A stretch of 35,874 nucleotides of DNA from Alistipes sp. (GTDB taxonomy: Bacteria; Bacteroidota; Bacteroidia; Bacteroidales; Rikenellaceae): positions 1 through 35,874 of the forward strand of contig JAFZEX010000041.1 in NCBI GenBank assembly GCA_017560425.1, in the 5' to 3' direction. The translations under genes were made by a program, and so were the position numbers. The notes beneath the pieces are model-generated. The model saw only the letters and a list, made by a program, of their open reading frames with translations, was not told the DNA's origin and made no database searches. Shown one piece after another: positions 1-35,874 of this stretch (position 1 is its first letter; each line of letters opens with the position of its first letter).

Positions 1-27
1 CACTTTTCACTTTTCCCCTCTCACCTT

Positions 28-228
28 TCACTTTATTATTAATTGCGCTGTCATTTCACCGGCAGATTTTGCCGTTTCGCTGAATTTATAAAATATTGCA
101 ATTAGTCCACTCTGCACGCCTAAGTTGCTGATTGGCACAATGTTTGCCACACAAACACAAATAATTATGGCAAATATAGTGATGTATGGCAAGCGAAATG
201 AGATTTTGTAGTTTGAGAATTTATTCAT
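28..228 (-). CDS. Possible small membrane protein, 66 aa
   Basis: I do not recognise a family. The frame opens with ATG at 228; an upstream in-frame TTG at 237 is less likely. A hydrophobic stretch at about residues 14-33 (core YITIFAIIICVCVANIVPI) could be one membrane helix, with a weaker hydrophobic stretch after it. The region is AT-rich and no clear promoter precedes it on the minus strand. It is divergent from the sigma factor gene. It could equally be a chance frame in an intergenic region; only conservation in relatives would settle this. Confidence 0.3.
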   Translation of the reverse strand: MNKFSNYKISFRLPYITIFAIIICVCVANIVPISNLGVQSGLIAIFYKFSETAKSAGEMTAQLIIK

Positions 229-320
229 ATCTTGCAATCGGAAACAACAATATTAACTACAAAAATTTATACGCCTATCGAAACATCTCTACTCTTGAAC
301 TAACTTAAAATTTAGAGAGT

Positions 321-911
321 ATGAACACGAATGTGAATGTTTTAAGCGACCGTGTGTTGCTTAACAACTACCTTTCGGGGGATAGGAGTGCAATATCTGA
401 ACTTATTGAGCGCCACAGCCAGCGTGTGCGCAACTATATTGGCATGATGGTCAAAGACAACGACATCGCCAACGACATCTTCCAAGAGACATTTATCAAA
501 GCCGTGCAGGTTATCGACGAGGGTCGCTATGTCGATTCTGGCAAGTTCCTGTCATGGGTGCTACGCATAGCCCATAACCGTGTGCTCGACCACTTCCGCC
601 GTGAGAAGTCGAGCAAGCAGGTCAATGAGTCGGAGGCGGGCTACGACATGATTGGCACCATGCGCTTCTCGGAGCCTACTGCCGAGGATAACATGGTACT
701 TAGCGAAGTGGAGCAGACCGTACGCAACCTTATCGACCAGCTACCCGACGAGCAGCAGGAGGTGGTGCGCCTACGCTACTACTCGAAGCTGTCGTTCCAG
801 GAGATTGCCGAGCAGACCGACGTGAGCATAAACACCGCCCTCGGCCGCATGCGCTACGCCCTAATCAACCTACGTCGTATGATTAAGGAGAATAATATTG
901 TATTAAATTAA
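321..911 (+). CDS. ECF-type sigma-70 family RNA polymerase sigma factor
   Basis: A 196-residue sigma factor with the two ECF domains only. Region 2 is at about residues 25-95 and includes NDIFQETFIKA (core RNA polymerase binding) and the FLSWVLRIAHNRVLDHFRR segment (-10 recognition). Region 4 is at about 130-188, with LPDEQQEVVRLRYYSKLSFQEIA followed by a helix-turn-helix. Length is normal for the family. No FecR-type anti-sigma factor or SusC/D pair follows, so this is not the usual Bacteroidota nutrient-uptake sigma arrangement. The next reading frame is the 44-residue ORF at 979, probably in the same transcript, which ends at the terminator at 1131. Target genes cannot be inferred from the window. 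Confidence 0.93.
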   Translation: MNTNVNVLSDRVLLNNYLSGDRSAISELIERHSQRVRNYIGMMVKDNDIANDIFQETFIKAVQVIDEGRYVDSGKFLSWVLRIAHNRVLDHFRREKSSKQVNESEAGYDMIGTMRFSEPTAEDNMVLSEVEQTVRNLIDQLPDEQQEVVRLRYYSKLSFQEIAEQTDVSINTALGRMRYALINLRRMIKENNIVLN

Positions 912-978
912 CGTGTGTGCACAATAAGTCGCCAGGAGGTGCGTTATTAAGGTGTAAAACCTCAATAACAGAGTGCCT

Positions 979-1113
979 ATGGAGGAAATTGACAATCGCA
1001 CATTACAACTATTTAGTGAGGAGGATTTGCTCTTAAACGACCTATATCAGGGCGACCACGAGTTGATGTTCTTAGACACATACCTAACCGACATCTTCAA
1101 GTTTAAAAACTAA
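979..1113 (+). CDS. Small acidic ORF downstream of the sigma factor, 44 aa
   Basis: ATG at 979, stop TAA at 1111-1113, 44 residues. It starts 67 bases after the sigma factor stop and ends 17 bases before a strong terminator, so it fills the distal part of that transcript. The composition is acidic and leucine-rich (MEEIDNRTLQLFSEEDLLL...), with no signal peptide or Cys. It could be a small regulator or partner of the sigma factor, but this is inferred from position only. A chance frame is the alternative. Confidence 0.5.
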   Translation: MEEIDNRTLQLFSEEDLLLNDLYQGDHELMFLDTYLTDIFKFKN

Positions 1114-1130
1114 GCAACCCCCTAAAAAAC

Positions 1131-1166
1131 AACTCTCGGAAGCAACTGCCTCCGAGAGTTTTTTTA
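1131..1166 (+). terminator. Rho-independent terminator after the sigma factor transcript
   Basis: Perfect 10-bp stem AACTCTCGGA/TCCGAGAGTT (1131-1140 with 1151-1160), 10-base loop, followed by a T run. It ends the sigma factor/small-ORF transcript. The A-rich left flank could let it serve the opposite strand too, where the lipoprotein gene ends at 1182. Confidence 0.88.
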
Positions 1167-1181
1167 TTAAAGTAGAGCCTA

Positions 1182-1946
1182 CTAATACTCCATTGTCACC
1201 CTCTCGCCGAGGTATTCGACATCGACGGAGTTATAGGTTTTGAAGGTCAGCGAAACCTCGTCACGGCGGTCTATGCGCTTATCGTCGCAGATAATATCCA
1301 TCGAGCCCTCTGTAAAGAAGTTATGATTAAAGGAGTTAGACCTATAGTGTAGTGGCGTTGTTATCTCGGTGCTAACCAAAACTTTAGCCTCTTTCCAATT
1401 GCCATAGTCGCCATTATCGCCATTAAGCCAACCATCTACCGTGTAGCTTATGCCATTGTTGATGTCACACTCAAGCGAGCCTATCGTAAAGAGATTCTCA
1501 TGGTCCTCGCTCGTCGATGTGAAGCTATATACGCCGTCGGTAGCCTTTATCACCGCCAGAATCTCATCTGAGGCAACTATTTTCCACTCGCCACCCTCAC
1601 TTAGCAGCTTGCCATCGGTGATATACTCTCGATAGTAGCGAGGAGTGCCATCGCTCCACGGATAGCTAAACTTAAAGCGCACGAAACCCTCCTCGGCAAC
1701 AATCTGGTAGTATGGCATAAAGCGGTTGGCGATACGCTCCTTTAGCTCCTCATCCTCGGTCGAAAGATACCAGTCGGCAACCACAGCATAGTCGAAATAC
1801 TCCTGCAATGTTTGGATATTGTAGTATATTGTTCGGCGTGCGATATACTTACCCACGTCCATAGGCTCACGCTCGTCGCCCTCAACTACCTCGCACGATG
1901 CAAAGAGTAGCACAGGGGCAATTAGTGCAAATAAATATCTTCTCAT
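1182..1946 (-). CDS. Putative lipoprotein of unknown function, 254 aa
   Basis: The N-terminus is a lipoprotein signal (MRRYLFALIAPVLLFASC) with the lipobox cysteine at residue 18, so the mature protein should be lipid-anchored in the envelope. The rest has no motif I recognise; it is rich in aromatic and acidic residues and looks beta-rich. It is the last gene of a three-gene minus-strand run (gaps of 6 and 4 bases) behind two related barrel-like exported proteins, so a shared envelope role is likely but undefined. Confidence 0.75.
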   Translation of the reverse strand: MRRYLFALIAPVLLFASCEVVEGDEREPMDVGKYIARRTIYYNIQTLQEYFDYAVVADWYLSTEDEELKERIANRFMPYYQIVAEEGFVRFKFSYPWSDGTPRYYREYITDGKLLSEGGEWKIVASDEILAVIKATDGVYSFTSTSEDHENLFTIGSLECDINNGISYTVDGWLNGDNGDYGNWKEAKVLVSTEITTPLHYRSNSFNHNFFTEGSMDIICDDKRIDRRDEVSLTFKTYNSVDVEYLGERVTMEY

Positions 1947-1952
1947 AGCTCA

Positions 1953-2681
1953 CTATTTTTTAGTATTAAACCTAAATCCTAAGCCTCCACGCACCGAGCC
2001 GCCAACACCAGCGCCCACCTCGACAAAGCCGTAGAAGCCACGACCAACCTTTATGCCCACAAACGCCACATCTGCCATTGGTGCAATACCGCCATTAGCC
2101 CTCTCCGCATGGGCAAATAGGCCAAGCGCCACAGAGGAGTACATCTCGACATTTGTGCGACGCAACCAGTTAAAGCGAACATCGAATAGAGCAGCGATGT
2201 TATAGACATTGTAGTTATACAAAAGCTCGTCGGTATAGGTGTCATAGACATTCTGCCATGCTGCACCAAAGGTAGCCTTGGCGCCGAGTGCCAGCCAAGG
2301 ATTTACTCGCTTCGAGTAGCTAAGACCGAGCGTCGTAAGCTGATATACGGGGCCTGTGTAGGTGCGCAACTCGTGAAGCCTTTGGCGGAAGGCTGGAGGG
2401 CCATAAACACCGTCAGGTCCATATTCAAAGACCTGATTGCCCAACAACAGCTCCGAGACTAAGCCGGGGGCTCCGTACCAAAGGCTCAGGTCGTGCTCCC
2501 AACGCACATCCTGAATATTCTTACTTGGCTCCACAGGCAACTTTTCAACCTCGCTCTCGGTGGTCATATAGCCTGTTATGCGGTCATAGACAAGTTTTTC
2601 ATCGACCCTCTCTTGAGCCACGACAGTAGCCGAGAGCATCAAGGCTACCGCCAATACAATATATTTATATATACTCTTCAT
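1953..2681 (-). CDS. Exported beta-barrel-like protein, paralogue of its upstream neighbour
   Basis: 242 residues with an N-terminal signal peptide (MKSIYKYIVLAVALMLSATVVAQ). The C-terminal half alternates polar and hydrophobic residues with many Gly and aromatics and ends GGLGFRFNTKK, as expected of a small outer-membrane barrel. It aligns with the gene at 2686: both carry an MYSSVALGLF/LYSTIGLGVG block, a V(G)RxxxGFxEVGxG block and a final GxGxRxNTK. This suggests an old tandem duplication. Substrate or role is unknown. Confidence 0.75.
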   Translation of the reverse strand: MKSIYKYIVLAVALMLSATVVAQERVDEKLVYDRITGYMTTESEVEKLPVEPSKNIQDVRWEHDLSLWYGAPGLVSELLLGNQVFEYGPDGVYGPPAFRQRLHELRTYTGPVYQLTTLGLSYSKRVNPWLALGAKATFGAAWQNVYDTYTDELLYNYNVYNIAALFDVRFNWLRRTNVEMYSSVALGLFAHAERANGGIAPMADVAFVGIKVGRGFYGFVEVGAGVGGSVRGGLGFRFNTKK

Positions 2682-2685
2682 AGCT

Positions 2686-3405
2686 CTACCTTGTTTTAGT
2701 GTTAATTCTATAACCTACACCTACGTTTATCACGCCACTCGCGCCATAACCCACCTCGGCAAAGCCAAACCACTTGCGACCAACAGCAATGCCAAAGGGC
2801 TTAATATCGAAGGCGCAGTAGGCATCAATAAGGTCGCCATAACCCTCCAAGTGGCGCTCACGATGAAGAACACCCACACCAAGGCCTATGGTCGAGTATA
2901 GCTGAACAATACCTCGGCGATACCATGCAAAGCGCGCCTTAGGCATAATCGAGAAGTCGTTCTCGCGAAGTGTTAATACCTTCGCCTGGGTGTACATATC
3001 AAAGATGTTGCGATGTCCATAGACCCACTTAACATCGCCACTGAGGCTAAACCACTCGTTGAACCAGTAGCCATAGCTCAGCGATAGTGCATAGTAGTGA
3101 CTCGGACCAAAATAGCATGACTCGAGATCCATGTCGCCTATAAAGAATATCTCGTTGTTAATTGTATTGCCATAGCGACTAGTGCTGCCCCACAACGTAG
3201 ATAGACGCACATCATGTGTGCCAGGTGCGAGTGGCTTGACGAGCGACTTTGCAAATTTTGTGTCGGGGCTATGTGGCGTAAACTTGACGGTATAGACGCC
3301 AAGCGAATCTCTGAACTTGTAGGTATGTTGCGCCTCGGCGCTAAATGCTCCCACCACAAAGAGCACGGCAACGAGCAAGCCCACCTTTAGTTTTACGTTA
3401 CTCAT
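2686..3405 (-). CDS. Exported beta-barrel-like protein, first gene of the trio
   Basis: 239 residues with a clear signal peptide ending at about FSAEAQ (residue 26). The downstream part has the Tyr/Gly-rich alternating pattern of an outer-membrane barrel and ends GVGYRINTKTR. It resembles the next gene along most of the C-terminal 150 residues. A Bacteroidota -7 box (TAACTTTG on the minus strand) lies upstream at 3439-3446, so this is probably the first gene of the transcript that ends with the lipoprotein at 1182. Confidence 0.75.
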   Translation of the reverse strand: MSNVKLKVGLLVAVLFVVGAFSAEAQHTYKFRDSLGVYTVKFTPHSPDTKFAKSLVKPLAPGTHDVRLSTLWGSTSRYGNTINNEIFFIGDMDLESCYFGPSHYYALSLSYGYWFNEWFSLSGDVKWVYGHRNIFDMYTQAKVLTLRENDFSIMPKARFAWYRRGIVQLYSTIGLGVGVLHRERHLEGYGDLIDAYCAFDIKPFGIAVGRKWFGFAEVGYGASGVINVGVGYRINTKTR

Positions 3406-3438
3406 AATTAGGTCGAGTTTTAGTTAGTTTCGTTAATG

Positions 3439-3446
3439 CAAAGTTA
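3439..3446 (-). promoter_or_regulatory. Candidate promoter -7 box for the barrel/lipoprotein operon
   Basis: Minus-strand TAACTTTG matches TAnnTTTG. It is 34 bases upstream of the start at 3405. The -33 element is weak (CAAC on the plus strand near 3463). Confidence 0.55.
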
Positions 3447-3512
3447 GCAACATAACCCGCCACAACCAATTTTTTGAGCATCGAATTTTTCCGAAAGGCA
3501 TTTTATAACACA

Positions 3513-3573
3513 CTGATAATCAACACAATAAAACACTATGAAAATATCAATTTTTCATAGTGTTGATTATCAG
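3513..3573. repeat. Long imperfect inverted repeat, likely terminator of the MATE transcript
   Basis: CTGATAATCA at 3513-3522 pairs with TGATTATCAG at 3564-3573. An inner perfect 13-bp stem AACACTATGAAAA/TTTTCATAGTGTT (3532-3544 with 3552-3564) closes a 7-base loop. The segment AACAC occurs twice in the left arm, giving a choice of pairings. It lies downstream of the MATE gene on the minus strand, so a terminator role fits, but there is no clean U tract. Confidence 0.55.
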
Positions 3574-3620
3574 GCAGTTACACACTTAATGATTTAATTA
3601 ACTGAAATACAGAGTATTAG

Positions 3621-5009
3621 TTACTTTTTAGATCTACCCTGCTCGAATTTTCTAACGTCACGCCTAACACGAATAAAGGTCATCACGGCAGCCGAGCTAA
3701 GGCCGATAATCAGACCCACGGCAAGACCATAACACTGCAAATCGAAGTGATAGGCGAGCAGTGCGCCAAGGGGTATATTTAATATAAGGTAGGAGCAGAG
3801 GACAATAGGCATAATAATCTTGACATCCTGCAAGCCACGAAGCATGCTAATAGAGAGTCCCTGCACCGAGTCGGAGAATTGGTAGATGGCAATAAGGATA
3901 AGTAGGTTGGCGCTGATTGCCATAACCTCGACATTGTCGGTGAAGATGCCGACAAGCTCCGTGCGCAACAGGACAAACATAAACGCCATAAGCGTAGCCC
4001 ACAGCAAGCCGAGGTGGTAGGTGGCAGTGACCATGGGGCGCAGGTGCTTACGATCTTTCGAGCCGTAGATATGCGACACGACGATGGTAGATGCCGAGCC
4101 AATAGCCACGGTAATCATCCAAGCGATATTTGCAATGCTGAACGACACCTGCATAGCGCCCGACGCAGCAGCGCCAAACGACAGGGCGAGTATCGAGGTG
4201 AGGATAAAGGCTGCCGACTCCAGCACCATCTGAAACGAGATAGGGAAGCCGATGGCCACACACCTACGCATAAGCTTTCGACTGAGAGCCTCGGAGCTAA
4301 AGAACGAGCGGTAGATGCGCAGACGGCGTGAGAGGAAGAAGTGGGCGATGATAAGCAGCATCTGCACCACACGGGCAATGAGCGTGGCAAGACCTGCACC
4401 CTCGGCACCCATAGCCTCGAAGCCGCACTTGCCGAAGATAAAGACCCAATTAAGAACAATGTTTAGGAAGTTACCCACGAGCGTAATCCACATCGCCACC
4501 TTTGTGTTTCCGATGCCCTCCAAGAACTGCTTCACGGCAAGGAATATCATCAGCGGCATAATGCTCCACACCAACATATCGTAGTAAGGAAGCGCCATGT
4601 CGGTAACTGCCGTAACATCGTCGCCCGAAGAGCTCATCCACACGCCAAGAACGCCGATAAAGGAGCGCAGGGCGAGGGCTATGATGGTAGATATAACACC
4701 GATGATAAGCGAGTAGGCGATGCCATTTTGAAACAGGTGGCCCACCATACGCCTGTCGTTACGAGCATAGTGCTCGCCAACAAGTGGCGTGATAGACATG
4801 GCGAAGCCCATGGCAGCAAGGTAGATGAGCAAGAAGAGAGAGCTACCCAACGACACCGCAGCAAGGGGCACAGCATCTTCACCACCATAGTTTCCCACCA
4901 TGGCAGTGTCGGCAAACTGCGTAGTTAGCTGTCCCGCCTGCGCCAAGACAACGGGCGCAGCGAGGTGCAGAAGGCGCTTATAGTATGGAACGTACTCTCT
5001 TAGGCGCAT
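3621..5009 (-). CDS. MATE family efflux transporter
   Basis: 462 residues from the ATG at 5009; a GTG one codon earlier at 5012 is possible. Twelve hydrophobic helices in two similar halves, with the typical N-terminal pattern LLHLAAPVVLAQAGQLTTQFADTAMVG and a second-half equivalent (MRRCVAIGFPISFQMVLESAAF). Family members export cationic drugs, flavins or other small molecules using Na+ or H+ gradients in the inner membrane; the substrate here cannot be read from sequence. The start lies 22 bases after the BACON lipoprotein stop, so the two are probably one transcript. Confidence 0.93.
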   Translation of the reverse strand: MRLREYVPYYKRLLHLAAPVVLAQAGQLTTQFADTAMVGNYGGEDAVPLAAVSLGSSLFLLIYLAAMGFAMSITPLVGEHYARNDRRMVGHLFQNGIAYSLIIGVISTIIALALRSFIGVLGVWMSSSGDDVTAVTDMALPYYDMLVWSIMPLMIFLAVKQFLEGIGNTKVAMWITLVGNFLNIVLNWVFIFGKCGFEAMGAEGAGLATLIARVVQMLLIIAHFFLSRRLRIYRSFFSSEALSRKLMRRCVAIGFPISFQMVLESAAFILTSILALSFGAAASGAMQVSFSIANIAWMITVAIGSASTIVVSHIYGSKDRKHLRPMVTATYHLGLLWATLMAFMFVLLRTELVGIFTDNVEVMAISANLLILIAIYQFSDSVQGLSISMLRGLQDVKIIMPIVLCSYLILNIPLGALLAYHFDLQCYGLAVGLIIGLSSAAVMTFIRVRRDVRKFEQGRSKK

Positions 5010-5031
5010 CACTCGCTATGCTAAACGGAGC

Positions 5032-6165
5032 TTAGATATAGAGCGTAGAGGGCATCGAGCGCATAACAGGCACCGAGCCATTGTCCGACTCAACGGCAAA
5101 GACAATAAGCATATAGCGCTTGCCCGCCTCAACAGGCACGTTGAGCTGACGAACACCCTTATAGCATGAGCTCTGCAAGAACTGCTCAGCAGTAGCACCA
5201 CCCGCCATAGCCTTACGAGCCTTGTCGTAGAAGCTCGAGGCGATACCCTTGACAAAGCCGTCCGACATGTTCATGCCTGGCTCGAGGTAGTAGATAGAGT
5301 CCTCAGGGGCAATCTGCACATTGTAGTAGCCGGTCCAATCCTTAGGGTCGATGGTGAAGATCGCCATGCCGCCACTCGACTGCGACGATAGGCCGAACGA
5401 CACGGTATACATGCTTGGCATGGGAATTTCGATGCTCTTCTGGTGCATAGGCGTGAGAAGAGTATACTCATTGCCATGGAACGTGATGCCATAGCTATAG
5501 GCGATATATGTCGAGCCTGGCTTCATGCCCGTAAACTCACGCACAGCATCACCCTTGTAGATAAGCTGTGGGCTAACACGACCCATAAGCTCCTCGAGGG
5601 TCATCTTATTACGCTCAGCCAAGGCACGATAGGTTGCCATCTCAGTCTCGATGAATACATTCATGTCGCTAACACCCGACTGCTTGAAGTACTCGGCATC
5701 GATAACATTTGCCATGTAGGGCATCGACTTATCGAGCGGAATATACTTAATCGTGCAGCTGTTGTGAGTGATGTTCGTCGCCTCAAACTTATACTTGTTT
5801 AGAAGCTGCTTATCCTGCAACACCGATACACGCACCGCAGGGTCAAGACCTGGATATTTGATACTTACCGAGGCAAAGCGCTCTTCGTCGATGTTGCTTG
5901 GCTCGATGCGCAAAACGATAGTGTTTTGGGTAACCTCCTTAAGCGAGATCCAATTTGCTGCCGAGACAACTTCGAACTCGCCACCCTTAACAGCGTTACG
6001 CAACGCATAGTATAGGGCGATGTCGCCACCACCACCGTCGATGTTTAGCTCATAGGTGTCGAGAACAAGCTTAGGAGGGTTGTTCTGGTCGATAGGTTCA
6101 CAGCCGACAGTAAATGGCAAGATAGCCACAAGGAGTGCATAGATCAAATGTGAAATTTTGCGCAT
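5032..6165 (-). CDS. BACON-domain lipoprotein with C-terminal Fn3-like repeats
   Basis: I chose ATG at 6165; an in-frame start at 6204 would add 13 residues before the signal and overlap the promoter. This gives 377 residues with a lipoprotein signal and Cys22 (LPFTVGC). Residues about 35-118 read as a BACON domain (GGGGDIALYYALRN..., AANWISL, VSVLQDK), common in Bacteroidota surface proteins that bind carbohydrate or mucin. Two segments follow with an Fn3-like pattern (YKFEATNITHNSCTIKYIP and YTVSFGLSSQSSGGMAIFTI), each ending in a YxAYSYG or YMLIVFA strand. Probable surface or periplasmic lipoprotein; the ligand is unknown. Confidence 0.8.
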   Translation of the reverse strand: MRKISHLIYALLVAILPFTVGCEPIDQNNPPKLVLDTYELNIDGGGGDIALYYALRNAVKGGEFEVVSAANWISLKEVTQNTIVLRIEPSNIDEERFASVSIKYPGLDPAVRVSVLQDKQLLNKYKFEATNITHNSCTIKYIPLDKSMPYMANVIDAEYFKQSGVSDMNVFIETEMATYRALAERNKMTLEELMGRVSPQLIYKGDAVREFTGMKPGSTYIAYSYGITFHGNEYTLLTPMHQKSIEIPMPSMYTVSFGLSSQSSGGMAIFTIDPKDWTGYYNVQIAPEDSIYYLEPGMNMSDGFVKGIASSFYDKARKAMAGGATAEQFLQSSCYKGVRQLNVPVEAGKRYMLIVFAVESDNGSVPVMRSMPSTLYI

Positions 6166-6191
6166 AACTCGTTTTTTAATTCTTAATGGCG

Positions 6192-6222
6192 CAAAGATAA
6201 GCAATAAATCCTATCAAGCAAA
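6192..6222 (-). promoter_or_regulatory. Promoter of the BACON-MATE operon
   Basis: Minus-strand -7 box TATCTTTG (6192-6199) and -33 TTTG (6219-6222), 19 bases apart, the spacing seen at several other genes in this window. The start codon at 6165 is about 20 bases beyond the expected transcription start, which supports that start over 6204. Confidence 0.75.
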
Positions 6223-6288
6223 AAAGAGAGTATAATAAAATACTCTCTTCACGTTGCGGTCTCTTAGCTAAGTTCTGGGTTACACCTA

Positions 6289-6762
6289 TTAACCAACAAT
6301 ATTTTTATCGTCATATTCGCCCGAGGCAAGCTGACACATCAGCTCGGCAACTCGTTGTGCCGTTACGCCCCGCTTGGCAAACGCCCTGTGTGTTGCTGTT
6401 GTCCTATCTCGAACTGCACGATGTAGCACATGTGCCGAGCTTAACACCGAGGAATCGACCTCGGCATGCAAGCTGCTAAGTAGCTCCCTAAACGCCTGTT
6501 GGGGAGCATCATCGTGGACTATATCACACGTCCTAATAGCCAGCATAATCTCCTCACACACAACATCTTTGCCCTTATTATCGAGCAACAACCCCACAAG
6601 CAACGAGGCAAAACTATCCTCACGCCTAAGAAGCTCATACACAAGCCTATCGACATACGCACTTGCAACACCATCACGCTCAAGTCGAAAGACCAGCGTA
6701 GAGATTGTTGCCTCCAAACATCTCGAAATTTTAATACTATTCATCACGTTATAATTAACCAT
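6289..6762 (-). CDS. Stand-alone Clp N-domain-like protein
   Basis: 157 residues from ATG at 6762 (M7 at 6744 also possible). It shows two copies of the helical repeat typical of the ClpA/ClpC N-domain. The first runs about residues 13-75 (YVDRLVYELLRREDSFASLL). The second runs about 88-145 (SSAHVLHRAVRDRTTATHRA, then FAKRGVTAQRVAELM) and matches the ClpA pattern 'ANVLVAIFSEQESQAAYLLRKHEVSRLDVV' position by position in its hydrophobics. There is no AAA+ ATPase domain, so it cannot unfold proteins; a role as adaptor or decoy for a Clp chaperone is an inference. It follows the tyrosine phosphatase gene by 55 bases on the same strand. Confidence 0.6.
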   Translation of the reverse strand: MVNYNVMNSIKISRCLEATISTLVFRLERDGVASAYVDRLVYELLRREDSFASLLVGLLLDNKGKDVVCEEIMLAIRTCDIVHDDAPQQAFRELLSSLHAEVDSSVLSSAHVLHRAVRDRTTATHRAFAKRGVTAQRVAELMCQLASGEYDDKNIVG

Positions 6763-6817
6763 TTTTATCGGTATTATAACGATAATAGTATTGCAATATT
6801 ATGCAAAATATATCTTT

Positions 6818-7285
6818 TTATTGCAAATTTTCGAGAAGCGTCGAGCAGCCATCTTCCAACAGGTCGAGAACAAGCTCGAATCCCTCGTGACCCTCGTAAT
6901 AAGGGTCGGGAATATAGCTCCAATTGGGGTTATGGCGCAAGAACTCACGGAAGCGATATATCTTCTGCTGCGCCTCTCGGTCGGGAGCAAGGCGGAACAG
7001 AGCCTCGTAGTTGTTGTCGTCCATGGCTATAATCATGTCGAAGCGCTCGAAGTCCTCCTCACGCACCTGGCGGGCACGGTGTGTTATGTCGATGCCACGA
7101 GCTGCCGCAGCACGACGCATGCGAGCATCGGAGCGCTCGCCACTATGGCCACCATACGTGCCTGCCGAGTCGAGAACCACCCTATCGGTAAGTCCGTTGC
7201 GCTCGACGAGCATCTGCATCATTGCCTCAGCCGCTGGTGAACGACAGATATTTCCGAGGCAGACAAACAAAATTCGCTGTTTCAT
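6818..7285 (-). CDS. Low-molecular-weight protein tyrosine phosphatase
   Basis: 155 residues, full family length. The P-loop CLGNICRS starts at nucleophile Cys9 with Arg15, and the general acid is Asp127 in DPYY. It dephosphorylates phosphotyrosine in cytosolic proteins; in bacteria such enzymes often counter BY-kinases. The Ile in CLGNICRS is the residue typical of tyrosine phosphatases; the arginine phosphatase YwlE has Thr there, so a phosphoarginine role is unlikely. It is flanked by an exported protein (3-base gap) and the Clp N-domain-like gene. Confidence 0.93.
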   Translation of the reverse strand: MKQRILFVCLGNICRSPAAEAMMQMLVERNGLTDRVVLDSAGTYGGHSGERSDARMRRAAAARGIDITHRARQVREEDFERFDMIIAMDDNNYEALFRLAPDREAQQKIYRFREFLRHNPNWSYIPDPYYEGHEGFELVLDLLEDGCSTLLENLQ

Positions 7286-7288
7286 ACA

Positions 7289-7765
7289 CTATGGAATCCA
7301 AAAGCCAAAACCAACTACATTATTCTCTATAGCAAGACTCTCAATGCCATTACACTCCTCATATGAAGTAACCACATATTGTGGCTCGTATTGATTTTGC
7401 CGTGGTCTTATATACCCTATTTTTAGGGCTTCGGAAACAAATGCCTTAGCCTCGCTTGACGAGTTAAATGTTATGGTCGATGGATACTCCTCAATCACTA
7501 CCGTCGTATTTGTGCTACGCTGATACAACTTATAAACCGTTAGCGTGTAATAGAGATGGTGTTCAGCATTAGGTTCGTAGACCTTTTTATCAACCACAAC
7601 AAAGCCCTTGAGCTTTAGTCGGTTTATAATATCTTGTTTGCTAAATGTTGCTATAACATCATTTTGGCTATCTACATAGCAGAAATCGGTAATCGACACC
7701 CTCTGCGCAAATGCCGACACCGATAGACAGATAGTGGATAGAAGTAGCAGTGTTAATCTCTTCAT
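7289..7765 (-). CDS. Exported protein of unknown function, 158 aa
   Basis: The start is ATG at 7765, which places a clear signal peptide (MKRLTLLLLSTICLSVSAFAQ) at the N-terminus; the longer frame to 7834 would run through the promoter. The mature part is about 137 residues with a mixed alpha/beta look (IINRLKLKGFVVVDKKVYEP, HLYYTLTVYKLY, VVIEEYPSTITFNSSSEAKAF). I do not recognise a family. It is the first gene of the run with the phosphatase and the Clp N-domain-like protein. Confidence 0.65.
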   Translation of the reverse strand: MKRLTLLLLSTICLSVSAFAQRVSITDFCYVDSQNDVIATFSKQDIINRLKLKGFVVVDKKVYEPNAEHHLYYTLTVYKLYQRSTNTTVVIEEYPSTITFNSSSEAKAFVSEALKIGYIRPRQNQYEPQYVVTSYEECNGIESLAIENNVVGFGFWIP

Positions 7766-7803
7766 ATGGATAATATTTAGGTTAAATGCAATTTCGGAAT
7801 AGA

Positions 7804-7835
7804 CAAAGATAGAAAAATTATCGCTTTCGAACAAG
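7804..7835 (-). promoter_or_regulatory. Promoter of the exported protein-phosphatase run
   Basis: Minus-strand TATCTTTG (7804-7811) with a -33-like CTTG (7832-7835), 20 bases apart. The placement supports the ATG at 7765 as start. Confidence 0.65.
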
Positions 7836-7951
7836 TCTGTTCATTGATTAAATTTTGAGGTTGGTTTATTAATTATCCCTTTTCTCAAAAATTAGCCATA
7901 TTTAACGCATTTGTTTTAGGAAAACATGGTGGCTAACAGCATAATTTTTCA

Positions 7952-7959
7952 TATATTTG
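7952..7959 (+). promoter_or_regulatory. Promoter -7 box of the YtfJ-like gene
   Basis: TATATTTG matches TAnnTTTG, 43 bases before the start at 8003. No convincing -33 element is seen. Confidence 0.6.
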
Positions 7960-8002
7960 CAACGTTTTTAGCGTAAACAACAAAAAAATCAAAAAAAATA
8001 CA

Positions 8003-8521
8003 ATGAGACTAAAATCACTTATTCTACTCTTTGCTGCTGCATTTATGTTCAGCGTTGCAGCAGAGGCACAGGGACTCCCCCGTCCTGTACGAAATGTAGA
8101 GGTGCAGGACCTCGATGCTAAGAAGGCTCGCCTACCTTATTGGGGTCAGAAGAACCTCCTTATCTTCTACGTTGATCCTGAGGTTCCTAAGCAGAACCAC
8201 GACTTTATCACATACCTCGAGGAAACAGGTCGTGTGGCAGGCCCAAACATCGTGGGCTTCGGCATCGTAAACCTTAAGGATGCCGTTTATCCTAACTCGC
8301 TTGTACGTCAGATTGCTGATGCACGTACTGCGAAGAATGGCGCTACAATTCTCTGCGACCCAGACCATTGGATCTCAAGCGCTTGGCGACTTGGCGACTG
8401 CAACAACTGCTTCGTTATCATGCTCGTAAACAAGAAGGGCGAGTTGGTATACATGCACAAGGGCGTTATGTCGGAGGCAGAGCAGAAGAAGTTTATCGCC
8501 GCAGCAGACCCTTTGCGCTAA
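8003..8521 (+). CDS. YtfJ-like exported thioredoxin-fold protein
   Basis: 172 residues with a signal peptide (MRLKSLILLFAAAFMFSVAAEAQ). The mature part resembles the YtfJ family: a redoxin-like core with KNLLIFYVDPEVPKQNHDFI and, near the C-terminus, CFVIMLVNKKGELVYMHKGVMS. The family has a thioredoxin fold but no CXXC redox pair; the only cysteines here are in ILCDPDH and GDCNNC. The biochemical role of the family is not settled. The barrel protein gene follows after 13 bases, so they are likely co-transcribed. Confidence 0.72.
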   Translation: MRLKSLILLFAAAFMFSVAAEAQGLPRPVRNVEVQDLDAKKARLPYWGQKNLLIFYVDPEVPKQNHDFITYLEETGRVAGPNIVGFGIVNLKDAVYPNSLVRQIADARTAKNGATILCDPDHWISSAWRLGDCNNCFVIMLVNKKGELVYMHKGVMSEAEQKKFIAAADPLR

Positions 8522-8534
8522 ACCCTAAAGCGAG

Positions 8535-9671
8535 GTGTTACGAGGCTTCAGCGCCACAATCATCATGCTCTTTGTCGTGAACACACTCACGGCACAGAAC
8601 ATTGAGCGCCAAATCGTAGGCCGTGACACCATCAGCTATAGCTATACACCTATCGACCAGAGCTACACACAACGTAGCTCTGGTCGATTTGTTTCTAAGG
8701 TGCTTGCGGGCGAGCCATGGTCGTTCATGGTGCTACCCATCTACACCCTTGAAACAAACTTTGGATTAGCCCTATCGGCACAATACACCAAAGAAAACTT
8801 CGATATATCAGTAACGGCAATGGCCTCAATAATAGGCTATTACAACATCACCATCGAGGGCAACAACTCTCTGCATCATCGCCACTTAATAAGCTACGGA
8901 GCATCGACAAAATCGGAGCCTACACGCCTATGGGGACTATCCTTCGACAGCGCCCTGGGAGGCGACTACTGCACCTACACATCGAAGCAATACATAGCCT
9001 GGGTGCAGTATCATTGGCAAGCAACCGAGCACAGCAAACTCGGGCTTGAAGCGGCGTATGAACACCTCGGCGCACGACAATTCGACAGCGAGGCTCAGGC
9101 TCTCCTTAGCGGCATACCACACACCATATCTTCGGCAAGCATTGGGGCTTCGTACGACTACGACACACGAGCTATCACGCCCAACTTCGAGCAGAGCGGC
9201 ATGCACCTCAACATTGGAGTAAAATATCGCCCCGAGCTACTCAGCAACATTGGCCACGACCTATGGTCCACAACGGCACTCTTTGCCTACTACCTCCCGC
9301 TATGGCGAGGCTCGACACTCGCCCTTGACATCTACGGCGAGCACAACTCGAAACATACACCTTGGCTTTTACAAAGCCACATTGGCAACAACAGCCACAT
9401 GCGAGGCTACTACCCTGGCAGATTTCGTGGCAACACCCTGCTTAGCACACAGCTCGAGCTGCGCCAACACATTTGGCGAGGCATAGGCGTTGTTGCATGG
9501 GGCGGTGCGGGCAACATCTTCTCGCCCAACGACCCATTTGCATGGCGCAAAACACTGCCCACCTATGGCGGTGGCGTGCGCTACTACAACAAGCTTCTTA
9601 GCATACGTGCCGACATAGCCTTCGGACGCAACTCCTACAACATAATTTTGGGCATCAGCGAGGCATTCTAA
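8535..9671 (+). CDS. Short BamA/TamA-type outer-membrane beta-barrel protein
   Basis: 378 residues. I chose GTG at 8535 because it gives a signal peptide (MLRGFSATIIMLFVVNTLTAQ) and sits 13 bases after the previous stop; the ATG at 8565 would cut the signal. From about residue 60 the protein is a barrel of the surface-antigen (D15/BamA) type, with TNFGLALSAQYTKENFD, a GNNSHMRGYYPGRFRGNT loop resembling the VRGY/RGF motif region, and a C-terminal Phe. No POTRA repeats are present, so it is a barrel-only relative rather than BamA itself. Similar proteins are common in Bacteroidota; the cargo is unknown. Confidence 0.78.
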   Translation: MLRGFSATIIMLFVVNTLTAQNIERQIVGRDTISYSYTPIDQSYTQRSSGRFVSKVLAGEPWSFMVLPIYTLETNFGLALSAQYTKENFDISVTAMASIIGYYNITIEGNNSLHHRHLISYGASTKSEPTRLWGLSFDSALGGDYCTYTSKQYIAWVQYHWQATEHSKLGLEAAYEHLGARQFDSEAQALLSGIPHTISSASIGASYDYDTRAITPNFEQSGMHLNIGVKYRPELLSNIGHDLWSTTALFAYYLPLWRGSTLALDIYGEHNSKHTPWLLQSHIGNNSHMRGYYPGRFRGNTLLSTQLELRQHIWRGIGVVAWGGAGNIFSPNDPFAWRKTLPTYGGGVRYYNKLLSIRADIAFGRNSYNIILGISEAF

Positions 9672-9745
9672 ACTCGCTTTTTTGCAATCTTTTGAGCTGG
9701 GGGACACCTTTAGGTGAAAAAATTTCGTAATTCAGTTTTTTTATG

Positions 9746-9753
9746 TATCTTTG
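9746..9753 (+). promoter_or_regulatory. Promoter -7 box of the nadE-rnf region
   Basis: TATCTTTG matches TAnnTTTG, 71 bases before the nadE start. No clear -33 element at the normal spacing. Confidence 0.6.
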
Positions 9754-9763
9754 CGCCGTGTTA

Positions 9764-9780
9764 CTATACCTATGGTATAG
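9764..9780. promoter_or_regulatory. Perfect inverted repeat just downstream of the nadE promoter
   Basis: CTATACC-TAT-GGTATAG, 7-bp arms and a 3-base centre. It begins 11 bases after the -7 box, so it overlaps or lies just past the expected transcription start. That position suits an operator or the first hairpin of the 5' leader; there is no direct proof of either. Confidence 0.4.
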
Positions 9781-9824
9781 CGACAAGCATTAGCAACGAA
9801 ATTTAATTGCACAAGATACTACTT

Positions 9825-11411
9825 ATGAGAATTGCATTAGCCCAGCTAAACTACACCGTAGGCGACATCAAAGCCAACACCGCAAAGATTATCGATGCCA
9901 TCGAGCGTGCTAAGGCACAGGGTGCCGACCTCGTAGCATTCGCCGAGTTTGCTGTATGTGGCACTCCAGCCTATGGACTTCTTACCAAGACCACCTTTCT
10001 TGAGCTTTGCGAGGAGGCTGTAGACACCATCGCCCGAAAGTGTCGTGGCATCGCCGCTATTGTGGGTACTCCCTACCTTACGGCAGAGGGTGCTATCAGC
10101 GCCGCAGCATATATCGACAGCAAGGGTAACGTAGAGTATATCGGCAAGCGCCACGTATCTGCTCGCCGCGAGATGGGCTACATCGTGGGCTCGTCAATAG
10201 GTAGTCAGACTATCGACATTGCCGACAGCAAGCTTAAGGTTGTTGTGGGCGACGACCTCAGCTACATCGAGGAGATCGACGAGGATATCGACCTCGTAAT
10301 CTCGGTTAATGCTCGCCGCTACGGCAAGGGAATTCTCTCTCGCCGCTTCGACAATATTAGCCGCTTCGCCTTTGCCGAGGGCAAGACCATCATGCTCATC
10401 AACCAGGTGGGTGGCTCGGGCGACATCGTCTATGACGGAACATCGGGCATCATAAACAGCGAGGGTAAGCTGCTAATGCTTCTCAAGAGCTTCGAGGAGG
10501 ATCTCCAGGTATTCGACACCAAGGCTGAGAACACCCCTATCGAGGTTCCCTACACAACATACAAGGATCGTAACGCCATGCTCTACAAGGCTGCGTGCCT
10601 CGGTCTTCGTGACTACTTCCACAAGAATGGCTATCAGAAGGCGTGCGTAGGCTTGTCGGGAGGTATCGACTCGGCAGTTGTAGCCTGCATCGCTGTGGGC
10701 GCACTCGGCAAGGAGAATGTGCGTGTGCTCCTTATGCCATCACCATTCACCCCTAACAGCAGTGTTGAGGATGCCAAGAACCTCGCCAAGAACCTCGGCG
10801 TGGAGTATAGCGTACTGCCTATCATCGAGGCATACAACGCCATGGTGGGTACACTAAAGCCTGTTATTGGCGGTACAGAGTTTGACGCTACCGAGGAGAA
10901 CATCCAGACACGTATTCGTACCACTATGCTCATGGCATTGCAGAATAAGACTGGCTACATGCTTCTCAACTCTTCGAACAAGAGCGAGAACGCCTTGGGT
11001 TGGTGTACGCTCTATGGCGATACAGCAGGTACGTTCAGCCCTACGGGCGACCTCTACAAGGGCGAGATCTACGACCTTGCACGCTATATCAACGACTCAT
11101 GTGGCAATGTTATCCCTGACGAGATTTTGGACAAGGAGCCATCATCGGAGCTTCGTCCCGATCAGAAGGATAGCGACTTCTTGCCACACTACGAGGTTAT
11201 CGACGCTATCTTGTATCGCATGATCGAGAAGAAGCAGCACCGTGAGGAGATCATCAACGCTGGCTTCGACGCTTGCGTTGTTGAGAAGATCCACACCATG
11301 GTCATGGACAACGAGAAGAAGCGCTATCAGTTCCCACCTGTGTTGCGCCTCTCGCCTTGCGCCTTTGGCCACGAGTGGCTCATGCCATTGGTAAACCACT
11401 ACCACGAGTAG
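9825..11411 (+). CDS. nadE: NAD+ synthetase with degenerate glutaminase domain
   Basis: 528 residues from ATG at 9825 (an upstream in-frame TTG at 9807 is rejected). NadE adenylates and amidates nicotinate adenine dinucleotide to NAD+. Residues about 1-240 form the nitrilase-type glutaminase domain: Glu41 (FAEFAVCG) and Lys108 (GKRHV) are present, but the cysteine expected in the ICEDxW motif is Gly142 (VVVGDDLSY). Residues about 250-528 form the synthetase domain with the ATP P-loop SGGIDS (278-283), RIRTTMLMALQNKTGYMLLN and GTFSPTGDLYKGEIYDLA. The synthetase half looks intact, so the enzyme probably uses free ammonia or ammonia from elsewhere. It is followed after 13 bases by rseC and the rnf genes. 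Confidence 0.92.
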   Translation: MRIALAQLNYTVGDIKANTAKIIDAIERAKAQGADLVAFAEFAVCGTPAYGLLTKTTFLELCEEAVDTIARKCRGIAAIVGTPYLTAEGAISAAAYIDSKGNVEYIGKRHVSARREMGYIVGSSIGSQTIDIADSKLKVVVGDDLSYIEEIDEDIDLVISVNARRYGKGILSRRFDNISRFAFAEGKTIMLINQVGGSGDIVYDGTSGIINSEGKLLMLLKSFEEDLQVFDTKAENTPIEVPYTTYKDRNAMLYKAACLGLRDYFHKNGYQKACVGLSGGIDSAVVACIAVGALGKENVRVLLMPSPFTPNSSVEDAKNLAKNLGVEYSVLPIIEAYNAMVGTLKPVIGGTEFDATEENIQTRIRTTMLMALQNKTGYMLLNSSNKSENALGWCTLYGDTAGTFSPTGDLYKGEIYDLARYINDSCGNVIPDEILDKEPSSELRPDQKDSDFLPHYEVIDAILYRMIEKKQHREEIINAGFDACVVEKIHTMVMDNEKKRYQFPPVLRLSPCAFGHEWLMPLVNHYHE

Positions 11412-11424
11412 GCTTAGAGCACGT

Positions 11425-11841
11425 ATGGGCAGACGTATCGAGCATAGAGGCGTTGTCGAGAGCGTTGCTACGGGCGTGGTTATGGTGCGCACCGAGCGCA
11501 AGACAGCCTGTGCGGAGTGTCACGCCAAGGGGCTTTGTGGCGAGCAAGGTGGCGAGCGAGTAATCAAGGTTGCCACAGCGGAGGCTTCGGCATTTGAGCC
11601 AGGCGACAAGGTTATTGTTGCGCTCGAGAATACCGCTATGGCATTTTCCGCAATCCTCTGGGCATACATCTTTCCACTATGCATACTTCTTGCCGTGCTA
11701 TTTTCGGCACACGCCCTCGGATTTAGCGATGGCGTTGCTGCCTTAGCCTCGCTTGGTGCTACAGCCATCTACTACGTTGTGCTCTACATCATGCGACGCT
11801 ACTTTGATAGAAAAATTAAATTTACAATCATAAAGGAGTAA
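11425..11841 (+). CDS. rseC: RseC/MucC family protein at the head of the rnf genes
   Basis: 138 residues. N-terminal cytosolic part with the family cysteine cluster (Cys29, Cys32, Cys38 in CAECHAKGLC), then two membrane helices at about 73-92 and 99-120. In gamma-proteobacteria RseC acts with the Rsx/Rnf complex in reducing SoxR; in Bacteroidota, which place it directly before rnfB, it is more likely an assembly or maturation factor of the complex. Its stop overlaps the rnfB start by one base (TAATG), a sign of translational coupling. Confidence 0.85.
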   Translation: MGRRIEHRGVVESVATGVVMVRTERKTACAECHAKGLCGEQGGERVIKVATAEASAFEPGDKVIVALENTAMAFSAILWAYIFPLCILLAVLFSAHALGFSDGVAALASLGATAIYYVVLYIMRRYFDRKIKFTIIKE

Positions 11842-12728
11842 TGAACGAACTACTATTGACAGTCTTGACACTATCGCTCTTGGGTGCCGTGCTTGCTGTT
11901 GTGCTCTATTTTGTGGCACAAAAGTTCAAGGTGTACGAAGACCCACGCATCGACGATGTCGAGAAGATGCTTCCCGGTGCTAACTGTGGTGGTTGCGGCT
12001 TCGCTGGTTGCCGTGCCATGGCTGAGGCACTCGTTACACGTGACAACATCGCATCGCTCTACTGCCCTGTGGCTGGTGGCGAGGTGATGACATCTATCGC
12101 AAATTTCTTGGGCAAGACAGCGCCCGAAAAGGCACCTCAGGTTGCTACCCTACTTTGCGGTGGCACATGCCAAAAGCGCCCCAAGGTAAACCACTACGAT
12201 GGTGCTCGCAGCTGCGCCGTGGTAAACACATTCTATGTTGGCGAGTCGGGTTGCGCCTTCGGCTGTATCGGCTATGGCGACTGCGTGGCAGCGTGCAAGT
12301 TCGGTGCGCTTAGTCTCAACGAGGAGACCGGTTTGGTGGAGGTAGATGCAGATAAGTGTACAGCGTGTGGTGCATGTATTAAGGCGTGCCCTAAGAGCTT
12401 GTTCGAGCTCAGAAAGAAGTGGCCTAAGAACCGTGCTATATATGTCGCTTGCCGCTCGAAGAACAAGGGCGCTGTGGTGACAAAGGTGTGTAAGGCTGGT
12501 TGCATCGGCTGTGGCAAGTGTGCCAAGGTGTGTGCCTTCGAGGCTATCACCGTCGATAACTCGCTTGCCTATATCGACTCGGAGAAGTGCAAGCTATGTC
12601 GCAAGTGCGTGAACGAGTGTCCAACAGGCGCTATTCACATCATCAACATGGAGCCTTTGAAGAAGGAGCCAAAGCCTGCTCCAAGCGCAGCAGCCGAGAG
12701 CAAGGTGGAAACAGCTAAAAACGAGTAA
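11841..12728 (+). CDS. rnfB: Rnf complex subunit B, multi-cluster ferredoxin-like protein
   Basis: 295 residues. One N-terminal membrane helix (about 3-28), then the Cys-rich domain with MLPGANCGGCGFAGCRAM, and several ferredoxin-type CxxCxxC motifs (CTACGACIKACP, CIGCGKCAKVCA, CKLCRKCVNECP). RnfB accepts electrons from reduced ferredoxin and passes them into the membrane complex that reduces NAD+ and exports Na+ or H+. The charged Pro/Lys/Ala-rich tail (from about 272) is not part of the cluster domains. RnfC starts 3 bases after its stop. Confidence 0.96.
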   Translation: MNELLLTVLTLSLLGAVLAVVLYFVAQKFKVYEDPRIDDVEKMLPGANCGGCGFAGCRAMAEALVTRDNIASLYCPVAGGEVMTSIANFLGKTAPEKAPQVATLLCGGTCQKRPKVNHYDGARSCAVVNTFYVGESGCAFGCIGYGDCVAACKFGALSLNEETGLVEVDADKCTACGACIKACPKSLFELRKKWPKNRAIYVACRSKNKGAVVTKVCKAGCIGCGKCAKVCAFEAITVDNSLAYIDSEKCKLCRKCVNECPTGAIHIINMEPLKKEPKPAPSAAAESKVETAKNE

Positions 12729-12731
12729 ACA

Positions 12732-14081
12732 ATGAGAACATTTCCCATAGGCGGTATTCACCCGCACGACAATAAGGAGTGGAGCAAGGATAAGGCTATC
12801 GAATGCCTTGAACTCCCCGACGAGGCGAAGATACCTATGATTCAACATATCGGAGCACCATCTAACCCATTGGTTAAGAGGGGTGACAAGGTGCTCGTAG
12901 GACAGCTTATCGGTCAGAGCACAGGCTATGTTTCAGCAAACATTCACGCCACAATCTCTGGTACGGTAACCGCTGTCGATGCCTACCCTAACGGCCAGGG
13001 TCAGCGCCGCTTGATGGTTGTCATCAAGCGTGAGGGCGACGAGTGGTTGCCCGAGATCGACCGTACGCCCGACCACAAGCGTGAGTGCACACTCACACCA
13101 AGCGAGATTATCGATAAGGTGCGTGAGGCGGGTATCGTAGGTCTTGGTGGCGCGCAGTTCCCAACACACGTCAAACTATCTGTGCCCGAGGGTCAGAAGG
13201 CAGAGCTTGTAATCATCAATGGCGTGGAGTGCGAGCCATACCTAACCTCGGACTACCGCAACATGGTTGAGCGTGCTGAGATGCTCTTGACAGGTACTGA
13301 GATCGTGATGCGTGCCGTGGGCGTTAGCCGTGCTGTTATTGGCGTTGAGAACAACAAGCCTGATGCTATTGCGCACTTGCGTGAGGTTATTGCACGTGAT
13401 AAGTATGAGGGCATCGAGGTTATGCCTCTTAAGATGCGCTACCCTCAGGGTGGCGAGAAGCAGCTTATTGCTGCCGTGACAGGCCGTCAGGTGCCACCAC
13501 CGCCAGCACTTCCTATATCGGTGGGCGCTGTGGTGTGCAACGTATCTACTGCCATTGCAATATACGAGGCTGTGCAGAAGAACAAGCCACTCATCGAGCG
13601 TGTAGTTACCGTGACCGGCAAGCACCTCAACAGCACACACAACTATCTTGCCCGCTTTGGTACTCCCGTGAGCCGTCTTTTGGAGCTCTCAGGACTCCCC
13701 GAGGGCGATGTTAAGCTCTTGAATGGTGGTCCTATGATGGGTCGCTCGGTGGTAGATATCACAGCACCTCTTATCAAGGGTTGCTCGGGCATCACCGTAA
13801 TTTCGGGCGAGGAGGCAGCACGTGGCAAGGAGCTATCGTGCATCAAGTGTGCCAAGTGTGTGTCGGCATGTCCTATGGGTCTTGAGCCATACCTTCTCTC
13901 GAAGTTGGCGAAGATGCAGAAGTGGGATATGGCAGAGGAGCACAACGTGGTTGAGTGCATCGAGTGTGGCTGCTGCTCATACACATGTCCTTCATACCTA
14001 CCACTTTTGGACTATATCCGTATCGGCAAGCAGACCGTGATGACAAATATCCGTGCACGTGCCGCTGCAAACAAGAAGTAA
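12732..14081 (+). CDS. rnfC: Rnf complex subunit C, NADH/FMN-binding subunit
   Basis: 449 residues, near the usual length. The N-terminal part carries the typical RnfC opening FPIGGIHPHDNK and a biotinyl/lipoyl-like fold (GDKVLVGQLIGQ). The NADH/FMN-binding core has GLGGAQFPTHVKL and INGVECEPYLTSDYR. Two 4Fe-4S motifs follow near the C-terminus (CIKCAKCVSACP and CIECGCCSYTCP). It is a peripheral cytosolic subunit that exchanges electrons with NAD+/NADH. No long Ala/Lys-rich tail like that of E. coli RsxC is present. Confidence 0.96.
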   Translation: MRTFPIGGIHPHDNKEWSKDKAIECLELPDEAKIPMIQHIGAPSNPLVKRGDKVLVGQLIGQSTGYVSANIHATISGTVTAVDAYPNGQGQRRLMVVIKREGDEWLPEIDRTPDHKRECTLTPSEIIDKVREAGIVGLGGAQFPTHVKLSVPEGQKAELVIINGVECEPYLTSDYRNMVERAEMLLTGTEIVMRAVGVSRAVIGVENNKPDAIAHLREVIARDKYEGIEVMPLKMRYPQGGEKQLIAAVTGRQVPPPPALPISVGAVVCNVSTAIAIYEAVQKNKPLIERVVTVTGKHLNSTHNYLARFGTPVSRLLELSGLPEGDVKLLNGGPMMGRSVVDITAPLIKGCSGITVISGEEAARGKELSCIKCAKCVSACPMGLEPYLLSKLAKMQKWDMAEEHNVVECIECGCCSYTCPSYLPLLDYIRIGKQTVMTNIRARAAANKK

Positions 14082-14107
14082 GAAATAAACGAATAGATAA
14101 TAAGACT

Positions 14108-15064
14108 ATGCAAACACGACTTTTTGCTGCTCCCTCACCCCATATCCATGGTGGCGAGCGTACGCAACAAATCATGGGCGATGTTATCCTGGCACTCGTT
14201 CCAGCGCTTTTGGTCTCGACCTATGTCATGGGTTGGCGAGTGTTGCTAATCAGCGGTGTGGCTGTTGCCAGCTGCGTGTTGTTTGAGTACCTCATTCAGC
14301 GCTTCATGCTCAAGGGTCGCACAACCATTGGCGACCTCTCGGCAGTAGTTACAGGCCTACTCCTCGCCTTTAACCTTCCAGCGGGTATCCCTTGGTGGAT
14401 TGTTGTTATTGGCGCATTGGTGGCTATCGGCATCGGTAAGATGACCTTCGGAGGCCTCGGCTGCAACCCATTTAACCCAGCCCTCACAGGACGTATCTTC
14501 CTGCTTATCGCCTACCCCGTGCAGATGACCGACTGGACGACACACATTCCTGACGGCATCTCGGGCTCTACGCTCCTTGCAAATGTCAAGGCGGGCGCTA
14601 TGCAGCTATCCCAGATCGACTACGTGTCGATGCTTGGCGGTCATATGAATGGCTCTATGGGTGAGATTGGTGCTTTGGCTCTCATGCTCGGTGGTGGCTA
14701 CCTCTTATGGCGCAGAGTTATCACATGGCATATCCCTGTGGCAGTGCTCGGCACAATGCTCTTGTTCGGCTTCTGCGTGGCATTGCCTGAGGGTGGCGCA
14801 ACACTATGGCAGACACCTCTGTTCCACCTCTTGGCGGGTGGTGCATTGCTTGGCGCCATATTCATGGCTACCGACTACTCTACATCGCCAATGACCCACA
14901 AGGGTATGATTATCTACGGTGTGGGCATCGGTCTATTGACCATGATAATCCGTCTTTGGGGTGCATATCCCGAGGGTATGTCGTTTGCGATATTTATCAT
15001 GAATGCCGCAACACCTCTTATCAACAAGTATTGCCGTCCTAAGCGTTTCGGCACTAAAAAGTAA
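14108..15064 (+). CDS. rnfD: Rnf complex subunit D, flavin-bearing membrane subunit
   Basis: 318 residues from ATG at 14108; the frame stays open further upstream to 13955 but that part overlaps rnfC and reads as nonsense. Integral membrane protein with about nine or ten helices. The covalent FMN site is Thr155 in GISGSTLL, matching the SGAT-type motif of RnfD/NqrB. Conserved segments include GGLGCNPFNPALTGR and ATDYSTSPMTHKGM. It forms part of the ion-translocating core with RnfA, E and G. Confidence 0.95.
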   Translation: MQTRLFAAPSPHIHGGERTQQIMGDVILALVPALLVSTYVMGWRVLLISGVAVASCVLFEYLIQRFMLKGRTTIGDLSAVVTGLLLAFNLPAGIPWWIVVIGALVAIGIGKMTFGGLGCNPFNPALTGRIFLLIAYPVQMTDWTTHIPDGISGSTLLANVKAGAMQLSQIDYVSMLGGHMNGSMGEIGALALMLGGGYLLWRRVITWHIPVAVLGTMLLFGFCVALPEGGATLWQTPLFHLLAGGALLGAIFMATDYSTSPMTHKGMIIYGVGIGLLTMIIRLWGAYPEGMSFAIFIMNAATPLINKYCRPKRFGTKK

Positions 15065-15073
15065 TGTAGAGCT

Positions 15074-15775
15074 ATGAAGAGTTCATTATTAAATATGGTA
15101 TTGGTGCTCTTTGGCATCACTGCGGTGGCAGCCTTCCTCGTGGGCTTAGTAAACAACGTTACCAAGGAGACCATCGCCCAGACCGAGCAGCGCAACAAGG
15201 ATCTCGCTAAGCTCGAGGTGTTGCCCGAGTTCGAGGGCGATGCCGAGTTCGAGGATAAGTGTTGTGAGATTGGCGACTTTAAGGTAAATGTTACTACCGT
15301 GAAGGCGGGCGACGCTGTTGTAGGCTACGCCGTGGAGGCTCCAAGCATCACACGTGGTGGCTATGCCGACCGCATCACACTTATGGTAGGCTTTGTCGAG
15401 AAAGATGGTGCTACACTAATCAACGGCATCAAGGTGCTCAAGCAGAGCGAGACCCCAGGTCTTGGTGCTAACATGACCAAGGAGGGTAACTCGTTGGAGC
15501 GTAGCGCCGTGGGCAAAGAGCCTAAGTCGTTGAAGTTTGCCGTTAGCAAGGAGGGTGGCTCGTTTGATGCGCTCACCGGCTCAACAATCTCGTCACGTGC
15601 CTATGCTAACGCCGTGGAGACTGCCTATGCTGGCTATCTCTGGGCTAAGGGCGAGCTTCCATCTGCCGACGTTGCTAAGTCGGGTGCTACAAAGCAAGAG
15701 GACACGACATCAGGCGCAACAAAGTGCAACAATGAGGAGTCAGAGGCTCAGAAAGGAGAGGTCAAAAATGAGTAA
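15074..15775 (+). CDS. rnfG: Rnf complex subunit G, covalent-FMN subunit
   Basis: 233 residues. One N-terminal membrane helix (about 7-27), then a periplasmic FMN-binding domain with GLGANMTKEG and the flavinylation motif DALTGSTISS, with FMN attached to Thr171 (the ApbE target). After about residue 194 there is a Thr/Lys/Glu-rich, low-complexity tail of about 40 residues, longer than in many RnfG proteins. The stop codon overlaps the start of rnfE by 8 bases. Confidence 0.95.
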   Translation: MKSSLLNMVLVLFGITAVAAFLVGLVNNVTKETIAQTEQRNKDLAKLEVLPEFEGDAEFEDKCCEIGDFKVNVTTVKAGDAVVGYAVEAPSITRGGYADRITLMVGFVEKDGATLINGIKVLKQSETPGLGANMTKEGNSLERSAVGKEPKSLKFAVSKEGGSFDALTGSTISSRAYANAVETAYAGYLWAKGELPSADVAKSGATKQEDTTSGATKCNNEESEAQKGEVKNE

Positions 15776-16349
15776 GCTTCAGCTAATAACTAAGGGCATC
15801 ATCAAGGAGAACCCTACATTTGTTCTTATCTTGGGTATGTGCCCTACGCTCGGTGTTACATCATCGGCAATAAATGGCATGGGTATGGGCGTTGCTACTA
15901 TGGTGGTGCTCATCATGTCGAACATGGTGATCTCGCTTATCAAGGGCATCGTGCCCGACAAGGTGCGTATCCCAGCCTTTATCGTTGTCATCGCCTCGTT
16001 CGTTACAATCATCGAGATGCTCATGAAGGCATATGTGCCCTCGCTCTACGCATCACTCGGCGTGTTTATTCCGCTGATTGTGGTAAACTGCATCATCTTG
16101 GGTCGTGCCGAGGCCTTCGCATCGAAGAATGGCATCTTCGACTCAGCGCTCGACGGTATTGGCATCGGTCTTGGCTTCACGCTCTCGCTCACGGCTATCG
16201 GCGCTGTGCGTGAGATGCTTGGTGCAGGCTCAATCTTCGGCTATACGTTTGCGCCAGACGTAATGCCACTCCTCTTTATCCTTGCCCCTGGTGGCTTCCT
16301 TGTGCTCGGATACTTGATGGTATTGTTTAACAAAGTAGCAAAACGATAA
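15768..16349 (+). CDS. rnfE: Rnf complex subunit E
   Basis: 193 residues from ATG at 15768, which overlaps the rnfG stop; the longer frame to 15537 is inside rnfG and rejected. Six-helix membrane protein with the family's NPTFVLILGMCPTLGVTSSA opening, GIVPDKVRIPAFIVVIASFVT and VNCIILGRAEAFASKNG. RnfE and RnfA are homologous and together hold an iron-sulfur cluster in the membrane. Confidence 0.95.
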   Translation: MSKLQLITKGIIKENPTFVLILGMCPTLGVTSSAINGMGMGVATMVVLIMSNMVISLIKGIVPDKVRIPAFIVVIASFVTIIEMLMKAYVPSLYASLGVFIPLIVVNCIILGRAEAFASKNGIFDSALDGIGIGLGFTLSLTAIGAVREMLGAGSIFGYTFAPDVMPLLFILAPGGFLVLGYLMVLFNKVAKR

Positions 16350-16352
16350 ATT

Positions 16353-17003
16353 ATGGGAGAGATAAATATTTCGAAAGAGGTTATTTTGGGCTTCGTTGAT
16401 GGTAGCGTCAGCGTCGAGGCTATCACCCTCTTTGCCATTGTCATTGGCGCAATCTTCGTGAACAATGTCGTTTTGTCGCAGTTCTTGGGCATCTGCCCCT
16501 TCCTCGGCGTGTCGTCGAAGGTGGAGACCTCGGCAGGTATGGGTATGGCTGTAACCTTCGTTATGGCTCTCGCCTCGATTGTCACATGGTCATTGCAGCG
16601 CTTTATTCTCGTGCCTTTTGGCATCGAGTATATGCAGACTATCGTCTTCATCTTGGTTATCGCCGCCTTGGTGCAGATGGTAGAGATTGTGCTTAAGAAG
16701 GTGTCGCCAGCCTTGTATCAGGCCCTCGGTATCTTCCTGCCACTCATCACCACCAACTGTGCTGTGCTCGGTGTTGCTATCATCGCTGTTCAGAAGAACT
16801 TCGACCTTCTAACCTCCGTTGTCTACTCAGCATCTATCGCCGCAGGCTTCGCACTCGCTCTTATCTTGTTTGCGGGTATCCGTGAGCGCTTAGAGGTCGA
16901 GGACGTTCCTCAGGGCATGCGTGGTGTGCCCATCGCCCTTATCACCGCCGGCCTACTCGCCATGGCATTCATGGGCTTCGCCAACGTAGTTCCACTTCCA
17001 TAA
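16353..17003 (+). CDS. rnfA: Rnf complex subunit A, last gene of the operon
   Basis: 216 residues, about 20 more than many RnfA proteins; the extra residues are a hydrophilic lead (MGEINISKEVILGFVDGSVS) before the first helix. Family signatures include IFVNNVVLSQFLGICPFLGVS and LPLITTNCAVLGVAI, whose cysteines ligate the cluster shared with RnfE. The gene starts 3 bases after rnfE and is followed by a strong terminator. Confidence 0.94.
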   Translation: MGEINISKEVILGFVDGSVSVEAITLFAIVIGAIFVNNVVLSQFLGICPFLGVSSKVETSAGMGMAVTFVMALASIVTWSLQRFILVPFGIEYMQTIVFILVIAALVQMVEIVLKKVSPALYQALGIFLPLITTNCAVLGVAIIAVQKNFDLLTSVVYSASIAAGFALALILFAGIRERLEVEDVPQGMRGVPIALITAGLLAMAFMGFANVVPLP

Positions 17004-17022
17004 CGAAGTATACCATATATAT

Positions 17023-17059
17023 AAAATACGCAGAAAATAACTCTCTGCGTATTTTTTTT
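17023..17059 (+). terminator. Terminator of the rnf operon
   Basis: Perfect 12-bp stem AAAATACGCAGA/TCTGCGTATTTT (17023-17034 with 17044-17055) followed by more T residues. It lies 20 bases after the rnfA stop. Confidence 0.9.
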
Positions 17060-17240
17060 GTTAATAGTTAAGCACTTCGCCGAAGGCGAGCAATGCTCAG
17101 CATTGCCACAAGCCTCCCTTATCAACGTTGCGATTAAGGAGAGAGCATAGCAGACTCGTTTGCTATGCCGAACCGAAGCAACGAAAAGAAACGAAGTGCA
17201 CTTAAAGGGAGGTTTGGAGGGATTGTATACATAACTGCGT
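17060..17240. repeat. Gene-free, hairpin-rich stretch between rnfA and tRNA-Gln
   Basis: No credible gene. It contains inverted repeats GCAATGC-TCA-GCATTGC (17090-17106) and GCATAGCA/TGCTATGC (17145-17152 with 17161-17168). Two longer-range pairs also occur: GCACTTCG (about 17072) with CGAAGTGC (about 17192), and AAGCCTCCCTT (about 17110) with AAGGGAGGTTT (about 17204). The long-range arms are interleaved (A-B-A'-B') rather than nested. Confidence 0.45.
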
Positions 17241-17241
17241 G

Positions 17242-17289
17242 AGCCCAACAAAAAAAGAGAACAACATCGTGTTGTTCTCTTTTTTTTAG
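17242..17289 (-). terminator. Terminator of tRNA-Gln
   Basis: Stem of an A7/T7 run plus GAGAACAACA around a 3-base loop (centre 17267-17269). On the minus strand it follows the tRNA directly and ends in T residues. The base of the hairpin is extended by AGCCCAAC (17242-17249), which is complementary to the 3' acceptor end of the tRNA (17289-17296). Confidence 0.82.
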
Positions 17290-17360
17290 TTGGGCTACCT
17301 GGATTCGAACCAAGAATGACAGGACCAGAATCTGTAGTGTTACCATTACACCATAGCCCA
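17290..17360 (-). tRNA. tRNA-Gln (anticodon CTG)
   Basis: 71 bases. Acceptor stem TGGGCTA/TAGCCCA with discriminator A, D-arm GTGTAATGGTAACAC, anticodon loop TTCTGGT (CTG, reads CAG), T-arm with GGTTCGAATCC. CCA is not encoded. The lowest pair of the anticodon stem, next to the loop, is an A-C mismatch. Oriented against the flanking protein genes. Confidence 0.92.
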
Positions 17361-17379
17361 ATATTTGTTTTTCACGGTG

Positions 17380-17410
17380 CAAAAGTAGAACTTATTTTTT
17401 GATTTGCAAA
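17380..17410 (-). promoter_or_regulatory. Promoter of tRNA-Gln
   Basis: Minus-strand TACTTTTG (17380-17387) and TTTG (17407-17410), 19 bases apart, the full Bacteroidota consensus. Confidence 0.8.
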
Positions 17411-17431
17411 GAAAATTGCAAAATTTTTTCA

Positions 17432-17439
17432 TATCTTTG
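17432..17439 (+). promoter_or_regulatory. Promoter -7 box of the nucleoside transporter gene
   Basis: TATCTTTG, 49 bases before the start at 17489. TTTG at 17403 is 25 bases upstream, a little far for the -33 element. Confidence 0.6.
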
Positions 17440-17488
17440 TTAAGTTTTCTTACGAGATTTTTTATAAAAACCTATAAACTTGCTGATT

Positions 17489-18784
17489 ATGAGCAATATA
17501 AAGACAAAACTAATAGTGATGAACTTTTTGCAGTTTGCTGTATGGGGTTCATACCTAACATCTATGGGTGGCTACCTCTTCTCTGAGGGCTACGGTGAGT
17601 TGATCGGTTGGTTCTATGCTATGCAGGGCATCGTGTCGATGTTTATGCCAGCCATTATGGGTATCATCGCCGATAAGTGGATTCCTGCGCAGCGACTCTT
17701 GGGCCTCTGCCACGGCATCGCAGCACTCTTCATTGCGGGTACTGGCTACTGCGGTCAAAGCGGCATGCTATGGCCTATGTTCACGCTCTACTCTATTAGC
17801 GTGGCATTCTATATGCCTACCCTCGCCTTGTCGAACTCTGTGGCATACACCTCACTCGAGCAGAGCGGCCTTGACACCGTTAAGGCATTCCCTCCTATCC
17901 GTGTCTTTGGTACTGTGGGTTTCATCGTGGCAATGCTCGTGTGCGACTTCGCAGGCTTCCAGTCGAGCCCTGTGCAGTTCTACCAGTGCGCCGCAATAGG
18001 CATCGTCCTCGCACTCTATGCTCAGGTTTTGCCTAACTGTCCTGTTACTAAGTCGGAGGGTAAGGTGAGCTTCGCACAGCGCTTGGGCCTCGATGCCTTC
18101 AAGCTCTTTAAGAACAAGCAGATGGCTATGTTCTTCATCTTCTCTATGTTGCTGGGCGTGTCGTTGCAGATTACCAATGGCTTTGCCAATGGCTTTATCA
18201 CCTCGTTCAAGGCTATTCCTGAGTTTGCCAATACGTTTGGTGCTAACCACGCAAATGCCCTTATCTCACTATCGCAGGTGTCGGAGACCCTCTGCATCTT
18301 GCTTATCCCATTCTGCCTCAAGCGCTTCGGTATTAAGCGTGTTATGCTCATCGCCATGTTCGCATGGGTGCTACGCTTCGGCCTCTTCGGCTTGGGTAAC
18401 CCAGGCTCAGGCTTGTGGATGTTTATCCTCTCGATGATTGTCTATGGCGTGGCCTTCGACTTCTTCAATATCTCGGGCTCGTTGTACGTGAACGAGAACA
18501 CCAGCGGTCAGATGCGCTCATCGGCACAGGGTCTATTTATGATTATGACCAATGGTATCGGTGCTACGGTGGGTACTCTCGGCGCTCAGGCGGTAGTAAA
18601 CCGCCTTGTGCCTCAGACATTATCGAATGCCGAGGGCGTGGTGATAAATGGCGTTGAGGTAGCTGAGGGCTGGAGCCACACATGGCTTACCTTTGCGGGC
18701 TATGCCCTCGTTGTGGCGTTGTTGTTCTGGGTGTTGTTCAAGTATAAGCACAACCCCGAGAAGCAGCAAGTAATCAATCATTAA
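17489..18784 (+). CDS. NupG-type nucleoside:H+ symporter, MFS family
   Basis: 431 residues from ATG at 17489 (a TTG three codons upstream is rejected). Twelve membrane helices in the pattern of the nucleoside permease family: MNFLQFAVWGSYLTSMGGYLF at the start, SNSVAYTSLEQSG and FPPIRVFGTVGFI in the first half, and VNENTSGQMRSSAQGLFMIMTNGIG in the second, all near-diagnostic for NupG/XapB relatives. Imports purine or pyrimidine nucleosides across the inner membrane; the exact substrate is not readable. Confidence 0.88.
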   Translation: MSNIKTKLIVMNFLQFAVWGSYLTSMGGYLFSEGYGELIGWFYAMQGIVSMFMPAIMGIIADKWIPAQRLLGLCHGIAALFIAGTGYCGQSGMLWPMFTLYSISVAFYMPTLALSNSVAYTSLEQSGLDTVKAFPPIRVFGTVGFIVAMLVCDFAGFQSSPVQFYQCAAIGIVLALYAQVLPNCPVTKSEGKVSFAQRLGLDAFKLFKNKQMAMFFIFSMLLGVSLQITNGFANGFITSFKAIPEFANTFGANHANALISLSQVSETLCILLIPFCLKRFGIKRVMLIAMFAWVLRFGLFGLGNPGSGLWMFILSMIVYGVAFDFFNISGSLYVNENTSGQMRSSAQGLFMIMTNGIGATVGTLGAQAVVNRLVPQTLSNAEGVVINGVEVAEGWSHTWLTFAGYALVVALLFWVLFKYKHNPEKQQVINH

Positions 18785-18790
18785 TATATC

Positions 18791-18816
18791 GTGGGGGTGT
18801 TTCGCAACTCCCCCAC
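18791..18816 (+). terminator. Hairpin after the nucleoside transporter gene
   Basis: GTGGGGG/CCCCCAC (18791-18797 with 18810-18816), 12-base loop, followed only by a short TTTA. Likely partial terminator before rarA. Confidence 0.6.
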
Positions 18817-18839
18817 TTTACTATACCACTTAACTCATT

Positions 18840-20120
18840 ATGGCACAACAACCTTTGGCTGAGCGTCTGCGCCCGCAATCTCTTGACGACTATATCGGGC
18901 AGAAGCACCTCGTGGGCGAGAACGGCGTATTCCGCAAGTTTATCGCCACGGGCAGTGTGCCCTCGTTCATCTTGTGGGGCCCTCCCGGTGTGGGTAAGAC
19001 CACCCTCGCCAAGATTGTTGCCAATGCCCTCGACCGCCCCTTCTACACCCTCTCGGCAGTTACGTCGGGCGTGAAGGAGGTGCGTGAGGTTATCGAGAAG
19101 GCTAAAAACCAGCACCTCTTTAGCGCACGCCCCGCATTCTTGTTTATCGACGAGATCCACCGCTTCAACAAGTCGCAGCAAGACTCGCTGCTCGGCGCTG
19201 TGGAGCAGGGCATAGTAACGCTTATTGGTGCTACTACCGAGAACCCCTCGTTCGAGGTTATCTCGCCACTCTTGAGCCGCTGCCAGGTATATGTGCTCAA
19301 GCCCATGGACGACGGCGAGCTACAAACACTCCTTGACCGTGCTCTTGACACTGATGCCGAGCTGCAAAAGCGCAACATCAGCGTCGAGCAGACCGAGGCG
19401 TTGTTCCGCTTCTCGGGTGGCGATGCTCGTAAGTTGCTCAACATCCTCGACATTGTGGTGGGTGCTTCGGAGGGCGACATCGTAATCAACGACGAGCGTG
19501 TTACGGAGTGTCTTCAGCAGAATATCGCCTTGTATGATAAGTCGGGAGAGCAGCACTACGATGTTATCTCGGCATTTATCAAGTCGGTGCGTGGCAGCGA
19601 CCCTAATGCCGCTATCTACTACCTTGCACGCATGCTTGCTGGTGGCGAGGAGCCCCGCTTCATTGCCCGCCGCTTGGTTATCCTTGCCTCGGAGGACGTG
19701 GGCCTGGCAAACCCCAATGCCCTACTTTTGGCTAACGCCTGCTTCGACACGGTGCATAAGATAGGCATGCCCGAGGCACGCATCACCCTCGCCGAAACAA
19801 CGATATACCTCGCCACAAGCCCCAAGAGCAACTCGGCATATGCAGCCATTAATAAGGCGCTGGCGATGGTCGAGCACGACACCACCAACCGCCCTGTGCC
19901 CCTACACCTGCGCAACGCCCCCACCAAGCTTATGGGCGAGATGGGCTATGGCGCAGAGTATAAATATGCGCACGACTATGCTGGCAACTTCGTGCAGCAG
20001 GAGTTCCTGCCCGACACGCTTAGCGGCACCCGCTTCTATACACCCAACACAAGCAATGCCCACGAGTCAAAAATTGCCGAGCGCATGCACGCCTTGTGGG
20101 GAGGCAAGTATGATATGTAG
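18840..20120 (+). CDS. rarA: Replication-associated recombination protein A, AAA+ ATPase
   Basis: 426 residues. Opening AERLRPQSLDDYIGQKHLVG, Walker A GPPGVGKT, Walker B FLFIDEIHRFNK and sensor GATTENPSFEV, then the MgsA/RarA C-terminal domain (GSDPNAAIYYLARMLAGGEE, RIVLAETTIYLA-like block and YKYAHDYAGNFVQQ). RarA acts at stalled forks, removing SSB or remodelling ends. The protein is full length, but its last 14 codons and stop (20076-20120) are a near-copy of a sequence at 22512-22556, beyond the restriction-modification genes. The current C-terminus reads ...GGKYDM; the downstream copy would read ...GGKYDK. Confidence 0.96.
   Translation: MAQQPLAERLRPQSLDDYIGQKHLVGENGVFRKFIATGSVPSFILWGPPGVGKTTLAKIVANALDRPFYTLSAVTSGVKEVREVIEKAKNQHLFSARPAFLFIDEIHRFNKSQQDSLLGAVEQGIVTLIGATTENPSFEVISPLLSRCQVYVLKPMDDGELQTLLDRALDTDAELQKRNISVEQTEALFRFSGGDARKLLNILDIVVGASEGDIVINDERVTECLQQNIALYDKSGEQHYDVISAFIKSVRGSDPNAAIYYLARMLAGGEEPRFIARRLVILASEDVGLANPNALLLANACFDTVHKIGMPEARITLAETTIYLATSPKSNSAYAAINKALAMVEHDTTNRPVPLHLRNAPTKLMGEMGYGAEYKYAHDYAGNFVQQEFLPDTLSGTRFYTPNTSNAHESKIAERMHALWGGKYDM
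20076..20120 (+). repeat. Left copy of the 45-bp direct repeat flanking the restriction-modification genes
   Basis: The 3' end of rarA, from GCCGAGCGCATGCACGCC to the stop codon. It matches 22512-22556 at 43 of 45 positions (C/T at 20105 and T/A at 20116). The offset between copies is 2436 bases. Confidence 0.95.
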
Positions 20121-20171
20121 TTCAAGGCAGCTATTTTAATTACTACATTTTATTTCTGAGAAATAATATTG

Positions 20172-20179
20172 TATATTTG
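20172..20179 (+). promoter_or_regulatory. Promoter -7 box of the restriction-modification genes
   Basis: TATATTTG matches TAnnTTTG, 25 bases before the methyltransferase start. The pair thus has its own promoter of the host phylum type, in an AT-rich 84-base spacer. Confidence 0.65.
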
Positions 20180-20204
20180 CAATTCTAAGATTTAAGCTAC
20201 TAAT

Positions 20205-21422
20205 ATGAGATTATTGTCACTCTTTTCCGGTTGTGGTGGAATGGATATTGGCTTTGAAGGAGGCTTTTACTGCCTGCGCAAAGCCATCAATACCCAGCTT
20301 CACCCTGATTGGATTGTGGACACTAATGGCGATTGGGCACTACTTGCTCCAACAATATTTGAAACAATTTTTGCTAATGATATTCGTAAAGATGCAAAAG
20401 TGGCATGGAGCACATATTTTAGCAAAAGAGGCAAAAATGTTTCTGACACATACAAGCTCGGAAGCATCGTTGATTTGGTAAAATCAGCACAACAAGGGGC
20501 AAAAGTTTTTCCCGAGAATGTAGATATTGTGACAGGTGGATTTCCTTGTCAAGATTTTTCAATTGCAGGAAAGCGCAAGGGTTTTGCCTCGAACAAAAGC
20601 CATTTGGGGAGGGTTCTTGAAGCAACCGAGCCATCTATAGAGAGTAGAGGACAACTCTACATGTGGATGCGTGAGGTTATATCCATAACACAACCCAAAC
20701 TATTTGTTGCAGAGAATGTAAAAGGGCTAACAGATCTTAACAATGTTAAGGAGATTATGGAGCGTGACTTTGCAGAAGCTGGCAATGGCGGATATATTGT
20801 AATACCCGCAAGAGTACTCTATGCTCCAGATTACGGAGTTCCCCAGTCACGTAGCCGAATTATATTTTTGGGATTTAAGAAGAGTGCATTAAGACCAGAG
20901 GCATATGAGGCTTTAACAAGTGAGATCATTCCTCATAGATACGACCCATATCCTGAAGCAACTCACGGCAGTACACTACCCTATGTCACATGCGCAGATG
21001 CTTTTGTTGGGTTGTCAGAGCCACACTTATCAGATGACCCATCACAGCGAATCTTCTCAAGGGCGAAATATATGGGTACTAAGTGTCAGGGGCAAACGGA
21101 GGTAAAGTTAGATTCAATTGGCCCCACCATACGTTCTGAGCATCACGGAAATATTGAGTATAGACGCTTATCTGAGGAACACGGAGGAAAACATACTGCA
21201 GAACTTTATGCAGGATTAGAAGAACGCAGACTAACCGTTCGTGAATGTGCGAGAATTCAGACATTCCCAGATGACTATGAATTTATTCTTGATAAGAGTT
21301 CTAAATATGGATCGTTATCATCGAGCGATGCATATAAAATTATCGGAAATGCTGTGCCATGTATCTTAGCATATAACATTGCCAAGAATCTTGAGTCTAA
21401 GTGGAATTTATACTTTGAATAA
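20205..21422 (+). CDS. DNA (cytosine-5-)-methyltransferase of a type II R-M system
   Basis: 405 residues. Motif I FSGCGGMDIGF (7-17, SAM binding), motif IV GGFPCQDFS with catalytic Cys115, motif VI ENV (170-172), motif VIII VPQSRSRIIFLG, a variable target-recognition region, and motifs IX-X RRLTVRECARIQTFPDDY and KIIGNAVPCILAYNIAK. It methylates the cytosine C5 in a target site that cannot be read from sequence. The gene is AT-richer than its neighbours and uses ATA, AGA and TTA codons freely, a sign of horizontal transfer. Its stop overlaps the endonuclease start by one base (TAATG). Confidence 0.95.
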   Translation: MRLLSLFSGCGGMDIGFEGGFYCLRKAINTQLHPDWIVDTNGDWALLAPTIFETIFANDIRKDAKVAWSTYFSKRGKNVSDTYKLGSIVDLVKSAQQGAKVFPENVDIVTGGFPCQDFSIAGKRKGFASNKSHLGRVLEATEPSIESRGQLYMWMREVISITQPKLFVAENVKGLTDLNNVKEIMERDFAEAGNGGYIVIPARVLYAPDYGVPQSRSRIIFLGFKKSALRPEAYEALTSEIIPHRYDPYPEATHGSTLPYVTCADAFVGLSEPHLSDDPSQRIFSRAKYMGTKCQGQTEVKLDSIGPTIRSEHHGNIEYRRLSEEHGGKHTAELYAGLEERRLTVRECARIQTFPDDYEFILDKSSKYGSLSSSDAYKIIGNAVPCILAYNIAKNLESKWNLYFE

Positions 21423-22492
21423 TGATTATTGCTGATAACCCAAAACCCTCAATAGAGGAATTTAAGGAACTGATGAAGCGTATTGACATTGCATTAAATA
21501 GAGATGCAATGCAACGCTCCGCATATTATCATAGCAGGTCAGGACTCGAGTTAGAGTATGACGTAAGAGATGCAGCTATAGAGTGCGCAAAGAACACAAA
21601 ATTTGAGGGTTCTATTCAACTTATTTCAGGCCATTCATTTCCTGACATTGTTGCCGCAAAATTATATGGAATAGAGGTTAAGAGCTCTAAATCTAACAAT
21701 TGGACATCAATCGGAAACTCTATATTAGAATCTACAAGAGTATCCAATATAGAGCGCATCTTCTTGACATTTGGAAAACTCAGCGCCCCTATTGAGTTTA
21801 AGTCTCGTGCCTACGAGGAGTGTCTATCAGGAATTGCTGTGACACACTATCCAAGATACCAAATAGATATGTCATTAACTGCAGGGGAGACTATCTTCGA
21901 TAAGATAGGTGTTTCATATGATGAACTACGCAACATGGAAAACCCCATAGAGCCAGTTGCAAGATACTACAAATCTCAGTTAAGACAGGGCGAGGGTTTA
22001 TGGTGGGCAGGTACTCAAAGCGAGATCATTGAGACTACTGTTCCAGCGACGGTGCGACTATGGAGAAGCCTATCAGCATATGAGAAAGATGAATTAGAGG
22101 CTACTATATATGCATTCTTCCCCGAAACAATAATATCATCATCTCAATATAAATATGACCGCGCCACATTGTGGTTGGCTACTCAAAAGGGTATCATCAA
22201 TGCGAACGTCAGAGACTCTTTCTCATCAGGAGGTAGAAATAAAATGCAAACAATTGATGGCAGATATATTGAAATGCCAGCAGTGTTTAAGAAAATTCAA
22301 GACCACATTGAAATCTTTGTAAGGATAATAAACGCAACTCCTACCGATATTTTGAGCGATAATTGGAGTCAAACAATCACTAATAATAGAATTAGGCAGT
22401 GGATTAATCTAGTAATCAACGAGACCAAAGACCTAAATAATAAAAAGAATGCCAAAGAGGTATTAGAGTGTATTTTCAAAGACTTAATTTAG
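21422..22492 (+). CDS. Type II restriction endonuclease, PD-(D/E)XK type
   Basis: 356 residues. The nuclease core is visible as PD at 74-75 and EVK at 85-87 (SFPDIVAAKLYGIEVKSSK), the canonical D-X9-EXK spacing, with a preceding helix carrying Glu (ELEYDVRDAAIE). The rest shows no further motif I know and should hold the DNA-recognition and dimer parts. Assignment as the partner nuclease rests on this motif plus translational coupling to the methyltransferase. AT-rich with codon use like the methyltransferase. Specificity unknown; no frameshift or truncation seen, so it may be active. Confidence 0.85.
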   Translation: MIIADNPKPSIEEFKELMKRIDIALNRDAMQRSAYYHSRSGLELEYDVRDAAIECAKNTKFEGSIQLISGHSFPDIVAAKLYGIEVKSSKSNNWTSIGNSILESTRVSNIERIFLTFGKLSAPIEFKSRAYEECLSGIAVTHYPRYQIDMSLTAGETIFDKIGVSYDELRNMENPIEPVARYYKSQLRQGEGLWWAGTQSEIIETTVPATVRLWRSLSAYEKDELEATIYAFFPETIISSSQYKYDRATLWLATQKGIINANVRDSFSSGGRNKMQTIDGRYIEMPAVFKKIQDHIEIFVRIINATPTDILSDNWSQTITNNRIRQWINLVINETKDLNNKKNAKEVLECIFKDLI

Positions 22493-22511
22493 TCGCAAGA
22501 TACCAACTTCA

Positions 22512-22556
22512 GCCGAGCGCATGCACGCCTTGTGGGGAGGTAAGTATGATAAGTAG
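22512..22556 (+). repeat. Right copy of the 45-bp direct repeat (rarA 3'-end remnant)
   Basis: Would encode AERMHALWGGKYDK and a stop codon if read in the rarA frame, with nothing rarA-like before it (the upstream bases ACTTCA differ from rarA). It marks the right edge of the inserted cassette and sits directly before the groES regulatory region. Confidence 0.95.
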
Positions 22557-22557
22557 C

Positions 22558-22622
22558 ATGACAAAATGTCATAGACGAGTGTCAATAACATGTCACAAGA
22601 GGCTTTGGCATAGAGATTGACA
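22558..22622 (+). promoter_or_regulatory. Candidate groESL control region with TGACA/TGTCA pentamers
   Basis: Contains a perfect inverted repeat ATGACA-AAA-TGTCAT (22558-22572) and further TGTCA at 22580-22584 and 22591-22595, and TGACA at 22618-22622. TTGGCA-N6-TTGAC (22605-22621) resembles a sigma-54 -24/-12 element with GG in place and GA instead of GC at -12. There is no TAnnTTTG box and no CIRCE element here. Assignment as the groESL promoter is inferred from position. Confidence 0.4.
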
Positions 22623-22674
22623 CCTACAAAAATCAAACAAAAGAGTAATAGTAATAATTAAAACAGATATTTTT

Positions 22675-22947
22675 ATGGCAGTAAAACCACTTTCAGACCG
22701 AGTATTGGTAAAGCCCAATCCGGCAGAGGAGAAGACCGCAGGTGGTCTTTTCATTCCAGACACAGCTAAGGAGAAGCCCCTCATGGGCAAGGTTATCGCC
22801 GTTGGCCCAGGCACAGCCGAGGTTAAGATGGAGGTAAAGGTAGGTGACACAGTGATGTATGGCAAGTATGCCGGCACCGAGCTACACTACGAGGGCGAGG
22901 ACTACCTCGTTATGAAGCAGTCTGACCTTATCGCAGTAATTGAGTAA
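22675..22947 (+). CDS. groES: Co-chaperonin GroES
   Basis: 90 residues, full length. Opening [12 protein letters not shown], mobile loop [18 protein letters not shown], and C-terminal [24 protein letters not shown]. It forms the heptameric lid of the GroEL folding chamber in the cytosol. groEL follows after 24 bases; the pair is one transcript ending at 24661. Confidence 0.98.
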
Positions 22948-22971
22948 TAACACACAAAACTAAAAGAAATA

Positions 22972-24606
22972 ATGGCTAAGGATATTAGATATAACGTAGA
23001 GGCTCGTGAGCTTCTCAAGGAGGGCGTTGATGCACTATGCAACGCCGTGAAGGTAACTCTCGGCCCTAAGGGTCGCAACGTGATTATCGACAAGAAGTTC
23101 GGTGCTCCACACGTAACCAAAGATGGTGTTACCGTGGCTAAGGAGGTAGAGCTCGAGGATACATTTGCAAACATGGGCGCACAGATGGTGCGCGAGGTAG
23201 CGTCAAAGACCAACGACGATGCTGGTGATGGTACAACAACAGCAACCGTTCTTGCTCAGTCGCTTATCTCAGTAGGTATCAAGAACGTTACTGCAGGTGC
23301 TAACCCTATGGACCTTAAGCGTGGTATGGACTACGCTGTTGAGAAGGTTGTTGCATCGCTTAAGGAGCAGAGCCATGTTGTAGGCTCAGACATCGCAAAG
23401 ATCGAGCAGGTGGCAACAATCTCGGCTAACAACGACTCAAAGATTGGTAAGCTCATCGCCGAGGCTATGGCTAAGGTGAACAACGAGGGCGTTATCACCG
23501 TTGAGGAGGCTAAGGGTACCGAGACTCACGTAGATGTTGTTGAGGGTATGCAGTTCGACCGTGGTTACATCTCGGCTTACTTCATCACCGACACCGAGAA
23601 GATGGAGGCACAGCTCGACAAGCCATATATCCTTATCACCGACAAGAAGATCTCGACAATGAAGGAGATCATGGGCATCCTTGAGCCTGTTGCTCAGAGC
23701 GGCCGCTCACTTCTTATCATCGCCGAGGATGTTGATGGCGAGGCACTCTCTGCACTCGTTGTAAACAAGCTCCGTGGCACGTTGAAGATTGCAGCATGTA
23801 AGGCTCCAGGCTTCGGCGACCGCCGCAAGGAGATGCTCGAGGATATCGCAACACTCACAGGTGCAACAGTTATCTCTACCGACAAGGGTATGAAGATGGA
23901 GGATGCTGGCATCGAGGCGTTGGGTAGCGCTGAGAAGATTACCCTCAACAAGGAGAACACAACTATCGTTGATGGCGCTGGCAAGAAGGAGGCTATCGCA
24001 GCACGTGTTCAGCAGATTCGTGCATCTATCGAGAATGCATCGTCTGACTACGACCGTGAGAAGCTTCAGGAGCGCTTGGCTAAGCTCGCTGGTGGTGTTG
24101 CCGTGTTGTACGTGGGTGCTGCTACCGAGGTAGAGATGAAGGAGAAGAAGGACCGTGTGGACGACGCATTGGCTGCTACACGTGCCGCTGTAGAGGAGGG
24201 TATCGTTCCTGGTGGTGGCGTGGCATATATCCGTGCCGTTAAGTCGCTCGAGGGCCTCAAGGGCGAGAACGACGACCAGACCACAGGTATCCAGATTGTT
24301 AAGCGTGCTATCGAGGAGCCATTGCGCCAGATCGTTGCTAACGCTGGTGGCGAGGGCTCAGTGGTTGTAAATAAGGTTAAGGAGGGCGAGGGTGCCTTTG
24401 GCTACAACGCTCGTGACGATAAGTATGAGGATATGCTCGCAGCAGGCATTATTGACCCTACTAAGGTTAGCCGTGTTGCCTTGGAGAATGCAGCATCTAT
24501 CGCTTCGATGTTCCTCACCACAGAGTGCGTTCTCGCTTCGAAGAAGGAGGACAGCCCACTCAAGGAGCTCGCTGCAGCAGGCGGCGGCATGGGCGGCATG
24601 ATGTAA
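22972..24606 (+). CDS. groEL: Chaperonin GroEL
   Basis: 544 residues with all family blocks: [10 protein letters not shown] (ATP site), [31 protein letters not shown] and the Gly/Met tail GGGMGGMM. It is the ATP-driven folding chamber partner of GroES. Codon use is strongly biased, as expected of a highly expressed gene. Confidence 0.99.
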
Positions 24607-24628
24607 TCTCGCTTAGGATATTTATGAC

Positions 24629-24661
24629 AAAACCCCAAAGGCTTCTGCTTTTGGGGTTTTT
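24629..24661 (+). terminator. Terminator of groESL
   Basis: AAAACCCCAAA/TTTGGGGTTTT stem with a short loop and a T run, 22 bases after the groEL stop. Confidence 0.9.
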
Positions 24662-24931
24662 GTTTTGCTGCGGGGAGGGCGGAGTGCTTTCGTTCGGGGT
24701 TTAAAAGGTGGGACGAATGAGATAGATGGGATAGATGGGGAGCGCAGAGCGAGTGAGTTTAGAGAGTTTAAGGAATTTAGGGAGTTTAGCGAGGCGCTAT
24801 CGACATTTATTGCAAAGCCTAACTGCTAATCTTATCCCTAAATTCCCCTCTCTCCCATCGAGCGAAGCGTTACCCATCAAGCGTTAGCGCTCCTATTTAT
24901 CCCAGCCCCTGCCCACCTCAATTAGCGCACT
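24662..24931. repeat. Gene-free stretch with purine-rich dispersed repeat
   Basis: No credible gene. It holds a run of GAGTTTA/GGAATTTAGGGA-type repeats (24753-24790) facing a complementary run; GGAATTTAGGGA (24772-24783) pairs perfectly with TCCCTAAATTCC (24835-24846). Blocks of this stretch (TTAGAGAGTTTAAGGA, GGCGCTATC, CATTTATT, CAAAGC, AATTAGCGCA) recur, partly reordered, at 35739-35860. Confidence 0.6.
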
Positions 24932-25323
24932 AATTTCTCGTCAGAAGTGCCAAGATTTGTCACCAAGTCGAAATTGCACTGGAAGGGGGTGTACCGTGCG
25001 TACATCTCCTTTCAGGGCAATGAGCTTGGAGGCGAAGATTGGTGCTTATCACGAGAAATAAATTTGTTGTTAGAAGGGGTTAGGCTTGGTCTATCTCAAA
25101 TGAAGACCCCTCGGGATAGTACTCTAAAGTACAGCCCGAGGGTGATTAGCTTTTTATGATGTGCCGCAGATTGCGGCTTATCACGACAAATAATTTGTTG
25201 TTAGAAGCCGTGAGATGTGGCACATCGAAAAAGGGACCACCACGGGATAGTACAATAAGTACAGCCCGTGGTGGTCAGCTTTTAGCGATGTGCCGCAGAT
25301 TGCGGCTTATCACAACAAATTAA
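24932..25323. repeat. Three ~130-bp tandem units with conserved hairpins
   Basis: Units begin at 24932, 25061 and 25192 (129, 131 and 132 bases), each opening with AATTTnnnGTnAGAAG and ending near CTTATCAC. Units 2 and 3 are clearly alike and unit 1 is degenerate. Unit 2 has stem CCCTCGGG/CCCGAGGG (25108-25115, 25135-25142) and unit 3 GACCACCACGGG/CCCGTGGTGGTC (25235-25246, 25265-25276); both enclose a GTAC..GTAC inner pair and the conserved flank GGGATAGTAC...GTACAGCCC. The next period (25324 on) falls on the gapA stop codon, whose sequence resembles the unit opening. No gene is credible here. A structured RNA or repeated terminator of gapA on the minus strand is possible. Confidence 0.8.
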
Positions 25324-25325
25324 AA

Positions 25326-26354
<1,029 letters not shown>

Positions 26355-26391
26355 TTATTTTGTTAATAGAATATTTTTATCTTTCCGACCA

Positions 26392-26423
26392 CAAATATAT
26401 ATATATTTGGTCTTATAAGCAAG
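26392..26423 (-). promoter_or_regulatory. Promoter of gapA
   Basis: Minus-strand TATATTTG (26392-26399) and CTTG (26420-26423), 20 bases apart. The -7 box lies in a near-palindrome, GACCACAAATAT...ATATTTGGTC (26387-26412), a possible operator. Confidence 0.65.
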
Positions 26424-26449
26424 AGAATTTAAGTTTTTTTAATAAATGC

Positions 26450-27205
26450 CTATCTTGAAACCATCTTAGCTCGCTTTGCCATTGCCGATGCAAAGACAAA
26501 GTCGTTGAGCTCGGGGTTGTCGGCAAGCAAGATATCATCTTTGGTGCCCTCCCACCACTTATTACCTTCGTGGATATATACAATCTTCTCGCCAATCTCC
26601 ATCACCGAGTTCATGTCGTGGGTGTTGATGATTGTTGTGATGTTGAACTCCTTGGTGATGTCCTGAATAAGGTTGTCGATGACTACCGATGTCTGTGGGT
26701 CGAGGCCCGAGTTAGGCTCGTCGCAGAAGAGGTAGCGAGGGTTGAGCACAATGGCACGAGCAATAGCCACACGCTTAACCATACCGCCACTAAGCTCCGA
26801 GGGGTATAGGTGGTCGGCACCAACCAACCTCACACGTTCGAGGCAGAAGTCCACACGGTCACGCTTCTCGCCTTCGGTCATCTCGGTAAATAGGTCGAGA
26901 GGCAGGCGCACGTTCTCTCTCACGGTCGAGGAGTCGAGCAGCGCACCACCCTGGAAGATCATGCCGATATCCTTGCGAATAGACTTACGCTCCTTAAAGC
27001 CGAGGTCGGTGTAGCAGACATCGTCGTAGTAGATCTTGCCCGAGTCTACATCGTGCAAGCCCACCAACGACTTTAGCAGCACGGTCTTTCCCGAGCCACT
27101 ACGGCCGATGATTAGGTTTGTCTTACCTGTGTCGAACTCAACACTAATGTCGTTGAGCACGGTGCGTCCTTCGAACGACTTTGATATGTGGTCTGCACGT
27201 ATCAT
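26450..27205 (-). CDS. mlaF: ABC transporter ATPase of the Mla (lipid transport) type
   Basis: 251 residues. Walker A GRSGSGKT, signature LSGGMVKRVAIARA, Walker B YLFCDEPNSGLDP and the H-loop INTHDMNSV. The motif spacing and the NSGLDP variant are those of MlaF-like ATPases that power phospholipid movement between the membranes. The start overlaps the mlaE stop by 4 bases, so the two are coupled. No MlaD (MCE) gene is in the window; it may be elsewhere. Confidence 0.9.
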   Translation of the reverse strand: MIRADHISKSFEGRTVLNDISVEFDTGKTNLIIGRSGSGKTVLLKSLVGLHDVDSGKIYYDDVCYTDLGFKERKSIRKDIGMIFQGGALLDSSTVRENVRLPLDLFTEMTEGEKRDRVDFCLERVRLVGADHLYPSELSGGMVKRVAIARAIVLNPRYLFCDEPNSGLDPQTSVVIDNLIQDITKEFNITTIINTHDMNSVMEIGEKIVYIHEGNKWWEGTKDDILLADNPELNDFVFASAMAKRAKMVSR

Positions 27206-27945
27206 ACACGCATAATTTGTGTTAGGATTAGGTCAAAAATCATGATTGTCACCGAGCTTGCAACAACCGCCTGTGTCGATGCACGTCCCACCTCGAGGGA
27301 GTTACCCTTGGCATAGTAGCCACAATATGCCGAGATCGAGGTTATGATAAATGCAAACACAGCACCCTTAACCAAGGCATAGGTAAACGAGAATGGCTCG
27401 AAGCAGTAGAAGAGACCCTCGACATAGTCGCCCGTGAGCATGATGCCTGTGAGGTAGGCGATAGCAAAACCTCCGAGGATACCCACGATGATACTAAACA
27501 GCGTGAGGATAGGGAAGAAGATTACCGTAGCGATAATCTTGGGCAGGATAAGGTACGATGCTGAGTTTACGCCCATAATCTCGAGGGCATCGATCTGCTC
27601 GGTGATGCGCATAGTACCAATCTCCGAGGCGATGTTCGAGCCCACCTTACCCGCAAGGATAAGTGCCACAACCGTAGAGGAGAACTCCAACACCATAACC
27701 TCACGTGTTGAGTAGCCAATCATAAACTGAGGGATAAATGGCGACTCGAGCGTGATTGCCATCTGCAACGCCACAACGGCACCGATAAATGCCGAGATGA
27801 TGGCAGTGAGCGATATTGAGTTAAAGCCCAAGGCCTCAACCTCAAACCATATACGGCTACGATAGATACGCACCTTCTCGGGTCGTGAGAAGACCTTGCT
27901 AAGGAGCATGAAGTATCTGCCGATGTGTTCAAATAGTTTTATCAT
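27202..27945 (-). CDS. mlaE: ABC transporter permease, MlaE type
   Basis: 247 residues with about five or six hydrophobic segments and the MlaE signature ASEIGTMRITEQIDALEIMGV. N-terminal amphipathic lead (LFEHIGRYFMLLSKVFSRPEK) is typical. It forms the inner-membrane part of the lipid transporter with MlaF. Preceded by the DUF4834 gene after 29 bases. Confidence 0.92.
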   Translation of the reverse strand: MIKLFEHIGRYFMLLSKVFSRPEKVRIYRSRIWFEVEALGFNSISLTAIISAFIGAVVALQMAITLESPFIPQFMIGYSTREVMVLEFSSTVVALILAGKVGSNIASEIGTMRITEQIDALEIMGVNSASYLILPKIIATVIFFPILTLFSIIVGILGGFAIAYLTGIMLTGDYVEGLFYCFEPFSFTYALVKGAVFAFIITSISAYCGYYAKGNSLEVGRASTQAVVASSVTIMIFDLILTQIMRV

Positions 27946-27974
27946 CTTTACTTCTGTTTATTCCTGTTTCTATG

Positions 27975-28421
27975 CTACTCTACCTCTTCGAAATCGACAT
28001 AGTCACCCACCTTGTCGTTCACACGCTTCTCGCTCTTGGGCGACGAGGTGGTAGTGTTGTTTGTCGATGCTGTGCCCTGGCGACGAGCATCAGCCTCAGC
28101 CTGCATGCGGCGCACAAGCTCCTCGAGGGTCATGCCGTTAGCACCGCCCATATTGCCGAAGCCACCCATATTGCCAAAGCCACCACCAGAGAAGCCTCCC
28201 TGGCGCATCTGCTCCTCCATCTGCTGACGCATGCGACGTAGGCGCAACGAGCCAATGGCAACCAACACCACAATGGCGAGCAATATGCCGAGGATAATCC
28301 AGCCCGCAACCTTGAATAGTGCTGGGGCGAATACTCCTACTGCAACAAGTGCAAGGGTGAATATAGGGTGACGCTCAACAAAGGCGAGCAAGCCGTAGAA
28401 TATAATCTTAAGATATCCCAT
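27975..28421 (-). CDS. DUF4834 family small membrane protein
   Basis: 148 residues. Hydrophobic N-terminus with two close helices (about 7-24 and 30-57), a basic/Gln-rich stretch, a Gly/Phe/Asn-rich segment (GGFSGGGFGNMGGFGNMGG), and the acidic end GDYVDFEEVE typical of the Bacteroidota family DUF4834. Function unknown. It leads the run with mlaE and mlaF, so it may be made together with the lipid transporter. Confidence 0.75.
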   Translation of the reverse strand: MGYLKIIFYGLLAFVERHPIFTLALVAVGVFAPALFKVAGWIILGILLAIVVLVAIGSLRLRRMRQQMEEQMRQGGFSGGGFGNMGGFGNMGGANGMTLEELVRRMQAEADARRQGTASTNNTTTSSPKSEKRVNDKVGDYVDFEEVE

Positions 28422-28444
28422 GTTTCTATATAATATAATCGGTA

Positions 28445-28452
28445 CAAAGATA
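28445..28452 (-). promoter_or_regulatory. Promoter -7 box of the DUF4834-mlaE-mlaF run
   Basis: Minus-strand TATCTTTG, 24 bases upstream of the start at 28421. No -33 element at standard spacing. Confidence 0.6.
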
Positions 28453-28545
28453 GTAATTTAATGCCAAACCTGAAAATATAAACGCCGAATATCGCCTTTT
28501 GAGTATGCAGAAAGGTGTTTACCGGGGACATTAGTTATGAAAAAA

Positions 28546-28577
28546 TTTGCATAATTAAAATAAATTATTTAATTTTG
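28546..28577 (+). promoter_or_regulatory. Promoter of the leader peptide-metY-metX-hom unit
   Basis: TTTG (28546-28549), 20 bases, TAATTTTG (28570-28577). Transcription should start near 28583-28586, only some 13 bases before the leader ORF and about 210 bases before metY. Confidence 0.75.
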
Positions 28578-28597
28578 CATAAACAAGGAGAGAAGAA

Positions 28598-28687
28598 ATG
28601 TCTATTCGCACAACCATAAAACACTATCCTTCGACGTTGCAGAGCGCTGCAATCGTCAATATTATGTCTATGCGAATGTGCCGTTAG
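28598..28687 (+). CDS. Candidate Met/Cys-rich leader peptide, 29 aa
   Basis: ATG at 28598, TAG at 28685. It is preceded by AAGGAG at 28585-28590, 7 bases from the start; such a strong Shine-Dalgarno is rare in this window and argues for real translation. The last residues are NIMSMRMCR: three Met codons and one Cys codon within the last seven sense codons. The ORF lies between a consensus promoter and the methionine genes metY-metX-hom, and its end overlaps a hairpin, as in amino-acid-controlled attenuators. I know no named family for it; the regulatory role is an inference. Confidence 0.65.
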   Translation: MSIRTTIKHYPSTLQSAAIVNIMSMRMCR

Positions 28688-28764
28688 GCACACTCTCTTC
28701 ACATGGTGGTTACGCACCGCCAATCCCCAACCTAACTTAATATTTTACAGTCCGCTTAGCGGAC
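28633..28764 (+). promoter_or_regulatory. Hairpin series in the metY leader, candidate attenuator
   Basis: Four possible stems. The first is GACG-TTGCAG/CTGCAA-(T)-CGTC (28633-28642 with 28647-28657, one bulge) in the leader ORF. The second is TGTGCC-GTTA-GGCACA (28677-28692), which spans the Cys codon and the stop codon. The third is GGTGGT-TACGC-ACCGCC (28705-28721) and the fourth GTCCGC-TTA-GCGGAC (28750-28764). None has a proper U tract, so control of translation or Rho access is as likely as classical termination. Confidence 0.5.
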
Positions 28765-28794
28765 AAATTATGTAATGTTAATACGCTATTAACT

Positions 28795-30078
28795 ATGAGC
28801 GAACGTAAACTACACTTCGAGACACTTCAGATACATGGCGGCTATCACGTTGATGAGTCGCAGGCACGAGGCATTGCCATTCACCCTACTGCAGCATACC
28901 ACTTCCCTACGTGCGACTACGCTGCCAACCTATTCACCCTCAGCGAGCCAGGATATATCTACACTCGCCTACACAACCCCACAACAGCATCATACGAGGA
29001 GCGCCTCGCAGCGCTTTATGGTGGCGTAGGTGCGTTGGCTACCGCTTCGGGCATGTCGGCAATTCTGCTCACAATAACAGCCCTTGCCAAGGCTGGCGAC
29101 AACATCGTGGCATCGCCATATTTGTATGGTGGCACACACAACCAGTTTGTAATCTCGCTACGCAACCTTGGCGTAGAGTGTCGCTTGGCAAAGAGCGACT
29201 CGGCAGAGGATATCGCCGCACTCGTTGATGAGAACACACGTGCCATCTTCGCCGAGTCGATGGGCAACCCTACGTGCCGAGTTATTGACATAGAGGCAGT
29301 TGCTAAGGTTGCACACGCAAACCGCATACCTCTTATCATCGACAACACGTTTGGCGCTGGAGGCTACCTCTGCAACCCATTCGAGTGGGGTGCCGACATC
29401 ATCGTAGACTCGGCAACAAAGTGGATCAACGGTCACGGCACAGCCATGGGTGGCATCATCGTAGATAGCGGCAAGTTCGACTGGAGAGCCTCGGGCAAGT
29501 TCCCACAGATTGACGGTCCTTCGGAGGGCTACCACGGCCTTAACCTATGCGATGCCTTTGGCTCGGCAGCATTTATCGTAAAGTGTCGTGTTGATGGCAT
29601 GCGTGACTTCGGCTGCTGCCCTTCGCCATTCGATGCCTACCTCATGCTCATAGGCCTTGAGACCCTCTCGCTACGTGTTAAGCACGAGGTGGAGTCTACA
29701 TATCGCCTTGCCGAGTTCTGCCGTCAGCACCCTAAGGTTGAGCGTGTTAGCTTCGTGGGCTTCGAGGATCACCCAAGCCACGAGCTTGCCAAGAAGTACT
29801 TCAAGCATGGCGCATCGGCAGTGATGACCATCGAGCTTAAGGGCGACCTTGACTCTACCATAAAGTTTGTCGAGAGCCTCAAGCTATCGGGCAACATGAC
29901 CATGATTGGCGACTCGATAACCGTTGTCACACACCCCGCCTCAACAACCCACAAGCAGCTCTCAGAGGAGGCAAAGCGTGCCGCAGGCATCACACCTACA
30001 CTGCTACGCATATCGCTTGGCTTGGAGAATGTTGAGGACATTATCGCCGACTACGAGGAGGCTCTTGCAGCGATTTAG
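28795..30078 (+). CDS. metY: O-acetylhomoserine sulfhydrylase
   Basis: 427 residues. Cys/Met-metabolism PLP enzyme with HPTAAYHFPT, YTRLHNPTTASYEERLAALYGG, SGMSAILLTI and the PLP-binding Lys209 in DSATKWINGHG. The length and sequence fit O-acetylhomoserine (thiol)-lyase, making homocysteine from O-acetylhomoserine and sulfide, rather than the shorter cystathionine lyases. metX follows after 2 bases, supplying its substrate. Confidence 0.95.
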   Translation: MSERKLHFETLQIHGGYHVDESQARGIAIHPTAAYHFPTCDYAANLFTLSEPGYIYTRLHNPTTASYEERLAALYGGVGALATASGMSAILLTITALAKAGDNIVASPYLYGGTHNQFVISLRNLGVECRLAKSDSAEDIAALVDENTRAIFAESMGNPTCRVIDIEAVAKVAHANRIPLIIDNTFGAGGYLCNPFEWGADIIVDSATKWINGHGTAMGGIIVDSGKFDWRASGKFPQIDGPSEGYHGLNLCDAFGSAAFIVKCRVDGMRDFGCCPSPFDAYLMLIGLETLSLRVKHEVESTYRLAEFCRQHPKVERVSFVGFEDHPSHELAKKYFKHGASAVMTIELKGDLDSTIKFVESLKLSGNMTMIGDSITVVTHPASTTHKQLSEEAKRAAGITPTLLRISLGLENVEDIIADYEEALAAI

Positions 30079-30080
30079 TT

Positions 30081-31103
30081 ATGAGCCAAGTATATCGACA
30101 TAACGAGCCATTTACGCTTGAGTCGGGAGCAGTTCTTTCGTCGTTAGAGATTGCCTACGACACCTTTGGCACGTTAAACGAAGCGAAGGACAACATCATC
30201 TGGGTATGCCACGCACTCACGGCAAACTCCGATGTGGCAGATTGGTGGCCACACACCGTCGAGAAGGGCAAATTTCTCGACCCCGAGCGCTACTTCATCA
30301 TCTGCGCCAACTTCCTCGGCTCGCACTACGGCACAACATCGCCCCTATCGCTAAATCCAGAGACGGGCAAGAAATACTACTACGACTTTCCACGTGTCAC
30401 AGTGCGTGACATGGTGCGCTGCCATCAGCTACTTGCCAAGGCCCTTGGCATCGAGCGTGTTAAGATGCTCATTGGCAGCTCGATAGGTGGTTTTCAGTGT
30501 ATGGAGTGGGCTATTATGGAGCCTAAGTTCATGGAGCACCTCGCACTAATTGCCACCACGACATACTCCGAGCCTTGGGCTGCCGCCTTCAACGAGTCGC
30601 AGCGCATGGCAATACGCCTCGACCCTACGTGGGGTGAGGAGCGTGACGATGCCGGTCTTGACGGCATGGCTGTTGCACGATCGATAGCGCTTATTAGCTA
30701 TCGTGGTGGCAGCGCCTACAACGCCACACAGCAGGAGCTAACAGCCCCCGAGGAGGCATCGTTCGAGCGACGAGCACACACCTACCAGCAGTATCAGGGT
30801 GAGAAGCTACGCCGCAGGTTTAACGCCATGTCGTACTACCGCCTAAGCGAGGCTGTCGATTCACACAACATAGCACGTGGCAGAGGCTCCGTAGCCGAGG
30901 CTCTCCAAAAAATTGAGGCACGCACACTTGTTGTGGCGATATCGTCGGACATACTATTCCCCATCGAGGCGCACACGCCACTGCGTGAGCACATCGCCAA
31001 GGTTGAGTACCACGTAATCGAGTCGGAGTTTGGTCACGACGGCTTCTTGGTGGAACACGAAAAACTAAACACAATAATTGAAAACTTTATAAACAACAGA
31101 TAG
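30081..31103 (+). CDS. metX: Homoserine O-acetyltransferase
   Basis: 340 residues, alpha/beta-hydrolase fold. Nucleophile Ser134 in GSSIGG, acid Asp290 (SSDILFP) and His319 (FGHDGF), and the family block ANFLGSHYGTTSPLS. It acetylates homoserine from acetyl-CoA for MetY. A succinyl-CoA preference cannot be excluded from sequence, but pairing with metY favours acetyl. Confidence 0.94.
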   Translation: MSQVYRHNEPFTLESGAVLSSLEIAYDTFGTLNEAKDNIIWVCHALTANSDVADWWPHTVEKGKFLDPERYFIICANFLGSHYGTTSPLSLNPETGKKYYYDFPRVTVRDMVRCHQLLAKALGIERVKMLIGSSIGGFQCMEWAIMEPKFMEHLALIATTTYSEPWAAAFNESQRMAIRLDPTWGEERDDAGLDGMAVARSIALISYRGGSAYNATQQELTAPEEASFERRAHTYQQYQGEKLRRRFNAMSYYRLSEAVDSHNIARGRGSVAEALQKIEARTLVVAISSDILFPIEAHTPLREHIAKVEYHVIESEFGHDGFLVEHEKLNTIIENFINNR

Positions 31104-31105
31104 TC

Positions 31106-32287
31106 ATGAAAAATTTGAATATAGGACTCTTCGGCTTCGGCAATGTTGGTCGTGGCCTCTACGACGTGTTGCAGCGCATCGACTCATCGCACGTAAACAT
31201 CAAGCGCATCTGCGTGCGTGACATAAACAAGGAGCGTGGCATCAACGCCGAGTTTACAGACAACATCGACGACATATTCGCCGACAAGGATATCAACCTT
31301 ATTGTCGAGGTTATCGACGATGCTGAGGCGGCTTACGACATCGTTAAGCGTGCGCTCAAGAGCCGCATTCCTGTGGTTTCGGGCAACAAAAAGATGCTTG
31401 GCCACCACCTACCCGAGCTTATCGACCTTCAGGAGCAGTACAACACTGCCCTCTTGTACGACGCATCGGCATGTGGCTCAATTCCTGTTATCCGCAACCT
31501 CGAGGAGTACTACGACAACGACCTCTTGGTGTCGGTGAAGGGTATCCTCAACGGCTCGTCGAACTTTATCCTATCGAAGATCTTCAACGAGCATATGTCA
31601 TACGACAAGGCGCTAAAGCTCGCCCAGGATCTCGGCTTTGCTGAGAGCAACCCAACACTCGACATCGACGGCTGGGACTCGCTCTACAAGCTTATAATCA
31701 TCACTATCCACGCCTTTGGCGTATATGTTTCGCCCGACGAGATATTTACCTATGGTATCTCTACCATGAACGACTCCGATATCCGCTTTGCTCAGGAGAA
31801 GGATCGCCGCATAAAGCTCGTGGCACATGTCGAGAAGATCGACGACAGACTAATCATGTGCGTCATTCCTCAGCTCATCTCTCGCAACAAGTATATCTAT
31901 AGCGTTGAGGACGAGTTCAACGGCGTTGTTATCAAGGGTCTGTTCTACGACAAGCAGTTTATGTTTGGTCGTGGTGCTGGTGGCCACCCTACGGGCTCGG
32001 CTGTGCTTAGCGACATCACGGCATGCGCCTATAACTACCGCTACGAGTATAAGAAGCGTAACGACTCGGTACTACCTAAGTACAACACCGAGCATACGTT
32101 CCGTGTATACTTCCGCTATAAGAGTGCCGAGCAGCGCAACCTGCTCAACTTCTCGAAGATTCGTGAGCAGTACTCATCAGAGGAGTACAACTACATCGTG
32201 GGCGATGTGACGCTCTCAAACCTCAAGGCACATCAGGAGGAGCTACGCACCAAGGATTGCTTCGTAGCAGCCTACCCTCTCGACTAA
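31106..32287 (+). CDS. hom: Homoserine dehydrogenase
   Basis: 393 residues. NAD(P)-binding GFGNVG (10-15), then VVSGNKKMLG and the substrate/catalytic block FAESNPTLDIDGWDSLYKLIII with acidic residues and Lys. It reduces aspartate semialdehyde to homoserine. No aspartokinase domain is fused. The C-terminal 80 residues (HTFRVYFRYKSAEQRNLL...) may be an ACT-like regulatory end, but it is not a clear match. The gene starts 2 bases after metX, so metY-metX-hom is one unit dedicated to methionine. Confidence 0.92.
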   Translation: MKNLNIGLFGFGNVGRGLYDVLQRIDSSHVNIKRICVRDINKERGINAEFTDNIDDIFADKDINLIVEVIDDAEAAYDIVKRALKSRIPVVSGNKKMLGHHLPELIDLQEQYNTALLYDASACGSIPVIRNLEEYYDNDLLVSVKGILNGSSNFILSKIFNEHMSYDKALKLAQDLGFAESNPTLDIDGWDSLYKLIIITIHAFGVYVSPDEIFTYGISTMNDSDIRFAQEKDRRIKLVAHVEKIDDRLIMCVIPQLISRNKYIYSVEDEFNGVVIKGLFYDKQFMFGRGAGGHPTGSAVLSDITACAYNYRYEYKKRNDSVLPKYNTEHTFRVYFRYKSAEQRNLLNFSKIREQYSSEEYNYIVGDVTLSNLKAHQEELRTKDCFVAAYPLD

Positions 32288-32306
32288 GCGAGAAGCCATT
32301 AAACAC

Positions 32307-32345
32307 AAAGGCAGATTTGGTATTGAGTCCAAATCTGCCTTTTTT
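32307..32345 (+). terminator. Terminator of metY-metX-hom
   Basis: Perfect 14-bp stem AAAGGCAGATTTGG/CCAAATCTGCCTTT (32307-32320 with 32329-32342) plus T run, 19 bases after the hom stop. Confidence 0.92.
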
Positions 32346-32369
32346 ATTGGGGTACTATAGCATAAAACA

Positions 32370-32397
32370 AAAACGGCGGAATTTCTTCCGCCGTTTT
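32370..32397 (-). terminator. Terminator of tRNA-Leu
   Basis: AAAACGGCGGAA/TTCCGCCGTTTT, 12-bp stem and 4-base loop, directly after the tRNA on the minus strand and followed by T residues. Confidence 0.88.
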
Positions 32398-32400
32398 CAG

Positions 32401-32484
32401 TGCCCAGGACAAGACTCGAACTTGCACGAGCTTGCGCTCACTACCCCCTCAAAGTAGCGTGTCTACCAATTTCACCACCTGGGC
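32401..32484 (-). tRNA. tRNA-Leu (anticodon GAG)
   Basis: 84 bases with a long variable arm (class II). Acceptor GCCCAGG/CCTGGGC, discriminator A; anticodon loop TTGAGGG (GAG, reads CTC/CTT); T-arm GTTCGAGTC. CCA not encoded. Confidence 0.93.
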
Positions 32485-32502
32485 TTTGAGGTTTTCGGTG
32501 TG

Positions 32503-32533
32503 CAAAGGTAGTAACTATTTTCTAATCTGCAAA
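32503..32533 (-). promoter_or_regulatory. Promoter of tRNA-Leu
   Basis: Minus-strand TACCTTTG (32503-32510) and TTTG (32530-32533), 19 bases apart; full consensus. Confidence 0.82.
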
Positions 32534-32562
32534 CTTTTTGGCAAAAAGTTTTAAGAAAATTT

Positions 32563-32597
32563 AAGGCTCGATAGCTAACTTATTGCTATCGAGCCTT
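32563..32597 (-). terminator. Terminator of metK
   Basis: Perfect 13-bp stem AAGGCTCGATAGC/GCTATCGAGCCTT (32563-32575 with 32585-32597), 9-base loop, T-rich tail on the minus strand, just after the metK stop. Confidence 0.88.
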
Positions 32598-32602
32598 TTA
32601 GA

Positions 32603-33895
32603 TTATAGGCCAAATTCTGCCTTTAGGCGGTCCACCTCGTCGAGTTTCTCCCATGAGAAGAACTCAACCTCCTTGGCGAACTCCTTGCCGTCCTTGCCAA
32701 TGAAGCGAACAAGCTCGTTGTAAGGGCGACGACCAAAGTGGCCATACGACGCTGTAGCCTCAAAAATTGGGTACTTTAGACCGAAGCGCTCAACGATAGC
32801 TGCTGGGCGAAGGTCGAAGAGCTGACCAATCTTTGCAGCGATCTCGCCGTCGGTCATCTTAACGTTCGATGTACCATAGGTATCAACATAGATTGACAAT
32901 GGCTGAGCGATACCGATAGCGTAGCTCACCTGCACAAGCACCTCGCGTGCGATGCCTGCTGCCACCATGTTCTTAGCGATGTGGCGTGCTGCGTATGCTG
33001 CCGAGCGATCCACCTTCGATGAGTCCTTACCCGAGAAGGCACCACCACCGTGAGCACCACGACCACCATAGGTATCAACAATAATCTTACGACCTGTAAG
33101 ACCTGTATCGCCATGAGGACCACCAATCACGAACTTACCTGTTGGGTTTACGTGCAAGATGTAGTCGTTGTCGATAAGCTCAGAAAGCTGGTCGTGAGCA
33201 CGCTCCAAGCGAGCCTTAACACGTGGGATAAGAATGTTGCGAACATCGTCAGCGATGATGCGCTGCATCTGCTGCTCTGCCTCCTGCTCCGAGCGCTCAC
33301 GTGTAGGAAGAATAAACTCGTCGTGCTGAGTAGATACCACGATGGTGTGAACACGCTTAGGACGACGGTCATCGCCATACTCGATAGTCACCTGGCTCTT
33401 AGAGTCGGGACGAAGGTAGGTCATGTGCTCGCCCTCACGACGGATAACGGCAAGCTCCTTGAGGATTACGTGCGAGAGAATGAGTGTTGCAGGCATAAAC
33501 TCACGGGTCTCATCTACGGCATAGCCAAACATGATACCCTGGTCGCCAGCACCCTGCTCCTCGCCCTCAGGACGATCAACACCCTGGTTGATGTCTGACG
33601 ACTGCTCGTGGATAGCCGAGAGCACACCGCACGACGCTGCATCGAACTGATACTCGCTACGGTTGTAGCCAATACGGTCGATAACACGACGTGCCACGCC
33701 CTGGATATCGACGTAGCCCTCAGAGCGTACCTCGCCTGAAACTACGGTAAGACCTGTGGTACAAAGTGTCTCGCAAGCAACCTTAGAGTTAAGGTCGTAG
33801 CGAAGAAATTCATCGAGAATTGCATCTGAAATCTGGTCGGCTACCTTATCTGGATGTCCCTCCGACACAGACTCTGAAGTAAATAAAAAAGCCAT
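32603..33895 (-). CDS. metK: S-adenosylmethionine synthetase
   Basis: 430 residues, the longer form. N-terminal [20 protein letters not shown] (His/Asp for ATP and Mg), [12 protein letters not shown], and [19 protein letters not shown] with the active-site lysine and glycine-rich loop. It joins methionine and ATP to give SAM. The start codon lies in a 9-bp inverted repeat (33892-33929). It is the SAM-forming step after the metY-metX-hom products and lies on the opposite strand from them. Confidence 0.98.
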
Positions 33896-33929
33896 ACGTT
33901 ATAAGTTTTTATAGTTAATAAACGTATGG
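33892..33929 (-). promoter_or_regulatory. Inverted repeat enclosing the metK start codon
   Basis: CCATACGTT (33892-33900) and AACGTATGG (33921-33929), a perfect 9-bp pairing with a 20-base AT-rich loop. In the mRNA the metK ATG (33893-33895) is inside the 3' arm, so a folded leader would hide the start codon. No known SAM riboswitch core was recognised in the ~115-base leader. Confidence 0.6.
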
Positions 33930-34017
33930 AGGGGAAATTGCGTATAAAAAGAGTGCCGCTTTAGCATTTTTTTATTGTGGTTGCAATCAGTCCAAATCCT
34001 CCACATTAATTCGGGCG

Positions 34018-34025
34018 CAAAGGTA
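34018..34025 (-). promoter_or_regulatory. Promoter -7 box of metK
   Basis: Minus-strand TACCTTTG; a poor -33 GTTG lies about 20 bases upstream. It predicts a leader of roughly 115 bases before metK. Confidence 0.65.
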
Positions 34026-34129
34026 AGAAAAATTTTTTATCTCGCAACAACCTTTTTCGCCATATCCGAACAATCCACTCTGATACATATATTTATAATA
34101 GTATAAATTCCCTAATTGTGGGGATATGC

Positions 34130-34160
34130 TTGCTAATTGCGAAATTATTTTGTAACTTTG
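34130..34160 (+). promoter_or_regulatory. Promoter of the 34185 membrane protein gene
   Basis: TTG (34130-34132), 20 bases, TAACTTTG (34153-34160). Confidence 0.75.
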
Positions 34161-34184
34161 TTTTGATAAACAAAACTACTAAAC

Positions 34185-34874
34185 ATGAAACGTCAAGACC
34201 TCTATTTCGCTATCGTCATGCTGGCGATATTCGTTCCATTCTTCCTTTCACCCGAGCTCTATGCTTGGTACAAGTCGTTCAACGCCGCACACGCCATGAT
34301 CATGGCATTCCTCAAGTTTGGCATCCTCGCTACGCTTGGCGAGATGCTCGGCTGCAGAATATCTACGGGCAACTACACAACACCTACCTTCGGCGTGCTA
34401 CCACGCATGGTCGTGTGGGGCTTGCTCGGTATGGCAATATCTATGGCGATGACCGTATTTGCAAATGGTATCCCAGCATTTATCTCGAGCATGGGTGGCG
34501 AGGATATGGTTGCAGCATTCAAGGCCGACGGCTTTGCTTGGGGCAAGCTCGTTGTGGCACTCTCTATCTCGGTTATGATGAACACCTTCTTTGCTCCTGT
34601 GTTCATGACCTTCCACAAGATTACTGATACGCACATCGCCGAGAATGGTGGCTCGCTAAAGGCCCTTGTTCGCCCTATCGACATGCGCCGACATATCATG
34701 GAGCTAAATTGGGATCGTCAGTGGAGCTTCATCTTCAAGAAGACCATTCCACTATTTTGGTATCCTGCCCACACAATTACCTTTATGCTCCCAAGCGAGC
34801 TACGTGTTTTGTTCGCCGCACTTTTGGGTGTTGCCCTTGGTGTGATCCTCGCTATCGGTGCACGCAAGAAATAG
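34185..34874 (+). CDS. Integral membrane protein, possibly Mpv17-like
   Basis: 229 residues with four or more hydrophobic segments (about 7-25, 38-55, 72-92, 120-138) and a C-terminal pair of segments. The C-terminal part (WSFIFKKTIPLFWYPAHTIT, then FMLPSELRVLFAALLGVAL) recalls the W-P-F-P-x-x-x-R-V signature of eukaryotic Mpv17/PMP22, but the match is only partial. Start ATG at 34185 follows its own promoter by 24 bases. Function unknown; it stands alone as a transcript. Confidence 0.7.
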   Translation: MKRQDLYFAIVMLAIFVPFFLSPELYAWYKSFNAAHAMIMAFLKFGILATLGEMLGCRISTGNYTTPTFGVLPRMVVWGLLGMAISMAMTVFANGIPAFISSMGGEDMVAAFKADGFAWGKLVVALSISVMMNTFFAPVFMTFHKITDTHIAENGGSLKALVRPIDMRRHIMELNWDRQWSFIFKKTIPLFWYPAHTITFMLPSELRVLFAALLGVALGVILAIGARKK

Positions 34875-34937
34875 CCTGATAATCAGCATATATAGATACA
34901 CCTTATACCCCTATAAGAAATCATTAAGGAAAATCTA

Positions 34938-34967
34938 TTGCAGAAATAAAAAAAGCCCTTATATTTG
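34938..34967 (+). promoter_or_regulatory. Promoter of the rubrerythrin gene
   Basis: TTG (34938-34940), 19 bases, TATATTTG (34960-34967). Confidence 0.78.
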
Positions 34968-35034
34968 CACCAGAAACGAAAACAAACAGAATAAAATTAA
35001 AGAAAATACTAACCTATAAAAAACTAATAAGATT

Positions 35035-35589
35035 ATGGCTAAGAAGTTCATTTGTTCAGTATGCGGATATATTCACGAGGGTAACGAGGCACCAGATCAG
35101 TGCCCACTTTGCAAGGTTGGCAAGGATAAGTTCAACGAGATGCAGGAGGAGGGCAAGGCTCTCGAGTTTGTTACCGAGCACAAGCTTGGTGATGGCAAGG
35201 TAGACCACGCCGAGATCCTTGAGGGTTTGAACAACCACTTCATGGGCGAGTGCACCGAGGTAGGTATGTACCTTGCAATGAGCCGCCAGGCAGACCGCGA
35301 GGGCTACCCTGAGATTGCTGAGGCATTCAAGCGCTACGCCTTTGAGGAGGCTGAGCACGCTGCTAAGTTCGCCGAGTTGTTGGGCGACTGCGTATGGGAC
35401 ACTAAGACCAACCTCGAGAAGCGTATGAACGCTGAGAGTGGTGCTTGTGCCGACAAGATGCGCATCGCAGCTTTGGCTAAGCAGAACAACTACGACGCTA
35501 TCCACGACACTGTTCATGAGATGGCTAAGGACGAGGCACGCCACGGCAAGGGCTTCGAGGGCTTGTACAACCGCTACTTCAAGAAGTAA
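35035..35589 (+). CDS. Reverse rubrerythrin (rubredoxin domain first)
   Basis: 184 residues. The rubredoxin-like domain is at the N-terminus ([10 protein letters not shown] and CPLCKVG, four Cys), followed by a ferritin-like four-helix diiron domain with ExxH motifs (EEAEHAAKF and [10 protein letters not shown]) and glutamates in [10 protein letters not shown]. In classical rubrerythrin the order is the other way round. Family members reduce peroxide, often with NADH-linked electron donors, and protect anaerobes from oxygen. Own promoter upstream and strong terminator downstream, so monocistronic. Confidence 0.92.
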
Positions 35590-35602
35590 GATAACTCACT
35601 TA

Positions 35603-35640
35603 ATACTACGAGGCGCATATCACTATGCGCCTCGTAGTAT
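35603..35640 (+). terminator. Terminator after the rubrerythrin gene
   Basis: Perfect 17-bp stem (35603-35619 with 35624-35640; ATACTACGAGGCGCATA), 4-base loop, then TTTTA. Confidence 0.88.
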
Positions 35641-35874
35641 TTTAAGCAAGAAGAGAGATGAGATAAATGGGTCATAAAGGTCTAAAAGGGTCATAAAGGG
35701 TTATAATACTCTTACGACCCTTTATTCCTCTTCTGCCCCTGTAATTAGCGCAAGGATAGGGAACTTAGAGAGTTTAAGGAGTTTAGGGAGTTTAGGGAGG
35801 GCGCTATCATCATTTATTCGCAAAGCACAACCGCTCCCTAAATTCACTATACTCCCTAATTTCACTATATTCTC
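35641..35874. repeat. Gene-free end of the window with dispersed repeats
   Basis: No gene seen. It contains GGGTCATAAAGG-type repeats (35669-35703) with a partly complementary ACCCTTTATT (35717-35726), then a run of GAGTTTAGG/GGAGTTTAGGG repeats (35770-35800) facing CCCTAAATTCAC copies near the edge. Much of it matches blocks at 24741-24931. Confidence 0.6.

Follow-up and report, generated by a model that had tools for sequence, protein, structure and literature searches.

The window, the whole 35,874-nucleotide stretch of Alistipes sp. DNA analysed here, carries on its plus strand three genes for methionine synthesis: metY, encoding an O-acetylhomoserine sulfhydrylase (28795..30078; TIGR01326, 559.5 bits against a cutoff of 495.1), a gene for a metX-like homoserine O-acetyltransferase (30081..31103), whose best match, TIGR01392, stays at 346 bits below the cutoff of 500, and hom, encoding a homoserine dehydrogenase (31106..32287; NF004976, 305 bits, cutoff 205). 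The sequence before metY, on the same strand, is crowded with features. A promoter is recognizable at 28546..28577, where a −33 TTTG (28546-28549) is followed after a gap of 20 nt by a −7 box TAATTTTG of the form TAnnTTTG (28570-28577), TTTG/TAnnTTTG being the consensus given for Bacteroidota promoters in a passage of PMC7366714. Behind it come a purine-rich AAGGAG (28585..28590), which resembles a ribosome site and is putatively one, and a leader ORF of 29 codons, MSIRTTIKHYPSTLQSAAIVNIMSMRMCR, closed by TAG (28598..28687), whose frame and tail are retained across relatives. The ORF contains a 10-bp hairpin with one bulge (28633..28657) and ends in a cluster of Met codons at 28664, 28670 and 28676 (MSMRM, 28664..28678), the presumed sensor in view of the in-frame ATG enrichment found in 73 leaders. 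Comparison of relatives delimits a nearly invariant core, ATGCGAATGTGCCGnTAGGCAC (28670..28691), that includes hairpin 1, GTGCC-GTTA-GGCAC (28678..28691; 6 bp if T28677-A28692 is counted), which spans the Cys, Arg and stop codons. Hairpin 2, GGTGGT-TACGC-ACCGCC (28705..28721), has a UNCG/YNMG-like loop and shows compensatory changes; 3′ of it, base composition marks a C-rich, G-poor stretch, AATCCCCAACCTAACTT (28722..28738), and between this point and metY lies hairpin 3, GTCCGC-TTA-GCGGAC (28750..28764), without a U-tract.

The promoter, the AAGGAG, the 29-codon ORF ending in NIMSMRMCR and all of the hairpins had been listed in a first-pass annotation of this DNA, and each is present in the sequence. 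That annotation proposed a methionine-sensing leader peptide ahead of metY-metX-hom, a reading that hung on conservation of the frame and the Met codons in relatives; frame, Met codons and tail all proved to be conserved there. Elsewhere in the window, two consecutive ORFs at 20205-22492 resemble a DNA cytosine methyltransferase and, after it, its restriction partner, identities that we assume from the translations.

When 61 genomes, among them the window's own, were searched at the DNA level, the commonest shared block proved to be the end of the ORF plus the hairpins, not the start of the ORF. From ten sequences found by that search we built a covariance model of the region, which at E values up to 0.1 found 73 places in 70 of 180 same-genus genomes. 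Sixty-nine of the 73 places, in 68 of the 180 genomes, were strong matches (at least 35.9 bits) and the other four were weak; metY lies downstream of 68 of the 69 strong places and the remaining one reaches a contig edge. Weak matches among same-genus genomes include those in G530 and G431, and one genome, G499, carries two copies of leader plus metY (L099, L110). No strong match was found in 112 of the 180 genomes. Sixteen metY loci were read in such genomes: 15 of them showed no Met-rich upstream ORF in a crude screen that also missed two of four known leaders, in many of them metY closely follows another gene, and no Rfam family reached its gathering score there.

All model searches across more than 40 genomes were run under stricter filters. 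Among 393 genomes of the order the window was the sole strong match, and seven weak ones were inspected; among 198 genomes of the class, at E values up to 1e-4, the window alone matched. The weak matches L021, L024 and L027 were rejected as apparently lying inside protein-coding genes, presumably for fructose-bisphosphatase; L022, L023 and L026 had no metY-like ORF in the stretch inspected, and L124 and L125 no metY match nearby. An exact-pattern scan with 20 letters, run on a collection of 84,980 species, yielded 84 stretches; of the 80 matches listed, 70 have a metY motif downstream. These listed matches extend the range to further Rikenellaceae, to Prevotella and to one genome each labelled Muribaculaceae and Odoribacteraceae. 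The remaining ten listed matches comprise two Prevotella loci with metY, one in Prevotella corporis, the Odoribacteraceae locus, where the leader precedes metX-hom, one that runs into a contig edge (L179) and five without a metY motif (L131, L143, L172, L178 and L202), which look like chance occurrences in GC-rich DNA. In Prevotella corporis (L181, after 6806) the leader is followed by what we take to be a transposase-like ORF, with no metY within 526 nt. A scan allowing two mismatches gave 14 matches besides the window, among which L243 was dropped for want of a metY motif.

In the family of the Prevotella genome 2 of 221 genomes match, that genome itself and one weak match (G707), and around the Muribaculaceae-labelled genome 1 of 149, again that genome itself. 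The metY on this last contig (L180) is 84% identical to the window's, and 3.5 kb of the operon match at 73.5% DNA identity, so close that the contig may be a misplaced (misbinned) Rikenellaceae contig or the product of a recent transfer. At the other extreme, leader-adjacent metY falls to 50–54% protein identity at six loci (L137, L151, L186, L188, L193 and L198), and the core should therefore be either old or travelling with the operon.

For quantitative comparison near-duplicates were merged and L148 and L243 left out, giving 74 representatives; 11 of these come from the exact-pattern scan alone, whose pattern fixes 18 core bases and half-fixes one, so that their tail identity is by construction. 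The leader region is conserved beyond chance. CGAATGTGCC is present in 69 of 69 model matches, a count favoured by the model's having been built from ten sequences that share it, and the ORF ends in frame on RMC(R/L)-stop in all 74 representatives. The tail reads ATG CGA ATG TGC CGN TAG in 70 of the 74, the others having TAA as stop (two), CTC as last codon (one) or CAG as first codon (one). The peptide ending is RMCR in 73 of 74, the third base of the last Arg codon being free (CGT, CGA, CGC or CGG), with a single CTC (Leu). By contrast to this freedom at the last Arg, the first Arg codon is CGA and the Cys codon TGC in 74 of 74; CGA makes up 33 of 469 Arg codons in the window's genes, and its constant use therefore points to constraint at the level of bases. 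Mean pairwise identity across the 74 representatives is 99.4% over the last 14 coding bases, against 32% over the preceding 30 bases and 36% in the linker.

The two conserved hairpins have evolved differently. In 59 distinct sequences four of the five pairs of hairpin 1 are invariant and the fifth varies once, and the hairpin folds better than shuffled sequences (mean z −2.55); folding of the ORF body in 74 leaders exceeds shuffles only weakly (mean z −0.67). Compensatory changes in hairpin 2 affect four of six pairs when the ten sequences are aligned without the model, and every one of the six in the 59 sequences aligned to it. Covariation across both hairpins was 0.206 against 0.126 in shuffles, reached by 1 of 500, for the ten sequences in an unfitted alignment, and 0.444 against 0.185, reached by 0 of 500, for the 59 sequences, whose model-fitted alignment leans to structure; in the latter alignment 97.1% of cells across both hairpins are paired. 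The hairpin 2 loop begins YNMG in 48 of the 59 distinct sequences, and the spacer between the hairpins, free in sequence, measures 12–15 nt in 60 of 60 cases in the model-based alignment. Since the hairpin 1 region shows no drift even at synonymous or compensatory sites, we think that sequence-specific recognition of hairpin 1 and its preceding bases, or an added constraint from the peptide, is involved.

Several observations speak for translation of the leader. A TAnnTTTG box followed by an in-frame ATG was found in 73 of 74 representatives, at a median of 20 nt from box to ATG (15–30 nt in 64 of 73 leaders; range 4–96), and the control, shuffled upstream regions, contained such a box in 13%. 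The ORFs are 6–54 codons long, in a frame picked to agree with the tail, which makes their freedom from in-frame stops a matter of construction. Near the start codons 6 and 7 are often N/D then I (N/D at codon 6 in 38 and I at codon 7 in 45, of up to 73 leaders). We defined the ORF body as excluding the start codon and the last five codons (73 leaders) and found ATG at 183 of 1475 in-frame body codons (12.4%), against 9/1402 and 0/1402 in the other two frames (9/2804, 0.3%); Met accounts for 3.0% of codons in 30 genes of the window, so that leader bodies are enriched fourfold. The positions of the body Met codons vary, yet 176 of the 183 are no more than 16 codons away from the tail, a pattern that codon sensing predicts and that a fixed peptide alone would not. 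The body Met closest to the tail stands, in the commonest arrangement (33 of 74), two codons ahead of it. Five of the 74 leaders have no body Met besides start and tail, which counts against methionine sensing. Cysteine had been put forward as a second sensed amino acid; body Cys codons are not clearly enriched (36/1475 in frame, 103/1402 and 60/1402 out of frame), and that part of the proposal, like cysteine as the main signal, was given up. Given the Met enrichment in one frame, its variable positions near the tail and the Cys count, the sensed signal looks like methionine, read as codons.

How the ribosome's position would be passed on to the operon is less apparent from the downstream sequence. 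Of the hairpins between hairpin 2 and metY, the best one scores below −4 kcal/mol in 70 of 73 leaders; its end lies 28–45 nt before metY in 38 of 73, and no sign of an intrinsic terminator was found there: the 10 nt after the best hairpin average 3.4 T in a region of 32% T, and at least six T occur in 6 of 70. Hairpin 3 was dismissed as an intrinsic terminator on the same ground, T content 3′ of the hairpin being that of the background. In a group of leaders ending in MMMRMCR or MMRMCR (L007, L041, L054, L056, L087, L094 and L097) there is no strong hairpin before metY, and the metY start lies in a weak stem. The first-pass annotation expected downstream folding to change. We scored 12 pairings among tail, hairpin 1 3′ arm, linker, Met cluster, 5′ UTR, hairpin 2 and downstream sequence and obtained mean z values of −0.67 to 0.43, a test that leaves room for gapped or tertiary pairing; tail and 3′ arm have no conserved partner by this measure, where the control described below gives 2.2. 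Kissing of the hairpin 1 and hairpin 2 loops and a GCGAAT-ATTCGC pairing near the window's ORF start were both dropped on reading the relatives, the latter also because tail against body gave a mean z of −0.09. Because neither a U-tract terminator nor an alternative pairing was found, the readout of window-type leaders may be new.

The control was provided by leaders of another kind. In the family of genome G175, close metY homologues (E up to 1e-150) occur in 15 of 149 genomes, and 12 of these 15 loci have a leader ORF with a Met cluster, typically ending MMxMMCMCNRxxRV; a leader of this kind also occurs once in the window's own genus, at L084. In these 13 leaders (L210, L265-L268, L270-L275, L277 and L084), each before metY, the ORF end pairs with sequence before metY (mean z 2.2; above 1 in 10 of 13), and a run of at least five T follows downstream in nine. 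The Met cluster is common to both types, whereas the terminator/antiterminator layout was found in this one alone. Since the layout of the 13 is that of the textbook, methionine attenuation ahead of this operon is likely real in Bacteroidales. Two further loci bear mention: in another genus of the window's family, a homocysteine-biosynthesis gene (HcyBio, PF01837) is preceded on the minus strand by a leader with Met codons, MKTAISIRPVSTMSYCGGSARNRFSMDMRMRHRR, accompanied by a hairpin whose flank is T-rich (L025, around 1501-1541), and in another family of the order a possible Met leader ending CCFFMDMRGMRM lies about 240–260 nt upstream of a metY-like gene (L215).

The compared leaders of the window type thus combine a dedicated promoter box, an ORF starting about 20 nt past the −7 box, a Met cluster in the last ∼16 codons, a fixed RMCR-stop end, a near-invariant stop-codon hairpin and a covarying hairpin 12–15 nt beyond. 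From these comparisons we consider it probable that the leader regulates metY-metX-hom as a methionine-responsive leader peptide (attenuator). At a low supply of charged Met-tRNA, a ribosome would stall among the clustered Met codons, mostly at least two codons ahead of the tail, leaving the tail uncovered so that hairpin 1 could form beside hairpin 2 with RNA polymerase still near; with both hairpins formed, the operon would be expressed. When methionine is plentiful, the ribosome would run across the tail to the stop codon and hold hairpin 1 open, and expression would fall. The hairpin pair might be read out by the polymerase, by Rho or by a protein, or through mRNA fate. The leading edge of a ribosome lies ∼13 nt past its A-site. 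We infer that hairpin 1 forms at low methionine, because a ribosome stalled two codons before the tail stops just short of it; a ribosome at the stop codon covers the hairpin, which should therefore be open when methionine is plentiful. This makes doubtful the sign of the earlier proposal that slow decoding of Met codons keeps hairpin 1 open, the nearest upstream Met being mostly two codons before the tail: a stall there or further upstream would let the hairpin form, and to hold it open a ribosome would have to stall on the Met codons of the tail itself.

Plain codon sensing leaves the invariance of CGA, TGC and the 3′ arm unexplained, and other readings have to be weighed against it. Further points against the leader-peptide reading are the 112 same-genus genomes that lack a strong match and the Prevotella corporis leader, behind which another ORF takes the place of metY. 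Leader translation might govern access of Rho to the C-rich stretch past hairpin 2, which we regard as rather unlikely. The ∼40 nt 3′ of hairpin 2 contain on average 24.8% C and 11.6% G in leaders with a located metY start, no intrinsic terminator was found, and in a subset of leaders a C/A-rich, little-structured stretch takes the place of hairpin 3; with such composition Rho is a possible agent. The stretch is short, however, and a ribosome stalled upstream would leave it uncovered, which makes the direction of control uncertain. A more speculative idea, which we hold to be unlikely, accommodates the invariant bases by making the stop-codon hairpin and the YNMG hairpin at its fixed distance a sequence-specific signal acting on RNA polymerase or a bound factor, in the manner of put RNA, with the position of the ribosome in the Met codons gating its formation; if this were true, a switch by base pairing would be unnecessary.

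The fixed ending could also act as a peptide. In that case methionine or SAM would cause R-M-C-R-stop to stall the ribosome at termination, as in TnaC, and the stalled ribosome would decide the fate of the mRNA. The retention of RMCR in 73 of 74 leaders with a free third base in the last Arg codon, and of frame and stop in all 74, is what nascent-peptide arrest predicts; the fixed CGA and TGC codons (74 of 74) are base-level constraint, synonymous sites being free only at that last Arg, and Met enrichment at shifting positions is nothing an arrest motif requires, so that we think this quite unlikely. Were the core and hairpins instead to bind a ligand, with the ORF incidental, the near-invariant core, covarying hairpin and fixed spacing would be accounted for; but the ATG behind a promoter box in 73 of 74, the one-frame Met enrichment and the in-frame stop would not, there is no Rfam match, and two small hairpins offer little for a pocket, all of which renders a riboswitch very unlikely. 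It is scarcely credible that the short ORF, translated as it looks, encodes a small functional protein with regulation absent, since beyond its last five codons it is unconserved (32% identity over the preceding 30 bases) and its length varies from 6 to 54 codons.

The leader-peptide reading has several precedents in part. The classical ribosome-mediated attenuators of amino acid operons are the trp, his and ilv leaders, and we know of none whose ORF end is near-invariant in DNA sequence. Like these, and like the ilvB uORF of Corynebacterium (PMC11109978), the window type has a short ORF with codons for the product adjoining the biosynthetic operon. It differs from such systems in that neither a U-tract terminator nor antiterminator pairing was found, and in that the end of its ORF is near-invariant in DNA. 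Canestrari (2020) reportedly dealt with Cys-rich leader ORFs of mycobacterial cys operons. According to PMC1262725, mycobacterial cys operons have leader ORFs with Cys codons and are without terminators; a sulphur amino acid, codons near the stop and the lack of any conserved terminator found are shared with the window type. The differences are that window-type leaders appear to sense Met not Cys, have conserved hairpins and an invariant core, and belong to another phylum. Bacteroid-trp RNA acts as an attenuator. Catalogued as RF01692 and listed in PMC2864571, it resembles our case in serving an amino acid operon in Bacteroidota. It differs in its amino acid, tryptophan, and the window region has no Rfam match to RF01692.

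The put RNA of phage HK022 carries, close to its 5′ end, a pair of neighbouring hairpins with conserved bases and, to our knowledge, no leader ORF. The window type likewise has such a pair with conserved bases close to the 5′ end; unlike put RNA it has a leader ORF, and polymerase modification is here hypothetical. With TnaC and other arrest peptides it shares conserved residues beside the stop codon, and it departs from them in being constrained at base level even at synonymous sites and in having a Met cluster that varies. The usual accounts of methionine genes invoke SAM riboswitches, T-boxes or repressors. SAM riboswitches have in common with this leader the control of methionine genes; the leader itself has no SAM riboswitch match. 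The first-pass annotation was right in seeing no SAM riboswitch core here: an Rfam search at E values up to 10 gave seven matches at the leader, all far under their gathering scores and none credible. Its suggestion that the leader could stand in for such a riboswitch is compatible with this result. Such a methionine leader was not found described in the open-access literature, and a description elsewhere is possible; PMC7366714 notes that 5′ UTRs in Bacteroides contain short ORFs resembling leader peptides, in a passage that makes no mention of methionine.

A SAM-II riboswitch (RF01726, 59.2 bits) does occur in the window, on the minus strand at 33951-34010, directly before metK. SAM would therefore be read by RNA there, and the genome seemingly reads SAM by RNA at metK and Met-tRNA at metY. 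In conclusion, the window-type leader, found before the methionine-making genes of many gut bacteria, places sensor, stop codon and near-invariant hairpin in a 22-base element without a visible switch, and therefore raises the question of how it acts. The terminator-type leaders, for their part, offer a model open to direct testing in a major phylum of the gut. Ahead of this one operon, Bacteroidales appear to have at least two architectures in which a ribosome reads charged Met-tRNA.
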